Positions 1 through 64,000 of a DNA stretch of 64,000 bases are shown here, one piece after another. The translations under genes were made by a program, and so were the position numbers. Position 1 is the first letter of the stretch. The number at the start of each line of letters is the position of its first letter. The stretch lies in NCBI GenBank assembly GCA_946407895.1, contig CAMJQA010000001.1:62001-126000 (forward strand). Direction: 5' to 3'. The notes under the pieces were generated by a model that was not told the DNA's origin, searched no databases, and worked only from the letters and a program-made list of their open reading frames with translations. This stretch comes from an uncultured Prevotellaceae bacterium. Its GTDB lineage: Bacteria > Bacteroidota > Bacteroidia > Bacteroidales > Bacteroidaceae.

Positions 1-98
1 CTATTGATAAAATATGCTCATTAGGTTGGGAAATTACATACAACGTAGAGGAATCTTTTCGTAGAGCCATAGCAGTTAAATTTGAGAACGGAAGATAA
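1..98 (+). CDS. C-terminal end of a probable nucleotide-sugar epimerase/dehydratase (partial)
   Basis: An open frame enters from the left edge and stops with TAA at 96-98. The last 31 residues include WEITYNVEESFRRAI, which resembles the C-terminal tail of extended SDR epimerases/dehydratases (pattern GWxPxxxLEEGxRRTI). The call is inferred from this short tail and from the flippase and glycosyltransferase that follow. The 5' end lies outside the window, so the substrate cannot be judged. Confidence 0.45.
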   Translation, partial: IDKICSLGWEITYNVEESFRRAIAVKFENGR

Positions 99-208
99 CC
101 GTGGAAAAATGTAGCACTCTTTTCTTAAAAGCACTGAGGAACCTTGGCAAATATTAACAAGCAGCCTAACTATACTCATTGAAATAGCATGAAGGAATAA
201 AATATCTC

Positions 209-1585
209 ATGTCAATCAAAAAGATTCATTACAACAAGATTGCAAACGTATTAGGTGTTGACAAGGCTATTGCATACACCTCCCTCAATGGCGTTTTGGG
301 TGCTGTGTTTGGCATTTTATCCGTTTTTCTGTATGCCACTTGCCTTTCAAAAACGGAACAAGGCTACTACTACACCTTTGGGGCTATTATGGCCATCAGC
401 ATATTTTTTGAACTTGGGTTCACTGGTATTATGACGCAATATGTGGCCCACGAACATGCTCACTTGTCTTGGGAACCAGATGGGAAAACGTTGGTTGGAG
501 AGACGGTGCATCTTTCACGTCTGTCTTCATTGTTACATTTTTGTGTGAAATGGTATGCGATTGTTGCATTCCTTTATCTATTGGCATTGCAAATATTCGG
601 CATTTCTTTTTTTGTTGAATATGGTGAAGACAGCAATATATCGTGGAAAGCACCTTGGATCATTCTCAGTTTCATGAGTGCATGGGGATTATTTACAGCG
701 CCCGTATTCTCTTTTATGACAGGATTGGATTTTGTCAAAGAGATGGCCAAAATGGGGTTTTACAGGACTATTATTACTACCAACATCACATGGGCTTGTT
801 TGATTGGGGGACTTGGTTTGTATTCAATGGCCATATCGTCCATGATTTCTGCCATATACGTTTTCATTTATTTTATAAATCATGGCTTTTGGATAATTTT
901 GAAAGGCATCTGGATTACACCGATTCATGAAAAGGTCAATTATATAAAAGAGATTTTTCCGTATCAGTGGAAGATCGCTTTAAGTTGGATGAGCGGCTAT
1001 TTCATTTTCCAATTTATGAATCCAGTTATTTTTGCTACGTCAGGAGCAGTTGCAGCAGGACAGTTTGGTATGAGTCTTAATGTCCTTAATTCTATCCGCA
1101 ACTTCTCCATGTCCTGGATTGGAACTAAGATTCCACTTATGTCCCGGTTGATAGAATTGAAGGAATATATTCAATTAGATAAGATTTTTAAGAAAACAAT
1201 AGTCCAAGAAGTCATTGTTTGTACGACAATGTTGATTTTATTTTTGGTAATTATCTTCGTGTTAAATACAACACAAATTGCTGTTAATGGTAAGATTCTG
1301 GGAGAACGCTTTTTAGATTATTTGCCCTTGCTCCTAATAACGATACCCGTTGTTGTACAAGCTGTTAATGACAATTTAGCGACCTATTTGCGATGTCACA
1401 AAAAGGAACCTTATTTGATTGTTTCCATCTGTGCAGGAATAGCTAACATGGCCTCTGTCATATTGTCAGGTAAGTTGTTCGGATTAATTGGTATAACCGC
1501 AGGCTATTGTGCATTAAATATTCTGTTTTTCCCTTGGGGATACTGGATTTATCATACATGCAAAAATAATTGGCACAATGAATAG
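209..1585 (+). CDS. Wzx-type polysaccharide flippase (MATE/PST superfamily)
   Basis: This 458-residue protein is mostly hydrophobic with roughly a dozen membrane segments, the length and layout of O-antigen/capsule repeat-unit flippases, which move undecaprenyl-linked oligosaccharide across the inner membrane. An early segment (about residues 25-50) resembles the first helices of PST transporters, and hydrophobic pairs run to the C-terminus. The ATG at 209 follows an A-rich leader. The end overlaps the next glycosyltransferase start by 8 bases, indicating an operon. Family membership rests on topology and context; the transported sugar is unknown. Confidence 0.8.
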   Translation: MSIKKIHYNKIANVLGVDKAIAYTSLNGVLGAVFGILSVFLYATCLSKTEQGYYYTFGAIMAISIFFELGFTGIMTQYVAHEHAHLSWEPDGKTLVGETVHLSRLSSLLHFCVKWYAIVAFLYLLALQIFGISFFVEYGEDSNISWKAPWIILSFMSAWGLFTAPVFSFMTGLDFVKEMAKMGFYRTIITTNITWACLIGGLGLYSMAISSMISAIYVFIYFINHGFWIILKGIWITPIHEKVNYIKEIFPYQWKIALSWMSGYFIFQFMNPVIFATSGAVAAGQFGMSLNVLNSIRNFSMSWIGTKIPLMSRLIELKEYIQLDKIFKKTIVQEVIVCTTMLILFLVIIFVLNTTQIAVNGKILGERFLDYLPLLLITIPVVVQAVNDNLATYLRCHKKEPYLIVSICAGIANMASVILSGKLFGLIGITAGYCALNILFFPWGYWIYHTCKNNWHNE

Positions 1586-2534
1586 TCAACCATTACTTTC
1601 TATTTGCATTCCAATATACAATAGATTAGATTATTTGAATAGGATGTTAAACAGATTTCTTGAAGACAAGGATTTGTTTGAAGAAGACATCCATTTGTAT
1701 ATTTCTGATAATTGCTCAGATGAAGATTTACAATCATGTTGCGAAAGATTCAAACAGCAAGGCCTTTCATTAATATATCATAGGAATGCTGTTAACATCG
1801 GACCTGATAAGAATTTTGAATGGTGTTTTCAGAATGCTAAAGGAAAATATATCTGGCTACTTGGAAGTGATGATGTACCAGTAAAAGGCTTGTTAAGAAA
1901 GATTATATCCAAACTAAAAGAGGATGAATACGGGCTATTCCACTTATATCGTACTGAAGATCGAGAATTGTTTAGAAAACAGATTTTTCCTAACGATATG
2001 GCAACTACAGTTAGTTTCTGGTTTACTTTCATAAGTGTTAATATCTTTAATTCAAAGGTTCTTCCTGAAATATGTTATGAGCATTATAGGGAAACATGTC
2101 TTTTACAAGTTCCAATATATTTAACAGCTTGCTATGGCTCCTGTCGTAATGCCATCTTTTATTTAAAGGAGATTTTTGAAACTGATTGTGATTGGCTCAA
2201 TAATGGTGGTTACAATTTCTATGAGGTGTTCGTGAAAAACTACCTTTCAATTTGGAAGGAGTTCTGTATTCAAAGAAGCATTAGCCATTCTGTTTTCAGA
2301 GCTATCCAGAAAGATATATTCATCAGTTATATCCATCCAAACAACATTAGACTATTAGCTCAGAGAAATGGTATTAGAAAAGGCATGACAGGCAGAAATG
2401 GTTTATATGTAGATCACGCATGGAGTTATCTTTTTGAGTTCTATGGTGATAAATGGTATTTTTATAAGTCACTATTACCATTATCATACAGATATTTACG
2501 GAATTGGGTCGGTAGAATCATAAGAAAACAATAG
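1578..2534 (+). CDS. Family 2 glycosyltransferase (GT-A fold)
   Basis: A 318-residue cytosolic glycosyltransferase. The N-terminus has the GT2 signature LLSICIPIYNRLDYLNRML, followed by ISDNCSDE (nucleotide-binding loop) and, near residue 95, the WLLGSDDVP motif standing in for the metal-binding DxD. It probably transfers a sugar from a nucleotide donor onto a lipid-linked oligosaccharide for the surface polysaccharide. The start overlaps the flippase end by 8 bases, so the two are probably translated together. Donor and acceptor cannot be predicted. Confidence 0.88.
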   Translation: MNSQPLLSICIPIYNRLDYLNRMLNRFLEDKDLFEEDIHLYISDNCSDEDLQSCCERFKQQGLSLIYHRNAVNIGPDKNFEWCFQNAKGKYIWLLGSDDVPVKGLLRKIISKLKEDEYGLFHLYRTEDRELFRKQIFPNDMATTVSFWFTFISVNIFNSKVLPEICYEHYRETCLLQVPIYLTACYGSCRNAIFYLKEIFETDCDWLNNGGYNFYEVFVKNYLSIWKEFCIQRSISHSVFRAIQKDIFISYIHPNNIRLLAQRNGIRKGMTGRNGLYVDHAWSYLFEFYGDKWYFYKSLLPLSYRYLRNWVGRIIRKQ

Positions 2535-2614
2535 TCAGACTATCCATTATTTTTTACCATAATAGAATTCAACACATCATTAGGATTTTCTTTTAATGAA
2601 GAAAAACATTTCAA

Positions 2615-3712
2615 ATGAATAAGAGACTCATTGCGATTAACCTTCCCCAATTTCACCCCTTCAAAGAAAACGATGAGTGGTGGGGAAAAGGATTCACAGA
2701 ATGGACGAACGTCACAAAAGCAAGACCACGCTTCAAAGGGCATTATCAGCCACACTTGCCTTCTGATACAGGTTTTTATGATCTTCGACTCCCTGAAGCC
2801 AGAGAGATGCAGGCAAATTTGGCTAAAGAATATGGTATTTACGGGTTCTGTTACTATCACTATTGGTTTAATGGAAAACAGTTGATGGAACGGCCAATAA
2901 AAGAGATTTTAGAATCAGGAGAACCTGACTACCCTTTCATGCTGTGCTGGGCAAATGAGAACTGGAACCGGGCCTGGGATGGTTCCAGTGACAAGAAGAA
3001 GGTGCTCATTGAGCAGCACTATTCTGAAGAAGATGACCGCGAGCACATAAGATTCTTGTGTAAAAATGTTTTCAAGGATTCACGGTATATTAGGGTCAAT
3101 GGTCGGCCAGTCTTTGCCATCTATCGTATTGGTCCTATTCCACACCCCGACAGGACTATTCAAGTCATGCGTGACGAGGCCAGAAAATACGGGGAAGAAC
3201 TATATCTTTGTCACTTCGAAAGTTGGGGAGAACATGGTGCCTCATACTTGAAATGCGGACTCGATGCAGCCATTGACTTCCAACCTCATCTTTATCATTA
3301 TTCTGTTCTGAATAATTGGATAAGGACAAAATGGTTCAGCCTGCGAAACAGGATTAATCGTGGGTTAGGACTTCCTGAACTCGGCACTGTCTTCAGCTAT
3401 AAAAAATACATCGAACATGAAATGGAATTAGGGATTCCCGAATATAAGCGCTTCCCCTGCGTAACTCCGGGATGGGATAACAGCCCGCGAAGAGTACGTC
3501 AGGCATATTGGGCTCTGCATAACAGTACACCAGAGTTATACAAGAAATTTCTTACCCATACTTTAGCACATTTTGAACCCTATTCTGACGGAGAGAATTT
3601 TGTCTTTATCAATGCTTGGAATGAGTGGGCAGAAGGAAATCACCTTGAACCAGATCAGAAATGGGGTAGAGGTTACTTGGATGCTACAAAACAAGCAATA
3701 GACAATATATGA
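2615..3712 (+). CDS. WbsX-like glycosyltransferase/GH99-like domain protein (copy 1)
   Basis: A 365-residue protein with the hallmark motifs of the WbsX family found in O-antigen and capsule loci: LPQFHPFKENDEWWGKGFTE at the N-terminus, YGFCYYHYWF, CWANENWNRAWDG around residue 115, and a C-terminal NAWNEWAEGNHLEPD. WbsX proteins carry a GH99-like TIM-barrel domain and are usually annotated as polysaccharide-assembly glycosyltransferases; the exact reaction is not established. It is followed after nine bases by a second, divergent family member, which suggests an ancient tandem duplication. Confidence 0.85.
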   Translation: MNKRLIAINLPQFHPFKENDEWWGKGFTEWTNVTKARPRFKGHYQPHLPSDTGFYDLRLPEAREMQANLAKEYGIYGFCYYHYWFNGKQLMERPIKEILESGEPDYPFMLCWANENWNRAWDGSSDKKKVLIEQHYSEEDDREHIRFLCKNVFKDSRYIRVNGRPVFAIYRIGPIPHPDRTIQVMRDEARKYGEELYLCHFESWGEHGASYLKCGLDAAIDFQPHLYHYSVLNNWIRTKWFSLRNRINRGLGLPELGTVFSYKKYIEHEMELGIPEYKRFPCVTPGWDNSPRRVRQAYWALHNSTPELYKKFLTHTLAHFEPYSDGENFVFINAWNEWAEGNHLEPDQKWGRGYLDATKQAIDNI

Positions 3713-3721
3713 TGTCATAAT

Positions 3722-4897
3722 ATGTCACCACAAATCATAGCATTATACCTTCCTCAATTTTATCCATTCAAGGAGAATGATGAATGGTGGGGGAAAGGAT
3801 TCACAGAATGGACGAATGTGGGCCGGGCAAAGCCTCTGTTCAGGGGACATTACCAGCCACGTGTACCAGCGGATCTAGGTTATTATGACCTCAGAATACC
3901 CGAGGTGCGCGAGCAACAAGCGGAGATGGCTCGCGAGGCTGGTGTAACAGCCTTCTGCTACTGGCACTACTGGTTTGGAAACGGGAGACGTTTGCTTGAA
4001 CGGGTATTTGATGAGGTATTGGAATCTGGTAAGCCCGATTTCCCTTTCTGTTTGGGATGGGCAAATCACTCCTGGTACGCCAAGACATGGGATAAGACAA
4101 CACGTCATGACCGGCTTCTTATGGAGCAGACTTATCCTGGCATTGACGATGCCAAAGAACATTTCAAATTCCTGCTCCGCGCATTCAAGGATGAACGTTA
4201 CGTGAAAATAGACGGAATGCCTCTCTTGCATATCTTTGAACCCAGGGAACTACCCGATGAGTATATAGAATGGTTTAGACTGTGGACTCAGAGGGCTGGT
4301 TTCAAAGACTTGTATCTTATTGGTAACATGGAGCCTTCGCTCGACAAAAAGACTTTCATAGCTAAAGGCTATAAGGCGATTATTCCTAACAGAACAGTCT
4401 TCTTCAGAGACTATGAGTATGATAAAATGGCTCCACACAAAAGATTCTTGTTGAAAATTTGGCGAAGATTTGAGGAACAAGTGACCCGGATTCCTCGTAA
4501 TGCACTCAACTATAAAAAACATTTTCACTCGTTGATTGACCCTGAATACGACCGAGCAATAGATGTTATCCCCACCCTAATTCCACAATGGGATCATAGT
4601 CCCAGAAGTGGGCACAAGGCTCAGGCAATCTTCTACAACTCAGAACCTGAATATTTCAAGCAACATGCAATAGAGGCACTTGAAGCCATCAAAGATAAAC
4701 CAAAAGAATATCAAATATTGATGATTAAGTCGTGGAACGAATGGGCTGAAGGGAATTATATGGAGCCAGATCTAAGATATGGACACGGCTATATTAATGC
4801 TTTACGAGAGGCTATATTATATGAGGAAAATGCCCACTTTACTTATGCTGATAATAATAAGTCTGCCAACAGCATGGCTACTGAAGAAAAGTATTGA
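3722..4897 (+). CDS. WbsX-like glycosyltransferase/GH99-like domain protein (copy 2)
   Basis: A 391-residue paralogue of the upstream gene with the same landmarks: LPQFYPFKENDEWWGKGFTE, FCYWHYWFGNGRRLLERV, LGWANHSWYAKTWDKTT and KSWNEWAEGNYMEPD. The central third differs more, as expected if the two act on different acceptors or linkages of one repeat unit. The C-terminal 20 residues are a polar tail (NNKSANSMATEEK) of no known role. It is the last intact biosynthetic gene of the locus; the next gene is broken. Confidence 0.85.
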   Translation: MSPQIIALYLPQFYPFKENDEWWGKGFTEWTNVGRAKPLFRGHYQPRVPADLGYYDLRIPEVREQQAEMAREAGVTAFCYWHYWFGNGRRLLERVFDEVLESGKPDFPFCLGWANHSWYAKTWDKTTRHDRLLMEQTYPGIDDAKEHFKFLLRAFKDERYVKIDGMPLLHIFEPRELPDEYIEWFRLWTQRAGFKDLYLIGNMEPSLDKKTFIAKGYKAIIPNRTVFFRDYEYDKMAPHKRFLLKIWRRFEEQVTRIPRNALNYKKHFHSLIDPEYDRAIDVIPTLIPQWDHSPRSGHKAQAIFYNSEPEYFKQHAIEALEAIKDKPKEYQILMIKSWNEWAEGNYMEPDLRYGHGYINALREAILYEENAHFTYADNNKSANSMATEEKY

Positions 4898-4929
4898 TGT
4901 TGTAAAGAAATCAGTCTCCAAGAATTAAG

Positions 4930-5103
4930 ATGAAGGAATTTCAAATAATTTCCTACGACATCTTCGACACTTGTCTGGTCAGGGCATGCGGTGCACCAAT
5001 GGCCGTGTTTGACCTACTGACATCTGGAAAACGTTGGATTTCATCCCACCTTTTCTCGCCATGCCAAAGCTCATGCAAGCATGGTTTTGGGCGGTTGGCT
5101 TAA
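4930..5103 (+). pseudogene. Truncated HAD-superfamily hydrolase, interrupted by an 84-bp repeat
   Basis: The frame starts MKEFQIISYDIFDTCLVRAC, carrying the HAD motif I (DIFDT) seen in the large HAD proteins of bacterial polysaccharide loci. It continues through GAPMAVFDLLTSG and then enters the 84-bp repeat at 5030, where the remaining residues are encoded by the repeat and the frame stops at 5101-5103. Only about 33 native codons remain and motifs II-IV are missing. It is read as the remnant of a gene destroyed by insertion of, or recombination at, the repeat. Confidence 0.7.
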
Positions 5104-5113
5104 CGAAAACGTT
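5030..5113 (+). repeat. 84-bp dispersed repeat bounded by AACGTT (copy 1)
   Basis: This segment begins and ends with the palindrome AACGTT and is almost identical, with about four transitions, to the reverse complement of 10019-10102. It contains the inverted motif CATGCAAGCATG. It interrupts the HAD gene remnant and ends 40 bases before the Cas12f-like gene. Two near-identical copies of the same length at unrelated sites suggest a small mobilised element. The transposition mechanism is unknown. Confidence 0.85.
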
Positions 5114-5153
5114 CATTTGCATTCAGCCAAAGTAATTGATTAAACATTAGTGA

Positions 5154-6386
5154 ATGGTTATCACAAGGAAAATAGAGATTTTTGTCTGCGAAGATAACAA
5201 AGAGATAAAAAAGGAGTATTACAACAAACTCTACAGCAATAGGAACATTGCCGTCAAGGTAGCAAATATGGCTGTAAGCCATCTGTTTGCACTTGACAAC
5301 ACCATGCCTTATCTGAACGAGGAAGACAGGGCGACAATATCTTTTCTGGGCGTTAAAGGAAACAAGGCAACACGCCAAAACGCTCCATACGTGGCAGCCA
5401 GTCAGGCATTTAAGGGAAAAGCTGACATGGGCATGGTTAGCTGCATACTACAGAATGTGGAGAAAATGTACCATGAAGACCGAAAGAGTGGTTTGTGGGA
5501 GAAGTCTTTGCGCAGCTACAAGGCTAATATGCCCATACCGTTCAAGGCTGACAGGTTTACGGACCTCCGATTTGAGAAATACCTTAATAAGGAAGGCAAG
5601 GAATGCGAGGGCTGTTTCTTTACCCTGATGGGCGTTCCCTTTCAAATGCGATTCGGCTCAGACAGAAGCGGAAACGGAATCATCGTGAAGAAGATACTTG
5701 AGCAGCGAGGCTTTGATGAATCGAATGGGAAGAACGGGGCTAACACACATTATAAGATGTGCACATCTTCCATCGCTTTTGAGAAGAGGCTGAACCATAA
5801 GACTTATGCGAAAGAGCAAAAGATATTTCTTTACCTCTGTGTGGATATACCACACAAAAAGGTGGACGTTAACCCCGACAATGCTGTGTTCTGCTACCTC
5901 GGACTGACTCATCCTATTCAGTGCCTCATAGACGCAAAGTGTGAGGACATCAATTCAAAGGATGCAAAATGGCTTAATATAGGGACAGCTGAAGAGTTCC
6001 TGAACAGACGAAGGCAGATTCAGGAGGCTATTCATAGATGCCAAATAAACTGCCAATATAATAAAGGCGGAAAGGGGCGTAAACGCAAGACGCAGTCAAT
6101 AGAGCACTTTCACAAGAAAGAAAAGAATTACGTTGAGACAAAACTGCATCTCTATTCAAGGAGACTGGTGGACCTGGCCGTCAATCATGGGTGTGGGACA
6201 ATTTACCTGGTAAGCCAAAAACCACGGGAATTAAGGGCTAAGCTGGATAATGAGGAAGGAAAACCATTCGTGCTACGTAACTGGTCATACTATGGACTCA
6301 AACAGAAGATTCAATATAAATGTAAATTGTATGGAATCGCAATGAAAGAACTTGGGCAAAACGATGATGATAAAGATAATGAATAA
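5154..6386 (+). CDS. Nuclease-dead Cas12f/TnpB-like RNA-guided protein (410 aa)
   Basis: The order of segments fits miniature type V effectors: an N-terminal beta strand of WED type (ITRKIEIFV), a helical REC-like part to about residue 120, LRSYKANMPIPF (119-130), FLYLCVDIP (225-233), then a RuvC-like core. NAVFCYLGLTHPI (243-255) aligns with the RuvC-I strand of Cas12f (GGIDVGVKSPL), but the catalytic Asp position is Tyr248. An Arg/Lys-rich helix follows (285-311). GTIYLVSQ (348-355) aligns with the RuvC-II strand (GTVQMENL), with Val353 in place of the Glu. NWSYYGLKQKIQYKCKLYGI (376-395) matches the helix before the zinc finger. The protein ends at 410 with an acidic tail, so the CxxC zinc finger and RuvC-III Asp are absent. 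It should bind DNA with a guide but not cut. A guide-RNA-like sequence follows at once. The alignment is from memory of Cas12f and needs confirmation. Confidence 0.78.
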   Translation: MVITRKIEIFVCEDNKEIKKEYYNKLYSNRNIAVKVANMAVSHLFALDNTMPYLNEEDRATISFLGVKGNKATRQNAPYVAASQAFKGKADMGMVSCILQNVEKMYHEDRKSGLWEKSLRSYKANMPIPFKADRFTDLRFEKYLNKEGKECEGCFFTLMGVPFQMRFGSDRSGNGIIVKKILEQRGFDESNGKNGANTHYKMCTSSIAFEKRLNHKTYAKEQKIFLYLCVDIPHKKVDVNPDNAVFCYLGLTHPIQCLIDAKCEDINSKDAKWLNIGTAEEFLNRRRQIQEAIHRCQINCQYNKGGKGRKRKTQSIEHFHKKEKNYVETKLHLYSRRLVDLAVNHGCGTIYLVSQKPRELRAKLDNEEGKPFVLRNWSYYGLKQKIQYKCKLYGIAMKELGQNDDDKDNE

Positions 6387-6518
6387 TATTCATTTATGCC
6401 GGGCTGGTTGTACAGCCTTATCGTGAGGGTTTCACCACTCATGAAGCCACTTATTCTCCTCAGCCTAATTCACAGAGGAAACATAAGGAGCATACAATGG
6501 GTTGTTGTTAGGATTCAC
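6378..6518 (+). ncRNA. Putative natural single guide RNA for the Cas12f-like protein
   Basis: The RNA overlaps the stop codon of the Cas12f-like gene. Stems in order: AATGAAT/ATTCATT (6378-6394); GGCTG/CAGCC with a 6-base loop (6402-6417), followed by TTAT; a 10-bp hairpin TCGTGAGGGT/ACCaCTCATGA with one bulged A (6421-6444); and a two-part stem CTTAT..TCCTC/GAGGA..ATAAG (6450-6487), which resembles a repeat:anti-repeat duplex closed by a 13-base loop. It ends AAGGAGCATACAAT (6485-6498). GGGCTG..CAGCC, then TWAT, then a GAG/CTC hairpin, is also the order in the Cas12f tracrRNA scaffold as I remember it, and the 3' end resembles the 3' end of a Cas12f repeat (AAGGAATGCAAC). The guide would be about 6499-6518. 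Boundaries are inferred. Confidence 0.68.
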
Positions 6519-6594
6519 CTCTCCCCCCTCAATGTAAAGACACTGAGAATGTAAACAAGTATATGACGTGAGTTCGATAACTATTACCACTATC

Positions 6595-6640
6595 CATCCC
6601 CCGACTGACTAATGGTTCAGCCGGGGGATGTTGTTTTTAT
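6595..6640 (+). terminator. Rho-independent terminator after the guide RNA
   Basis: CATCCCCCGACTGA (6595-6608) pairs with TCAGCCGGGGGATG (6617-6630) with one mismatch and an 8-base loop, followed by TTGTTTTT. It would end a transcript containing the Cas12f-like gene and guide RNA, about 120 bases past the predicted scaffold end. The stretch between the guide and the terminator (6519-6594) shows no second repeat. Confidence 0.8.
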
Positions 6641-6679
6641 GCCCAGATGCATTATTCTTTATCCAAACACTGCCATTTA

Positions 6680-6711
6680 TTTGGCTGCACGGGAAAAAGT
6701 TTGTAACTTTG
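6680..6711 (+). promoter_or_regulatory. Bacteroidetes-type promoter of the hexosaminidase gene
   Basis: TTTG at 6680-6683 is separated by 20 bases from TAACTTTG at 6704-6711, an exact match to the Bacteroidetes primary-sigma pattern. Transcription would start near 6716, giving a leader of about 30 bases before the ATG at 6747. Confidence 0.75.
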
Positions 6712-6746
6712 CAGACAAATATATAAAGATATAAACATATATATCC

Positions 6747-8351
6747 ATGAAACCGGTAGCAAAATTACTCTTTGTTATGGGCCTGCTTGCCTGGAATGTG
6801 CGGTTGCAGGCCGAAGTGAACATTATCCCTAAACCCACCCTGGTGGAAGAACTGCCCGGCCGTTTCCTGCTGAAGAACGGCACATCGATTGGCGTCAGCA
6901 GCGAGAGCCTTGCCCCTGCGGCCAACTATCTGCAGGAAATGCTCTCCAAGGCCACTGGCTTCAATATAAAGACAGGCAGAAAGGCAGGCAAGGTGCAGCT
7001 GAACCTTACCGCCCCAGACGAGGCTGACGAGAGCTATACCTTGGAGGCCAGCAAGAAAGGCATTGTCATCAACGCTCATAGCTATCGAGGCATCATAAAC
7101 GGTATAGCCACACTGCGCCAGCTGCTGCCGCCTGAAATAGAATGCGACACGAAGGCTGAGGGCGTGGAATGGACCATTCCCGCAGTACGCATACAGGACC
7201 GTCCTAACTTCCATTGGCGCGGTCTTATGCTGGACCCCGTGCGCCACTTCTATTCCATCGAAGAGACTAAGCGCCTGCTGGACGATATGGCACTCTATAA
7301 GCTAAACAAGTTCCACTGGCACCTGACCGACGACCAGGCCTATCGCATAGAGATAAAAGCCTACCCCGCACTGACCACTATGGGTGCATGGCATCCCTTC
7401 AACGAACTTGACAGGGGCTGCCTGGAACGGGCCGGGAAGGAGAACAACGCAGCCTTCCTGATCCCCCGCAAGTTTATTCGCGAGGTTGACGGACAGGAAC
7501 TCTACGGCGGATTCTACACGCAGGATGAGATACGCGATGTTGTGGCTTACGCCGCAGTTCGCGGTATTGACGTCATCCCAGAGCTGGACATGCCTGGCCA
7601 CAACTCGGTGGCCTGCCAGTGCTACCCCTTCCTGAGCTGCACAAACAACGGCATCAGCCCTCTATGCCTGGGACGCGAAACCACCCTTGAGTTTGCGCAG
7701 AAGGTCTATAAGGAGGTCTTCAAAATCTTCCCCTACGAATATGTGAGCATCGGGGGCGACGAGGTTGACCGCAGCAGATGGGCACAATGCACCGACTGCC
7801 AGCAGCGCATACAGAAAGAAGGCCTGAAGGACGTCAGCGAGCTTCAAGCCTGGTTTACCAAGGAGATGGAGAAATTCTTCAACGCCAACGGAAAGCGCAT
7901 CCTGGGATGGGACGAGATACTGGAAGGCGGACTATCAAAGACAGCTACCGTGCACTGGTGGCGCGGCGATCATACCGATGTCACCCAACGCGCCACACAG
8001 ATGGGCAATGAAGTGGTGCTCTGCCCCTTCACCTTCTGCTATTTCGACTACCCTCAAGACAATAGTACGCTGCGGCATATCTACGAAGGCGATATCGTAC
8101 CCACTGACCTCAATGCCGAACAGCTGAAGCTCATCAAGGGGATGCAGGCCAACATCTGGGGCGAATGGATTCCCACAGTAGAACGTATGCACTGGCAAGT
8201 ATTCCCCCGCGCCCTTGCCCTGGCCGAGAAGGCCTGGACACCACGAGCAGACCAGCAGTGGGAGGACTTCCTGCCACGACTGAAGAGTCACCTGCCACGC
8301 CTTGAGGCAAGGGGCATCAAATACCGCCCGCTACAGACGAACAGGCCGTAA
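6747..8351 (+). CDS. Beta-N-acetylhexosaminidase, GH20, secreted
   Basis: This 534-residue enzyme removes terminal beta-GlcNAc or GalNAc from glycans such as mucin or N-glycan chains. It has a cleavable signal peptide (MKPVAKLLFVMGLLAWNVRLQA), an N-terminal GH20b-like domain (about 25-150), and a catalytic barrel with FHWRGLMLDPVRHFYS, KFHWHLTDDQAYRIEIK and the paired catalytic Asp338-Glu339 in GGDEVDRSRW. MQANIWGEW closes the active site. The length fits single-barrel GH20 enzymes without extra binding modules. It has its own promoter and a convergent terminator shared with metK, so it is probably monocistronic. Confidence 0.95.
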   Translation: MKPVAKLLFVMGLLAWNVRLQAEVNIIPKPTLVEELPGRFLLKNGTSIGVSSESLAPAANYLQEMLSKATGFNIKTGRKAGKVQLNLTAPDEADESYTLEASKKGIVINAHSYRGIINGIATLRQLLPPEIECDTKAEGVEWTIPAVRIQDRPNFHWRGLMLDPVRHFYSIEETKRLLDDMALYKLNKFHWHLTDDQAYRIEIKAYPALTTMGAWHPFNELDRGCLERAGKENNAAFLIPRKFIREVDGQELYGGFYTQDEIRDVVAYAAVRGIDVIPELDMPGHNSVACQCYPFLSCTNNGISPLCLGRETTLEFAQKVYKEVFKIFPYEYVSIGGDEVDRSRWAQCTDCQQRIQKEGLKDVSELQAWFTKEMEKFFNANGKRILGWDEILEGGLSKTATVHWWRGDHTDVTQRATQMGNEVVLCPFTFCYFDYPQDNSTLRHIYEGDIVPTDLNAEQLKLIKGMQANIWGEWIPTVERMHWQVFPRALALAEKAWTPRADQQWEDFLPRLKSHLPRLEARGIKYRPLQTNRP

Positions 8352-8356
8352 GAAGG

Positions 8357-8404
8357 TTCAAAGGTTCAAAAGCTCAAAATCCCGAACTTTTGAACCTTTG
8401 AACT
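8357..8404. terminator. Convergent bidirectional terminator between GH20 gene and metK
   Basis: A perfect 17-bp inverted repeat, GTTCAAAGGTTCAAAAG at 8357-8373 and its complement at 8388-8404, with a 14-base loop, lies between the two convergent stop codons. The arms are built from TTCAAA repeats. There is no long T tract, but the position suits a hairpin ending both transcripts. Confidence 0.65.
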
Positions 8405-8410
8405 TTTGAA

Positions 8411-9667
8411 CTACAAATTGAACGCCTGGCGGATACAATCCACATAGTCCAACTTCTCCCAGGTGAAAAGTTCCACCTCGACCACCTTCGTTTCCTGATA
8501 GAGTGATTCATAGCGCTTGACCACCTTGCGCGGCTGGCGCCCCATGTGACCGTATGCTGCCGTCTCCTCATAGATGGGATTGCGCAACTTCAGCCGCTGC
8601 TCAATGGCATAGGGGCGCAGGTCGAACAATTCCTGTATCTTTGCAGCAATCTCACCATCGGACAGGCTTACGTGGCTGCGGCCATAAGTGTTTACATATA
8701 CACTGACCGGATCTGCCACCCCAATTGCATAGCTTATCTGCACAAGCACCTCATCGGCCACACCTGCTGCAACCATGTTCTTGGCAATATGCCGGGCGGC
8801 GTAGGCTGCTGAGCGATCTACCTTCGAAGGGTCCTTGCCACTGAAGGCACCGCCTCCGTGAGCCCCCTTGCCACCGTATGTGTCCACAATAATCTTACGG
8901 CCCGTCAGGCCAGTGTCTCCGTGAGGCCCTCCAATGACGAACTTACCTGTGGGGTTAACATGGTAGGTTATGCGGTCGTTGAAGAGATTACGTATCCGCT
9001 CATCGTGAATTTCTTCCCTAACCCTCGGTACCAGGATATTGATGACATCCTCCCTGATGCGCTGCTGCATACGTTCGTCGGTATCGAACTCATCGTGCTG
9101 GGTGGACAATACGATGGTGTCAATGCGAACCGGACGGTTCTCATCGTCATATTCAATAGTCACCTGGCTCTTGGCATCGGGGCGCAGATAGGTCATCTGG
9201 CGTCCCTCGCGCCGGATATCGGCCAAGGTACGCAGCAGGTGGTGAGCCAGGTCCAGGCTCAGAGGGATGTAGTTCTCCGTTTCGTTGGTGGCATAGCCGA
9301 ACATCATGCCCTGGTCTCCGGCACCCTGTTGCTCCGGCACCTGACGGTTTACACCCCGGTTGATGTCATCGCTTTGCTCGTGTATGGCACTGAGCACACC
9401 GCATGAGTTCCCATCGAACATATACTCGCTCTTGGTATAGCCAATGCGGTTGATAACCTCGCGAGCTATGCGCTGCAGGTCAACGTAGGCCGTTGTCTTT
9501 ATCTCCCCGGCCAGCACCACCTGCCCGGTTGTAACGAGTGTTTCGCATGCCACCTTGGCCTGCGGGTCGAATGCCAGCAACTTGTCCAGCACGGCATCAC
9601 TGATTTGATCGGCCACCTTGTCGGGATGGCCCTCACTTACAGATTCAGAAGTAAATAAATAACCCAT
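8411..9667 (-). CDS. metK: S-adenosylmethionine synthetase
   Basis: A 418-residue cytosolic enzyme making S-adenosylmethionine from methionine and ATP. Family signatures include [20 protein letters not shown] at the N-terminus (ATP/methionine site), [12 protein letters not shown] near residue 115 and the phosphate loop [16 protein letters not shown] near residue 275. The length is slightly above the E. coli enzyme, usual for Bacteroidetes. The ATG at 9667 is preceded by a leader of about 225 bases holding a SAM-II-like aptamer, implying feedback control by its own product. Confidence 0.97.
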
Positions 9668-9730
9668 AGCAAAATAAATTTAAATCCTTTAAAATGCGCG
9701 GAAAAGACCTTGGGGCAGAATGCATGACAA

Positions 9731-9844
9731 TTAAAGGAGCGGTTTGCGCAGAGGGTGGTTCACTTCAACCTTGCTGATTTGTGCAATATCAGAAGACGAT
9801 AGCCTCAATCCCTCACAGGGTGTCCAAAATTGTCGTTTTAGCAT
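9731..9844 (-). CDS. Possible 37-codon leader ORF starting inside the SAM-II aptamer
   Basis: An ATG at 9844-9842 lies within the conserved AATGCTAAA of the aptamer and opens a 37-residue frame (MLKRQFWTPCEG...) ending 63 bases before metK. Nothing proves translation, and the peptide matches no family I recognise. It is listed because SAM-dependent folding would bury its start codon. It could equally be chance. Confidence 0.2.
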   Translation of the reverse strand: MLKRQFWTPCEGLRLSSSDIAQISKVEVNHPLRKPLL

Positions 9845-9885
9845 TTTTTTGTGTGGTTGCAAGCAGCCCAAATCTATCCACATCC
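9834..9885 (-). promoter_or_regulatory. SAM-II-like riboswitch in the metK leader
   Basis: Read on the minus strand: P1 is TGTGG (9882-9878) pairing with CCACA (9856-9852). The loop holds GATTTGGGC and then CTTGCAA just before the 3' P1 strand. P1 is followed by an A-rich run and ATGCTAAAACG. TTTGG in the loop can pair with CTAAA downstream, forming the H-type pseudoknot typical of SAM-II. The arrangement follows the SAM-II consensus (stem, ATTT..TTGCAA loop, AAATG..GCTAAA tail). It begins about 8 bases after the predicted transcription start. Identification is by eye from the consensus. Confidence 0.72.
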
Positions 9886-9897
9886 TTTTTCGGGTGG

Positions 9898-9929
9898 CAA
9901 AGGTACGAATAAGTGAGAGATAATGCAAA
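9898..9929 (-). promoter_or_regulatory. metK promoter embedded in a repeat
   Basis: On the minus strand TTTG (9929-9926), exactly 20 bases, then TACCTTTG (9905-9898) is a perfect Bacteroidetes promoter. The same 31-base stretch recurs at 10012-9981 with one change in the -7 box, so the promoter is part of a repeated sequence. Confidence 0.8.
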
Positions 9930-9964
9930 TAAAATATCATTTTAATTTGATTATCCGAGCGAAA

Positions 9965-10225
9965 GTACCTTCGACGAAGTCAAGGGTACGAATAAGTGAG
10001 AGATAATGCAAATAAAACAACGTTTTCGTTAAGCCAACCGCCCAGAGCCATGCTTGCATGAGCTTTGGCATGGCGAGAAAAGGTGGGACGAAGTCCAACG
10101 TTTTAATTTGATTATCCGAGCGAAATGAAAGAGCAGCGAGAGAAAAGCCAAATATATTTGAGATTTTCCGAGGCGCAATTGAATAAGGGCAAAGGCCAAA
10201 GTACCTTTGACGAAGCCAAAGGTAC
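9965..10225. repeat. Repeat mosaic upstream of metK: promoter-like copy and GTAC-ended palindromes
   Basis: This gene-free stretch between metK and the GH2 gene is made of repeated blocks. A second promoter-like copy reads TTTG, 20 bases, TACCCTTG on the minus strand (10012-9981). A 25-bp palindrome GTACCTTTG..CAAAGGTAC occurs perfectly at 10201-10225 and imperfectly at 9965-9989; each arm carries a TACCTTTG-like box, so one faces each direction. A 21-base block (TTTAATTTGATTATCCGAGCG) occurs at 9940-9961 and again from about 10101. No gene is supported here. Confidence 0.7.
10019..10102 (-). repeat. 84-bp dispersed repeat bounded by AACGTT (copy 2)
   Basis: The reverse complement of the element at 5030-5113, the same length and about four differences. 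It sits between the duplicated blocks GCAAATAAAA and TTTTAATTTGATTATCCGAG. The other copy of these blocks (9925-9961) has only about five bases in that place, so this looks like an occupied site beside an empty one. Confidence 0.85.
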
Positions 10226-10259
10226 AATGACGCTAGTGAGAAGCAATAAGAAGGCGCGT

Positions 10260-12743
10260 CTATTTCGCCTTTATCTTTGCTGTAGCAGGAAGCAATCCTG
10301 ATGACTCAACACTGATTCGGGCGGTTCCCTTCTTTCCGTTGGAGATAATACCCACCACCAGCTGCCCCTTGAAGAGCTTCATGGTGGGGAGGGTGAAGAC
10401 CTCGAAGGAAGTGGCATCGCCATTGCAGATACCCTTGAAGTCGGCAGCTCCGCTCACCTGGACGTTTACCTGGCAATCGGCTTCGGGACACAGGTTGCCG
10501 TCCTCATCAACAGCCTGAACCACATAGAAAGCCATATCCTCGCCATCGGCACGAAGCGTCTTGTGACCACGATACTCATCGAGCGACTGCTGCCTGACGG
10601 TAAGACGGCAGGGAACTCCGGCAGTACGGCAAACGCTCTCACCCCTGCGCACGCCTTTGTCATCATAAACCACTACGCGTACTTCACCCGGTTCGTACTT
10701 GACATTGTTCCAGCGCAGGCGGTAGCGGTCAATCAACGGGTCGGTTTCACTGGCAATGCGACTACCGTCGGGATTAGCTTTCGCATCGAGACGCTTGGTG
10801 ATGCGTCCCTGGCTCTTCCCGTTGACGAACAGCTCGGCAGTGGGATAGTTGGTATAGCAAAAGACAGGCGTTACCTCCCCCTCGCGGCCAGGCCAGGTCC
10901 AATGAGGCAACAGATGGATGGTCTCAGCCTCCTTGTTCCAGCGGCTGCGATAGAGCCAATAGCGATCCTTGGGCAGGCCTGCCAGGTCGAAGATGCCGAA
11001 GTAGCTGCTTCGTGCATTCACGCGGTCGTCATAGGGGGTGGGTTCACCCAAGTAGTCGAATCCCGTCCACACGAATTCGCCTATCACCCAATCGTTGTCA
11101 TCCTGCAGGACCCAATCGTCCTCGGGGATGTTGGACCAGCGGCAGGCCTCCAGGTCATAGGAGCAGCACTGTCCGTCGGGATAGGTCTTGTCATTGACGC
11201 GAACCACAGGGAACTTATAGACGCCACGACTGCTGATGGTGGAAGCTGTCTCGCTGCCCAGCACGAATTTCTGATGCAGGCGGTTGTATGCGGTCTGGTA
11301 TCTGGTTGTACGATAGTTCAGCCCAACGATGTCAATACCGTCGGCAAAACCAGACTCTATGACGTCGTCCCAACGGTCAAGCCCTGCGGTACAGAGGCGG
11401 GAGGGGTCGAGGGCGTGGGCCATGTCCTGCATGGCCAGCATCATCTGCGTGCCCTTACGATTGGTCTGTTCGGGAATCTCGTTGCCCAGGCTCCACATGA
11501 CGATACTTGGATGCAGGCGGTTGGCCAGGATGAGGTTCTCCAGGTCGCGCTGCCACCATTCGTTATAGAAACGGTTATACCCGTTCTTGCACTTCGGATA
11601 GATCCACATGTCGAACGACTCGGCCATGACGAGCATTCCCAGCGAGTCGCAAACGTCCATCTGCCACTGTGACGGCATGTTGTGGGAGGTGCGGATGGCA
11701 TCGCAGCCCATGGCCTTGAGCAACTCCACCTGGCGTACAAGGGCCGCCTTGTTGACGGCTGCGCCAATCATACCCAAGTCGTGATGCAGACAGACGCCGC
11801 GGAACTTACGCGTCTTGCCGTTCAGCTGGAAACCCTGTGCAGCCGTATAGGATATGGTGCGGATGCCTACACGGCGGGTGACCTCATCCGTCACCCTCCC
11901 CTGCGCATCCATCACCTTCACCCTCAAGGGATACAACTGCGGATGCTCGGGAGACCAGAAAGAGACCTTGGCAAGACTCAGTTGGGCATGGGCCTTACCG
12001 CCACGCACGCCCACTTCCGCCCGGCTACCGCAGAGTTCTATCTGCACGCGGTCAGACTCATCACACCCGAGGAGCGAGACATCGACATTCACTTGCGCCG
12101 TGCGCTGAGACTGGTGAATGGATAAGGTACGCATGTCTACTCCCCACATATCCACCGCCTTCCGGGCCGTCTGGATGAGCGTAACGGGCCGGAACAGGCC
12201 TGCTCCAGGATACCAGCGGCTGCTCTCGGGCAGATTGCGCAGGCGCACGGCCAGCACATTCCGGGCATCGCCCTTTTTTATATAAGGCGTGACGTCGATA
12301 TTAAATGCATTGTACCCGTACTTCCATTCCCCGGCCTTCCTGCCGTTCACATAGACCTCCGGTTCGGCCATGGCTCCGTCGAAATTGAGAATGACGCGCG
12401 CGGCATCGGCTGCGACGGCGAAATGGCGGCGATACCATCCTATCCCCGTCCAGGGAAGGCTGCCCGTGCGGCCCGTCTTCTCGGTTGCCACGCTCTCCCC
12501 GTTCTGCTCGATGGCTACGGTCTGCTTGTCGTTGTTGTTGTCGAAGGGGCCGCTGATGGCCCAGTCGTGGGGCACCGTTACGGACTGCCAGCCGGAATCA
12601 TCGTAGCCGGCATCGGCAAAACGGGCCTCGTCGGCTCGGATAAACTTCCAGTCGCTCTTCAGCATAAGCTCGGTACGAGCGGGTTGTGCACTGGCGGTAA
12701 CTGTTGCTGCAAAGGTCAGCAGGAGGAATAATAAACGTCTCAT
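10260..12743 (-). CDS. Beta-galactosidase-type glycoside hydrolase, GH2, exported
   Basis: An 827-residue GH2 enzyme with a signal peptide (MRRLLFLLLTFAATVTASAQ). The N-terminal jelly roll includes VPHDWAISGPFD and GWYRRHF; an Ig-like linker follows, then the barrel with KFRGVCLHHDLGMIG, the acid/base Glu in MWSLGNEIPEQ and a putative nucleophile Glu in WVIGEFVWTGFDYLGEPTPY. The C-terminal region has the extra Ig-like domains common in Bacteroidetes GH2 proteins. The likely substrate is a beta-galactoside side chain. The start is ATG 12743, 24 bases after the end of the FAD oxidoreductase gene, so co-transcription is possible. Confidence 0.92.
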   Translation of the reverse strand: MRRLLFLLLTFAATVTASAQPARTELMLKSDWKFIRADEARFADAGYDDSGWQSVTVPHDWAISGPFDNNNDKQTVAIEQNGESVATEKTGRTGSLPWTGIGWYRRHFAVAADAARVILNFDGAMAEPEVYVNGRKAGEWKYGYNAFNIDVTPYIKKGDARNVLAVRLRNLPESSRWYPGAGLFRPVTLIQTARKAVDMWGVDMRTLSIHQSQRTAQVNVDVSLLGCDESDRVQIELCGSRAEVGVRGGKAHAQLSLAKVSFWSPEHPQLYPLRVKVMDAQGRVTDEVTRRVGIRTISYTAAQGFQLNGKTRKFRGVCLHHDLGMIGAAVNKAALVRQVELLKAMGCDAIRTSHNMPSQWQMDVCDSLGMLVMAESFDMWIYPKCKNGYNRFYNEWWQRDLENLILANRLHPSIVMWSLGNEIPEQTNRKGTQMMLAMQDMAHALDPSRLCTAGLDRWDDVIESGFADGIDIVGLNYRTTRYQTAYNRLHQKFVLGSETASTISSRGVYKFPVVRVNDKTYPDGQCCSYDLEACRWSNIPEDDWVLQDDNDWVIGEFVWTGFDYLGEPTPYDDRVNARSSYFGIFDLAGLPKDRYWLYRSRWNKEAETIHLLPHWTWPGREGEVTPVFCYTNYPTAELFVNGKSQGRITKRLDAKANPDGSRIASETDPLIDRYRLRWNNVKYEPGEVRVVVYDDKGVRRGESVCRTAGVPCRLTVRQQSLDEYRGHKTLRADGEDMAFYVVQAVDEDGNLCPEADCQVNVQVSGAADFKGICNGDATSFEVFTLPTMKLFKGQLVVGIISNGKKGTARISVESSGLLPATAKIKAK

Positions 12744-12767
12744 GAGATACTACAGGATTATGAGTTA

Positions 12768-15700
12768 TTAATATTGTTGCTTAGGTGATGTACAGGCATT
12801 GACGAGATAGACAATGCTCATATAGGGTACGCCCGTGTTGGCCTGGAGCCCGATCTCGCAGGTGCGGCTGTTGCTGTAGCCCGCCTGGATGTGGTTGGCC
12901 AAGAGTTGCGGGCGGAGCTTGCGCAGGGCGTAGCGGTTCAGTTCGGGGTGGGTGAAGCCCTTGTCGCCGGCAAAGCCGCAGCATCCCACGCCCTCGGGCA
13001 GACAGACGCGGGTGGAACAGAGACGGGCCAGGGCTATGAGATACTTGTCGGCTCCCATCTCGCGGGTGGAGCAGGTGAGATGGAGGGCTATGGGGAGGTC
13101 GGAGGGATGGAACTGCAGGCGGTGGACGAGGTAGGTCATGATGAACTCGGCGGGCTCGTAGAGCTTCATGCCGGTGATGACGCGGCGCATGCGGTGGAGG
13201 CAGGGGCTCTGGTCGCAGAGCACGGGGTAGCGGCCGTGGGCGGAGGCTTCCCAGAGGGCTTTCTCCAGCTCGGCGCTCTTGCGGTCGGCTATGTCCGGCA
13301 TGCCCTTGCTCTCCCATATCTGGCCGCAGCACAGGCCTTCCATCCCCGCGGGGAAGACGACTTCGTAGCCGCCCTTCTCCAGCAGCCGGACGGTTTCCTC
13401 CACGAGGGGGTTCAGGGCCGGCGCCCCCTTGGGCAGCCCCATCGTCTGGTTGATGCAGCTGGGCAAATATACGACCTTGTCGGCCGTATGATGAGCGGCG
13501 GGCAGCGTGCTGGCATCCGGCTGGCGGCGGCTGCGCGGCATGGCGGTGGTCCAGAGGGGAAGCCCCATGCGGTGGAGGCCGCGGCTAAGACGCGTCATCA
13601 GCGCAGTGCCCAGCACGCTGTGGCCCAGGCTGGCAACGTCGAGCACGAGGCGCAGGCCCGTCTTGGCGCCGGCCAGGTGGCGGGCCGCGAACGCGCCGGC
13701 ACGGCGGCCAGCGGGATGGCGGTTCATATCGAGCTGGCGGAGCAGGTGGGTGAGCTCGCCCGTATTGATTTTCATGGGGCACGAGGTGGCGCAGAGTCCG
13801 TCGGCGGCGCAGGTCTCATTGCCGTAGTAACGGTACTGCCTGCGCAGGGCGGCGAGCCGGGCGGGGTCGGCGCCCGTGGCCTGCAGCTGGCACATCTCGC
13901 GCTGAACGGCTATGCGCATGCGGCTGGAGAGCGTCAGGCCGCATGAAAGGCAGTTGACCTCGCAGAAGCCGCACTCGATGCACTTGTTGGCCCGCTGCAC
14001 CTGGGCTACGGTCTGCCGGGCGGTGGAGCGCGAGGGGCTGGCCAGGTGGCTGCCGCCGTCGGGAACGCTGCCGTAGTCGAAGCTGAGCACGGGCAGGGGT
14101 TTCAGGGACCTGATGAAGCAGTCGGGGTCGTCGTTGAAGATGACGCCGGGGTTCAGCAGTCCGGCCGGGTCGAAGATGGCCTTCAGCCGCTGCATGACGG
14201 CGTAGGCCCGGTCGCCCCATTCGTAGCGCACGAAGGGGGCCATGTTGCGGCCCGTGCCGTGCTCGGCCTTCAGGGAGCCGCCGTACTGCCCGACCACCAG
14301 GCGGGCCACGTCGCGCATCATGCGGGCATAGCGGTCCACCTCGGCGGGGTCCTGGAAGCTCTGGTTCAGGATGAAGTGGTAGTTGCCCTCGAAGGCGTGG
14401 CCGTAGATGCAGGCATCGGCGTAGCCATGCTCGGCGATGAGCTGCTGGAGGCTGACGGTGGCCTCGGGCAGGACGTCGAGGGGGAAGGCCACGTCCTCGA
14501 TGAGGCACGAGGTGCCCACCGGGCGCGTACCGCCTACGGAGGGGAAGATGCCCGAGCGGATGGCCCAGTACCTGCCATAGACGGCGGGGTCCTCGGAGAA
14601 CTCGGCGGGCCGGTAGAGGCGGAAGCGGCCCAGGCAATCCCTGATGCGGGCTATCCGCGCCACGAGCTCGGCGTGGCTGGTGGCCTTCGTCTCGGTCAGG
14701 ATGGCCGTCAGGTTGCGGTAGTCGCCGGGCCCGACGCCCGCGATGCGACCGGCATCCACGTCGGCCTTGTATTGCAGGAAGACGGGGTCGTCAACGGCGC
14801 TGAGCGAGAGGTAGTCGAGCATCTCGGCGCTCTTCACCACCAGGTTCTCGGCGCTCATGGCCAGGTCGTCGGCGCCGGCCTCCAGGGCCTTCAGGGCCAC
14901 CACGGCCCGGCAGCTCTCCTGCATGGTGTGGAAATAGACCATGGCGGAGGCGCGGAAGGGGTATTCGCGCAGCGTATGCATGGTAACCTCGGAGAGGAAG
15001 GCCAGGGTACCCTCGCTGCCCACGATGGAGTGGGCGATGATGTCGAAGGGGTCGTCGTAGGCCACCAGGGGGCGCAGGTTCAGGCCGGTGACGTTCTTGA
15101 TGCTGTACTTGCGGCGGATGAGGGCCGAGAGGCCGGCGTCGGCGCGCACCTCGTCGCGCAGGGCCTCGATCTGGCGCAGGAAGTCGGGGTGCGTGGCGCG
15201 GAAGGATTGGCGGCTCTGGGGCGACCCGGTGTCGAGCACGGTGCCGTCGGCCAGTATGATGCGGGCCGAGACGAGCATGCGGTCGCTGTTGGCATGCACG
15301 CCGCAGTTCATGCCCGAGGCGTTGTTGCAGACAATGCCGCCCACCATGGCCGAGCCGATGCTGGCCGGGTCGGGAGGGAATACGCGGCCCAGGGGGCGCA
15401 GGATGTCGTTGACGCGGGCCCCCACCATCCCCGGCCCGAGGCGCACGGTGCCGTCGGGGAGGACTTGGCAGCCCTCCCAGTGCTTGCCGGCCACGATGAG
15501 GACGGAGTCGCTGAGGCTCTGGCCCGAGAGCGACGTGCCGGCGGCGCGGAAGGTGAAGGCGATGCCGTGCCGGGCGCAGGCCTGGACGAGGCGGGCCACC
15601 TCGGCCTCGCCGTCGGAGCGGACGACAACCTGCGGCACCAGGCGGTAGAAGCTGGCGTCGGTGCCCCAGCCAAGCCGGCGCAGCTCGTCGGTGTAGATGC

Positions 15701-15773
15701 GGTCGGCGGGCACGAACTGGCGGACGTCGGCCAGGAAGGAGGCAAGGGCCTCGGGGGATATACGGTTGCTCAT
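12768..15773 (-). CDS. FAD-linked oxidase fused to Fe-S/CCG-domain subunit (GlcD-GlcF-like; lactate or 2-hydroxyacid dehydrogenase type)
   Basis: This 1001-residue protein joins two usually separate subunits. The N-terminal half is a PCMH-type FAD domain (FRAAGTSLSGQS, DPASIGSAMVGGIVCNNASG) plus the FAD-oxidase C domain (KAEHGTGRNMAPFV). Next come two cysteine clusters (CIECGFCEVNC and CAADGLCATSCPMKI) expected to hold 4Fe-4S centres, and then CCG repeats (GLCCGQIWESKG, GCCGFAGDKG). Such proteins oxidise D-lactate, glycolate or similar acids and feed electrons to quinone. ATG 15773 is preferred over upstream in-frame starts because MSNRISPEALA begins the conserved part; this ATG follows the upstream TGA after one base, implying translational coupling. 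The gene is very GC-rich. Confidence 0.9.
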   Translation of the reverse strand: MSNRISPEALASFLADVRQFVPADRIYTDELRRLGWGTDASFYRLVPQVVVRSDGEAEVARLVQACARHGIAFTFRAAGTSLSGQSLSDSVLIVAGKHWEGCQVLPDGTVRLGPGMVGARVNDILRPLGRVFPPDPASIGSAMVGGIVCNNASGMNCGVHANSDRMLVSARIILADGTVLDTGSPQSRQSFRATHPDFLRQIEALRDEVRADAGLSALIRRKYSIKNVTGLNLRPLVAYDDPFDIIAHSIVGSEGTLAFLSEVTMHTLREYPFRASAMVYFHTMQESCRAVVALKALEAGADDLAMSAENLVVKSAEMLDYLSLSAVDDPVFLQYKADVDAGRIAGVGPGDYRNLTAILTETKATSHAELVARIARIRDCLGRFRLYRPAEFSEDPAVYGRYWAIRSGIFPSVGGTRPVGTSCLIEDVAFPLDVLPEATVSLQQLIAEHGYADACIYGHAFEGNYHFILNQSFQDPAEVDRYARMMRDVARLVVGQYGGSLKAEHGTGRNMAPFVRYEWGDRAYAVMQRLKAIFDPAGLLNPGVIFNDDPDCFIRSLKPLPVLSFDYGSVPDGGSHLASPSRSTARQTVAQVQRANKCIECGFCEVNCLSCGLTLSSRMRIAVQREMCQLQATGADPARLAALRRQYRYYGNETCAADGLCATSCPMKINTGELTHLLRQLDMNRHPAGRRAGAFAARHLAGAKTGLRLVLDVASLGHSVLGTALMTRLSRGLHRMGLPLWTTAMPRSRRQPDASTLPAAHHTADKVVYLPSCINQTMGLPKGAPALNPLVEETVRLLEKGGYEVVFPAGMEGLCCGQIWESKGMPDIADRKSAELEKALWEASAHGRYPVLCDQSPCLHRMRRVITGMKLYEPAEFIMTYLVHRLQFHPSDLPIALHLTCSTREMGADKYLIALARLCSTRVCLPEGVGCCGFAGDKGFTHPELNRYALRKLRPQLLANHIQAGYSNSRTCEIGLQANTGVPYMSIVYLVNACTSPKQQY

Positions 15774-15774
15774 A

Positions 15775-18030
15775 TCATTTCTCTGTTGTCTTATTGTCGG
15801 GGTTCTGTTCGGGGCGGAAGGTGTAGGTATGGCCGGGGCGCGTAGGCAGCCGGAGGATGGGGCCCCGGAGCGTCTGGGGCCGCCCGCCCGAGTCATCCAC
15901 GACGACGGCGCCCTCGCCCCACGGGTTCTGCAGGGCCAGGGGGCGCCCCTGCTCGCTCAGCAAAGTGACCTCCCCCACCCGGCCGCCATGCAGCGCTGCG
16001 CTGACGAGGAAGGCGCCCTCCACGCGCAGGCGGCAGAAACGCGCGTCGAGCCCGCGGGGCCATACGGGGAAGAGGCGGACGATGCCCTGGTGGCCCATGC
16101 AGAGCATCTCGTTGACGGTGCAGGGCACGGTGCCCCAGTTCTCGGGCCCGTGGGGATTGTCGCGCTGGAAGCCGTTGGGATACGTGTGGCCCGCATACTC
16201 GCGCAGGTGCAGGAGGATGCTGTCGGCCGGGTAGCCCACGCGCACGGCGGCGGGGAAGAAGCTGTTGGTGCCGTTGAAATCGCTCCAGCGGCGCATGGCG
16301 TCGATGGTGTTGCGCGCCACGCGGAGCAGCGCCGTGTCGCTGGCGAGGCCCACCTGCCCGGCGGGGAAGATGTGCTGTATGCCCAGCGTATTGTCGGGCC
16401 ACCAGTCGACGCCCTGCTCGGTGTAGCGGAACACGGTGCGGCCCTGGCGCTCCTGGGTGGGGAAGGCCGACAGGCTGTCCATCCGCCCGCGCCACACCGC
16501 GCGGCGGTCGGCGTCGAGGCCCAGCAGCTCGCCCATGTCACAGGCCGTCTGCAAGGCCATGCGCACCAGCCCCAGCGAGCAGATGGGGTTCATGGTGCCC
16601 ACCGTGCCCTCGTGGATGGCGTCGTTCAGGATGACGTAGCGGTCGCCCTGCCGGCGGAGGTAGCCCTCCCAGAAGACGGCCACGCCGCGCACGAAGGGAT
16701 ACACCCGGCGGGCGAAGGCAGCGTCCCACGTGCGGTAGAAATGCATCGACAGGTTGCCGACGGCGTAGGCCGCGTTGCTCTTCTGGCCCCAGAACATGCC
16801 GCCGCACTCGATGTTGCCACCCAGCCGCCAGTCGGCGTGCGCGGCCTCCATGCGGGCCGACCAGCGCGTAGTCTCGATGCCCAGCGGGCCGATGCCCACG
16901 GGCAGCATGATGCCGCCGGGCACGCCGGCAACGGCCTGCGAGTAGTATTCACCCCTCGGGATGGCGGCCAGCAGCGGAGCGGCGTAGGGCTCGGCCTGCG
17001 CCAGGCGGTTCGACGAGTAGAGGCCGTAGAACGGAGCCTGGTAGTTATAGTTGAGGTGGTAGTCGCCGCACCAGGCCGGAATCTCCCGCGTAATCCACGA
17101 GCCGAAGAGGCCCGGCGGGAAGTCGGCGTCGCGGCTGCAAGAGGCCATGCCGTAGAGCGAGAGGTAATACTGGCGCTCCACGGTGCTGTCGGGCAGGCAG
17201 ACGTACGACTGCCGCCAGTAGTCGGCCCACCAGCGGCGGTGCTCCCGCAGCACCCGGCGCAGGCGCCGGCCTCCCATGTCCGAGGCGCGGCCCACAACGT
17301 CGCTGAGGCAGTCCGGGGCCTTGAAGTCGCTGCCCGTGGTGCAGACGAGCGTCAGCGGGCGGCCCGGCCGCAGCGTGAACGAGCCGTCGGCACTGCCCTC
17401 CACCCGCAGCGCGGCCGCCGCACGGGTGGGAATGTCCACACTGTCGGCAAACGAGCGCACGATGTACATGACGCCGCCCTCACTGTGGCCCGACTCGCGC
17501 ACCTCGGGCAGGCCCGGAACCTCGTCGCGCCCCGGCAGGACCAGCCTGGCCCGGCCCGCAACCGTGTCCGTGCCCACCGACTCCAGGCGGACAATCAGCA
17601 CGTCCTCCCCCGCCGCCACCAGGGCCTGGCACTCCACGCGCCGCCCGCCCCGCGCGAAGCGCCCCCGCGTGGTGGCGTCCCACAGCCGCTGCTCCACGCG
17701 GTACGAGCCCCCCGCCAGGCCCGGCAGGCTCAACTCCACCCGCCCCAGCACGGCCGGGTAAGCCTCGTCGTGAGCCGAGCGCAGGCGCCAGAAGTCGTTG
17801 CGCGAGAGGTAGAACGTCAGGCTGTCGCCCCCGCCGCCCATCGCCACGCCCAGCGAGCCGTTGCCCATCAGCGGGGCGTCCACCGAGTACTGCGAGGGCG
17901 TGCGGCCGGGCGGCTCGGCGAACACCACGCGCTGGCGGCCCACAACGAGCGCCGCCTCGTCGGCCCCCTCGCGTCGGCAAGCCGACAAGGCAGCCGCCAG
18001 CACCATCCAGAGTAAAACACATCTATGCAT
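15775..18030 (-). CDS. GH95-like glycoside hydrolase lipoprotein
   Basis: A 751-residue protein with a lipoprotein signal ending in the lipobox LSAC, so it should be anchored at the cell surface or in the periplasm. It follows the GH95 plan: N-terminal beta domain with APLMGNGSLGVAMGG, an (alpha/alpha)6 region with GDYHLNYNYQAPFYGLYSSN (equivalent to the NxQMNYW motif), WGQKSNAAYAVGNLSMHFY, GTNSFFPAA, and the C-terminal HQGIVRLFPVWP. GH95 enzymes act mainly on alpha-L-fucosides or alpha-L-galactosides; here the specificity is uncertain because the motifs are divergent. ATG 18030 gives the cleanest signal peptide; a GTG two codons earlier is possible. It is coupled to the next gene and very GC-rich. 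Confidence 0.78.
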   Translation of the reverse strand: MHRCVLLWMVLAAALSACRREGADEAALVVGRQRVVFAEPPGRTPSQYSVDAPLMGNGSLGVAMGGGGDSLTFYLSRNDFWRLRSAHDEAYPAVLGRVELSLPGLAGGSYRVEQRLWDATTRGRFARGGRRVECQALVAAGEDVLIVRLESVGTDTVAGRARLVLPGRDEVPGLPEVRESGHSEGGVMYIVRSFADSVDIPTRAAAALRVEGSADGSFTLRPGRPLTLVCTTGSDFKAPDCLSDVVGRASDMGGRRLRRVLREHRRWWADYWRQSYVCLPDSTVERQYYLSLYGMASCSRDADFPPGLFGSWITREIPAWCGDYHLNYNYQAPFYGLYSSNRLAQAEPYAAPLLAAIPRGEYYSQAVAGVPGGIMLPVGIGPLGIETTRWSARMEAAHADWRLGGNIECGGMFWGQKSNAAYAVGNLSMHFYRTWDAAFARRVYPFVRGVAVFWEGYLRRQGDRYVILNDAIHEGTVGTMNPICSLGLVRMALQTACDMGELLGLDADRRAVWRGRMDSLSAFPTQERQGRTVFRYTEQGVDWWPDNTLGIQHIFPAGQVGLASDTALLRVARNTIDAMRRWSDFNGTNSFFPAAVRVGYPADSILLHLREYAGHTYPNGFQRDNPHGPENWGTVPCTVNEMLCMGHQGIVRLFPVWPRGLDARFCRLRVEGAFLVSAALHGGRVGEVTLLSEQGRPLALQNPWGEGAVVVDDSGGRPQTLRGPILRLPTRPGHTYTFRPEQNPDNKTTEK

Positions 18031-18120
18031 AGCCACACATTATATTTATATACACACACGCGTACCCCCCTCCGCACCATTCCGGCACCCGGCCCCGGCG
18101 AGGGCAAGCCGCCACGGGCC

Positions 18121-18681
18121 CTACAGGCGGAAGCGCCCCACGTCGCCCTCCTTCCTGAGGCTGAGCCGCCGGTAGCCGGGAGCCAGGTTGAAGTCCCGCT
18201 TGTACGACAGGTAGAGGTTGTTGGCCGAGCCCAGGCCCGAGCGGCGGGCCACCTCGGCCAGGGTGAGCGACGTGTAGCGCATCAGTTCGTCGGCCTGGCG
18301 CATCTGGAAGCGCTGGCGGAAGTCCACCCCGCGCATGCCGGTCAGGATGAACACCATCGAGTCGATGTCCTCCCGCCGCAAGCCGTGCTTGTCGGCAAAG
18401 GCCTCCAGGTCGCTCTCCCCGTCGGCCAGGTACCAGAGGTAGGCATCCATCAGCCTCACCCCCGTAGTCTTCAGCGGCCATCGGTCCACGGCCTCATATT
18501 TCACCCGCCCCTCCTCGTCGAAGCGGCGCCTCCACCTGAAGGGCGATATATACAGCTCGTCGAAGCCGAATTGCGGCTCCTCCGTCAGCTTGCGCGCCAC
18601 GAGGTTGCGCCTGATGCCCGACAAGCCGTGCGGCCTCCGCTGCCTGTGCCGCCAAGCGTTTCCATTACCATCTCTTCCCAT
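18121..18681 (-). CDS. AraC-type helix-turn-helix regulator (short)
   Basis: A 186-residue protein whose last 80 residues match the AraC/XylS DNA-binding domain: GVDFRQRFQMRQADELMRYT, SLTLAEVARRSGLGSANNLY and FNLAPGYRRL. The preceding 100 residues contain no recognisable sugar-binding cupin. It sits 90 bases upstream of the GH95-like gene on the same strand, suggesting it controls that gene group. A TAACTTTG box lies just upstream and a 42-bp-period array directly beyond it. The N-terminal 25 residues are Arg/Gly-rich and the start could lie further in. Confidence 0.78.
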   Translation of the reverse strand: MGRDGNGNAWRHRQRRPHGLSGIRRNLVARKLTEEPQFGFDELYISPFRWRRRFDEEGRVKYEAVDRWPLKTTGVRLMDAYLWYLADGESDLEAFADKHGLRREDIDSMVFILTGMRGVDFRQRFQMRQADELMRYTSLTLAEVARRSGLGSANNLYLSYKRDFNLAPGYRRLSLRKEGDVGRFRL

Positions 18682-18700
18682 CTCGCTCTCTATATTATAG

Positions 18701-18708
18701 CAAAGTTA
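18701..18708 (-). promoter_or_regulatory. Minus-7 box of the AraC-type regulator gene
   Basis: TAACTTTG on the minus strand about 20 bases upstream of the ATG. The position expected for the -33 box falls at the edge of the GC-rich 42-bp array and shows no TTTG, so activation by a bound protein is plausible. Confidence 0.5.
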
Positions 18709-18727
18709 CATATATTATCTCATCTCC

Positions 18728-18880
18728 GCCCCTCCGGGGGCCAATAAGCGCCCAGACTGCATCGTCACCGCCGCTCGGGGGGCCAATAAGCGCCCAGACT
18801 GCATCGTCACCGCCGCTCCGGGGAGCAATAAGCGGCCAGACTGCATCGTCTCCGCCGCTCGGGGGAGCAATATGCGCCCC
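18728..18880. repeat. GC-rich 42-bp tandem array (four units)
   Basis: The core CAATAAGCG (CAATATGCG in the last unit) starts at 18742, 18784, 18826 and 18868, exactly 42 bases apart. Each unit continues with CCAGACTGCATCGTC and a G-run. It lies between the frd terminator and the AraC-type gene. Because 42 is divisible by three the array is open in several frames, but no gene is supported. Confidence 0.9.
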
Positions 18881-18969
18881 CAACATCCTCATATTTGCAT
18901 TATCCGGGGCCAAAAATACGAAGAAAAAACCATCTCGCCAAATATTTTCCCCAAAAATTTGTCCCGGGA

Positions 18970-19168
18970 TATAATCTTTTACGCAAGAGAGATTATTTGT
19001 GGTCTGCACAATATAATCTAACACACGTATTAGACTATTTGTGGTCTGCACGATATAATCTGACACACGTATTAGACTATTTCGGCTCTTGCCGGAATAA
19101 TCTGAGACGCGTATTAGACTATTTCGTGGCTGCACAGAATAATCTGACACGCGTATTAGACTATTCCC
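18970..19168. repeat. AT-rich 42-bp tandem array (five units) of near-palindromes
   Basis: The core TAATCT starts at 18972, 19014, 19056, 19098 and 19140, exactly 42 bases apart. Four of the units read TCTnACACnCGTATTAGA, a near-palindrome around ACGCGT, followed in two units by CTATTTGTGGTCTGCAC. The sequence is unrelated to the neighbouring GC-rich array, yet the period is the same. It begins directly after the frd terminator. Confidence 0.9.
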
Positions 19169-19185
19169 CACCTCCGCCGAAGGCA

Positions 19186-19217
19186 CAAAAAGAGGCGGGC
19201 AGCCGAAGCTGCCCGCC
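19186..19217 (-). terminator. Rho-independent terminator of frdCAB
   Basis: On the minus strand GGCGGGCAGC, loop TTCG, GCTGCCCGCC (19217-19194) forms a perfect 10-bp stem with a stable UUCG loop, followed by TCTTTTT. It lies about 25 bases after the frdB stop codon. Confidence 0.9.
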
Positions 19218-19241
19218 ACAGAGAAGTATAACGCCGCTGGT

Positions 19242-20000
19242 TTAGTCGGCCAGCTTGGCCTTGATGAACTCACGGTTCAGGCGGGCGATGTTAGCTATCG
19301 TCTCACACTTGGGGCAGACGGCCTCGCAGGCCCGGGTGTTGGTGCAGTTGCCGAATCCCAGCTCGTCCATCTTGGCCACCATGGCCTTGGCACGGCGTGC
19401 AGCCTCCACGCGGCCCTGCGGCAGCAGCGCAAGCTGGCTCACCTTGGAGCTGACGAAGAGCATGGCCGAGCCGTTCTTGCAGGCAGCCACGCAGGCGCCG
19501 CATCCGATGCAGCTGGCGCAGTCCATAGCCTCGTCGGCATCCTCCTTGGGGATGAGGATGGCGTTGGCATCCTGCGGCTGGCCCGTGCGCACGGTGGTGT
19601 ATCCGCCGGCCTGCATGATCTTGTCGAAGGCGGTGCGGTCCACCATGCAGTCCTTGATGACGGGGAACCCGGCCGAGCGCCAGGGCTCCACGGTGATGGT
19701 GTCGCCGTCGTTGAAGCGGCGCATGTAGAGCTGGCAGGTGGTGGCGCCGCGCTCCGTCTTGCCGTGGGGCGTACCGTTGATATAGAGCGAGCACATGCCG
19801 CAGATACCCTCGCGGCAGTCGTGGTCGAACACGAACGGCTCCTTGCCCTCTTCGATGAGCTCCTCGTTCATGATGTCGAGTGCCTCCAGGAACGACGTGT
19901 CATCGGGGATGTTCTTCAACTCGTGGGTATCGAAGTGACCTTTCTCCTTAGGTCCGTTCTGCTTCCAGAACTTTATGGTAACAGTTATATTCTTAGCCAT
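19242..20000 (-). CDS. frdB: Fumarate reductase/succinate dehydrogenase iron-sulfur subunit
   Basis: A 252-residue subunit passing electrons between the membrane cytochrome and the flavoprotein. [15 protein letters not shown] with a downstream Cys (GATTC) is the 2Fe-2S site; [17 protein letters not shown] and [17 protein letters not shown] supply the 4Fe-4S and 3Fe-4S ligands. It is the last gene of the C-A-B operon, five bases after frdA. In fermenting Bacteroidales the complex works mainly as fumarate reductase in succinate production, so frd is used here; sdhB is the alternative name. Confidence 0.95.
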
Positions 20001-20005
20001 GGCGG

Positions 20006-21985
<1,980 letters not shown>

Positions 21986-22039
21986 AATGCTATATAACTT
22001 TTTTATGAATATTCTATTCTCTTTGTTCTATTCATGTAC

Positions 22040-22765
22040 TTAGCAGCAGATGGAACTGAGTGCACAGGCAGGCACCACCTCGTTGAAGTCGGCCGGACGA
22101 TAGCCGAAGCAGTACGCCAAGGCTACAGCCACGAACATCAGGATGACAATGGTAGCGAAGATGCTGCCGATAATGCGCCAGCGATGGAACCATATCTTAC
22201 CGCTCCAGCCAAGGGTCTGGACAGAACTCCAGATACCATGGTTCAGATGCAGCCACAAGGCACAGAGCCATACCATGTAGAGCACCGTAAAGATGGGGCT
22301 GGAGAATGTCTTGGCAATGTGGAAGGCTCCGTTGGCTGCCAGGGCCACAGCCTGAGGGTTGTTATCGACAAGCTCGGCAAACATCATGTTGTACCAGAAG
22401 TTGAACAGATGAAGGCACAGGCCCAGACAAACAATGATACCCAGCACCAGCATGTTCTGGCTGGCCCACTCTACCTTTTCAGGCTTGTCGGTCACGGCAT
22501 AACGGTTAGAGCCACGGGCTTTACGGTTCTGGAGGGTAAGCCAGATGGCGAAGATGAAATGCAGGGCTACCAATGCGGCCAAACCGGCAGTAGCCACTAC
22601 GGCATACCAGTTGGCGCCCAGAAACTCGCAAATCATGTTGTAGCCTTTCGCACTGAAAAGGGCTACGACGTTCATTGACGCATGGAAGGTCAAGAACAGG
22701 ACAAGCGCAATGCCGGTTACAGACATCACTACTTTCCTACCAATTGATGAATTGATTAACCACAT
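22040..22765 (-). CDS. frdC: Fumarate reductase/succinate dehydrogenase cytochrome b subunit
   Basis: A 241-residue integral membrane subunit with about five hydrophobic helices (VVMSVTGIALVLFLTFHASM, then segments near residues 65, 110, 165 and 205). Conserved His residues (HASMN, HFIFAIW, HLFNFWYN, HLNHGIW) are candidates for binding two hemes. It anchors FrdAB and exchanges electrons with menaquinone. The start at 22765 (MWLINSSIGRK) is chosen because homologues begin there; an in-frame start 16 codons upstream exists. It is first in its operon, divergent from mnmG. Confidence 0.92.
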   Translation of the reverse strand: MWLINSSIGRKVVMSVTGIALVLFLTFHASMNVVALFSAKGYNMICEFLGANWYAVVATAGLAALVALHFIFAIWLTLQNRKARGSNRYAVTDKPEKVEWASQNMLVLGIIVCLGLCLHLFNFWYNMMFAELVDNNPQAVALAANGAFHIAKTFSSPIFTVLYMVWLCALWLHLNHGIWSSVQTLGWSGKIWFHRWRIIGSIFATIVILMFVAVALAYCFGYRPADFNEVVPACALSSICC

Positions 22766-22841
22766 AAATGAATGAATTAAATTATTGAATTTTTTTACGT
22801 TTTTTTCGCGCAATCACTATAATTAGGTATAATAATGGCTG

Positions 22842-22872
22842 CAAATTTAACTTAAAAAAGTGATTTAGGCAA
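22842..22872 (-). promoter_or_regulatory. frdCAB promoter
   Basis: On the minus strand TTG (22872-22870), 20 bases, then TAAATTTG (22849-22842), fitting the TTG-N20-TAnnTTTG pattern. The resulting leader of about 70 bases is AT-rich with no clear structure. Confidence 0.7.
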
Positions 22873-22903
22873 GAAAAGTGCATAAATGTTCAAAGAAAAT
22901 CAC

Positions 22904-22911
22904 TACTTTTG
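22904..22911 (+). promoter_or_regulatory. mnmG minus-7 box
   Basis: TACTTTTG matches TAnnTTTG 26 bases before the mnmG ATG. No TTTG is present at the expected -33 distance. It lies back to back with the frd promoter in a 170-base divergent intergenic region. Confidence 0.6.
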
Positions 22912-22937
22912 TACCTGAAAAAGAGGAATAGAAGCAA

Positions 22938-24809
22938 ATGGAGCTAAAATTCGACGTCATTGTAGTGGGTGCAGGGCACGCTGGAAGCGAGGCCGCTACG
23001 GCCAGCGCAAAGCTGGGCGCTAAAACCTGTCTGGTGACGATGGACATGAACAAAATTGCGCAGATGAGCTGCAACCCGGCCGTCGGAGGAATAGCCAAGG
23101 GGCAGATTGTCAGGGAAATAGATGCCCTCGGAGGGCACATGGGAGAGGTTACCGACCAGACAGCCATCCAATTCCGGATGCTAAACCGCTCGAAAGGACC
23201 GGCTATGTGGAGCCCCAGAGCCCAGTGCGACCGGGGGAAATTCATCTGGGCGTGGAGGGAGATACTGGAGAACACAGAGAACCTGAGCATCTGGCAGGAC
23301 CAGGTGAAGGAACTCCTTGTTGAGGACGGACACGTAACGGGCGTTTATACCTACCTCGACGTTACGCTCAAGGCGCGCTGCGTCGTCATCACCGCAGGCA
23401 CGTTCCTAAACGGACTTATGCACATAGGCCGCACGAAACTGCCCGGAGGGCGATGCGCAGAACCCGCCAGCCTTTGCCTGACCGAGAGTATTACCCGCCA
23501 CGGCATCGCAGCCGGCAGGATGAAGACGGGAACCCCTGTAAGGATAGACGGACGTTCCATACACTTCGATGAAATGGAGCGACAGCCGGGCGAGACGGAC
23601 TTCCATAAGTTCTCATTCATGGGCGAACAGAGAACTCTGCCCCAACTGCCCTGCTGGATAACCTATACCAATCCGGCCGTGCATGAACGCCTCAGGCAGG
23701 GACTGCCCGACTCGCCGCTCTACAACGGACAGATTCAGAGCATAGGTCCGCGCTACTGCCCCAGCATAGAAACCAAGCTCGTCACCTTTTCGGAACGCGA
23801 GCAGCACCAACTCTTCCTGGAACCAGAGGGCACCAATACGCAGGAATACTACCTGAACGGTTTCAGCAGCAGCCTGCCAATAGATGTGCAATTAGAGGCA
23901 TTAAAACTGATTCCCGCCTTCCGGGACATTCGCATCTATCGGCCGGGATACGCCATCGAGTACGATTTCTTCGACCCAACACAACTGCGGCACTCCCTGG
24001 AGTCGAAACTGGTGGACGGCCTATTCCTGGCCGGACAGGTTAACGGAACCACCGGCTATGAGGAAGCAGCCGGTCAAGGACTCGTGGCTGGGGTGAATGC
24101 GGCACTGAAATGCGGTGGAAGCGAGCCTTTCATCATGCACAGAGACGAATCGTATATAGGTGTACTGATAGACGACCTGGTGACAAAGGGCGTGGATGAA
24201 CCATACAGAATGTTTACCAGCCGGGCAGAATACAGAATCCTGTTGCGACAAGACGATGCAGACGCCCGGTTGACGGAACGGAGTCATCGGATAAACCTGG
24301 CCACAACAGAGCGATTGAATCACTGGCTCAAAAAGAAGCAAATAATCGAAGAAATCGAAACTTTTTGCAGGGAATATAGCGTAAAGGCAAGCTACATCAA
24401 TCCTGTTATGGAGTCGTTAGGTTCAACCCCGTTGGAGAAAGGATGCAAACTGATAGATCTTATCGCTCGCCCGCAACTTAGCATGATAAGCCTGGCTGAG
24501 CATCTGCCGAAATTTGCGGCAATAATCGACAAGATTAAAGAAAGAAAGGAAGAAATCATCGAGGCTGCAGAGGTGCGGATGAAATACAGCGGGTATATAC
24601 GACGAGAACGGGAAATTGCCGATAAAATGCAGCGGCTCGAGAATATCCGCATCCGAGGGCGCTTCGATTATGAGAGCCTGCAATCCATCTCTACAGAGGG
24701 CCGCCAGAAGCTGAAGCGAATCGACCCGGAGACGCTTGCTCAAGCCAGCAGAATACCCGGCGTCTCGCCCAGCGATATAAACGTACTGCTCGTCTTGCTC
24801 AGGCGGTAA
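22938..24809 (+). CDS. mnmG: tRNA uridine 5-carboxymethylaminomethyl modification enzyme MnmG (GidA)
   Basis: A 623-residue FAD enzyme that, with MnmE, adds the cmnm5 group to the wobble uridine of certain tRNAs. It starts MELKFDVIVVGAGHAGSEAA (dinucleotide site) and has SCNPAVGGIAKGQIVREIDA, the signature GPRYCPSIETK, GLFLAGQVNGTTGYEEAAGQ, and the C-terminal MnmE-interacting region with SRIPGVSPSDINVLLV. The length is normal. In many bacteria gidA lies near the replication origin, which fits the parS-like site overlapping its stop codon. Confidence 0.97.
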   Translation: MELKFDVIVVGAGHAGSEAATASAKLGAKTCLVTMDMNKIAQMSCNPAVGGIAKGQIVREIDALGGHMGEVTDQTAIQFRMLNRSKGPAMWSPRAQCDRGKFIWAWREILENTENLSIWQDQVKELLVEDGHVTGVYTYLDVTLKARCVVITAGTFLNGLMHIGRTKLPGGRCAEPASLCLTESITRHGIAAGRMKTGTPVRIDGRSIHFDEMERQPGETDFHKFSFMGEQRTLPQLPCWITYTNPAVHERLRQGLPDSPLYNGQIQSIGPRYCPSIETKLVTFSEREQHQLFLEPEGTNTQEYYLNGFSSSLPIDVQLEALKLIPAFRDIRIYRPGYAIEYDFFDPTQLRHSLESKLVDGLFLAGQVNGTTGYEEAAGQGLVAGVNAALKCGGSEPFIMHRDESYIGVLIDDLVTKGVDEPYRMFTSRAEYRILLRQDDADARLTERSHRINLATTERLNHWLKKKQIIEEIETFCREYSVKASYINPVMESLGSTPLEKGCKLIDLIARPQLSMISLAEHLPKFAAIIDKIKERKEEIIEAAEVRMKYSGYIRREREIADKMQRLENIRIRGRFDYESLQSISTEGRQKLKRIDPETLAQASRIPGVSPSDINVLLVLLRR

Positions 24810-24824
24810 GTTCCACGTGAAACA
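24809..24824 (+). promoter_or_regulatory. parS-like ParB-binding site
   Basis: AGTTCCACGTGAAACA differs at one position from the classical 16-bp parS TGTTCCACGTGAAACA. It begins on the last base of the mnmG stop codon. ParB-CTP loads at such sites, which cluster around the origin. No parA or parB gene is in the window, so the role is inferred from sequence and from mnmG linkage. Confidence 0.72.
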
Positions 24825-24857
24825 AAACATAATAACTTTAAACATAAAATACTGAAA

Positions 24858-25388
24858 ATGAACAACGAAACTTTAATCAAAAATCTGAGAAACGTTCCAG
24901 ATTTCCCCATTCCAGGGATTCAGTTCAAGGACGTAAGCACCCTGTTTAAAAATCCAAAGTGCTTGAAGATAATGGTAAACGAGCTCTATGAGATGTACAA
25001 GGACAAGGGTATCACCAAGGTTGTGGGCATAGAAAGCCGCGGCTTTGTAGTTGGAGCAGCTTTGGCAGTTAAACTTGGAGCAGGCTTCGTAATGTGCCGC
25101 AAGCCAGGTAAGTTGCCTGCAGAAACTAAGCAGGAAACATACATGAAAGAATATGGCAAGGATACCATTGAGATTCACTCCGATGCCATAGAGGAGAAGG
25201 ATGTAGTGCTTCTGCACGACGATCTGTTGGCTACAGGAGGAAGTATGAAAGCTGCATACAATCTGGTTAAGCAGTTTAATCCCAAAAACATCTATATCAA
25301 CTTCATCATAGAACTTACTGGCGAAGGTCTGAACGGCAGGGCTGTATTTGACCCTGAGGTGGAAATGACAACGCTGCTGAAGATATAA
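24858..25388 (+). CDS. apt: Adenine phosphoribosyltransferase
   Basis: A 176-residue purine salvage enzyme forming AMP from adenine and PRPP. It shows IPGIQFKDVSTLFKNP near the N-terminus, GIESRGFVVGAALAVKLGAG, and the PRPP-binding loop VVLLHDDLLATGGSM near residue 120. The length is typical. It lies 48 bases after mnmG, with the parS-like site and a weak TAACTTTA box between them. Confidence 0.97.
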   Translation: MNNETLIKNLRNVPDFPIPGIQFKDVSTLFKNPKCLKIMVNELYEMYKDKGITKVVGIESRGFVVGAALAVKLGAGFVMCRKPGKLPAETKQETYMKEYGKDTIEIHSDAIEEKDVVLLHDDLLATGGSMKAAYNLVKQFNPKNIYINFIIELTGEGLNGRAVFDPEVEMTTLLKI

Positions 25389-25468
25389 ACCCAGCAGGAA
25401 ACAGGGCCAGTAGCTTATAAAAGCGGCGGCATATAAGGCTGACAAGTAAGGATTATAAATGCGGTAGA

Positions 25469-27331
25469 ATGGGAAATGAATCGGTAAAAAAAGACAGGAA
25501 GCAGATTGAGGAATACCTGCGCGGCATCGTGCTGAACCTGCCGGAAAAGCCTGGTTGCTACCAGTATTTCGACGAGGACGGCACGATTATCTACGTGGGG
25601 AAGGCCAAGAACCTAAAAAGGCGGGTATATTCCTATTTCTCAAAGGAGCACGACAATAGGAAAACAGCCATACTGGTAAGCAAAATCAGGGACATAAAAT
25701 ACATCGTCGTAAACACGGAGGAAGATGCGCTGCTACTGGAAAACAACCTCATAAAACAATGGAATCCGCGTTATAACATCCTGCTGAAGGACGGCAAGAC
25801 CTACCCCAGCATTATCGTAACGAACGAGTATCTGCCACGCATATTCCAAACGCGAAAAATCAATAAGAAGTACGGCACGTATTTCGGGCCTTACAGCCAC
25901 GTCCCCACCCTATACGCCCTGCTGGACTTGATAAAGAACCTCTATCCGCTACGCCGCTGCCACGAGAAGATTTCGGAGGAAAGCATTCGGGCAGGCAAGC
26001 ATAAACTGTGCCTGGAATACCACATCAAGAACTGTAAAGGGCCGTGCGTAGGGCGTCAGGGACACGAGGAGTACATGCAGTACATTGCCGAATCAATTGA
26101 GATTCTGAAGGGGAATACGGCTGCACTTGAGCGGAAAATGATGCAGGAAATGCAGGCCCTGGCAGCAGAAATGAGGTTTGAGGAAGCCGAGTTGATAAAG
26201 AAGAAATACCTGCTCCTGGAGAACTACAGAAGCCGCAGCGAGGTGGTAAGCAATACGCTCCACAACATAGACGTCTTTAACATAGAGGACAACGACAAGG
26301 TGGCATACATTAATTACCTGCACGTTACGAACGGGTGCATAAACCAAGCCTTTACGTTCGAGTATGCCAAACGCCTCGATGAATCGAAAGAAGACCTTCT
26401 GGTTTCAGGAATTGTTGAAATGCGCAGTCGCTATGGCAGTGAAAGTAAGGAAGTTATCGTACCGTTCCCCGTGGAACTTCCATTAGAAAACGTGGTGACA
26501 ACGATACCCCAAAAGGGTGACAAGAAGAAGCTGTTGGAACTGAGCAAGCTGAACGTCTTGCAGTACAAGAAGGACCGGCTGAACCAGAGCGACAAGCTGA
26601 ACCCGGAGCAGAAGAGTGTAAGGCTGATGAAGGAGCTGCAGGATGCGCTGGGAATGGACCGCCTGCCGATGCAGATTGAGTGCTTCGACAACAGCAATAT
26701 AAGCGGTACGGATGCCGTGGCAGGCTGCGTTGTTTTCAAGAAATGCAAGCCCAGCAAGGCCGACTACCGGCGGTACATCATCAAGACGGTAGAGGGCCCA
26801 GACGACTACGCAAGCATGCAGGAGGTAGTACGCCGCCGATACAGCAGGATGATGGAGGAAGAGACTCCCCTACCCGACCTGATTATCACGGACGGCGGAC
26901 GCGGCCAGATGGAGGTGGTAAGGCAGGTTGTGGAAGACGAGTTACACCTGGATATTCCCATAGCCGGCCTTGCAAAGGATGACAGGCACAGAACGCACGA
27001 ACTACTCTTCGGCTTCCCACCCCAGACAATAGGAATGAAGGCAGACAGCGCCCTGTTCCGCCTGCTCACGCAGATACAGGACGAGGTTCACAGATATGCC
27101 ATTAAGTTCCACCGCGAAAAGCGCAGCAAGCATCAGATTGCCAGTCAGTTAGACCAGATAAAGGGCATTGGCCCAAAGACGAAGGAACTGTTGCTGAAGA
27201 AGCTGCATAGCGTTAAGAGGATACAAGGCGCCGAGCTAGAGGAGCTGATGAATATTGTAGGCGAATCGAAGGCACAGATAATCTACAATTTCTTCAGAGA
27301 CAAGAAGGCAGAGGAGACTGTTGAGGAATAA
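25469..27331 (+). CDS. uvrC: Excinuclease ABC subunit C
   Basis: A 620-residue nucleotide excision repair nuclease that makes both incisions around a lesion marked by UvrAB. The GIY-YIG domain covers about residues 20-100 (PGCYQYFDEDGTIIYVGKAK), with the UVR helical pair near 205-240. The RNase H-like second nuclease contains IECFDNSNISGTDAVA and LIITDGGRGQMEV, and a helix-hairpin-helix DNA-binding end contains IKGIGPKTKELLLKKL. The start ATG is 80 bases after apt. Length and motifs are normal. Confidence 0.97.
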   Translation: MGNESVKKDRKQIEEYLRGIVLNLPEKPGCYQYFDEDGTIIYVGKAKNLKRRVYSYFSKEHDNRKTAILVSKIRDIKYIVVNTEEDALLLENNLIKQWNPRYNILLKDGKTYPSIIVTNEYLPRIFQTRKINKKYGTYFGPYSHVPTLYALLDLIKNLYPLRRCHEKISEESIRAGKHKLCLEYHIKNCKGPCVGRQGHEEYMQYIAESIEILKGNTAALERKMMQEMQALAAEMRFEEAELIKKKYLLLENYRSRSEVVSNTLHNIDVFNIEDNDKVAYINYLHVTNGCINQAFTFEYAKRLDESKEDLLVSGIVEMRSRYGSESKEVIVPFPVELPLENVVTTIPQKGDKKKLLELSKLNVLQYKKDRLNQSDKLNPEQKSVRLMKELQDALGMDRLPMQIECFDNSNISGTDAVAGCVVFKKCKPSKADYRRYIIKTVEGPDDYASMQEVVRRRYSRMMEEETPLPDLIITDGGRGQMEVVRQVVEDELHLDIPIAGLAKDDRHRTHELLFGFPPQTIGMKADSALFRLLTQIQDEVHRYAIKFHREKRSKHQIASQLDQIKGIGPKTKELLLKKLHSVKRIQGAELEELMNIVGESKAQIIYNFFRDKKAEETVEE

Positions 27332-27401
27332 GCAGAGGTACTCTGTTTGTAAAGAAAAAGTCAACACATTGCGAAGCCGGCGACCAGCGGGAAAAAACGG
27401 A

Positions 27402-27515
27402 AAGGCCGATGCGCATTTACGGAAAGGCCTTAGAAATTTTGCGCGAAGGCCTTTGCGCAAAAATCCAAAGGCCATTACGAATAGGAACGACCAAGGCCGG
27501 TCTATTTAAGGGGTC
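27402..27515. repeat. 22-bp-period array with AAGGCC core (uvrC-dtd gap)
   Basis: AAGGCC starts at 27402, 27424, 27446 and 27468, exactly 22 bases apart, and once more at 27493 after a 25-base step. The bases between cores differ among units, although GCGCA recurs. The rest of this 316-base gap holds a purine-rich stretch and the dtd promoter; no gene is seen. Confidence 0.85.
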
Positions 27516-27635
27516 AGAAGGTGTAAAGATTTTCTGCACAAGGCAGGAAGACAGGCAACCTCTCCCCTATCCGAAAAGAGAGAAGAATAAAACATTAAAT
27601 TGCGTTAAATACTTTTTTATATAAGGTAAAAACTC

Positions 27636-27643
27636 TATCTTTG
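27636..27643 (+). promoter_or_regulatory. Minus-7 box directly before dtd (possible leaderless mRNA)
   Basis: TATCTTTG ends four bases before the dtd ATG at 27648, so a start point at the usual distance would fall on or next to the ATG. The -33 region is T-rich (about 27613-27618). Confidence 0.6.
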
Positions 27644-27647
27644 CATA

Positions 27648-28100
27648 ATGAGAATTGTAATTCAGCGTGTTCGGCACGCATCAGTAAGCATAGGCGGAGA
27701 GGTTCACTCACGCATCGGAGCGGGCTTTCTCATCCTGCTGGGCATCTGCGAGGACGACACCAGCGAAGACGTTGACTGGCTGGTGCGCAAGGTACTGGCC
27801 CTCAGGGTTTTCGACGACGAGCAGGGCGTTATGAACCGTTCCATCATGGACGTCGGCGGCGAGGCACTGGTAGTCAGCCAGTTCACCCTCTTTGCCAGCT
27901 ACAAGAAGGGCAACCGCCCCAGTTGGCTCAGGGCAGCCAGGCACGAAGTCTCCGTACCCCTCTACGAGGAATTCTGCCGCAAAATGAGCGATGGAATGGG
28001 CCGAAATGTAGGTACGGGCGTATTCGGAGCCGATATGCAGGTGGAGCTGCTGAACGACGGGCCCGTGACAATCTGTATGGACACAAAGAACAAGGAATAA
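27648..28100 (+). CDS. dtd: D-aminoacyl-tRNA deacylase
   Basis: A 150-residue homodimeric enzyme that hydrolyses D-amino acids, and glycine, from mischarged tRNAs. It begins MRIVIQRVRHASVSIGGEV as in the family, contains the conserved SQFTLFA motif near residue 78 and ends with the second active-site strand NDGPVTICMDT (family GPVT motif). It is first of a tight set: the next gene starts 12 bases after its stop. Confidence 0.95.
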   Translation: MRIVIQRVRHASVSIGGEVHSRIGAGFLILLGICEDDTSEDVDWLVRKVLALRVFDDEQGVMNRSIMDVGGEALVVSQFTLFASYKKGNRPSWLRAARHEVSVPLYEEFCRKMSDGMGRNVGTGVFGADMQVELLNDGPVTICMDTKNKE

Positions 28101-28112
28101 GGCAATTAGGGC

Positions 28113-28433
28113 ATGACACTTAGAGAGGCACAAGAGCGCGTTGACGCCTGGATAAAAACGTATGGCGTTCGCTACTTCAGCGAGCTGACAAATATGGCTT
28201 GCCTGACAGAGGAAGTGGGCGAACTGGCTCGCATCATGGCACGCAGGTACGGAGATCAGTCCTTCAAGGAGGGCGAGAAGCAGGACCCAGCCGAGGAGAT
28301 GGCCGATGTGCTTTGGGTGCTCATCTGCCTGGCTAACCAGACAGGTGTTGACCTGACGGAAGCCCTTGAGAAGAGCTTCCAGAAGAAGACAAGCAGAGAC
28401 AAGGAACGACATAAGAATAACCCAAAATTATAA
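28113..28433 (+). CDS. MazG-like nucleotide pyrophosphohydrolase
   Basis: A 106-residue all-alpha NTP pyrophosphatase of the MazG-like superfamily, probably hydrolysing non-canonical or surplus NTPs to NMP and PPi. The metal-binding signature is visible as TEEVGELARIMAR and, 30 residues later, EEMADVLWVLICLAN (ExxE...ExxD). The last 25 residues are Lys-rich. It lies between dtd and deoC with very short gaps, so all three are probably one operon combining translation quality control and nucleotide housekeeping. Confidence 0.88.
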   Translation: MTLREAQERVDAWIKTYGVRYFSELTNMACLTEEVGELARIMARRYGDQSFKEGEKQDPAEEMADVLWVLICLANQTGVDLTEALEKSFQKKTSRDKERHKNNPKL

Positions 28434-28439
28434 AGAATA

Positions 28440-29333
28440 ATGGCAGAAGTTTTGAACAAGTATGAGCAGACCCTGAGTCTGTACAACACCAAGCTCGATG
28501 ATGCCCAGATTGCTGCAAAAGTGGCCCGAATCATCGAGCAGAAAGTGCCCGAGAACGACACGCCGGCGGTGAAGAAATTCCTGATGGGCAGCGTTGAGCT
28601 GACAACCCTGAAGACCACCGACAGCGAGGAGAGCGTACTTAGGTTTACCGAACGCATTAACGATTTCGACAACCAGTACCCCGACCTACCCCACCCCGCT
28701 ACCATCTGCGTATATCCCTGTTTCGCCAAGATAGTAAGCCAGAGCCTGGAGGTTGAGGGCGTTGAGGTGGCTTGCGTCAGCGGATCGTTCCCCTCGTCGC
28801 AGGCACTCATCGAGGTGAAGACGGTGGAGACGGCACTTGCCATCAAGGACGGCGCTACGGAGATTGACATCGTCATGAGCGTAGGTAAGTTCCTGAGCGG
28901 CGACTACGAAAGCGTATGCGATGAAATCGGCGAGCTGAAGGCCATCTGCGGCGACAAGAAGATGAAGGTCATCCTGGAGACAGGCCTGCTGGGCAGCGCC
29001 GAGAACATCAAGAAGGCCAGCATACTGGCAATGTACGCAGGAGCCGACTACATCAAGACGAGCACGGGCAAGGAGAAGCCTGCCGCCACACCCGAGGCCG
29101 CCTACGTCATGTGCCAGGCCATCAAGGAGTATTATGACAAGACGGGCATCCAGATTGGCTTCAAGCCGGCCGGCGGACTCAACACCGTTCATGATGCCCT
29201 CGTATATTATACTATTGTAAAGGAGGTGCTCGGCGAGAAGTGGCTCACCAACCAGTGGTTCCGTCTTGGCACCAGCCGGTTGGCCAATCTGTTGCTGAGC
29301 GAGGTGCTCGGCGAGGAGACAAAGTTCTTCTGA
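28440..29333 (+). CDS. deoC: Deoxyribose-phosphate aldolase
   Basis: A 297-residue class I aldolase splitting 2-deoxyribose-5-phosphate into glyceraldehyde-3-phosphate and acetaldehyde. It has VAFCVSGSF-like VACVSGSFPSSQ, EIDIVMSVGKFLSGD, KVILETGLLG and the Schiff-base region ADYIKTSTGKEKPAATPEAA, with a later Lys in IGFKPAGGL. It is longer than the short bacterial form because of an N-terminal extension of about 60 residues, common in Bacteroidetes. It starts six bases after the preceding gene. Confidence 0.95.
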   Translation: MAEVLNKYEQTLSLYNTKLDDAQIAAKVARIIEQKVPENDTPAVKKFLMGSVELTTLKTTDSEESVLRFTERINDFDNQYPDLPHPATICVYPCFAKIVSQSLEVEGVEVACVSGSFPSSQALIEVKTVETALAIKDGATEIDIVMSVGKFLSGDYESVCDEIGELKAICGDKKMKVILETGLLGSAENIKKASILAMYAGADYIKTSTGKEKPAATPEAAYVMCQAIKEYYDKTGIQIGFKPAGGLNTVHDALVYYTIVKEVLGEKWLTNQWFRLGTSRLANLLLSEVLGEETKFF

Positions 29334-29341
29334 TGCCTTGC

Positions 29342-29395
29342 GAGAATCCGATTTTCCCGCCCTCCGGCCGAGGCGGCGCGGAAAAAACGATTCTC
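29342..29395 (+). terminator. Imperfect hairpin after deoC
   Basis: GAGAATC (29342-29348) pairs with GATTCTC (29389-29395). Inside it TTTTCC/GGAAAA pairs, with a small CCTC/GAGG tip. There is no T-run after it, so it may be an mRNA 3' end or processing site rather than a classical terminator. Confidence 0.4.
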
Positions 29396-29484
29396 AGAGG
29401 CCAAGCAGAGGCTTTATCAGGCTGAGCAACAGTCTTTTAGTGAAGAAATTTATTGTATTACCAATTTATTAATCTGGAAAGAAG

Positions 29485-30309
29485 ATGAGAAAATTTGGAT
29501 TTCTGACGGCAATTATGACCGTTCTCCTGCTTGCTTCATCGTGTGCAAGCAAAAAATCATTTCAGTTGAGTGAAGCTGGCCGTTGGGCAGCCATCACAAG
29601 TCGCGACAGCCTGGCTGAGCTACTCAGCGGCGTTCGCGGACAGAACGCCACGCTGAGCGAAGACGTCGAACGGCTGATGAGCAGCGTGAAGAACTATCAG
29701 TCGCTGCTGGCCAACAACCAGAACGAGAACCAGAAGCTGAGCAGTTCGCTGGCCGAAAAGATGAACCAGCTCTCCGACCGCGAGAAGACCATCGCCGAGC
29801 TGCAGCGCATGATCAACGAACAGAACCGTCGCGTACAGTCATTGCTCAGCAATGTGAAGGATGCCCTGCTGGGCTTCAGCAGCGACGAGCTTACCGTCCG
29901 CGAGGAAGGCGGCAAGGTCTATGTGGCTATGAGCGACAAGCTGCTCTTCGAGTCGGGCAAGGCCATCGTAAACGCACAGGGCAAGAATGCGCTGGGCAAG
30001 CTGGCTCAGGTGCTGAACAAGCAGACCGACATCGACGTCTATATCGAGGGACACACGGACAACGTGCCCATCAAGACGGCTGTGTTCCAAGACAACTGGG
30101 ACCTGAGCGTAATCCGTGCCACCAGCGTTGTGCGCATCCTCACCGAGACCTACGGCGTGCAGCCCCTGCAGATACAGCCCTGCGGCCGCGGCGAGTTCAA
30201 GCCTGTGGATAGCAACGAGACGGCTGAGGGCCGCGCCCGCAACCGCCGCACGGAGATTATCATGGCTCCGAAGCTCGACAAGCTCTTCGAGATGCTGAAG
30301 AATAACTAA
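29485..30309 (+). CDS. OmpA-family lipoprotein with coiled coil
   Basis: A 274-residue lipoprotein: the signal ends at the lipobox ASSC, a Gln/Asn/Leu-rich coiled coil spans about residues 45-125, and a C-terminal OmpA-like peptidoglycan-binding domain contains LFESGKAIVNAQGKNALGKL, IYIEGHTDN-like DVYIEGHTDNVP and the Arg-rich RARNRRTEI. It should tie the outer membrane to the cell wall. The next gene begins 35 bases downstream. There is no beta-barrel, so it is the lipoprotein rather than the porin type. Confidence 0.92.
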   Translation: MRKFGFLTAIMTVLLLASSCASKKSFQLSEAGRWAAITSRDSLAELLSGVRGQNATLSEDVERLMSSVKNYQSLLANNQNENQKLSSSLAEKMNQLSDREKTIAELQRMINEQNRRVQSLLSNVKDALLGFSSDELTVREEGGKVYVAMSDKLLFESGKAIVNAQGKNALGKLAQVLNKQTDIDVYIEGHTDNVPIKTAVFQDNWDLSVIRATSVVRILTETYGVQPLQIQPCGRGEFKPVDSNETAEGRARNRRTEIIMAPKLDKLFEMLKNN

Positions 30310-30344
30310 AGAATACTACGGCTAATTCCTAAGAAGAAAGACTT

Positions 30345-31370
30345 ATGAAAGCCCACAACCTCGTCATTGCCTGTCTGCTCCTGAGTAGCCAGGCAATGCT
30401 GGCTCAGTGGCAGGAGCGTCCCCTACCCCGCCCCTATAGCAAGCAGGAACTGGTTGATGGTTTCTATGCCCAGTACGTTGATAGTCAAGCTACTGTAGGC
30501 ATAGACAACATGGAACCACTACACTTTGCTACGGGAAAGGGCTTCCACAAGCCTTACGGAGACAGCTACTACCTCTGCCCTACAGAGGCTATGCACCAGG
30601 CCGGCAAGTTGCAGTTGCCGCCCTCCGAGTTCGTTATATACCAACCAAACGCAGCCGGAGAACATTGGGAATTATGCTGGCTTGGCGCATTGCAAAACGC
30701 TGATTCCAAGGAGAATAGCGCACTCCGGCGAACGTTGCAGAAAAGATATGGCAGCATCACCCTGCCTGGCGATACGGTGCTGGTGCCCGCCCGCTGGTTT
30801 ACGGGCGAACTGCGCTATCTGAAAAACCCGTTTGTTTATGGCAACGAGGTCGTCTCCAAATGGCTGAAGACAGATTCGGTGGCAGAAGGAGTCGTCCTGG
30901 AGCGCCAGGAAAACCGCAGGTATGACTACTGGGCAAAAACCAGCCTCAGTAGCGACATCTGGCCTATTGTGAACTGGCAAAAAGGCGGCAGGATACTTGC
31001 CAACCTCGACGGAGAGTACGACAAGGAACAGGAAAAGTTCGATACCGAACGCGAACTGATACTCTACGCCAGGGATATCAACCGCAGCATCAATCTGGAA
31101 CTGCTGGAATATGAGTTTAGCTTCCAGAAGGAATACGCCGTTATGCTGCGACTTGACGACGCCGGGCGGACAGGCCTTACCCCCTTGTTACCCAAGGAGT
31201 TAACGATAGAAGACCGCCTGCTGCTCACCACTCTAGCCACAGCCGTCGAGGCTCAGCCGGCATACACCTTCATGGGCTATCTGTCGGCTCGCGGCTGTTT
31301 CAACGCCATTTACCTGAAGGCCCGCTTCGCCAAGGGAAGGTGGTTCTTCCACGACTATAGGTTTGAATAG
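30345..31370 (+). CDS. Secreted protein of unknown function
   Basis: A 341-residue protein with a clear signal peptide (MKAHNLVIACLLLSSQAMLAQ) and no later membrane segment. I recognise no domain. Visible traits are a Trp/Tyr-rich central part (WELCWLGALQ, ARWFTGELRYLKNPFVYG, YWAKTSLSSDIWPIVNW) and a mixed alpha/beta C-terminal half ending GRWFFHDYRFE. It lacks the C-terminal secretion tail seen in other secreted proteins of the window. It follows the OmpA-like gene after 35 bases and is probably co-transcribed with it. Confidence 0.7.
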   Translation: MKAHNLVIACLLLSSQAMLAQWQERPLPRPYSKQELVDGFYAQYVDSQATVGIDNMEPLHFATGKGFHKPYGDSYYLCPTEAMHQAGKLQLPPSEFVIYQPNAAGEHWELCWLGALQNADSKENSALRRTLQKRYGSITLPGDTVLVPARWFTGELRYLKNPFVYGNEVVSKWLKTDSVAEGVVLERQENRRYDYWAKTSLSSDIWPIVNWQKGGRILANLDGEYDKEQEKFDTERELILYARDINRSINLELLEYEFSFQKEYAVMLRLDDAGRTGLTPLLPKELTIEDRLLLTTLATAVEAQPAYTFMGYLSARGCFNAIYLKARFAKGRWFFHDYRFE

Positions 31371-31419
31371 GGAAAATGTAAATTAACCGACGCCCGGAAT
31401 GCAAATAATACACCCACAC

Positions 31420-31500
31420 AAGGCCTTCCGTTTTATGCGGATAGGCCTTTGTTTTATTGTGTAAAGGCCTTTGCGCAAGATTTTGAAAGCCTGTGCCCCA
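31420..31500. repeat. 22-bp-period array with AAGGCC core (second copy type)
   Basis: AAGGCC, TAGGCC, AAGGCC and AAAGCC start at 31420, 31442, 31464 and 31486, exactly 22 bases apart. The third unit continues TTTGCGCAA like a unit of the array at 27.4 kb, so these two arrays share a consensus. Confidence 0.88.
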
Positions 31501-31600
31501 ATTTGTATATATACATATCGATATTCATATATACAGCTGAAAATCAGGACGAAACAGGAGAAAGTGCCCTTTCGCGGCATATACAAGTGTGCGTACCCTC

Positions 31601-31631
31601 TTGCAAGGCGAAAAAAAATGATGTAACTTTG
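31601..31631 (+). promoter_or_regulatory. Promoter of the TPR regulator-serpin operon
   Basis: TTG at 31601-31603, 20 bases, TAACTTTG at 31624-31631, followed by the ATG at 31663. It fits the Bacteroidetes pattern closely. Confidence 0.75.
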
Positions 31632-31662
31632 CCCCCGCAAACGTTCCAAAAACTATATCGGA

Positions 31663-33072
31663 ATGAAAAAGATTATGTTCTTAACCCTCCTCCTCGGCCT
31701 GTTTCCCATCCTTGGCACGGGGTGCCACTCGGTGATTTCCGAGAAGCCTGCGGCCCAGGCCATGCGCCTGCTTCGCCAGGGAGAAGACTGCATGCAGCAC
31801 GAACAGGAGGACAGCGCGCTCCAACTATGGCTCCAGGCAGCCGACATGGATGGGGTAGGGGCGGAGGTGCAGTACGAGCTGAACAGCCGCCTGGCCCGTT
31901 TCTACGAGCAGAAAAACATGTTCCTGCTTCAGGCCGAACGCCTGCAGAAGATGCTCGAGGCGGCTCAGCAGACCCAGGAGGTGCAGAAGATAGCCCATAC
32001 CTATTATAACATAGGCGTGGCGGAGTTCACTCAGGCCAATTATGGTAGGGCCGCCAGCAGCCTGCAGCGGGCCTACGCGATGGCCGATGCCGACTCGTCT
32101 CTCTTCAGGGCACAATGCCAGCTGATGCTGGGGCAAGTGTATCTGCAAACCGAGGATACCGATGCCATGAGCACAGCCCTGGCCCGTGCCGTCAGCGAGC
32201 ATGACAGCATTTGCCACGACGAGCTCTTCCATCTGACCCAGGCCTATCAACTCTACTATGAACAAGACTACGACAAGCTGGAGCAGCACATTGCCGACTG
32301 GCTGAGGAGCGACGGCAGCTATACGCGTATTGAGCTGCTGCGCCTGCTGGCCGATGTGCACGAGGGGCAGGGACAAATGGCTCTGGCACTCGAGGAGACA
32401 CGGCGCTTGGCTGCCCTCACCGATTCCGTCAGAGCGCAGGAAGCCTCGGCCGCTACGGCCCGAATCCATCGCCTACAGCACGACCATCAGATGACACAGG
32501 CCGCCCAGCAGCGACAAGTTCTGCGCTCGCAGATGAACAGCCGTCTGCTGGGGCTTGTTCTGATTCTCGTCATCATCGTTCTGCTGAGTGCCTATGCCGT
32601 AGCGGCTTTGCGGCGGCGTGCCCGGCAAGCCCAGGAGGCAGAGCAGGAGGCACGACGACTGGCAGACGAAGCCGTAAGGAACGAAGCTGAAGTGAGGGAG
32701 ATGAACGAGGACCTTCAGCGCCGCTATCACGAGCATCTCTATGCCATTCTGCTGCCCATCCTTAATACCAAGCGCAACAAGGCCGGGCATATCGACCTGA
32801 ACGAAGAGGCCTGGCAACTCATCGAGGAGAATACGAATATGGTGCTGCCCGACTTTGCGGCCAAGCTGCGCCGTGCCTATCCGGCTATGAGCAGCGAGGA
32901 TGTGCGCTTCTGCTGCCTGGTGATGATGAAGGTGCCCAATCCTGTCATTGCCAATATCTTCTCCATCTCGCCCACCAGCGTTTCAATGCGTAAGCAGCGC
33001 ATGAAGAAAAAGATGGACGAGCAAGTAGCTACAGAAACCCTTGAAGCATGTTTAAAGAAATATACGATATGA
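31663..33072 (+). CDS. TPR membrane protein with C-terminal helix-turn-helix (putative regulator)
   Basis: A 469-residue protein. The N-terminus is a lipoprotein-like signal (LGTGC at residue 21), so the first part should be outside the cytoplasm. Residues about 30-280 form tetratricopeptide-like helix pairs, a membrane helix follows (LLGLVLILVIIVLLSAYAVA, near 295-315), then a charged coiled coil. A cytoplasmic end has MSSEDVRFCCLVMMKVPNPV and IFSISPTSVSMRKQRMKKKM, resembling a LuxR-type HTH. This layout is a Bacteroidetes class of one-protein sensors. Its TGA overlaps the next ATG (ATGA), placing it in the serpin operon. The ligand is unknown. Confidence 0.75.
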   Translation: MKKIMFLTLLLGLFPILGTGCHSVISEKPAAQAMRLLRQGEDCMQHEQEDSALQLWLQAADMDGVGAEVQYELNSRLARFYEQKNMFLLQAERLQKMLEAAQQTQEVQKIAHTYYNIGVAEFTQANYGRAASSLQRAYAMADADSSLFRAQCQLMLGQVYLQTEDTDAMSTALARAVSEHDSICHDELFHLTQAYQLYYEQDYDKLEQHIADWLRSDGSYTRIELLRLLADVHEGQGQMALALEETRRLAALTDSVRAQEASAATARIHRLQHDHQMTQAAQQRQVLRSQMNSRLLGLVLILVIIVLLSAYAVAALRRRARQAQEAEQEARRLADEAVRNEAEVREMNEDLQRRYHEHLYAILLPILNTKRNKAGHIDLNEEAWQLIEENTNMVLPDFAAKLRRAYPAMSSEDVRFCCLVMMKVPNPVIANIFSISPTSVSMRKQRMKKKMDEQVATETLEACLKKYTI

Positions 33073-36000
33073 GAAAGTGCATCATACTACTTGCCTTAAT
33101 GGCATCGGCCCTTTGCATGCAGGCCCAGCAGGTCTGGAGGGAGGGCACGTCGTGGGAAGTACACTACGACGACGCTTCCGTGGAGACCTTCACCCTGCAG
33201 GGCACCACTGAGATACAGAACGCCATGTACCTGAACCTCATGCGGAGCGACAAGTCGCTCGTCGGCTATATCCGTGCCGAGAGGGGCGACTCGCTCGTCT
33301 ATGCCCGAGGCATCAAAGGCAACCAGGTGCTGGACGAGGCTCTGCTCTATGACTTCCGCAAGAGCTTCGAGTACGGCGACGAGTTCCGCTACGCCTCCTC
33401 GAGCCAGGTGACAAGTGTAAAGCTATCGCGCCAGACAGCCCGCATCGTTTATTACCGCAACATCCTGAACGAGGGCGAGGAGCTGCCTGCCTGGGACAAT
33501 GTGGTCTATAAGGTAGGTTTCCTGGGCAATCCCATGGGCCTCTACTACCAGTCGGGTAGCGAGTTCTTCCCCGGCATCAACTATGCACAGCGCGTAAAAC
33601 CTTCCAATACGAATGTCAGCCATATCGTCTTCCGGCCCGGAGGCGGAAAGGCGTGCAAGATATGTACGGTAAAATACGAGGATAAAGAACCGGCTGACGA
33701 AATGTCGGATTTTGCTTTCCGCCTCTATGACACGATGATAAAGAGAAGTGCTGACCCCAATGTGGTAATGTCGCCCCTTAGTGCACAGATGGCTCTGTCA
33801 ATGCTGATGAATGGTACATCGGGCAATACCCTGGAGCAGATACGTGAGGCAATGGGCATTGGCAATTATACAGATGAGCAAGTGAACAGCTATAATATGC
33901 AGCTTGTGGAATCTATGCTGGCTCTGCAAGAAGAAGAATACGTCAATTTGGAACTCATAAACGGATTGTGGACACAACGGGGCTACCCATTCCTGGAGAC
34001 GTTCTATCAAGATATCCGGAATTATTATGAGGCAGAACCCGAGAATGTGGATTTCAGTACTCAAGAAACAGTCAATCAGATAAATGCATGGGCGAAGGAG
34101 AAGTCTCATGGACTGATAGAGAAGATTATGGACAAACCCAGCTACGCCATGACTTTTATGATTGCCAACTCGCTTTACTTCAAAGGGAAGTGGCCAAAGT
34201 ACTTCGACCAGAAAGATACATATAAGGGAATCTTCCGCAACCGGGACGGCAGTACAACCGAGGTGGACATGCTTTCTGGCCTGGGAATGATGCCGGCAAT
34301 GGAAACGGACGACTACTTGGCCGTGGAGCTGGAGTATGGTAATAAAGAGACCCAGCCGGGAAAGCATAATTTCGGTATGCTTGTCTTTTTGCCCAAGGGA
34401 GACAAGGAACGGCCGGCTCTGACCCGCGACCGGTTCCTCCAGGCTCTTGACGGGCTGCAATTTCATAAAATCAACCTTCGCATTCCGCGCTTTAAGGTGG
34501 ATATGAAGAGCGACTTGGACTCCGTCTTTACTGATATGGGTATGAAAGATATGTTCGACCGCAACCGAGCCGACCTGACTCGCATGACGGAGGAGAAACC
34601 TTGCTACGTGGGCTCATCGCAACAATTTGTCTCGTACAGCATAGACGAGAACGGTACAGAGGCTGCCGGCATAACGGTAATTAACGGTACGGGCTTTGGG
34701 GAATCTCCATGGCGTATAACAGTGGACAGGGACTTCCAGTTCGTACTTTATGACAAAGTACATCGCGTGCCGCTCTTTATCGGCGAGGTGAACAATATGG
34801 CGGAGGCTATGAACACCAAGCCTATGGATAATGGGTCGATAGAAGGCTTTTTCTGCAACTTTGATAAGGAACGCAAAGAGGCAACTATTGTTTCGAGTGG
34901 CTACGGGCGGAGCTATACGGGTGACATCGTTATTCCCTCTGCCATTCACTATGAAGATGAGGAATACATAGTTACGGAGATTGGGAAAAGGGCATTTTAT
35001 GAGAGTTACATTAAGTCAGTTACTTTTCCTCCCACATTGAGGAAAATAAATGAAGGAGCCTTTTTTCTGTGCTTCCAACTGGATTCGATAGCAATTCCTG
35101 AGGGCGTGGAGATAGAGGGAGAAGCTATCTTCTCTTATTGTCCCAATCTGAGGAAAGTGGTATTGCCGAGCAATATAACCCGCATACCCTGGGGATGCTT
35201 TAACGGATGTGCTCGTTTGGAACAGGTCAATATTCCCCAATCTGTAACAAAAATAGAGGAGCTGGCATTCCAAGAATGCAAGAGCTTGGAGTCTGTCATC
35301 CTGCCGCCTGCGTTGAGTGATATTGGGAAAAACGCCTTTTTCAATTGTGAAAAGCTGAACCATATCTCTATTCCCGATGCTGTTACCCATATCGGAAGCT
35401 TTGCCTTCATGGGCTGTAACAGTCTGGAATGGGCGGAATTCAGCAGCCTGGAGTCTTTGTTTGGAATAACGTATGACAATAGGGGGTCAAGTCCTCTGTA
35501 TCATGCCCGCCACTTAATTATCGGTGGAGAGGAAATCTCCGACCTGGTCATACCCATGTCTGTCAGACATATTAATGAATCTATATTCGAACATCATCAG
35601 GGCCTGCGGTCTGTAACCATTCCCGCTTCCATAGATAGTATAGGTGCCAATGCCTTCAGTAATTGCACTAACCTTCAATCGGTAAGATTCCAGCATTCAG
35701 CTGCTGTGATTGAAGCGAATGCATTTCGGGGATGCCATAGTTTGAAAGAGCTCGATTTGTCGGATAAGGTGGTTAGCATCGGCACATACGCTTTTGAAAA
35801 GTGCGACAGTCTGGAATATGTAGCCATTCCGGCCTCTGTCCGCACGATAGGCGCCTATGCTTTTTCACAATGTAGGAGTCTGAAGTATGCAGACTTTCAG
35901 AGCATCGAGTCTTTATGCGGAATGGAATTTGACGGTCCCTATTGTAATCCTATGCGTTTTACAAACAGCCTGATTGTGCAAGGTGAAGAAGTGGAGCATT

Positions 36001-36422
36001 TGGTCATTCCCGACGGAGTAAGGGAAATCCGCAACTACGCCTTTGGGTATGCTAAAAACTTGAAGTCCGTTCTTATCCCGCCCTCTGTGGAGGTAATAGG
36101 GGAAGGGGCTTTTCTCGGAACCACTAATATGGAAACCGTATATTTGCTCTGCAATTCCATGCCTCAGACGGATAGTAGAAGTTTTACCATCAGAAAGAGC
36201 GTAACTCTCTATGTCCCCGAGCACTTAGTTGCCCAATACAAGGCATCGCCTCTCTGGAAGGATTTCAAGGCCATTCTGCCTCTGCCCGATGATTTTCAGG
36301 GCATAGGAAAGGTGCATGAGCATTCTGCTGAAGACGTCATCTACGACCTGCAAGGGCGCCGTGTAAAAGATGCTCTTCAAAAGGGTGTATATATCAGGCA
36401 CGGACGCAAGTTCATGAAATAG
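33069..36422 (+). CDS. Secreted serpin fused to BspA-type leucine-rich repeats
   Basis: A 1117-residue exported protein. After the signal (MRKCIILLALMASALCMQAQ) come about 190 residues of a Prevotella-type N-terminal domain. A complete serpin follows (about 210-600): NVVMSPLSAQMALSMLMNGT, QINAWAKEKSHGLIEKI, ANSLYFKGKWPKYFD, the hinge ENGTEAAGITV and DRDFQFVLYDKVHRVPLFIG. Repeats of type LRR_5 run to about 1050 (GxxAFxxCxxLxxVxIPxSVxxIG). The tail YDLQGRRVKDALQKGVYIRHGRKFMK resembles secretion/sorting tails. Serpins trap serine proteases. ATG 33069 overlaps the upstream stop. Pairing an inhibitor with an adhesin-like LRR suggests a role at host surfaces (inference). Confidence 0.9.
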   Translation: MRKCIILLALMASALCMQAQQVWREGTSWEVHYDDASVETFTLQGTTEIQNAMYLNLMRSDKSLVGYIRAERGDSLVYARGIKGNQVLDEALLYDFRKSFEYGDEFRYASSSQVTSVKLSRQTARIVYYRNILNEGEELPAWDNVVYKVGFLGNPMGLYYQSGSEFFPGINYAQRVKPSNTNVSHIVFRPGGGKACKICTVKYEDKEPADEMSDFAFRLYDTMIKRSADPNVVMSPLSAQMALSMLMNGTSGNTLEQIREAMGIGNYTDEQVNSYNMQLVESMLALQEEEYVNLELINGLWTQRGYPFLETFYQDIRNYYEAEPENVDFSTQETVNQINAWAKEKSHGLIEKIMDKPSYAMTFMIANSLYFKGKWPKYFDQKDTYKGIFRNRDGSTTEVDMLSGLGMMPAMETDDYLAVELEYGNKETQPGKHNFGMLVFLPKGDKERPALTRDRFLQALDGLQFHKINLRIPRFKVDMKSDLDSVFTDMGMKDMFDRNRADLTRMTEEKPCYVGSSQQFVSYSIDENGTEAAGITVINGTGFGESPWRITVDRDFQFVLYDKVHRVPLFIGEVNNMAEAMNTKPMDNGSIEGFFCNFDKERKEATIVSSGYGRSYTGDIVIPSAIHYEDEEYIVTEIGKRAFYESYIKSVTFPPTLRKINEGAFFLCFQLDSIAIPEGVEIEGEAIFSYCPNLRKVVLPSNITRIPWGCFNGCARLEQVNIPQSVTKIEELAFQECKSLESVILPPALSDIGKNAFFNCEKLNHISIPDAVTHIGSFAFMGCNSLEWAEFSSLESLFGITYDNRGSSPLYHARHLIIGGEEISDLVIPMSVRHINESIFEHHQGLRSVTIPASIDSIGANAFSNCTNLQSVRFQHSAAVIEANAFRGCHSLKELDLSDKVVSIGTYAFEKCDSLEYVAIPASVRTIGAYAFSQCRSLKYADFQSIESLCGMEFDGPYCNPMRFTNSLIVQGEEVEHLVIPDGVREIRNYAFGYAKNLKSVLIPPSVEVIGEGAFLGTTNMETVYLLCNSMPQTDSRSFTIRKSVTLYVPEHLVAQYKASPLWKDFKAILPLPDDFQGIGKVHEHSAEDVIYDLQGRRVKDALQKGVYIRHGRKFMK

Positions 36423-36465
36423 TTAACCAAAACGATATTAATATTCACTACAAAATCGAAAACAA

Positions 36466-37818
36466 ATGAAAACGAAAGAAACTATTATGATTGTGTTTGC
36501 AGCAGCAGCTCTGTGCTCCTCCTGCAGCAGCGATGAGAACACCCCCAATGTGGAGCCTCAGCCGAAGGAAGAGGAAGAGAAAGGGCAGACCGAGGGCGCG
36601 GCCCTGCGTACCCTCAGCGTAGTGGAGAATGAGTTCACCCCGTTCAACGCTGCCCTATATGCAGGCAGCCTGACGGACGACGAGCGTGCTGTGGGCAGCG
36701 CCCTGCAGGACTTCGCCCTGCGCTTTGTCAGGGAAAGCCTCTCGGCCAGTGACGGGCAGGAAAACGTAGTGGTGTCTCCCTTCAGCGCCGGCGTGCTGCT
36801 CTCCTCGCTGGCCAACGGATGCAGCGGACAGACCCTGCAGGAGATGTGTGCCCTGCTGAACCTCAAGGAGTCCGACCTCAGCAGCCTGGACAGCTACCAG
36901 CGCAAGGTGGCCTCGCAGCTGGACATCGCGGACGACAGTGTCTGCTTCCTGAGCAACAATGCCCTGTGGATGCAGTATAAACTGCCTGTCTATCGCAGCT
37001 TCATCGAGGACAGCCGTAACTTCTACAGCACCGAGGTGGAGGCTATTGACTTTGCCGACCAGGCAGCAGGCAGCACCATAAACCGATGGTGCAAGGAGAA
37101 GACCAGGGGGCTGATAGAACGCATCGTGGACGACGGACCGATGGACTGTGTGCTCACCATGGCTAATGCCCTCTACTTCAAGGCACCCTGGGTGGAAGGA
37201 TTCTTTGAGGAGGCCACCAGAACCGGCACCTTCACCAACCAGGACGGCACCAAGTCGGAGGTGCAGATGATGCACAGGAGAGACCAGTTCTTTGTGCGCT
37301 ATGCCAAAGCCGCCAGCTTCGACCTTGCCGCACTCGACTTCGGACAGTATAACCGGAAACGCTATAGCATGATCTTCGGTCTGCCGCATGAGGGCGTGTC
37401 GCTGCAGGCTTGCCTGAAAGGTCTTGATACAGCCACCTGGAGCGAAGCAGTCTCCAGCCTCAGCACCCTGTATGTGGATATGATGCTGCCTCGCTTCGAG
37501 GTATCCCAGTCTCAGCAGTTAAAGCCCGTATTCCAAAAGATGGGCCTAAATGCTATTTTCGACGTGCAGCAGGCTGACCTGTCGCGCCTCAGCCCACAAC
37601 CGCTGGCCGTATCAGACATACAGCAGAATGCCGTGCTGAAAGTGAACGAGAAGGGTGCCGAGGCTGCGGCTGTAACCTGGGCAGGAATGGCAACAAGCGA
37701 TGGCCCAGTGGAAGAGCCCGAGTACATCCCTTTCCATGTTGACCGCCCCTTCTTCTTTGCCATTCAAGAGAACCAGAACGGAAACATCCTGTTCATGGGT
37801 GTGGTAAGGAATCTGTAG
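36466..37818 (+). CDS. Serpin lipoprotein
   Basis: A 450-residue serpin with a lipoprotein signal (lipobox LCSSC) and an acidic linker (PKEEEEKGQ), so it is membrane-anchored on a short stalk. Serpin landmarks: NVVVSPFSAGVLLSSLANGC, TINRWCKEKTRGLIERI, ANALYFKAPWVEGFF, the hinge EKGAEAAAVT and DRPFFFAIQENQNGNILFMG. The intact Ala-rich hinge predicts an inhibitory rather than storage-type serpin. The reactive loop lies within about ten residues after AEAAAVT; the P1 residue cannot be fixed by eye. It follows the serpin-LRR gene by 43 bases. Confidence 0.93.
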   Translation: MKTKETIMIVFAAAALCSSCSSDENTPNVEPQPKEEEEKGQTEGAALRTLSVVENEFTPFNAALYAGSLTDDERAVGSALQDFALRFVRESLSASDGQENVVVSPFSAGVLLSSLANGCSGQTLQEMCALLNLKESDLSSLDSYQRKVASQLDIADDSVCFLSNNALWMQYKLPVYRSFIEDSRNFYSTEVEAIDFADQAAGSTINRWCKEKTRGLIERIVDDGPMDCVLTMANALYFKAPWVEGFFEEATRTGTFTNQDGTKSEVQMMHRRDQFFVRYAKAASFDLAALDFGQYNRKRYSMIFGLPHEGVSLQACLKGLDTATWSEAVSSLSTLYVDMMLPRFEVSQSQQLKPVFQKMGLNAIFDVQQADLSRLSPQPLAVSDIQQNAVLKVNEKGAEAAAVTWAGMATSDGPVEEPEYIPFHVDRPFFFAIQENQNGNILFMGVVRNL

Positions 37819-37889
37819 AGGTATCTTATCCATGCGAAGCTAGGAAACAATACAGGAAAAGTAGGATTAAGGCAAGCAAGCTCAAAAAC

Positions 37890-37966
37890 AGGCGAAAAGC
37901 TCATGTGACTTTTGTTCAGGGCCGTCATCCGTTGTAATCCCAGTAGGTGGCGGCCTTTTTATCTGT
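37890..37966 (+). repeat. Repeated 3' element ending in a Rho-independent terminator (copy 1)
   Basis: A 30-base conserved block from AGGCGAAAAG to TTTTGTTCAG precedes a hairpin GGCCGTCATCC/GGTGGCGGCC followed by TTTTTAT. The block and hairpin recur at 42059-42139. It could terminate the serpin operon or be the end of a small RNA. Confidence 0.75.
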
Positions 37967-38072
37967 CCCCAGAAATCCCGGATAAGACGACTTTTGGGGC
38001 AAAGCTCATACCGGCCGAGCCAAAACCTAAAGAACAGTAAAGTATGATCTCAGTAAGACCTAAGTAAAGAAG

Positions 38073-38137
38073 CTATAAACTCTCTATAAAACCTCTATAA
38101 GATCTCTATCCCTATATAATAGAGACTTTATAGAGAA
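38073..38137. repeat. 11-bp-period CTATAA array with inverted copies
   Basis: CTATAA/CTATCC starts at 38073, 38084, 38095 and 38106, 11 bases apart, followed by inverted copies (AATAGAGAC, TTATAGAGA) that can pair with them. It lies in the 714-base gene-free stretch 37819-38532. The rest of that stretch has the terminator element, the palindromes at 38.2 kb, a GC-rich inverted repeat near 38360 and the promoter of the next gene. Confidence 0.75.
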
Positions 38138-38209
38138 ATTATACAGAAAGCTCTGAGGAATAAGTTCCATGTGCTGTATACTGATTTTAGTGGTTTGCTT
38201 GAGAAGACA

Positions 38210-38271
38210 AAAACAACGGCGTTGTTTTGCCTTTCCTACACCGATGTTTTGACGAAACAACGGCGTTGTTT
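38210..38271. repeat. Two copies of the palindrome AAACAAC-GGC-GTTGTTT
   Basis: AAAACAAC GGC GTTGTTTT at 38210-38228 and AAACAAC GGC GTTGTTT at 38255-38271 are perfect inverted repeats with identical 3-base spacers, 44 bases apart centre to centre. They look like operator sites or short hairpins about 260 bases before the beta-lactamase-like gene. Confidence 0.8.
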
Positions 38272-38473
38272 TCACGCCAAGACCTATCCCTTTTCAGATA
38301 AGACTTACCAACCTTGAGTAAAAGCATACAGGAGGAGGGAGTTATTGCCTACTTATATCCCGCGCCGCGGGGATAAGCACTGATGTCAATATCAGGAGAG
38401 GGGTTGAAAGACACGGCTTTTGCTAACCATAGACAGCAGACTTACGGGGATTAATAAAAAGAATGAAGAAAAA

Positions 38474-38504
38474 TTGACGCATAGCAAAAATTTTCCTACC
38501 TTTG
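38474..38504 (+). promoter_or_regulatory. Promoter of the beta-lactamase-like gene
   Basis: TTG at 38474-38476, 20 bases, TACCTTTG at 38497-38504, with the ATG at 38533. It is a close match to the Bacteroidetes pattern. Confidence 0.75.
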
Positions 38505-38532
38505 CCTTGAAAAAAGTAACAACAAGTAGATT

Positions 38533-39672
38533 ATGAAGGAATCCATCGTCTTTTCACGCATCGTAATGCTATGCTGCCTGGCCTTTGTTACGGCCCTGTC
38601 AGCCATGGCCTCATCACCCAATAATGACGTTTGGCAGTCTCATGCCCAGGACGTAAACCAGGCGATGGAGAATTTCATCGAAGCAGCTGACGAATATGAT
38701 ATGGAGGCGATTAACGTTTCCATCATGCAGCATGGCCGTCTCCTGGCCGATTGGAAGAATGCAGAAAACGTCTCCGCCCCGCCTCGCGACCAGCATGAAC
38801 TGAGTGCTACCGTTACGGCTATGGCTGTCGGTCTGGCAGAGAATGAAGGCCTGCTGAGCCTGGATGACAAGGTGGCCGGTTTCTTCCCCGACCTGCTGCC
38901 AGCCCAGCCGAGTGCCAACCTGCTGGCGATGACTGTCAGGCATCTGCTCACTATGACCACCGGGCATGACAAGAACACACCCTGCAGCCAGGGCGATGAC
39001 TGGGCGAAGAACTACCTGGCACAGCCCGTACCTCATACTCCAGGCAGCTATTTCTACTACGACCCGATGGCTGGCTATATGCTGTCGGCCATCGTGCAGA
39101 AGGTGACGGGCCAGTCATTGCCGGAATATTTGCACACGCGCCTGTTTGAACCTCTCGGCATCAAAAACATTGAATGGGAATGCAGTCCGCAGGGCATATC
39201 AGCAGGCGGATGGGGTCTGCATACCACCACTCAGGACATGGCACGCATAGGCTCCTTGCTCGTACAGAATGGGAAGTGGGAGGGACAGAGAATCCTACCT
39301 CGCAAATGGGTGAGACAGATGATCAGCTTCCAGACCGCCAGCTGCCCCAGGGACGTCCGATACGAGGAACTGTCTCAAAGCGGGCTTAACCTGTATGAAA
39401 ACGACTGGATTCAGGGATTCGGATATCAGATGTGGCATTGCCGTTCCGGCCTTGTACGGGCAGAGGGGTCGAACGGACAGCTTCTCCTTCTCTTCCCCGA
39501 ATTCGATGCAGTTGTTATGATAAACGCCGAAGCCGAACAGATGGAGTCAGAATTAGCCCTGGCCTACCTGCACTTTGCACCCTCTATCCCAGATTGGAGA
39601 GGACGGAAGGAAAATAGAGGCCGTACCCAGACAAGGCATCACTATCTGCATTATGTCAATTCACATCTTTAA
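38533..39672 (+). CDS. Beta-lactamase-fold serine hydrolase homologue, probably inactive
   Basis: A 379-residue exported protein of the class C beta-lactamase/esterase family: signal peptide to about residue 27, VTAMAVGLAENEGLLSLDDKVAGFFPDL, VRHLLTMTTGHD, YYDPMAGYMLSAIVQKVTG, LFEPLGIKNIEW, FGYQMWHCRSG and EGSNGQLLLLFPEFDAV. In active members the motif SxxK stands just before the TxxAVG stretch; here the corresponding residues read HELSATVTAMAVG, with Glu and Ala at the aligned Ser and Lys positions. The rest of the fold is well kept, so this is likely a binding or regulatory pseudo-enzyme. An alternative is that the alignment shifts by a few residues. Confidence 0.82.
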   Translation: MKESIVFSRIVMLCCLAFVTALSAMASSPNNDVWQSHAQDVNQAMENFIEAADEYDMEAINVSIMQHGRLLADWKNAENVSAPPRDQHELSATVTAMAVGLAENEGLLSLDDKVAGFFPDLLPAQPSANLLAMTVRHLLTMTTGHDKNTPCSQGDDWAKNYLAQPVPHTPGSYFYYDPMAGYMLSAIVQKVTGQSLPEYLHTRLFEPLGIKNIEWECSPQGISAGGWGLHTTTQDMARIGSLLVQNGKWEGQRILPRKWVRQMISFQTASCPRDVRYEELSQSGLNLYENDWIQGFGYQMWHCRSGLVRAEGSNGQLLLLFPEFDAVVMINAEAEQMESELALAYLHFAPSIPDWRGRKENRGRTQTRHHYLHYVNSHL

Positions 39673-39731
39673 TTATCAAGTGCATCTTGAATGGCAAAAA
39701 AGTAAGTAAGTACAAAAAAGTCTATAGTAAT

Positions 39732-40664
39732 ATGAAGAGAACTTTTATCTTTTTGTGGTTGATGCTATTCCTTTCCATAGCCACTTTATCTTCAACATCA
39801 AAGAAAATTTGGGGTCCTAATTACTTTCCAATCGGAACCAAGTGGACTGAACTTCGCTTGGATAGGTCTAAGTATGACAGCTGGTACACAAAGAGCGGAG
39901 AGGAATGGGTGCCGAACTTTGAACAAATAGGGTACTATGTAAAGGATGTCTATACCCACGAGAATCTTTTCAGCTATTATACCGACATGTACACAGTCTT
40001 CTGCCAGCGTGAAGCGAGACCAGATTCTCTCTGCTATCTGATATGTGAGTTTCACTATATTCCAGATAGTGCAGATGACGGGATAAGAGAATACTATCGT
40101 GTGAAACTTTCCGTTCCGGATGATAGCCATGGAATGCTCATCCCCGCCAATTCCTATAGTTTCGGAGACTGGGAAACCGGCAAAAGGATAGGAGTGATTT
40201 ACAGACTAATCTCATCAATAGCAGACGGTCTAAACCTATATAATACATTAGGTACTGCTCAGGAATTAGGAGAGGGTTACTTTGGGGGTGAGCATAAACA
40301 GACATACACCATAACTGACAAGGGATACAAACTGATAGACGGCATTGGTATAACGTCCTGGGATGGGCCGGACTGCATTTTCGGGCCAAGTGAGACGCAG
40401 GAAGTTGCTGCTCATTTTCAAGAAGTCTGGTACGAACCCTCTCCATATACCACCATCCTTGCTCACTTCGAGCGGAACGGTGAGGTACTTTATGACGTAT
40501 GGCCACAGCCCGGAAATGAGAACTCAATAAAGGAAATAAGACCCACCCCCGACCCCTCCCTGGGGAAAGGAGCCATGTACGACCTGCAGGGCCGCAGGCT
40601 CCAGAAGGCACCGCAGAAGGGGCTGTATATCCAGGACGGGAAAAAGATCCACTTACGTCCTTGA
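39732..40664 (+). CDS. Secreted Prevotella-type protein with C-terminal sorting-like tail
   Basis: A 310-residue protein with a signal peptide (MKRTFIFLWLMLFLSIATLS). The first mature part (FPIGTKWTELRLD) resembles the N-terminal domain of the serpin-LRR protein in this window (GTSWEVHYDD), a module of unknown function. The C-terminus MYDLQGRRLQKAPQKGLYIQ is the same kind of tail. No catalytic motif is recognised. ATG 39732 is preferred over an in-frame start 45 bases earlier because it begins the signal peptide. An in-frame C10-peptidase-like fragment follows the stop. Confidence 0.7.
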   Translation: MKRTFIFLWLMLFLSIATLSSTSKKIWGPNYFPIGTKWTELRLDRSKYDSWYTKSGEEWVPNFEQIGYYVKDVYTHENLFSYYTDMYTVFCQREARPDSLCYLICEFHYIPDSADDGIREYYRVKLSVPDDSHGMLIPANSYSFGDWETGKRIGVIYRLISSIADGLNLYNTLGTAQELGEGYFGGEHKQTYTITDKGYKLIDGIGITSWDGPDCIFGPSETQEVAAHFQEVWYEPSPYTTILAHFERNGEVLYDVWPQPGNENSIKEIRPTPDPSLGKGAMYDLQGRRLQKAPQKGLYIQDGKKIHLRP

Positions 40665-40895
40665 CCGCCATCGGCAAAGCCTCCGCCATTTAATCCACAA
40701 CCAGATCCCAATGACACAATCATTCAATATGATACTATTACGTCTAGACGCCTCCCTCTTATTATGGTCAATTGGGGGCAAACAGATCCTCAAGGACGTT
40801 TCTGTCCAAACGGGGTTGCAGGATGTGGGCATACAGACCATAAGGAAAAAAGAACAACATTATATAGTATTTCCCATGTAGAACTGCGGATATAA
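40665..40895 (+). pseudogene. Fragment resembling a C10 (streptopain-like) cysteine peptidase
   Basis: Directly after the TGA of the preceding gene, and in the same frame, 76 codons stay open. They contain RLPLIMVNWGQTDPQGRFCP followed by NGVAGCGH, which resembles the mature start of C10 peptidases (PLxxTxWgQxxPyNxxCPxxxxxGCVATA). After the Cys the family sequence is lost and the frame stops at 40893. No start codon suits it. It is read as a remnant left by deletion; the resemblance is short. Confidence 0.4.
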
Positions 40896-40924
40896 CAATT
40901 TATTTTCATATTTTTCCAAAAGAA

Positions 40925-41143
40925 ATGGATAATTATGTGGTGAAGTACGGAATGTCTCATACATTTGATAATAGTACGGGATATATTCTTCCTGGTCGGT
41001 ATAACGGGAATCCAGGATATTATCACATAAACATAAATAATCAGACAGGTATTGTATATCACAGAAACTTCTATCCATTTGACAAACGTTTCCAAATGTA
41101 TGTCGGACCGCGAAATGGCGGTGTTTATTTTTTTGCAAAATAG
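40925..41143 (+). CDS. Small AT-rich ORF, unknown (72 aa)
   Basis: A 72-residue frame beginning at ATG 40925 after AAAAGAA. It is rich in Asn, Tyr and Gly, with NGNPGYYHININNQTGIVYH, and has no signal peptide or membrane helix. I do not recognise it. Its size, composition and the following unknown gene are compatible with the tip of a polymorphic toxin plus immunity protein left behind by rearrangement, but this is only a guess. Base composition is far more AT-rich than the flanks. Confidence 0.35.
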   Translation: MDNYVVKYGMSHTFDNSTGYILPGRYNGNPGYYHININNQTGIVYHRNFYPFDKRFQMYVGPRNGGVYFFAK

Positions 41144-41162
41144 TATTATTGTTATTATAATG

Positions 41163-42014
41163 ATGAAACTAATTGACTATAATGGAACTTCTTCTCTATT
41201 GATTGACAACATAGAGAGGACTGAGAATCGTATTGATTTTGACGTTTCTGTCATTTTGTATGACAAAAAAACAGATACAGACATAAAATTTAAGACAAAG
41301 TCATATATTGATATTGACGATTGGCAGCAAAAAAGTGAGACTCTTCTTTTGCAAGATAAAATAGAATTAGAGAATTTTTCTTATTATGCAAAATATGATA
41401 AAACTATTTATCCATGGAATCCATCCAAGAGAGTTACTGTCCAGAACCATTTTGTACTCTCAAGCGGTTTGAATAAAAGTTGTATAAAATTCACGATTGA
41501 AACAGATCTATTTACTAAAACGCTATCCGAAGAGATTGGAAAAATAATCAAATCCCAACCTGCTTTTGACAAAACTACGACTGCGAATAAGTGTTCAAAA
41601 GACAAATTGATATACATCAAACTTAAAATCGTAAGATTATACACAGACGGCAGATGCGATTTACAGCTAAGAGTCTATTCAGATAATTTCCACATTGTGA
41701 GAATGTTTGATGATGATTATGAGGGGGCGATTTTTACAGCAGAGGAAATAAAACAATTCAACAATAGAACTATAGAAAGAATAGAAAGAATAGTATATGA
41801 ATTCTTGGAAATGGAATTCTATTGGATAGATGGGAAAAAGATGGGAAAAGGCACTATTAACGATTTTGCATGGCCTGGACCAAATGAACTTATTTTTGAT
41901 GATATAGTAGATATTGAATGGGAACATATGGATAAGGAAGATCTTCCTCTGATTCCGACAGAATATATTCCCGCAGATGAGTTTCAGGTCGGAAGTCGTA
42001 CATATCGCGGATGA
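41163..42014 (+). CDS. AT-rich gene of unknown function (283 aa)
   Basis: A 283-residue soluble acidic protein starting MKLIDYNGTSSLLIDNIERT (an adjacent ATG three bases earlier is equally possible). It looks beta-rich in the first 90 residues and alpha-rich in the middle (EEIKQFNNRTIERIERIVYE), ending in an acidic stretch (FDDIVDIEWEHMDKEDLP). No family is recognised. It is strongly AT-rich beside GC-richer neighbours, suggesting acquisition. A role as immunity protein to the preceding small ORF is possible but unsupported. Confidence 0.55.
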   Translation: MKLIDYNGTSSLLIDNIERTENRIDFDVSVILYDKKTDTDIKFKTKSYIDIDDWQQKSETLLLQDKIELENFSYYAKYDKTIYPWNPSKRVTVQNHFVLSSGLNKSCIKFTIETDLFTKTLSEEIGKIIKSQPAFDKTTTANKCSKDKLIYIKLKIVRLYTDGRCDLQLRVYSDNFHIVRMFDDDYEGAIFTAEEIKQFNNRTIERIERIVYEFLEMEFYWIDGKKMGKGTINDFAWPGPNELIFDDIVDIEWEHMDKEDLPLIPTEYIPADEFQVGSRTYRG

Positions 42015-42058
42015 ATGAAGAAAGAGATCATAAAAGAAAAGTAGGCAATCTCAAGAAT

Positions 42059-42139
42059 AGGCGAAAAGCTCATGTGACTTTTGTTCAGGGCCGCCATCCG
42101 CTAATATCCCGGCGGGTGGCGGCCTATTTTACTTTTTAA
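42059..42139 (+). repeat. Repeated 3' element ending in a Rho-independent terminator (copy 2)
   Basis: The 30-base block AGGCGAAAAG..TTTTGTTCAG is identical to copy 1 at 37890. The hairpin here is GGCCGCCATCCG/CGGGTGGCGGCC followed by TATTTTACTTTTT. Compensating wobble changes keep the stem in both copies. Confidence 0.75.
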
Positions 42140-42140
42140 T

Positions 42141-42320
42141 GTGCCCCGGGGCACGCGAACGTGTGGCCCGGGGCAAACAATCATGCGCCCCGGGGCACAG
42201 CACCGTGTACCCCGAGCTGCTGTCCCTAATGGCTCGGCTCATTATCCCTATCGGCCCGGCTCGTTCTCCCATTTGAGTCGGCTCGTTCGTCCTATTGACT
42301 CGGCTGGAGATTCCGGCACA
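42141..42320. repeat. 22-bp-period array of eight units (CCCGGGGCA drifting to CTCGGCTC)
   Basis: Cores start at 42145, 42167, 42189, 42211, 42233, 42255, 42277 and 42299, exactly 22 bases apart. The first three read CCCGGGGCA; later ones change stepwise to CCCGAGCTG, CTCGGCTC and CCCGGCTC. The 13 or so bases between cores are not conserved. The array lies just past the sstT stop codon (convergent side) and fills the 322-base gap 42015-42336 together with the terminator element. Confidence 0.92.
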
Positions 42321-42336
42321 GTTGGGTAGATAGGGG

Positions 42337-43542
42337 CTAAGAAGGCCGGCGGTCGTGATACTCGGCAGTAGCGGTGAAGAAGGCATCGGCACTGGAGTTG
42401 AGGGCCGTCTCAACAGAATCCTGCACCACACCGATGATGAATCCCACGGCAACGGCCTGCATGGCTATATCGGGCGAGATACCGAAGAAAGAGCAGGCCA
42501 TGGGCACCAGCAGGAGTGAGCCGCCAGCCACGCCCGATGCACCACAGGCACCAAACGTGGCGATAAGGCTGAGCATGAGGGCCGATACAAAAGAGACCTG
42601 CAAACCCAGGGTGTGGGCAACGCACAGGGTGAGCACGGTGATGGTGACGGCTGCTCCCTCCATGTTGATAGTAGAACCCAGTGGGATGCTGACGGAATAG
42701 AAGTCTTCGTTGAGCCCCAGCTTACGGCACAGGTTCATGTTGATGGGGATGTTGGCAGCCGAGGAGCGGGTGAAGAAGGCATTAACACCACTCTCGCGCA
42801 GACAGCGCCAAAGGAGAGGGTAGGGGTTGCGACGGATGAAGAGGGCGGAAATGAAGGGATTGACAATGAGGGCGGTGAACAGCATGCAGCCCACCAGGAG
42901 GGCCAGCAGACGACCGTACTCGGAAAATATCTCGAGCCCTCTCTCGGACACGGACTCGAAGACAAGGCCCAGAATGCCGAAGGGGGCGAACTGGATTATC
43001 CACTTCACGGCCTGCGAGATGACCTCGGAGAAATCACTCACCATGCGGATTGTGGTCTCGCTGGCCTTGAGCTTGAGAGCCAAGCCCACCACGATAGCCC
43101 AAAAGAGAATGCCGATATAGTTGGCCGAGCTGACGGACAGCAGGGGGTTGGAAACCATATTGGTGAGCAGGTTGGTGAAGACGTCAGATAGTGCACCGGG
43201 TGCCTCACCAGCCACAGCCTCCTTCAGGTTGACGGTAACAGGGAAGAGGAAGCTGCCCACCACAGCCACAATGGCAGCCAGGAAGGTGGTGAGCAAGTAG
43301 AGCAGGATGACGGTGCGGAAGCGTGGCCCCATGCCGCCACCGGCCTGGGCAATGGACGATGCCACCAAGACGGCCACCAGGACGGGTGCTATGGCCTTGA
43401 GGGCGCTTACGAAAACCTTGCCCAAAATGCCTATTCCTGTGAGACCTGGGCAGAGAAGGCCCAAAAGGGCGCCTACGATGAGTCCGATGAAGATTCGCCA
43501 CACCAGGCTCAAGCCTGTCCAACAATTAATGATACTGCGCAT
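42337..43542 (-). CDS. sstT: Sodium-coupled serine/threonine symporter
   Basis: A 401-residue inner-membrane transporter of the dicarboxylate/amino acid:cation symporter family with about eight helices and two hairpins. Family marks: WRIFIGLIVGALLGLL, a Ser-rich hairpin near RSSAANIPINMNLCRKLGLN, PLGSTINMEGAAVTITVLTL (family NMDG-like region) and GACGASGVAGGSLLLVPMAC, plus NSSADAFFTATAEY at the end, all characteristic of SstT. It imports Ser/Thr with Na+. ATG 43542 (MRSIINCW) is preferred to a TTG seven codons earlier. Confidence 0.92.
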   Translation of the reverse strand: MRSIINCWTGLSLVWRIFIGLIVGALLGLLCPGLTGIGILGKVFVSALKAIAPVLVAVLVASSIAQAGGGMGPRFRTVILLYLLTTFLAAIVAVVGSFLFPVTVNLKEAVAGEAPGALSDVFTNLLTNMVSNPLLSVSSANYIGILFWAIVVGLALKLKASETTIRMVSDFSEVISQAVKWIIQFAPFGILGLVFESVSERGLEIFSEYGRLLALLVGCMLFTALIVNPFISALFIRRNPYPLLWRCLRESGVNAFFTRSSAANIPINMNLCRKLGLNEDFYSVSIPLGSTINMEGAAVTITVLTLCVAHTLGLQVSFVSALMLSLIATFGACGASGVAGGSLLLVPMACSFFGISPDIAMQAVAVGFIIGVVQDSVETALNSSADAFFTATAEYHDRRPS

Positions 43543-43627
43543 TGTGCAAGGTGCAAAGTCCAATTATCAATTATTAAAGCAAAGTTCGTACACTATGGAC
43601 GAAGAAGCCCTATGCCGCTACCCAACC

Positions 43628-44632
43628 TTAGAACTGTTCCAGGTATGCAATACGGCTTGCGGTACTGGGATGCGTGCTGAACAAATTATCCATAAGACCG
43701 GTAAGGCCCGAGGTGAGCGACTGCGGATGAATAATGAATAGCTGTGCCACATCCTCGCGCTGGGTATCGCCTAGGGCCGGGTCGTTGCTAATCTTGCGGA
43801 GTGCTGAGGCCAGGGCCAGGGGATTGCCGCACAGCTCGGCGCCTCCGGCATCGGCCATATACTCACGCTTACGGCTGATGGCAAAGCGGGTAAGCAGGGT
43901 GAAGACGTAGCCTATGAAGGCCAGCACGGCCGCCACAAGCATAACCACGATGATGGATACCCCGCCGCCCTTCCCCTCGCGGTTGGAGCTGCGGCGCCCG
44001 CCTCCTCCATAGATAATATTGTTCCACATGAAGCGCAGGGCCAGGTTGGCCAGGGTGCTCATGATGCCCACAAAGATGATGCTGATGATGAGCAGCCGCG
44101 TGTCGCGGTTGCGGATGTGGGTCAGCTCATGCCCTATGACGCCGGCCAGCTCCTCGTCGTTGAGGCGGTTGCAGATTCCGGTGGTGACCGTAACGGTATA
44201 GCTGCTGTTGTCGACCCCGCTGGCAAAGGCATTGAGCTGCGGGTCGTCGATGACATTGATCTTGGGCATGGGCATGCCGCAGGTCATCGTCAGGTTCTCC
44301 ACGATGTTATAGACGCGCGGATTCTCGCGACGCTCGAGGGGCCGTGCCCCGGTGGCGCGGCGTATCATAGCCGTATTGGTGAAATAGGAGATAAGGAACC
44401 ACACGCCCACGCAGATGACTACCCAGGGAAGTATCTGCATGGCCTCGTAGTTGACATACGACCAATCCACCGTCTCGGTCATGCCATACTCGGGGTCATA
44501 GACGCCCAGGTAGTTTACAATGACCAGGAAGGCATAGATGACCCCCAGCATGATACAGGGGAAGAGGGCCAGCAGGAACAGGCTCTTGATGTTGTTGCGT
44601 ACCTGCTGGGTATAGATGCCTACATACTTCAT
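43628..44632 (-). CDS. M48 zinc metallopeptidase (HtpX-like membrane protease)
   Basis: A 334-residue membrane protease involved in turnover of misfolded membrane proteins. It has two N-terminal membrane helices (SLFLLALFPCIMLGVIYAFL and MQILPWVVICVGVWFLISYF), the zinc motif GHELTHIRNRDTRLL near residue 155, two further helices, and the third zinc ligand in KREYMADAGGAEL. The start follows the lemA stop by 11 bases, and LemA/M48 gene pairs are a recurrent arrangement. It is htpX-like but belongs to the variant linked with LemA. Confidence 0.92.
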   Translation of the reverse strand: MKYVGIYTQQVRNNIKSLFLLALFPCIMLGVIYAFLVIVNYLGVYDPEYGMTETVDWSYVNYEAMQILPWVVICVGVWFLISYFTNTAMIRRATGARPLERRENPRVYNIVENLTMTCGMPMPKINVIDDPQLNAFASGVDNSSYTVTVTTGICNRLNDEELAGVIGHELTHIRNRDTRLLIISIIFVGIMSTLANLALRFMWNNIIYGGGGRRSSNREGKGGGVSIIVVMLVAAVLAFIGYVFTLLTRFAISRKREYMADAGGAELCGNPLALASALRKISNDPALGDTQREDVAQLFIIHPQSLTSGLTGLMDNLFSTHPSTASRIAYLEQF

Positions 44633-44643
44633 CCTGCCGACAG

Positions 44644-45210
44644 TCAGAACTTAATCTCGGGTGCCTTGTCGTACTGCGCACGTTCGGTAGCCGGCACCTC
44701 GAACATCGGCTCGGTGTGGAAGCCGAACATGTTTGCGAAGAGCACAGCCGGGAAGCGCTGAACACCATTGTTGAGTTCCTTGGTGGCGCTGTTGAAGAAG
44801 CGGCGGGCAGCAGCCAGCTTGTTCTCGATGTCGGCAATCTCGCTCTGCAGCTGCATGAAGTTCTGGTTGGCCTTCAGGTCGGGATAAGCCTCAACAGATA
44901 CGCGCAGGCCGGCCAGTGCATTGCTGAGCGCATTGTCGGCAGCAATCTTCTCGTTGATGGTTGTGGCATTCATGGCAGCGGCACGTGCCTGGGTAATGCT
45001 CTCGAGCAGCCCCTTCTCGTGCTCGGCATAGCCCTTTACGGTGGCTACCAGCTGAGGAATCAGGTCGTAGCGCTGCTTCAGCTGCACGTCAATATTGGCA
45101 AATGCATTCTCGCGATTGTTGCGCAGGGACACCAGCCCATTGTAGATTCCCACACACCACAGGACCAAAACGCCCACTACAACCAGTACAATAATTAATC
45201 CGGTACTCAT
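44644..45210 (-). CDS. lemA: LemA family protein
   Basis: A 188-residue protein with one N-terminal membrane anchor (LIIVLVVVGVLVLWCVGIYN) and a four-helix coiled domain outside the cytoplasm carrying family motifs NIDVQLKQRYDLIPQLVATV, FMQLQSEIADIENKLAAARR and FPAVLFANMFGF. The biochemical role is unclear; in several bacteria it accompanies an M48 protease, as here. A TATCTTTA box lies about 45 bases upstream. Confidence 0.93.
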   Translation of the reverse strand: MSTGLIIVLVVVGVLVLWCVGIYNGLVSLRNNRENAFANIDVQLKQRYDLIPQLVATVKGYAEHEKGLLESITQARAAAMNATTINEKIAADNALSNALAGLRVSVEAYPDLKANQNFMQLQSEIADIENKLAAARRFFNSATKELNNGVQRFPAVLFANMFGFHTEPMFEVPATERAQYDKAPEIKF

Positions 45211-45326
45211 AATGATTCTTTGTTTATTTGGTTTATAATTTTGAATTTTCGGCGTAAAGATACACCTTTTTTTGATTTTAGGTGAATTATTTTGCCTTTT
45301 ATTGTAACTTTTTTATTATCTTTTAC

Positions 45327-45396
45327 TATCTTTGCACCGATTTTGCACTTTTTTGGACGCGAAAATTGAATATCTCGAAAAAAAGTTCTATTTTTG
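45327..45396 (+). promoter_or_regulatory. Two tandem promoter boxes of rpoD
   Basis: TATCTTTG at 45327-45334 and TATTTTTG at 45389-45396 both match TAnnTTTG. The second has TTG (45366-45368) exactly 20 bases before it and is the better promoter, giving a leader of about 25 bases. Confidence 0.65.
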
Positions 45397-45423
45397 CGGC
45401 CCAATTTTAGCATAGGTAGTATA

Positions 45424-46284
45424 ATGAGACAGCTTAAAATCACAAAGAGTATCACCAGTAGAGACAGTGCCTCACTGGATAAGTACCTGCAGGAAATAGG
45501 CCGTGAGGGCCTGCTCACCGTTGACGAAGAGGTAGAGCTTTCGCAGCGCATCCGAAAGGGAGACCGCCAGGCTTTGGACAAGTTGGTCCGGGCCAACCTG
45601 CGTTTTGTAGTCAGTGTGGCTAAGCAGTATCAGAACCAAGGCCTTTCACTGCCCGACCTGATTAACGAGGGGAATGTAGGCCTCATCAAGGCTGCCGAGA
45701 AATTTGATGAGACACGCGGTTTCAAATTCATCAGTTATGCCGTGTGGTGGATTCGCCAAACCATCCTGCAGGCCCTGGCCGAGCAGAGCCGCATTGTGCG
45801 CCTGCCCCTGAACCAGGTAAGTGCCGTGAACAAGATTAGCAAGGCCATGACCAAGTTCGAGCAGGAGAACGAGCGCAAGCCAAGTCCCGACGAACTGGCC
45901 GAGCTGGTGAACGAGTTGCCCGAGAAGATCAACGACAGCCTGCGTGCCAGCGGCCGCCACGTCAGCGTTGACGCTCCCTTCGTGGAAGGTGAGGAGAACA
46001 GCCTGCTCGACGTGATGGTGAACACCGACTCGCCCATGGCCGACAAGGCACTGGTCAAGGAGAGCCTGAACACCGAGATTGCACGGGCACTCAGTATGCT
46101 GAACGAGCGAGAAAGAGACATCGTGGAGATGAGCTTCGGCATCAACCACCAGGAGATGACCCTGGAGGAGATAGGCGAACGCTTTGGCCTGACAAGGGAG
46201 CGCGTACGCCAGATTCGCGAGAAGGCCATCCGCAAGCTGCGCCAGGGAAGCCGCAACAGCCTGTTGCGCTACTATCTGGGATAG
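45424..46284 (+). CDS. rpoD: Primary sigma factor (RpoD/sigma-ABfr type)
   Basis: A 286-residue sigma-70 protein with regions 1.2 to 4.2 but no region 1.1, the form normal for Bacteroidetes. It starts [20 protein letters not shown] and has [20 protein letters not shown] (region 2), [17 protein letters not shown] (2.4, -10-like recognition), and REDIVE-type [20 protein letters not shown] with [18 protein letters not shown] (4.2 HTH). It recognises the TTTG/TAnnTTTG promoters seen across this window. An upstream in-frame start is rejected because the family begins at this Met. Confidence 0.97.
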
Positions 46285-46296
46285 GGTATAAATCCT

Positions 46297-46350
46297 CCTA
46301 AACCCGCCTCCAGTATTTCCTAAACCCGCCTCCCGCATTTTCTAACCGTC
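46297..46350. repeat. 22-bp-period array, three units of CCTAAACCCGCCTCC
   Basis: The core CCTAAACCCGCCTCC starts at 46297 and 46319, and a decayed third unit (TCTAACCGTCC) at 46341, exactly 22 bases apart. It fills most of the 98-base gap between rpoD and the first CotH gene. Confidence 0.8.
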
Positions 46351-46382
46351 CTTATCATCTTTACCTGTTGAGAACATCGACT

Positions 46383-49300
46383 ATGCACAAAAACCTATTA
46401 GCCAAGTTTACTCTTTGGGGTGTACTAGTTGCTGTTGCCTTGCCTTTATGGAGCCAAGAGAGGGGCACAAAGCTAACGGGCACGCCCATTGGTAGTCCCA
46501 GCTATGACTACGCGACAGGGCGATCATCCACAACCGTAAACCTTCCCGCTTCTGCCTTCGACGGCGACATCAGCACATTTTATGCGTCGTATAACAAGAG
46601 CCGTACCTGGGTGGGGCTTGACTTGGGCACACCCCATGTGATTACTAGGGTAGGGTGGTGCCCGCGAAACGAAAGCAACGGCCCCAGCCGAGTGCAGCTT
46701 GCACTCTTCGAGGGCAGCAACAGCGCCGACTTCCTGGATGCCGTACCCCTCTACCTGATTCCCGAAACGGGCACTTTGCGCCAGACGGACTATGCCGATG
46801 TAAATGTGAGCCGCGGCTTCCGCTATGTGCGCTATGTCGGTCCGAACGATGCCCGCAGCAACATTGCAGAACTGGAGTTCTGGGGCTATGAGGGCGAGGG
46901 CGACGACTCGCAGTTCTATCAGGTGACCAACCTGCCCACCGTAAGCATCCACACCTATTCAGGAAACGACCCGCAGGACAAGGTAAATGAACTGGAGTCG
47001 AACATAACCATTACTTACGACAACGGCACCCGCATCCAGGAGTACCCCATCTTGACCCGCTGTAGGGGTAATGCCTCTTTTGCCTACCCCAAGAAGCCAT
47101 ACCGCATTAAGTTTAATGACGGGAAGAGCCATCACATGCTGAAAGACTCGCCTTTGCAGAGCCCTGCCAAGGCCAAGAAATGGACACTCATCAACAATTA
47201 TGGCGACAAGACATTGATGCGCAATATTCTTGCGTTCGAGGTCAGTCGCAGGTTGCAGATGCCTTATACGGTATGGTGCCAACCAGTGGATGTCATCATG
47301 AATGGCGAATACAAGGGTTGCTATCAGCTCTGCGACCAGATTACCGTCGATCCCAACCGCGTGCCCGTTACCGAAATGGAGGAATGGGACAATCAGGAAC
47401 CTGAACTATCGGGCGGTTACCTGCTGGAGATAGACAATAATTACCGTGGAGAGCCGGCCTACTTTGTCAGCAACCACAATATACCAGTTACTATTCACTC
47501 GCCCGACGGAGACGACATCACCACCGAACAGAAAAACTACATTAAAGACTACTTCAATCTCTTTGAAACAGCCCTGTGGAAGGACGACTTCAGTGACGAG
47601 GAGAAAGGTTACCGTCAGTATTTAAATGTGGAGTCTTTCCTGCGTAACTTCCTGGTGAACGAATTTTCGGGGAATACCGATACGTACCATAGTACCTATC
47701 TGTATAAGGAACGCAATCAGTCGCAGTTTATCCTTTCACCTGTATGGGATTTCGACCTGGCCTTCGACAATGACAGCCGAATTTATCCCGTTAGCAGTAG
47801 AAATGACTGGGTCTTCCGTACTGGCGGTACAAATGCGGGCAATATGTTAAATACGGCCAGCCGCATCCTTTCCGACCCGTATGCCGACCGTCTGCTAAAG
47901 GCCATCTGGAATGAAGCACGTAAGAGCGGGCAAATTGAAGAGGAATCACTCATAGACTTCGTGGACAGCATAGCCGGCGTGCTGAACGCCTCGCAGAAAC
48001 TGGAATTCATCCGCTGGCCCATCATGAACCAGGTTGTGCATCTCGAGCCAGTCATCCGCGGCTCGTATGAGGGCGAGGTGAAAGTGCTGCGCAACTATAT
48101 TACCGACCGCATAGAGTGGATAGACGACTTCTTAAGCAATGGCAGAATCGAGGTATCAGACTCCACCTTCCAAATCAGTACCGCTCAGGAACTTGTCGAC
48201 TTCGCCAAATGGGTAAAGAAGGGCGGCAACGGCAGCACGGCCTATCTGACGGCAGATATTGACATGACTGGCTACAGCGACAAGTTCTCGCCCATCGGCA
48301 CGGGAAGCAAACCCTTCTGTGGTACCTTCGACGGACAAGGGCACGTCATACGCAACCTGCACGTCACAGGTGAGAATTACGCTGGACTCTTCGGCATTGT
48401 CACAGGCGGAGCCATTATTCGAGGCTTCACTTTCGACAGCAGCTGCAGCATCAGCGGCAATGCCTATGTGGCCATAGTGGGCGGTTCGAATGGCAGCGGC
48501 TTAGTAACTATTGAGCGCGTGGCTAACGAGGCTCCCATTACCGGTACGGCGCAAAACGTGGCGGGTATCATTGGAGTGAACATGAGCTCATCAGCTACGT
48601 TCCGCATTACAGACTGCTACAATGCCGGCACTATCGTTGGTGGACGCGAGAGTGGTGCCATCAGCGGATGGACGGGCGGAAACGGATCAGTTCATAACTG
48701 CTACAACATAGGCACTGTGAGCGGCATAGATAGCGACGGAGCCTACCTGACACGCGGCGGAGCGCGCCTGTCATCCTGCTATAGCACACGGGGGCGGCAG
48801 GGTACCATCATAAGCGGAGACGAGGTAAGGAGCGGCCAGCTGTGCTACAGGCTGAATAATGGCGAAACGACACAACCCGCCTGGCGACAGACACTGGGCG
48901 AGGACAGTCATCCAGTGCTGCTTCCCGACCACAGGATAGTCTTCCTTAAAGACAATGCCTACACCAACGGCACTGAAAACCTGAAACCAGGCGATGCCAA
49001 CGGTGATAAGGAGGTTGACCAAAACGACATGGCCATCATAAAAGACTATATCATGGGCCGCAACCCGGATGGCTTCATCCTCCATAATGCCGACGTCAAT
49101 AGCGATGCCCTCTGCGATGTAAACGACCTTGTCCGCATAATAGCCCTGCTTACTGGCCAAAGCCTTAGCGCAGGCGAAAGCTTCAGTAGCCGGCTTACGG
49201 TAAATGCCCTGCGAATAGCTTCGGGCAGCACCAAGACAATACCCCTGTTGGTATCGTTTGGCGTTCCTGCAACTGCTTTACAGTTCAGCTTACTGCCCTC

Positions 49301-49721
49301 AGAGGGTTTAAGCATCGACCCGGCCAGCATAACCCTTACTAACCTGAAGGGAATGTCTCACCTTGTCGAAGTCTCAGAGGTGGAAGGTACTGTGCGTGTG
49401 TTGATATACTCGCCTCAAAATGAAGACCTTGCAGCACAGTCGGGACAGTTGCTCACCTTCAACCTGACAGCAACCGGAGCCCCCCGAAGCGGAAGTCTGA
49501 AACTACTTCAGCAGGCAGTGAGCAGTTCAGGCGGAAGAACGTCTGCGCCCGCAGACCTGGCCTGTAGCATCAAGGTAATAGAAGGTACAGGCATTGACAC
49601 AACGACGGAAGCCGAACTGAATAATAACGCAGAAATATATACGCTTACAGGCTTACGCATCAGCACACCCAAGAACGGTGGCATCTACATTATCAATGGG
49701 ACAAAAAAGATGGTGAAGTAA
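46383..49721 (+). CDS. Secreted CotH-kinase protein with discoidin-like, GLUG and dockerin-like domains (copy 1)
   Basis: A 1112-residue exported protein. After the signal (to about residue 25) there is an F5/8-type C-like domain (AFDGDISTFYASYNKSRTWV, about 45-155). A CotH kinase core follows (about 180-590): YRIKFNDGKSHHMLKD, LINNYGDKTLMRNILAFEVS, EFSGNTDTYHSTYLY and SPVWDFDLAFDND. GLUG-type repeats follow (YAGLFGIVTGGAIIRGFTFD), then two EF-hand dockerin-like repeats (GDANGDKEVDQND, ADVNSDALCDVND), a cohesin-like beta region and the tail LTGLRISTPKNGGIYIINGT. CotH domains phosphorylate proteins or act on surface polymers; the target here is unknown. ATG 46383 begins the signal peptide. Confidence 0.88.
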   Translation: MHKNLLAKFTLWGVLVAVALPLWSQERGTKLTGTPIGSPSYDYATGRSSTTVNLPASAFDGDISTFYASYNKSRTWVGLDLGTPHVITRVGWCPRNESNGPSRVQLALFEGSNSADFLDAVPLYLIPETGTLRQTDYADVNVSRGFRYVRYVGPNDARSNIAELEFWGYEGEGDDSQFYQVTNLPTVSIHTYSGNDPQDKVNELESNITITYDNGTRIQEYPILTRCRGNASFAYPKKPYRIKFNDGKSHHMLKDSPLQSPAKAKKWTLINNYGDKTLMRNILAFEVSRRLQMPYTVWCQPVDVIMNGEYKGCYQLCDQITVDPNRVPVTEMEEWDNQEPELSGGYLLEIDNNYRGEPAYFVSNHNIPVTIHSPDGDDITTEQKNYIKDYFNLFETALWKDDFSDEEKGYRQYLNVESFLRNFLVNEFSGNTDTYHSTYLYKERNQSQFILSPVWDFDLAFDNDSRIYPVSSRNDWVFRTGGTNAGNMLNTASRILSDPYADRLLKAIWNEARKSGQIEEESLIDFVDSIAGVLNASQKLEFIRWPIMNQVVHLEPVIRGSYEGEVKVLRNYITDRIEWIDDFLSNGRIEVSDSTFQISTAQELVDFAKWVKKGGNGSTAYLTADIDMTGYSDKFSPIGTGSKPFCGTFDGQGHVIRNLHVTGENYAGLFGIVTGGAIIRGFTFDSSCSISGNAYVAIVGGSNGSGLVTIERVANEAPITGTAQNVAGIIGVNMSSSATFRITDCYNAGTIVGGRESGAISGWTGGNGSVHNCYNIGTVSGIDSDGAYLTRGGARLSSCYSTRGRQGTIISGDEVRSGQLCYRLNNGETTQPAWRQTLGEDSHPVLLPDHRIVFLKDNAYTNGTENLKPGDANGDKEVDQNDMAIIKDYIMGRNPDGFILHNADVNSDALCDVNDLVRIIALLTGQSLSAGESFSSRLTVNALRIASGSTKTIPLLVSFGVPATALQFSLLPSEGLSIDPASITLTNLKGMSHLVEVSEVEGTVRVLIYSPQNEDLAAQSGQLLTFNLTATGAPRSGSLKLLQQAVSSSGGRTSAPADLACSIKVIEGTGIDTTTEAELNNNAEIYTLTGLRISTPKNGGIYIINGTKKMVK

Positions 49722-49808
49722 AACCAGGCTCTACAAAGGTTCAAACTGAAATTGCCAAATTACAAGGTCTTTTTTGCATATAAATTTCTTTTTCTTTGGA
49801 AAAAGGTG

Positions 49809-49816
49809 TAATTTTG
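49809..49816 (+). promoter_or_regulatory. Minus-7 box of the second CotH gene
   Basis: TAATTTTG matches TAnnTTTG about 50 bases before the chosen ATG. A T-rich stretch stands in the -33 region without a clear TTTG at 20 bases. Confidence 0.5.
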
Positions 49817-49865
49817 CACCTTGACAACCTATTTATTTAAGTTAATGACAAAAAAAGAAACGAAT

Positions 49866-52800
49866 ATGCATAAAAAAAACCTTGCAAAATACATACTTAC
49901 GTTGGCAGTTTTCACCCTGTCACAACCTCTGTGGAGTCAAGACAAAGGTTCAAAACTAACAGGCACACCAATCGGCAGCCCCAGTTATGACTACGATACC
50001 GGGCGGCAGTCCTCAACAGTAAACACACCGGACTGCGCCTTCGACGGCGATTTCAACACATTCTACGCCTCGTATAACAGAAGTCGCACATGGGTAGGAC
50101 TCGACCTGGGCACACCACATGTCATTACCAGGGTGGGGTGGTGCCCCCGTAATGAGAACATCGGCATAAACCGCGTACAACTTGCCCTCTTCGAAGGTTC
50201 CAACAGCCCCGACTTCCTGGATGCCGTACCCCTCTACCTGAATCCTAAAACGGGAACGCTGGGCACAATGGACTATGCCGACGTAAATGTGAGCCGCGGC
50301 TTCCGCTATGTGCGCTACGTCGGCCCTAATGACGCACGATGCAACATTGGTGAACTGGAGTTCTGGGGCTACGAAGGCGAGGGCGATGACTCGCAGTTCT
50401 ACCAGGTAACCAACCTGCCCACCGTAAGCATACACACCTATTCGGGGAATGACCCGCAGGACAAGGTGAACTACCTGGAGTCGAACCTTACCATCACATA
50501 CGACAACGGCACCAGGATTCAGGAATACCCCATCCTGACACGCTGCCGAGGCAATGCCTCGATGGGATTTCCCAAGAAGCCCTATCGCTTCAAGTTCAAC
50601 GACGGCAAGAGCCACCACATGCTGAAGGGTTCTCCACAGGAAAGTCCGGCTAAGGCCAAGAACTGGACACTTATCAATAACTACGGCGACAAGACCCTGC
50701 TGCGCAATATCCTGGCCTTCGAAACCAGTCGCAGGCTTGATGCACCATACACGGTATATTGCCAAGCGGTGGACGTCATCATGAACGGCGAGTACAAGGG
50801 TTGCTACCAGCTGTGCGACCACATCAGCGTGGATCCCAACCGCGTAAATATCACCGAAATGGAGCCGTGGGACACCGAGGAACCGGAACTTACGGGCGGT
50901 TATCTGATTGAGGTGGATGCCTATGCCAGCGGCGAGCCCTGCTGGTTCAATAGTGCACGAGGCATTCCGGTGACCATTAAGTCACCCGATTCGGAAGAAA
51001 TCACTACAGAGCAGAAGAACTATATCCGTAACTACTTCAACCTTTTCGAGAGTGCCGTATGGAACACAAACTTCTCGAATCCGGAAACAGGATACCGCAA
51101 ATACCTTGACGTAGAATCCTTCCTGCGCCACTTCCTGGTGGGCGAGTTCTCGGGCAACACCGATACGTATTGGAGCACCTATATGTACAAAGACCGCGAA
51201 CAGGATCAGTTCACCGTAGCTCCCAGCTGGGATTTCGACCTGGCTTTCGACAATGACAACCGCATCTATCCTGTAAACAACCATACCGACTGGATCTTCC
51301 GCAGCGGAGGCTCGGGTGCCGGCAATATGTCGGCTACGGTAAGCCGCATCCTCTCAGACCCCTATGCTGCCAAGCGGCTGAAGGAGATATGGAAGGAGGC
51401 TCGCACAAACGGACGCTTTACCGCAGATTCATGGCTCGAATACTTAGACAGCATCGCTCAGGACATTGATGCCTCGCAGAAATTGAACTTCATGCGCTGG
51501 CCGATATTGAATCAGGCCGTTCACCAGAACGTTATGGCCCGCGGCTCATACGAGGCAGAGCTGCAAGTCGTGCGCGACTACCTACCCAGGCGCATTGAAT
51601 GGATAGACGAGTATTTAGGCAATGCCCTTGAACCGGCAAGTGACACAACGTTCAACATCAAGACACCACAGGATCTCATCGATTTCGCAAATACGGTGAA
51701 ACGTGGCGGAACAGGCAGTACGGCCTATCTGGACGCCGACCTTGACATGAGCGGCTACAGCGAGAAGTTCTCACCCATTGGCACCTCCCAGAAACCGTAC
51801 GCCGGCTTATTCGACGGACAGGGACACGTCATTAGCAATCTGCATATCAGCGGCGGCAATTACACAGGCCTCTTCGGTGTGGTCACAGGCGGAGCCAGCA
51901 TTAGGAACTTCACCTTTGACAGCAGCTGTAGCATCAGCGGCGGTGCCTTTGTGGGTATCATCGGCGGCTCGAACGGCGGTGGGGTAATTGAAATTGCAGG
52001 TATAGGCAATGAAGCCAACATAACCGGTACAGCACAGAATGTCTCAGGCATCATTGGCTGTAACATGAACTCATCAGCCCAATTCTTCATCGAAAACTGC
52101 TACAACGCCGGAAATATTGTAGGCGGCAATGAGAGTGGAGCCATCAGCGGATGGACAGGCGGAAGCGGCATCGTTTACAACTGCTACAACATAGGAACGG
52201 TAAGCGGAACGGACGGATCATCCTCCTACCTGACACGAGGCGGTGCTACGCTATCGAACGTGTACAGCACCCGCGGAAGGCAAGGCATCATTATCAACAA
52301 CAACGTAGTAACCAGCGGAGAGCTGTGCTACACGCTGAGTGAGAACGAATATGACACGGCACAGCCCACCTGGCGCCAGAATATTGGCGAGGACAGCCAT
52401 CCAGTACTGCTTCCCAGCCATAAGGTGGTTTATTATCTCAACAATACCTATGTAAACGGAGGTGATGACATGAAGGCTGGCGATGTAAATGGCGATGGTG
52501 AAGTGGACCAGACAGACCTGGCCACCTTGAAGGACTATATCATGGGGCGGAATCCCGATGATTTCATCTTTATGCTGGCTGACCTGAATACTGACAACGA
52601 AGTAAACGTCTTCGACCTGGTTCGCATGATAAAGCTGGTGAACAACCCTGACGTACCAGAAAATGAGGAGTCATCAGGCCTTACAAACCGTATTGCCATC
52701 AATGGCTTCCGCCAGTCGGCCGGAAACACCAAGACAATTAACGTGTTGGCCTCTGCCTCGCAAACCATCACCGCTTTCCAGACGGATCTTACCTTCTCCA

Positions 52801-53468
52801 AGGGACTCAATCCCGAGCTGGAAACATTTGTGATGAGTGCACTGAAGAGCGATTCTCATGTCATAGAGGCAGCAAAAGTAAACGGTTCCATTCGCGTGCT
52901 GGGCTATGCCCCCGACAATGCCTCACTGACAGCCTTCAGCGGCAACTTGTTTACCTTCGACCTGAAAACGGCCGAAAACTTCACGGGCGGCACCATTAAG
53001 CTCTCTAACCAGAAGATGTGTTCGGCACGCGGAGCCACCTTTGAATTACCCGATGGTTCTTGCAACGTCACTATGGCCACCACACTCGTTCGTGAGATAG
53101 TGCTGGAAAAAGATACCTTCCAGCTCGACCCGGGTGAGCACCTGACCCTCTCAGCTACCATACTGCCTGCTACCGCTACAAACAAGGCATTTACATGGAG
53201 CGTAGCAGATACAGACATTGCTACCATTACGGCCGACGGTGTACTCACGGGTATTAAGAATGGTTTCACCACCGTTACGGCCACAGCCTCCGATGCGTCA
53301 AAGAAAACGGGTACAGCAGTGGTTATTGTAGGCGATCCGTCGTCCATCGCCCTCACCAGCGAGGAACTGAAGGATGCTGAGATATACACGCTTACCGGTA
53401 TTCGCGTAACAAAGCCAATCCGTGGTGGTATTTACATCATTAATGGAACAAAGAAAATGGTACGATAG
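49866..53468 (+). CDS. Secreted CotH-kinase protein (copy 2) with added Ig-like BIG_2 domain
   Basis: A 1200-residue tandem paralogue of the previous gene with the same order of domains and long nearly identical stretches (KGSKLTGTPIGSPSYDYDTG, YRFKFNDGKSHHMLKG, EFSGNTDTYWSTYMY, WDFDLAFDNDNRIYPV, GLFGVVTGGASIRNFTFDSS). Its two EF-hand repeats (GDVNGDGEVDQTD, ADLNTDNEVNVFD) are better preserved than in copy 1. The extra length is a bacterial Ig-like domain (KDTFQLDPGEHLTLSATILP, about residues 1080-1165) before the tail LTGIRVTKPIRGGIYIINGT. ATG 49866 matches the start of the paralogue; ATG 49845 is possible. Confidence 0.88.
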   Translation: MHKKNLAKYILTLAVFTLSQPLWSQDKGSKLTGTPIGSPSYDYDTGRQSSTVNTPDCAFDGDFNTFYASYNRSRTWVGLDLGTPHVITRVGWCPRNENIGINRVQLALFEGSNSPDFLDAVPLYLNPKTGTLGTMDYADVNVSRGFRYVRYVGPNDARCNIGELEFWGYEGEGDDSQFYQVTNLPTVSIHTYSGNDPQDKVNYLESNLTITYDNGTRIQEYPILTRCRGNASMGFPKKPYRFKFNDGKSHHMLKGSPQESPAKAKNWTLINNYGDKTLLRNILAFETSRRLDAPYTVYCQAVDVIMNGEYKGCYQLCDHISVDPNRVNITEMEPWDTEEPELTGGYLIEVDAYASGEPCWFNSARGIPVTIKSPDSEEITTEQKNYIRNYFNLFESAVWNTNFSNPETGYRKYLDVESFLRHFLVGEFSGNTDTYWSTYMYKDREQDQFTVAPSWDFDLAFDNDNRIYPVNNHTDWIFRSGGSGAGNMSATVSRILSDPYAAKRLKEIWKEARTNGRFTADSWLEYLDSIAQDIDASQKLNFMRWPILNQAVHQNVMARGSYEAELQVVRDYLPRRIEWIDEYLGNALEPASDTTFNIKTPQDLIDFANTVKRGGTGSTAYLDADLDMSGYSEKFSPIGTSQKPYAGLFDGQGHVISNLHISGGNYTGLFGVVTGGASIRNFTFDSSCSISGGAFVGIIGGSNGGGVIEIAGIGNEANITGTAQNVSGIIGCNMNSSAQFFIENCYNAGNIVGGNESGAISGWTGGSGIVYNCYNIGTVSGTDGSSSYLTRGGATLSNVYSTRGRQGIIINNNVVTSGELCYTLSENEYDTAQPTWRQNIGEDSHPVLLPSHKVVYYLNNTYVNGGDDMKAGDVNGDGEVDQTDLATLKDYIMGRNPDDFIFMLADLNTDNEVNVFDLVRMIKLVNNPDVPENEESSGLTNRIAINGFRQSAGNTKTINVLASASQTITAFQTDLTFSKGLNPELETFVMSALKSDSHVIEAAKVNGSIRVLGYAPDNASLTAFSGNLFTFDLKTAENFTGGTIKLSNQKMCSARGATFELPDGSCNVTMATTLVREIVLEKDTFQLDPGEHLTLSATILPATATNKAFTWSVADTDIATITADGVLTGIKNGFTTVTATASDASKKTGTAVVIVGDPSSIALTSEELKDAEIYTLTGIRVTKPIRGGIYIINGTKKMVR

Positions 53469-53546
53469 GTGAGAACCATCCTTGATGACAGGTTCAAGGA
53501 TGGCTTCACCAATCTTAATGACGACTCTTTTTTAAACATAGCGTAT

Positions 53547-54968
53547 ATGAGACCTTCCGCCTTCACAACAGCTCTGTTGTTTGTCCTGAGCCTGCAAATG
53601 CAGGCCGGGAAGTCATTTACCAGCACATCCGACCGTACTTTGGTGTTCCAGTCACAAAAAGTAAAACCAAACAACAAAGCGCTTGGAACCGTCATAAAAC
53701 TATATCCTGGACAGACATTCCAGACAATGGACGGCTTCGGTGCAGCAGTAACTGGTTCCAGCTGCTACAACCTCATGCAAATGAAGGCTGCCGACAGGAA
53801 GGCTTTCCTGCAGCGCACATTCTCACCCAAAAAGGGTTTGGGCTTCAGCTATATCCGCATCAGCATCGGCTGTAGTGACTTCTCGCTCAGTGAGTTTACC
53901 TGTTGCGATACGCCGGGCATTGAAAATTTCGCACTTACCAGCGAGGATTTGGATTATGTCATTCCCATTCTGAAAGAAATATTGGCTATCAACCCCAAGA
54001 TACTGATCTTAGGTTCGCCCTGGACATGCCCGCGGTGGATGAAGGTGAACAACCTGGAAGACCTGCAGCCCTTCAACTCATGGACCAGCGGCCAGCTAAA
54101 CCCCAAATATTATCAGGACTATGCCGAATATTTCGTGCGCTGGATTCATGCCTTCGAGGAGAAGGGTGTACCCATCCATGCCATTACCATTCAGAATGAG
54201 CCACTGAACCGTGGCAATTCCGCCTCGCTCTTCATGGGCTGGCAGGAACAGCAGACCTTTATTGCCGAAGCCATAGGCCCCGCCTTCAAAAAGGCCGGAC
54301 TGACGACAAAGATATATGCCTTCGACCACAACTATAATTACGACCGCATGCCCGAGCAACAGCAATACCCCCTGCGCGTCTATGACAACGAGAAGGCGGC
54401 CAGCTTCCTGTCTGGAGCCGCCTATCACAATTATGGCGGCAACCGCCGTGAACTGTTGCGCATTGGCAAGGAACGGCCCGACAAGGAACTCATCTTCACC
54501 GAAACGAGCATAGGAATGTGGAATGACGGGCGTAACCTGCAGAAACGCCTCGTTGATGATATGCGCGAGGTTGCTTTGGGCACCGTGCTGAACGGTTGCC
54601 GTGCTGTTATTGTATGGAACCTGATGCTCGACACTGAACGTGGCCCTTATCGCCCCGGCGGCTGCAGCACCTGCTATGGCGCTGTTGACATAGACCGCAA
54701 TGACTGGCGCACCATTACACCCAACTCACATTATTATATAATAGGCCACCTTTCATGCGTAGTAAAGCCTGGAGCCGTACGCATTGGCACCTCAGACATG
54801 CCAGAGAGCGGTCTGATGTATGGCGCCTTCCGCAACGTCGACGGCAGCCTGGCCTACGTAGCATTGAATGAAACAGAATCGGAAAAGACCGTCAGTGTAA
54901 CTACCGACGGTGAGAAGTACGTCAACCTGAATATTCCCGCCCGAGCCGTCTGCAGCGCCGTTTGGTAA
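53547..54968 (+). CDS. GH30 family glycoside hydrolase (glucosylceramidase-like), exported
   Basis: A 473-residue enzyme with signal peptide (MRPSAFTTALLFVLSLQMQA). GH30 marks: QTMDGFGAAVTGSSCYNLMQ, SYIRISIGCSDFS, SPWTCPRWMK, the acid/base Glu218 in AITIQNEPLN, the nucleophile Glu319 in ELIFTETSIG, and IVWNLMLDTERGP, followed by the beta domain (VVKPGAVRIGTSD). The family includes beta-glucosidases, beta-1,6-glucanases and glucosylceramidases; DxFGAA and NEP-type motifs place this near GH30_1/GH30_3. It lies 78 bases after the second CotH gene. An upstream in-frame start is rejected as the signal begins at 53547. Confidence 0.93.
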   Translation: MRPSAFTTALLFVLSLQMQAGKSFTSTSDRTLVFQSQKVKPNNKALGTVIKLYPGQTFQTMDGFGAAVTGSSCYNLMQMKAADRKAFLQRTFSPKKGLGFSYIRISIGCSDFSLSEFTCCDTPGIENFALTSEDLDYVIPILKEILAINPKILILGSPWTCPRWMKVNNLEDLQPFNSWTSGQLNPKYYQDYAEYFVRWIHAFEEKGVPIHAITIQNEPLNRGNSASLFMGWQEQQTFIAEAIGPAFKKAGLTTKIYAFDHNYNYDRMPEQQQYPLRVYDNEKAASFLSGAAYHNYGGNRRELLRIGKERPDKELIFTETSIGMWNDGRNLQKRLVDDMREVALGTVLNGCRAVIVWNLMLDTERGPYRPGGCSTCYGAVDIDRNDWRTITPNSHYYIIGHLSCVVKPGAVRIGTSDMPESGLMYGAFRNVDGSLAYVALNETESEKTVSVTTDGEKYVNLNIPARAVCSAVW

Positions 54969-55021
54969 ATTAAGGGGGCACCGAGAGCGGGAGACATACT
55001 TGTCCCAAAATTATACAGATT

Positions 55022-55606
55022 ATGAACATCAATAGCATCTGCGTCTATTGTGCCAGCAGTACACAGATAGACGAGTTATACTTCCAAGAAGCCCGTAAAC
55101 TGGGCCGACTATTGGCCCAACAGGGTATCACACTGATTAACGGTGCCGGCAGTATGGGCCTGATGGCTGCCTGCACCGATGGTTGCCTGGAAGCTGGAGG
55201 AAAAGCAATAGGCATCATCCCAACCTTTATGATTGAGGCCGACTGGTGCCATAAGGGCATGACGGAGATTATCGAAACCTCCAGCATTCATGTCCGCCAG
55301 GAGAAAATGGCCGAGATGAGCGATGGCGCCATCGTCTTGCCTGGCGGTTGCGGCACTTTTGCCGAATTGATGGAACTGATTACCTGGAAGCAGCTAGGCC
55401 TCTACCTCAAGCCTATCGTCCTGGTAAACACCAAGGGCTATTACAATCCCATGCTTGAGGTACTTCGCCAAGCAACCGAACAACACTTCATGAGCCAGCG
55501 CCATGCAACAATCTGGCAGGTAGCCGATACGGCTGAAGAAGCTATCAAACTGGTACTTCAAACCCCTAACTGGGACGCCAGCATACGTCGATTTGCCAAA
55601 ATATGA
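55022..55606 (+). CDS. LOG family nucleotide phosphoribohydrolase-like protein
   Basis: A 194-residue Rossmann protein of the TIGR00730/lysine decarboxylase-like group that cleaves nucleoside 5'-monophosphates, as cytokinin-activating LOG enzymes do. It shows SICVYCASST, NGAGSMGLMAACTDGCLEAG, MSDGAIVLPGGCGTFAELME (PGGxGTxxE) and YYNPMLEVLRQA. Length is standard. It overlaps the following DUF4271 gene by four bases. Confidence 0.92.
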   Translation: MNINSICVYCASSTQIDELYFQEARKLGRLLAQQGITLINGAGSMGLMAACTDGCLEAGGKAIGIIPTFMIEADWCHKGMTEIIETSSIHVRQEKMAEMSDGAIVLPGGCGTFAELMELITWKQLGLYLKPIVLVNTKGYYNPMLEVLRQATEQHFMSQRHATIWQVADTAEEAIKLVLQTPNWDASIRRFAKI

Positions 55607-56649
55607 TTCTCTCCAGCTGCGATACATTAGACGTTGCCAAACCGACGGATGAGTGGCAAGATACAGAGGCCGTCAAAACCGATTCGGTAAAGGAATACCA
55701 CGGCTTCAGCGTGTGGCGTATCGCACAGAGCATGCCCAATGCAACGCCTCAGGAGCTGGATTCTGTCATTCAGGCCCGTCTGCCCGAACGTGAACGTCAC
55801 CGCAGCACCCGCCCCGATACACTTTCCATCCCGGGGCTGGAAGCAAAAAGCACTATTACCAAACTGGAGGACTTGCCAGTTTGCTATAAGATGAGCTACT
55901 TTCAGAACGACACCTTGCTGCATCCTGAGATAATCATAAGGCCAAGCCGCTACTCGGCCACGCCCCTTCCATATCGTCTGTGGCGCGACAACTGGATTAC
56001 TGGTACGGTTCTTATCTGCTTCTTCGTTATGGCATTTATCATCCATCTCAACGGAAAGCAGCTTCTCACACGTTCGCGTAGCTTCTTTTTCGGTTCGCAG
56101 CATCAGAACGAGCCACGCGCCATCCGAACCAGTTTAGAAGAGCAGTCAACCATCATCATGACCTTTATGCTCTGCCTCATTGGCGGCCTGGGGTTCTTCG
56201 AATATACCCAAAACCACCTGGAGCTTTTCCTGGGCCGGTTGTCGCCCTACATCCTCCTTGGTTCATATATAGGATGCTGGATGGTTTATTTCATTTTGAA
56301 GAATCTTCTGTACACTTTCATTAACTGGATTTTTTTTGACAAAGACTCACATCTGTTATGGATGGATACCTATTCCTTCCTTCTTATAGTCGAATCCATT
56401 CTTATGTATGGTATAATCGTCATTGGAGTATATTTCGGGTTAATGCCAAAAAATATCTTCTATGCCGCACTTTCCGTTATTATAGCCATAAAATCACTAC
56501 TTTTATATAAAGCCCACCAAATTTTTTTCCCAGAAATTCATGGTAGTTTGCATTTATTTGTGTACTTTTGCACCCTTGAACTGGTTCCGCTGCTGGCAAT
56601 CGCCAGGATTTTGATGTGGATAACAGACCTTTTAATAGTAAATTATTGA
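55603..56649 (+). CDS. DUF4271 membrane protein
   Basis: A 348-residue Bacteroidetes-specific protein. About 120 soluble residues precede a membrane domain of six to eight helices (GTVLICFFVMAFIIHL, TIIMTFMLCLIGGLGFF, YILLGSYIGCWMVYFILKNL, FLLIVESILMYGIIVIGVYF, ELVPLLAIARILMWITDLLI), the layout of DUF4271. The function is unknown; in this phylum it is regularly next to hemD. It begins with ATG inside the end of the LOG gene (ATGA overlap), so translation is probably coupled. Confidence 0.85.
   Translation: MILSSCDTLDVAKPTDEWQDTEAVKTDSVKEYHGFSVWRIAQSMPNATPQELDSVIQARLPERERHRSTRPDTLSIPGLEAKSTITKLEDLPVCYKMSYFQNDTLLHPEIIIRPSRYSATPLPYRLWRDNWITGTVLICFFVMAFIIHLNGKQLLTRSRSFFFGSQHQNEPRAIRTSLEEQSTIIMTFMLCLIGGLGFFEYTQNHLELFLGRLSPYILLGSYIGCWMVYFILKNLLYTFINWIFFDKDSHLLWMDTYSFLLIVESILMYGIIVIGVYFGLMPKNIFYAALSVIIAIKSLLLYKAHQIFFPEIHGSLHLFVYFCTLELVPLLAIARILMWITDLLIVNY
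56563..56570 (+). promoter_or_regulatory. Possible internal promoter box before hemD
   Basis: TACTTTTG matches TAnnTTTG and lies inside the 3' end of the DUF4271 gene, about 90 bases before the hemD ATG. Confidence 0.45.
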
Positions 56650-56657
56650 GACAAATT

Positions 56658-57401
56658 ATGATTAAGAAAATTCTCGTTTCACAGCCTCGGCCTTCTTCAG
56701 AAAGATCACCGTATTTTGATATTGAACGCGACCATAATGTCGAAATTGTATTTCGTCCCTTCATCAAGGTTGAAGGTGTTTCGCCAAAAGAATTCCGGCA
56801 GCAGAGAATTTCCATTTTGGATCACACCGCTATTGTTTTCTCCAGTCGCCATGCTATAGATCATTTCTTCAATCTGTGCAAGGAGATGAGGCTAAACATT
56901 CCCGAGGACATGAAGTATTTCTGTATCACAGAGACCGTAGCACTCTATATCCAGAAGTATGTGCAGTACCGCAAGCGCAAGATTTTCTTTGGCTCAACGG
57001 GAAAGATTGACGACCTGTTGCCTCAGATGATAAAGCATAAGAACGAGAAGTATTTCATTCCAACCAGTAATGTCCACAACTCTGAGTTCTTCGACTTACT
57101 CGACAGTAAGAAGCTCTTCCACACTGAGGGCGTAATGTACCGCACGGTGAGCAATGAGTTCCGCCACGACGAGCCCTTCGACTACGATATGATTATCTTC
57201 TTCAGCCCCAGTGGCATTCAGTCGCTGCTTAAGAACTTCCCCGACTTTCAGCAGGGCAAGATAGCAATTGGCACATTTGGCCCCACAACTGCTAAAGCCG
57301 TCAAGGATGCTGGTTTAAGGCTCGACCTGGAAGCTCCCACTCCCGAGTATCCCAGCATAACCTCGGCCCTCGACGATTATCTGGAACATATGAATGGATA
57401 A
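56658..57401 (+). CDS. hemD: Uroporphyrinogen-III synthase
   Basis: A 247-residue cytosolic enzyme that closes hydroxymethylbilane to uroporphyrinogen III. It begins MIKKILVSQPRP and has AIVFSSRHAIDHFFNLC, the middle YFIPTSNVHNSEFFDLL and the C-terminal IIFFSPSGIQSLLKNFP with GTFGPTTAKAVKDAGLRLD, as in Bacteroidetes HemD. Sequence conservation is low in this family, and the call is backed by the DUF4271-hemD-rnpA-yidD neighbourhood usual in the phylum. ATG 56658 is chosen over an in-frame GTG 42 bases earlier. It overlaps rnpA by eight bases. Confidence 0.9.
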   Translation: MIKKILVSQPRPSSERSPYFDIERDHNVEIVFRPFIKVEGVSPKEFRQQRISILDHTAIVFSSRHAIDHFFNLCKEMRLNIPEDMKYFCITETVALYIQKYVQYRKRKIFFGSTGKIDDLLPQMIKHKNEKYFIPTSNVHNSEFFDLLDSKKLFHTEGVMYRTVSNEFRHDEPFDYDMIIFFSPSGIQSLLKNFPDFQQGKIAIGTFGPTTAKAVKDAGLRLDLEAPTPEYPSITSALDDYLEHMNG

Positions 57402-57783
57402 TCCATTACATACCCTGCGCAAAGAAGAACGCCTTTGTAGCCGGAAGGCCATGGAGTCGCTCTTCAGCAAAGGCAACCCTTCCCTGGCTGCCTATCCGTT
57501 GCGTGCCGTATATATGTCTGTGCCGGAGGCAGGAACCCGCATGATGGTTTCTGTCTCCAAGCGTCATTTTAAGCAGGCGGTAAAGCGAAACCGTATCAAG
57601 CGGCAGATACGCGAAGCCTTCCGATTGCACAAGCACCTGTTATGCCCGCCGCAAGGGGGAGTAAACATAGCCTTTCTATGGATGAGTAACGAGATACTGC
57701 CCACCAGCACCATCTTTCATAAACTACAAAACCTGTTAATCCGCATCAATGAATCCCTCTCAGCTTCTTCACTGTCTCACTGA
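57394..57783 (+). CDS. rnpA: Ribonuclease P protein component
   Basis: A 129-residue basic protein assisting the RNase P RNA in 5' tRNA maturation. It has [20 protein letters not shown] at the N-terminus and the RNR signature [20 protein letters not shown] at about residues 55-75. It overlaps hemD upstream and yidD downstream, so hemD-rnpA-yidD are tightly coupled. Confidence 0.95.
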
Positions 57784-57997
57784 GATGATTGTACTGTTGC
57801 TCATCTTACCCATCAGGTTTTATCAGCGCTGTATATCTCCATTTACCCCTCCATCATGCCGCTTCACACCGACTTGTAGCCAGTATGCCATAGAGGCACT
57901 GCAGAAGCACGGCCCCATAAAGGGCCTCTATCTGGCACTTCGCCGCATACTGCGCTGTCACCCTTGGGGTGGTCATGGCTATGATCCAGTGCCGTAG
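57749..57997 (+). CDS. yidD: Membrane protein insertion efficiency factor YidD
   Basis: An 82-residue protein that supports YidC-dependent insertion of membrane proteins. It has a short hydrophobic start ([20 protein letters not shown]) and the conserved core [39 protein letters not shown] and YDPVP. It overlaps the end of rnpA by 35 bases; a shorter start at 57785 is possible. The rnpA-yidD pairing is common in bacteria. Confidence 0.93.
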
Positions 57998-58049
57998 TAT
58001 AGAGAACTAACCAACGGTTCAGTGTCCCTCAACAAGTTTCAATTGAACA

Positions 58050-58676
58050 ATGTTTCACAATTTCCATACCCACCACCTAGAACACGAAAGTGAACAAGCC
58101 ATCGTTCAGGGTCGCGACTGCTGGGGTCTGCACCCTTGGTATGTTCGGGAAGACGACCTTATAGGGAAAATGGAAAATGGAAAATGGATAATAGATAACG
58201 AAAGAATCCCGCCCCTAATCTCCAATCCAAACATTAGGGCTATTGGCGAGTGCGGATTGGATTGCCTTTGCCAAACGCCATACGACTTGCAGCTACGGGC
58301 CTTCCACATGCAGATTCAGCTCAGCGAATCACTTGGAAAGCCGCTCATCATCCACTGCGTGAAGGCGCTCGATGATGTTCTGACACTCCACCGCAAATAC
58401 CAACCCCGCCAGGCTTGGATTATGCATGGCTTTCGCGGCAAGCCCCAACAGCTACGTTCGCTCCTCGCCCGTGGCATATACGTTTCCTTTGGTTTCCGCT
58501 TCCAGGCAGAAACTCTACAAGCGTGCCCTTTGGATTACATGCTCTTGGAAACTGATGACGACCCTCGTCCCATCAAACCCCTCTACATACAGGTAAGTGA
58601 ACTGCTGAATATCAGCCTCGAAGAGCTTCAGGGCCGCATGGAAAAGCACTTTCAGCAACTCTTTTCTCTCCAATAA
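58050..58676 (+). CDS. TatD family metal-dependent hydrolase
   Basis: A 208-residue TIM-barrel DNase/hydrolase. Metal ligands can be seen in order: FHTHH at the N-terminus, IGECGLDC (Glu), IIHCVKALDD (His), WIMHGFRGKPQQL (His) and LLETDDDPRPIK (Asp). It is shorter than E. coli TatD (about 260), because segments around residue 45 are reduced, but all ligands are kept. It follows yidD by 52 bases. TatD proteins act in 3'-5' DNA processing or nucleic acid turnover. Confidence 0.9.
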   Translation: MFHNFHTHHLEHESEQAIVQGRDCWGLHPWYVREDDLIGKMENGKWIIDNERIPPLISNPNIRAIGECGLDCLCQTPYDLQLRAFHMQIQLSESLGKPLIIHCVKALDDVLTLHRKYQPRQAWIMHGFRGKPQQLRSLLARGIYVSFGFRFQAETLQACPLDYMLLETDDDPRPIKPLYIQVSELLNISLEELQGRMEKHFQQLFSLQ

Positions 58677-58752
58677 GGCTGTATTTTGCGCAAAAAGGGA
58701 GAAAAAAAGACTTTATTATATGCAAATAGCCAATTTTCTTAATTAAAAATTG

Positions 58753-58760
58753 TACCTTTG
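58753..58760 (+). promoter_or_regulatory. Minus-7 box of the CoA-transferase gene
   Basis: TACCTTTG matches TAnnTTTG 31 bases before the ATG at 58792. The -33 region is AT-rich without a clear TTTG at 20 bases. Confidence 0.6.
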
Positions 58761-58791
58761 CGCGAATTTTGATAAAAAAACACATAAAACA

Positions 58792-60303
58792 ATGGAATTT
58801 AGAAAGATTTCAGCAGCCGAAGCTGCTGCTTTGATTCAGAATGGCCAGACCATAGGCCTGAGTGGTTTTACACCTGCCGGCGTACCCAAGAGCGTGCCTG
58901 CCGAGATAGCCAAAAAGGCCGAAGTCGAACATGCCGAAGGTCGTCCCTACAAGATAAATATCTTCACTGGCGCCAGTACGGGTCAGAGTTGCGACGGCGC
59001 GATGGCTAATGCACAGGCCATAGGTTTCCGTGCACCCTACACCACAAACCCCGACTTCCGCAAGCACGTAAACCTAAACGAGCTGGCTTACAGCGACCTG
59101 AATCTCTCTAACATGGCCACTCAGATTCGCCAGGGCTACCTGGGCGATGTCAACTGGGCCATCATCGAGGCCTGCGCCATCGAGAAGGTGGGCAACAAGG
59201 CTCATATCTACCTGACCGCAGCCGGCGGCATCAGCCCCACCGTATGCCGTCTGGCTACAGAGGGTATCATCATCGAGCTGAACGCCTTCCACGAACCCAG
59301 CTGCATGGGCATTCACGACGTCTATGAGATTCAGGACCACCCTTACCGCACCCCCATCATGATTACGAAGGCCAGTGACCGCATCGGCAAGCCCTACATT
59401 GAGGTGGATGCCGACCGTATTATCGGTGTGGTAGAGTGTAATATCCCCGATGAGGCACGTGCCTTCAAGGATCCCGACCCCGTTACCAACCAGATTGGCC
59501 AGAACGTAGCCGACTTCCTGCTGGCTAACCTCAAGAGCGGTAAGATTCCCAGCTCCTTCCTGAACCTGCAGAGTGGTGTGGGCAGCGGTGCAAATGCCGT
59601 GCTGGGCGCTCTGGGCCACTGCCCCGAGGTACCCAACTTCAGCATCTATACCGAGGTGCTCCAGGACGCTCCCGTACAATTGATGCGTGACGGACGCGTA
59701 CTCAGCGCCAGTGCCTGCTCGCTCACTGTTACCAACGAGTGCCTGAAGGGCATTTACCGCGATATGGACTTCTTCCGCGACAAGCTCGTGCTACGTCCCT
59801 CCGAGATCAGTAACTGTCCAGAGGTCATCGCCCGTATCGGTGTTTGCTCACTGAATACGGCTATCGAAGCCGACATCTACGGTCACGTCAATAGCACGAA
59901 GATTTGCGGCACAAAGATGATGAACGGCATTGGCGGCTCGGCCGACTTCACGAACAATGCCTACCTCTCCATCTTCACCTGCGGCAGTACCACCAAGGGC
60001 GGTGCAATCAGTAGCATCGTGCCCTTCTGCTCTCATATCGACCACACTAACCACTTCATTGATGCCGTCATTACGGAGTATGGCGTGGCCGATTTGCGTG
60101 GCAAGAGCGATATGCAAAAGGCTCAGGAAATTATCAAGGTGGCTCATCCCGATTACCGTCCTCTGCTGCAGGACTACCTGCGCTATGCCGAGAAGTTCAG
60201 CGGTCACACCCACCATTGCCTCAGCGCCGCCTTCGCCATGCACGACACGTTCCTTCGCAAGGGCGATATGCGCCTGACAGACCTGGCTGAGTACGTCAAG
60301 TAA
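58792..60303 (+). CDS. Acetyl-CoA hydrolase/transferase family protein (succinyl-CoA:acetate CoA-transferase type)
   Basis: A 503-residue enzyme of the Cat1/ScpC group that moves CoA between succinate, acetate and possibly propionate, linking acetate production to the succinate pathway fed by Frd. It has IGLSGFTPAGVPKSVP, FTGASTGQSCDGAMA, QSGVGSGANAVLGALG-like LQSGVGSGANAVLGALG, the region SIYTEVLQDA expected to carry the catalytic Glu, and IGGSADFTNNAYLSIF with ITEYGVADLRGKS. ATG 58792 is chosen because the conserved part starts MEFRKISAAEA; an in-frame TTG upstream overlaps the promoter box. Confidence 0.93.
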   Translation: MEFRKISAAEAAALIQNGQTIGLSGFTPAGVPKSVPAEIAKKAEVEHAEGRPYKINIFTGASTGQSCDGAMANAQAIGFRAPYTTNPDFRKHVNLNELAYSDLNLSNMATQIRQGYLGDVNWAIIEACAIEKVGNKAHIYLTAAGGISPTVCRLATEGIIIELNAFHEPSCMGIHDVYEIQDHPYRTPIMITKASDRIGKPYIEVDADRIIGVVECNIPDEARAFKDPDPVTNQIGQNVADFLLANLKSGKIPSSFLNLQSGVGSGANAVLGALGHCPEVPNFSIYTEVLQDAPVQLMRDGRVLSASACSLTVTNECLKGIYRDMDFFRDKLVLRPSEISNCPEVIARIGVCSLNTAIEADIYGHVNSTKICGTKMMNGIGGSADFTNNAYLSIFTCGSTTKGGAISSIVPFCSHIDHTNHFIDAVITEYGVADLRGKSDMQKAQEIIKVAHPDYRPLLQDYLRYAEKFSGHTHHCLSAAFAMHDTFLRKGDMRLTDLAEYVK

Positions 60304-60348
60304 AACAAAAAGACATATTACATTCAGGCATCAAAACCTTTTGACTTG

Positions 60349-60395
60349 TGCCCCAGCTCCTTTTTACTCACATAGGTTGCTGGGGCATCTTTTTT
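60349..60395 (+). terminator. Rho-independent terminator of the CoA-transferase gene
   Basis: TGCCCCAGC (60349-60357) pairs with GCTGGGGCA (60379-60387), with TCTTTTTTG after it. The loop of 21 bases is long. It lies about 45 bases after the stop codon. Confidence 0.85.
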
Positions 60396-60556
60396 GCCTT
60401 CGGCCAAGTACCAAAGCACATTGAAGACATTTGCAAACTTTTGCCCTATAAAATCATTTGTTAAGTTTTCTACGTCTTCAGCCTAACTATCATCATTCTA
60501 TTTTCCAAATATGGCGGTTCTTTTCAAACAGATGTGCCACCTATTTACCCATTTAC

Positions 60557-60622
60557 GAGTTTGCTTGGACTAAACTGGGAGTTTGCTTGGAGCAAAGTGG
60601 GAGTTTAGTCCAAGCAAACCTA
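60557..60622. repeat. 22-bp-period array, three units of GAGTTTGCTTGG
   Basis: GAGTTTGCTTGG starts at 60557 and 60579, and GAGTTTAGTCC at 60601, exactly 22 bases apart. Units end in AAACTGG or AAAGTGG. The third unit also holds the inverse of the second (TCCAAGCAAAC), so a hairpin can form. It lies just past the GH2 stop codon (convergent side). The gap 60304-60630 otherwise holds only the terminator. Confidence 0.85.
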
Positions 60623-60630
60623 TAGGGTGA

Positions 60631-63258
60631 CTATTTTTCGCCGAACTGCAAATAGACGGTCCCCCGCACGGTTTCGTTCTGGCAATGGTTCTTCTCGCCC
60701 TGAGGTCCCTCTACATCAGGGAGCGTGAATTTCGAGCCTATCGGAGAGATATGGCTCAGTACGCAAATGTCCTCCTGCGGGACGCAGGGCACCGAGGGTG
60801 CCACATACTGCAAAGGACGGCGGGGAGGATAGAGTTGAACGTAGCGCTCCTCATCGGGGACAAAGACCGTCAGGTCGGGTCGCTGGCTGTTGTGCAGACA
60901 AACGCCGCGAAACTCGGAGTAATAACCCTTGAACTCGGGATAGTCCCATATCTCGCCGGTTATGCTGTTGTTGTAGGGCTTCTCATAGAGCCCGAAGCCG
61001 GGGCCCTTCAACCGGTTCTTCCAGACACGATAGGGGCCGTTGGCCATCAGCGTGGCGCTGGTGACACCTTCCTCGGGATAGCTGAAGGCCAGGCCAGCAT
61101 AGTCGTAGTCACCGTTGAGCCGGTACTCATAGTCCACCCGCACGGTCCCGTCGGGCTGCAGGGCCCAGCTCAACCGTGTGTCCTGGGGCATGGGTTGTCC
61201 GATAATACGGGGTGCCAGCGTCGCCATAGCGGCCTCTGCCTGGGCCCGCCTTTCCTGGTCCATTTTCTGCTGTCCGCTGCCCCGAAGCAACCTTGCGGCC
61301 ATCTTCCCGGCCGAAACGATAGGCCACTGCCAGGTGCATATCTCACGCCCCTCGGCATTGCGGACCGTAAGCCGGAATATGTCGTAGGTCCTCCATTCCC
61401 TGGGCAGAGGCAGATGAAGCAGGCCTTCGCCTCCGGGCTGAAGGCTGAAGGTGGACAGGGCGATGCTGTCGGTCTGCAGGATGCCTGCATCCAGCCGGTC
61501 GCCGCAGCGCATCAGACCTATGGTGAAGGAGCACTGCGAGAGGTCTGTGAAATGGTAGCGGTTCTCGATGGCGAGCGTGCCGTCCCACGAAGCATCCAGA
61601 CTGGGCCTGCGCACGAAGACGGGCGACCATATCTGTTTGATGGTATAGAAGCTGCCCTCCTTCTCGTGGTGGGGACCCAGTATGCCATCGGTGCCCAGGT
61701 TGCCTTTAGAATCGAGCGTATCCCGCCGATCGTGACGGATGATGCCCTCGTCCGTCAGGTTCCACAGGAACTGTCCGGCATAGAGCGGCCACTTACGCAG
61801 GGACTCCCAGTAATCTTCCAGTCCGGCTCCGTGACCGCCGTCGTGCAGACCGTGCAGACTCTCGGTGGGCATATAGATATGACTGCGCTGCGAGAAGACA
61901 GCCCTCATCGAATGGGCAAAGCCGGGATAGTGCCTGGTGTCCACACCGTCCAGCGCAGACCAGGGCTCCAGCACATGGCGGTGCTGAGGGTCCCAGATGG
62001 CATAGTCGCGACGCACCTCGGTATTGAAGCCACCCTCGTTGCCGTTGTCCCAGAAGAGGATGCAGGGGTGGTTCACGTCGCGCCGTATCATCTCGCCCAC
62101 CAACCGGTGAGCCGTGGGTGTATCGTATTTGCTCTGCCATCCGGCCAGTTCGTCGAGCACATAGAGGCCCAGCGAGTCGCAGTAGTCCAGGAAGTAGCTG
62201 TCGGGCGGATAGTGGCTCATGCGCACGGCGTTCATGTTCATCTCCTTCATAAGCCGGATGTCCTCCAGAGCTACAGCCGGACTGATGGTACGCCCCGTCT
62301 CGGGCCAGATGGTATGGCGGTTCACACCCTTCAGCAGCACCTTCACGCCGTTCACGTAGAAGCCGTCGCCCAGACGTACCTCGATGGTGCGGAAACCGAA
62401 GCGCTGGCGGTATTCGTGCAGGGTGCGCCGTCCGCTCTTCAGCCGGAAGACAGCCTGGTAGAGATGGGGGGTCTCGGACGTCCACTGCAGAGGGCTGTCC
62501 ACGTGTCCGGCCAGTGTGACGGCTCCGTCGGGACCTATGCCACGAGCTGAAAGCACCTTGCCTACGCGCTTGCCATCCAGTGTCTGCACTTCAGCCTCCA
62601 CGCTTATGCTCTCTGCATCCAGCCCGTCGGGAAGACAGGGGTAGGCCTGCAGGCTCAGACTGCCCGTATGACGTGCGTCGATGGCTACCCGCTCTATGAA
62701 GGCCTGTGGCTTTATCTCCAGATAGACGGGACGGAAGATGCCACCGAAAATCCAGTAGTCGGCACGACGCTCAGCATAGTTCACGCTCTTGTTGGCCGAT
62801 TCCTTATCGACCAGCACCTCCAGCACATTCTCCTGGCCCAGCCGCAGCAGGTCCGTAACCTCGTACTGGAAGCGGTAGAAGGCACCCTGGTGGGTAGGCC
62901 CTGCCAGCTGCCCGTTCAGGCGGACCGTGGCATCTGTCATCACCCCCTCGAAGGTCAGGAAGATGCGCTGACCCTGCCATTCAACGGGAGCCTGGAACCT
63001 ATAGCGATAATGGCCCTGCTCGTGGTGGGGGTCTCTGTCCCATCCGTAGTTGTAGCCACCGAAGCCCTGCAGTTCCCAGCACGAGGGCACAGCAATGGTG
63101 GTCCACTGTCCGCTCCGCATGCCGTCCGAGCAGTGGAACTCCCATTCTACGGTATGGTCCTTGTCTGTACCGGAGAGGTACTGAATCTTAGTCTCTTGTG
63201 CCGAAACGGCCTGGTAAATCAACCCGAGGACTGCCAGAAATAGGTATTTTTCCTTCAT
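60631..63258 (-). CDS. Beta-galactosidase-type glycoside hydrolase, GH2, exported
   Basis: An 875-residue GH2 enzyme with signal peptide (MKEKYLFLAVLGLIYQAVSA). N-terminal jelly roll: VPSCWELQGFGGYNYGWDRD and FLTFEGVMTDATVRLNGQLA. Barrel: VLLKGVNRHTIWPETGRTIS, MKEMNMNAVRMSHYPPDSYF, the acid/base Glu in FWDNGNEGGFN. A large beta domain follows (WALQPDGTVRVDYEYRLNGD). It differs clearly from the GH2 at 10.3 kb and probably has another substrate, such as a beta-galactoside or glucuronide side chain. ATG 63258 starts the signal peptide; an in-frame start 14 codons upstream is rejected. Confidence 0.92.
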   Translation of the reverse strand: MKEKYLFLAVLGLIYQAVSAQETKIQYLSGTDKDHTVEWEFHCSDGMRSGQWTTIAVPSCWELQGFGGYNYGWDRDPHHEQGHYRYRFQAPVEWQGQRIFLTFEGVMTDATVRLNGQLAGPTHQGAFYRFQYEVTDLLRLGQENVLEVLVDKESANKSVNYAERRADYWIFGGIFRPVYLEIKPQAFIERVAIDARHTGSLSLQAYPCLPDGLDAESISVEAEVQTLDGKRVGKVLSARGIGPDGAVTLAGHVDSPLQWTSETPHLYQAVFRLKSGRRTLHEYRQRFGFRTIEVRLGDGFYVNGVKVLLKGVNRHTIWPETGRTISPAVALEDIRLMKEMNMNAVRMSHYPPDSYFLDYCDSLGLYVLDELAGWQSKYDTPTAHRLVGEMIRRDVNHPCILFWDNGNEGGFNTEVRRDYAIWDPQHRHVLEPWSALDGVDTRHYPGFAHSMRAVFSQRSHIYMPTESLHGLHDGGHGAGLEDYWESLRKWPLYAGQFLWNLTDEGIIRHDRRDTLDSKGNLGTDGILGPHHEKEGSFYTIKQIWSPVFVRRPSLDASWDGTLAIENRYHFTDLSQCSFTIGLMRCGDRLDAGILQTDSIALSTFSLQPGGEGLLHLPLPREWRTYDIFRLTVRNAEGREICTWQWPIVSAGKMAARLLRGSGQQKMDQERRAQAEAAMATLAPRIIGQPMPQDTRLSWALQPDGTVRVDYEYRLNGDYDYAGLAFSYPEEGVTSATLMANGPYRVWKNRLKGPGFGLYEKPYNNSITGEIWDYPEFKGYYSEFRGVCLHNSQRPDLTVFVPDEERYVQLYPPRRPLQYVAPSVPCVPQEDICVLSHISPIGSKFTLPDVEGPQGEKNHCQNETVRGTVYLQFGEK

Positions 63259-63297
63259 ATATCTTTCTATATAGGGGGTAATGGAACTCTTGGGCAA

Positions 63298-63329
63298 CAA
63301 AATTAAGATATTTTAGGGAATTCCGCAAG
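63298..63329 (-). promoter_or_regulatory. Promoter of the GH2 gene
   Basis: On the minus strand TTG (63329-63327), 21 bases, TAATTTTG (63305-63298), about 40 bases before the ATG. Confidence 0.6.
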
Positions 63330-63357
63330 TTATGGGAAATAAAAATGCCACCTATGG

Positions 63358-63377
63358 CTTTTTCTGTACAGAAAAAG
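63358..63377. promoter_or_regulatory. Perfect 20-bp palindrome upstream of the GH2 promoter
   Basis: CTTTTTCTGTACAGAAAAAG reads the same on both strands and lies about 30 bases upstream of the GH2 -33 box. Size and place suit an operator for a dimeric regulator, though none is known. The rest of the 276-base gap includes a small inverted repeat CTCCCA/TGGGAG near 63420. Confidence 0.55.
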
Positions 63378-63534
63378 ATGAAATTCTGTGGCAAAAAAGT
63401 TCGAATATACAACCAGTCTCTCCCAATGTGGGAGTGTTGTAACCATCAATACAGGTAGTCAGAGTGTTTGATAATCAGCTTACACACTTCTGAATAAATA
63501 TCGTCAAACTCACGCTATATTAAATCGGGCATCT

Positions 63535-64000
63535 TCAGAACTTCCACTTTACCTGTGCCGAGAGGTCGTTCTTCCAGGGGCTGTAGATAGTTTGGTAGCC
63601 GGTGCCTTGCTCATCGCGGTCGGCATAGCGGGTAAGGGCATACTTGGCTTCGAGCATCCAATGACCGCCTCGACTTGTCCAACGGACCGTCAGCACACCG
63701 TGAAGACCGCGTCCGTAGTAGGTGCCCGAGGAGATGCTGCTCCATAGGGCCGGCTCGTAGAGGTAGATACGGCTCAGATAATCGGCTGTATGGAAATAGC
63801 CGCCCATCAAGCTCAGGCGCCACTGATCCTGAGGCGACGTAAAGCGTACCGTCTCCTGCACCGCCCATCCGTTGCGGCCAAGTACCTGATGAAGAAGAGC
63901 CGCTATCTTCAGGCTCCACGCCTCGTTACGACCAAGGACAACGTCCCACTGTCCCTTCAGCCGGTGATGTGGTTCCATCACATCGGCATTCTCCTTGCGT
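63535..64000 (-). CDS. C-terminal part of an outer-membrane beta-barrel-like protein (partial)
   Basis: The frame runs open from the right edge of the window to its stop at 63535; the 5' end is outside. About 155 residues are visible, made of alternating amphipathic strands with many Tyr, Trp and Arg, such as TADYLSRIYLYEPALWSSIS, TYYGRGLHGVLTVRW and HWMLEAKYALTRYAD, and ending in KWKF with a terminal aromatic residue as in beta-barrels. It resembles the C-terminal part of Bacteroidetes proteins that begin with helix-hairpin-helix motifs, but the diagnostic N-terminus cannot be seen. Confidence 0.55.
   Translation of the reverse strand, partial: RKENADVMEPHHRLKGQWDVVLGRNEAWSLKIAALLHQVLGRNGWAVQETVRFTSPQDQWRLSLMGGYFHTADYLSRIYLYEPALWSSISSGTYYGRGLHGVLTVRWTSRGGHWMLEAKYALTRYADRDEQGTGYQTIYSPWKNDLSAQVKWKF

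Follow-up and report, generated by a model that had tools for sequence, protein, structure and literature searches.

The dCas12f gene and the RNA downstream of it

The window, by which we mean the whole 64-kb stretch of DNA that was analysed, contains an open reading frame for a 410-amino-acid protein and, 12 bases past its stop codon, a structured RNA element. The features of this locus are as follows.

5154..6386, + strand: gene for a predicted nuclease-dead Cas12f (dCas12f), 410 aa; open reading frame with stop codon at 6384-6386
6399..6498, + strand: single-guide scaffold, a tracrRNA-like part and a repeat fused; fold z -4.07 and covariance-model match
6401..6418, + strand: stem 1, GGGCTG/CAGCCT, 6401-6406 with 6413-6418; covariation
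6421..6444, + strand: stem 2, hairpin GTGAGG .. CACTCAT; covariation
6446..6491, + strand: stem 3, anti-repeat 6446-6461 and repeat 6475-6491 with a 13-nt loop at 6462-6474; fold
6492..6498, + strand: 7-nt linker AUACAAU before the guide; fold of the window RNA and register of relatives
6499..6518, + strand: predicted guide, first 20 nt (GGGTTGTTGTTAGGATTCAC); register of relatives
6596..6640, + strand: intrinsic-terminator-like hairpin, followed by TTGTTTTT; fold -20.1 kcal/mol

The initial annotation called this a dead Cas12f gene, and our analysis agrees: judged by its sequence, the protein is related to Cas12f but has lost the RuvC catalytic residues. Its best match among PDB profiles is the nuclease-deactivated Cas12f 9n9c (E 2.7e-58), with other Cas12f proteins next, and a Foldseek search with a predicted model of mean pLDDT 79 placed at the top the same entry, a 'dCas12f-gRNA complex' (7e-26), together with 9n9m, a 'dCas12f-gRNA-DNA complex'. 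The homology to Cas12f is nearly full-length, the PADLOC Cas12u3 and Cas12f matches spanning residues 1-399. A Pfam search assigned no family, and the match to the NCBIfam model guided_TnpB is below that model's cut-off. In an alignment with intact Cas12f the RuvC-I Asp column is occupied by Tyr and the RuvC-II Glu column by Val, and the C-terminus precedes RuvC-III and the zinc ribbon, both of which are absent. The protein therefore does not have the intact nuclease active site of a type V-F effector.

This loss is shared by a whole family. We found 834 homologues of the protein and inspected the best 120, among which is one that is 98% identical. In a tree of 39 proteins (midpoint-rooted, with the L085 protein on a long branch and L045 not included), seven intact Cas12f proteins form one side of a branch with support of 100/100. 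The window protein and its 98% identical homologue lie inside a 13-row clade (support 97/95), and the 18-row clade beside it contains 17 of the 18 locus proteins, that of L085 falling outside both. The three RuvC positions (D, E and the RuvC-III residue) are lost in all 32 proteins of the dead family, with Tyr or Phe at the first, and D, E and D are retained in all seven intact proteins.

Folded alone, positions 6399-6498 form three hairpins followed by seven unpaired bases, AUACAAU, a fold that none of 200 shuffles equalled (z -4.07). The initial annotation had placed here a GGGCTG..CAGCC stem, a GAG/CTC hairpin, a repeat:anti-repeat-like stem with a 13-base loop and a 3' end ..AAGGAGCATACAAT, and each was found in its place, the first at 6401-6406 with 6413-6418, the next at 6421-6444, the third at 6446-6491 with its loop at 6462-6474, and the last reaching 6498. 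It had also counted four stems after the gene, the first overlapping the stop codon and so coupling protein to RNA. The stems are indeed present, but we count three hairpins, and none begins at the stop codon. The covarying core starts only at 6401, downstream of the stop at 6384-6386, and we therefore rejected a stem across the stop codon, together with the proposed coupling. When the flanks are included (6388-6518) the z-score is -2.29 and the 3' end finds pairing partners from 6388 onward; this pairing starts past the stop codon and lies outside the conserved core.

In the full fold, AA precedes GC[CA]CUUAU, which is paired with AUAAG[GA]GC, and AUACAAU follows. The longest ungapped run of this helix is 5 bp and ends 11 nt before the guide. 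Its register is that of the repeat:anti-repeat helix of the relatives described below, and from stem 3 followed by AUACAAU we place the start of the guide at 6499. The terminator-like hairpin further downstream has a z-score of -4.03 (1/200 shuffles as good) and is not listed by a terminator pattern scan with a loop limit of 8. No CRISPR array was found within the window, the scaffold being a single unit; a candidate second, decayed repeat at about 6530-6570 was rejected, as 107 of 500 shuffles and 42 of 318 background stretches were as good.

Covariation of the scaffold across homologous loci

In order to determine whether the stems are conserved as structures, which the initial annotation had named as the check on its claim, we aligned 35 scaffolds (34 distinct). 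These come from 38 units, of which an empty one, cut at a contig start, was removed and two near-copies (L016:2545-2670 and L044:1961-2086) were also left out; units without a recognised repeat end had been excluded (for example L005 near 5582, L015 near 6852 and L076 near 251). RNAalifold recovers stems 1 and 2 from this alignment. Stem 1 is paired in 99.0% of cells, with double changes in 4 of its 6 pairs, and stem 2 in 96.3%, with double changes in 7 of 8. Taken together, 97.5% of cells are paired and both partners have changed in 11 of the 14 pairs, so that the stems covary strongly. We observed 116 double-change cells against 33.1 +/- 4.7 in shuffles, none of 500 of which reached this number. 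Further pair types are the weakest measure of covariation and were matched by 10 of 500 shuffles.

Related sequences may exceed shuffles even without a conserved structure. We nevertheless uphold the structure, because two lines agree with it: when the structure is slid along the alignment, pairing reaches at most 52%, and a leave-one-out covariance model (R1), built from 34 related scaffolds with the window excluded, matches 6399-6444 with 59.4 bits and an E-value of 1.4e-17, E-values of these models being rough owing to a short calibration. This is the sole match in the 64 kb. The helix between each repeat and its own anti-repeat has a mean of 6.63, compared with 5.31 +/- 0.19 for swapped pairs, and none of 2000 shuffles was as good. 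We conclude that the guide RNA of the window is well supported as a structure, and the dead Cas12f gene has beside it a guide RNA in the form of a predicted, covarying structure.

Arrays and fused units at related dead-Cas12f loci

Besides the window we examined 21 dead-Cas12f loci, located on 3 genome contigs, 14+3 viral contigs and one viral record (G544); L014/L015 and L011/L018 are near-copies. Viral contigs account for 18 of the 21, a share that says little on the true frequency, since a viral collection was searched. In 20 of the 21 loci the gene and a scaffold are at most about 600 bases apart, and some of these loci belong to the training set of the covariance model; the exception, L020, is cut by a contig end. 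A later model search found 51 scaffolds in these loci.

The scaffolds occur in two arrangements. In array-type relatives, 112-130 nt of scaffold lead up to the first repeat end, repeats are about 36 nt long with a spacing of mostly 65-67 nt, and spacers vary (for example L011, L016, L043 and L044); the arrays at L005 and L006 are degraded. The anti-repeat of the relatives starts about two bases past stem 2 and pairs with the repeat, with 7 nt between the end of the longest ungapped helix and the guide in 23 of the 35 aligned units. Eleven of these 35, the window included, are compact single RNAs in which a scaffold of 71-101 nt carries anti-repeat and repeat as one hairpin. These fused units are the window, two of L005, L009, L019, L021, L034, L040, L083, L084 and L085; the fused helix is less regular in some of them, and additional repeats stand behind the fused unit in L005, L009, L019 and L021. 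With the halves separate in some related units and fused in others, the earlier proposal of a one-piece natural guide RNA is supported, and we regard the fusion of the tracrRNA-like part with the repeat in the window, that is, a natural single-guide RNA, as well supported.

Several further observations concern these loci. One virus record (G544) carries four scaffolds within 10 kb around its dCas12f (L080, G544:88000-98000) and the single-guide unit L034 about 24 kb away. In L083 and L084, viral contigs about 80% alike by eye in the neighbouring gene, the unit lies just before dCas12f (about 5890-5990) and has an identical stretch that begins where stem 2 ends and takes in the guide; the common guide matches only those two contigs. 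A conserved open reading frame of about 75 amino acids (..LKQMNNRSRL..) is a close neighbour of dead Cas12f in 15 of the 20 relatives examined, for example at L018:5325-5552, and gives only weak PHROG and Pfam matches. No copy of it was found near the window gene.

Intact type V-F loci carry the same scaffold

The model also matches just 3' of longer Cas12f genes (L003, L024-L028, L045 and L046; E 6e-8 to 1e-13) in genomes of the same genus and the same family. There the scaffold lies 25 bases or less from an intact Cas12f gene, with CRISPR arrays next to it. The intact proteins are 455-496 aa long and have the motifs GIDLG/GVDLG, ME/LE and ADYN/ADFN; L045 contributes a 378-aa frame near a contig start. 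The occurrence of the same scaffold at intact Cas12f genes with arrays identifies it as a type V-F tracrRNA. The window shares with these loci a homologous effector and a tracrRNA-like scaffold 3' of the gene, and by this homology its scaffold is one that belongs to type V-F CRISPR. In contrast, the V-F loci keep the D/E/D residues, the zinc ribbon and the arrays, and the window has none of these.

Among 399 genomes of the family, a Cas12f-like match is present in 10 and a scaffold match in 7. Two scaffold matches were set aside: that in G398 (E 8.8e-4) showed no such scaffold by eye, and that in G405, of the same genus, is actually a spacer inside an unrelated CRISPR array. This host array (L099, G405:C3, about 1400-1900) has the repeat GTTTCAATCCACGCCCCCACGAGGGGAGCGAC, which we take to be type I-C-like, and the spacer includes the stem 1 sequence of a guide scaffold of this kind (CGGGGTGGCTGTACACCCTTAACA). 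From this spacer it appears that a bacterium of the same genus targets the scaffold of an element of this type.

Since intact Cas12f systems of the same genus and family use the same type of scaffold, the dead protein, its scaffold or both could act as a decoy, competing with active V-F Cas12f as an RNA anti-CRISPR or a dominant-negative protein. PMC11656645 describes RNA anti-CRISPRs that consist of single repeat units, as well as a dead Cas9 from a phage. We consider a decoy very improbable. Many of the scaffolds precede spacer arrays with mostly 65-67 nt spacing and changing content, and two spacers match other elements, as detailed in the next section; both observations count against a decoy because a decoy needs neither. 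Additionally, the window's genome offers no second scaffold (model search with strict filters), and its only Cas12f match is the window gene itself.

Targets of guides and spacers

The predicted guide of the window has no recognisable target in the sequences compared. Against its own genome, 14-mers with up to 2 mismatches gave 8 non-self matches compared with 19 control matches, and 19-mers with up to 3 mismatches gave only the guide itself; the 399 family genomes gave 5 non-self matches, with 2 mismatches each, compared with 3 control matches. No target was found on viral contigs (exact 18-mer) or in phage records. A site in the window's own genome with 10 matching leading bases (L051) was at chance level and was dropped.

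It could be that the window unit is what is left of a dead-Cas12f CRISPR locus in decay, that it has stayed intact only by chance, and that its 'guide' is leftover sequence. The lack of an array, of a target match and of the partner open reading frame nearby is compatible with this, as is the L014 locus, where what follows the repeat is not a spacer but part of a gene that has been interrupted. We nevertheless think such a remnant quite unlikely, given the full-length open frame with its 98% identical homologue, the scaffold register, the strong fold with a linker before the guide, and the terminator-like hairpin. In L014 (4473-4735) a unit of a scaffold and a single repeat interrupts an HTH/excisionase-like gene that is intact in L013:4402-4620, and the bases in the guide position are the remainder of that gene. 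A unit of this kind would be directed against the intact copies of the gene that relatives carry. The apparent match of this 'spacer' to the HTH gene of L013 (24/30) was discarded as an artefact, the guide unit lying inside its own copy of the gene.

From a list of 102 candidate guides, 79 spacer or guide stretches were picked by eye, and one more from L006 brought the total to 80. A comparison of these 80 with 20 records gave clear matches outside arrays for two of them, and a comparison with the phage collection gave none. For the phage guides this comparison took in just a few host genomes, and targets in hosts are possible as well. A spacer of L007 matches 29 of 30 bases on another contig of the same assembly, starting from codon 12 of a DUF6291 gene that adjoins an excisionase-like gene, and a spacer of L016 matches, in 27 of 30 bases, a gene for a RecE-like exonuclease on a different virus contig. 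Both protospacers lie inside genes, and their 5' flanks are TTCA and TTTG, too few for a motif. These matches point, thinly, to silencing of rival elements.

Weaker similarities were also seen. A spacer of G544 (L075) matches 17 of its first 20 bases at the dCas12f gene starts in L011 and L020, with E-values of only 0.15-0.43. The guides of L075 and of L005 near 3502 that contain TAGTATGCCTTACG resemble, in antisense, the 5' end of dCas12f of other phages, and by this resemblance they might possibly serve an attack on a rival dCas12f or self-control. Spacer matches of G548 and G555 (E 0.02-0.07) were weak and were not counted.

Proposed function

The reading that we consider most likely, and on balance probable, is that the natural guide RNA and dCas12f together bind DNA and block transcription. 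The guide RNA would be transcribed, perhaps together with the dCas12f gene, and dCas12f would bind the RNA, which may be trimmed. The complex would then find DNA that matches the guide beside a short 5' flank and stay bound, blocking transcription as a form of natural CRISPR interference. Phage-borne versions could in this way silence rival elements. The chromosomal locus of the window would be a version with a single target, which may be a phage, a prophage or a host gene. Upstream of it are two WbsX genes and one family-2 glycosyltransferase gene, neighbours that place the locus outside any obvious phage genes there. As it has no array and no nearby ORF of about 75 amino acids, the window unit might be decaying.

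The same binding could instead serve activation, dCas12f and the guide RNA recruiting a sigma factor and RNA polymerase to a promoter. The nearest solved relatives, 9n9c and 9n9m, end at the same sequence point as the window protein, and 9n9c (like 9n9m, 9n9o and 9n9q) represents what we take to be the natural Flagellimonas dCas12f-sigmaE system. Additionally, the window's genome has 17 matches to Sigma70_r4_2, of which 16 are marked as exceeding the cut-off. However, no sigma factor gene over the cut-off is linked to the window locus, the nearest in the window being about 40 kb off (near 46075-46239), and just one of 16 virus records has a match that exceeds the cut-off, some 67 kb away from its dCas12f. 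Weaker sigma matches do occur closer to dCas12f in G550, where the match overlaps the L013 HTH gene, and in G545, in a 147-aa frame, which leaves a small chance of a distant sigma-like protein. The two matched protospacers, which sit inside genes, speak against recruitment to a promoter, and we hold activation to be unlikely.

Returning to guide-directed blocking of transcription, we tentatively suggest a wider scenario, possible though short of probable, for its origin. Bacteroidales phages may have taken a host V-F effector, disabled its nuclease and turned it, with tracrRNA and mini-arrays of their own, against rival mobile elements; tracrRNA and repeat would have fused repeatedly, and the chromosome would keep one unit with a fixed guide as a regulator or silencer.

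Relation to known systems

The closest described counterparts are the dCas12f-gRNA complexes 9n9c, 9n9m, 9n9o and 9n9q, which likewise consist of a nuclease-deactivated Cas12f with the same truncation point and a guide RNA. The window system differs from them in that identity in the structure match is 28%, no linked sigma gene over the cut-off is present, and many of its relatives lie on viral contigs with CRISPR mini-arrays.

PMC13418256 describes TldR, a TnpB-like nuclease-dead repressor, some members of which are phage-borne, that acts as an RNA-guided transcription factor with a guide RNA encoded beside its gene. The likeness to the window lies in a dead RuvC protein with an adjoining guide RNA. 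TldR, however, derives from transposon TnpB, whereas the window system derives from Cas12f with a tracrRNA and a repeat; protein and scaffold both go with Cas12f loci, not with TnpB and omega RNA. According to the same paper, RNase III cuts one TldR guide RNA in two, whereas in the window tracrRNA and repeat have, conversely, been joined. Cas12m of subtype V-M is, in PMC11013384, a binding-only type V effector on mobile elements that is reported to block transcription and phages; it belongs to a different effector family. Virus-borne mini-CRISPR arrays in inter-virus conflict, treated in PMC11656645, resemble the loci studied here in that they are short viral arrays with spacers matching related elements, but they use the host effector, whereas the elements studied here encode a dead effector and a tracrRNA of their own.

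Where a CRISPR effector depends on a tracrRNA, a single-guide RNA is usually regarded as engineered. In the literature searched on dCas12f with sigma factors, exaptation, phage-borne Cas12f and mini-arrays we recognised no paper on this dead-Cas12f family. One-piece guide RNAs of other dCas12f systems may well be in print already, and we therefore limit novelty to three points: that viral contigs carry the mini-arrays, that fusion has occurred repeatedly, and that a single unit is found in a chromosome. One family here contains a natural series, from intact Cas12f with tracrRNA and array, through dead Cas12f with viral mini-arrays, to fused units, and with it the transition from immunity to gene control by guide RNAs can be put to the test. 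It also offers a compact natural module, predicted to bind DNA, with its own short guide RNA.

Other features of the window

A dispersed repeat of 91 bp with seven copies in the genome occupies 5028-5118, stopping 35 bases short of the dCas12f gene; from 4932 up to this repeat, the sequence resembles by eye the start of a broken gene. At gathering thresholds, Rfam detected in the window only a SAM-II riboswitch, at 9828-9887 on the minus strand (57.9 bits). The open reading frame behind it (8411-9667) resembles by eye an S-adenosylmethionine synthetase.
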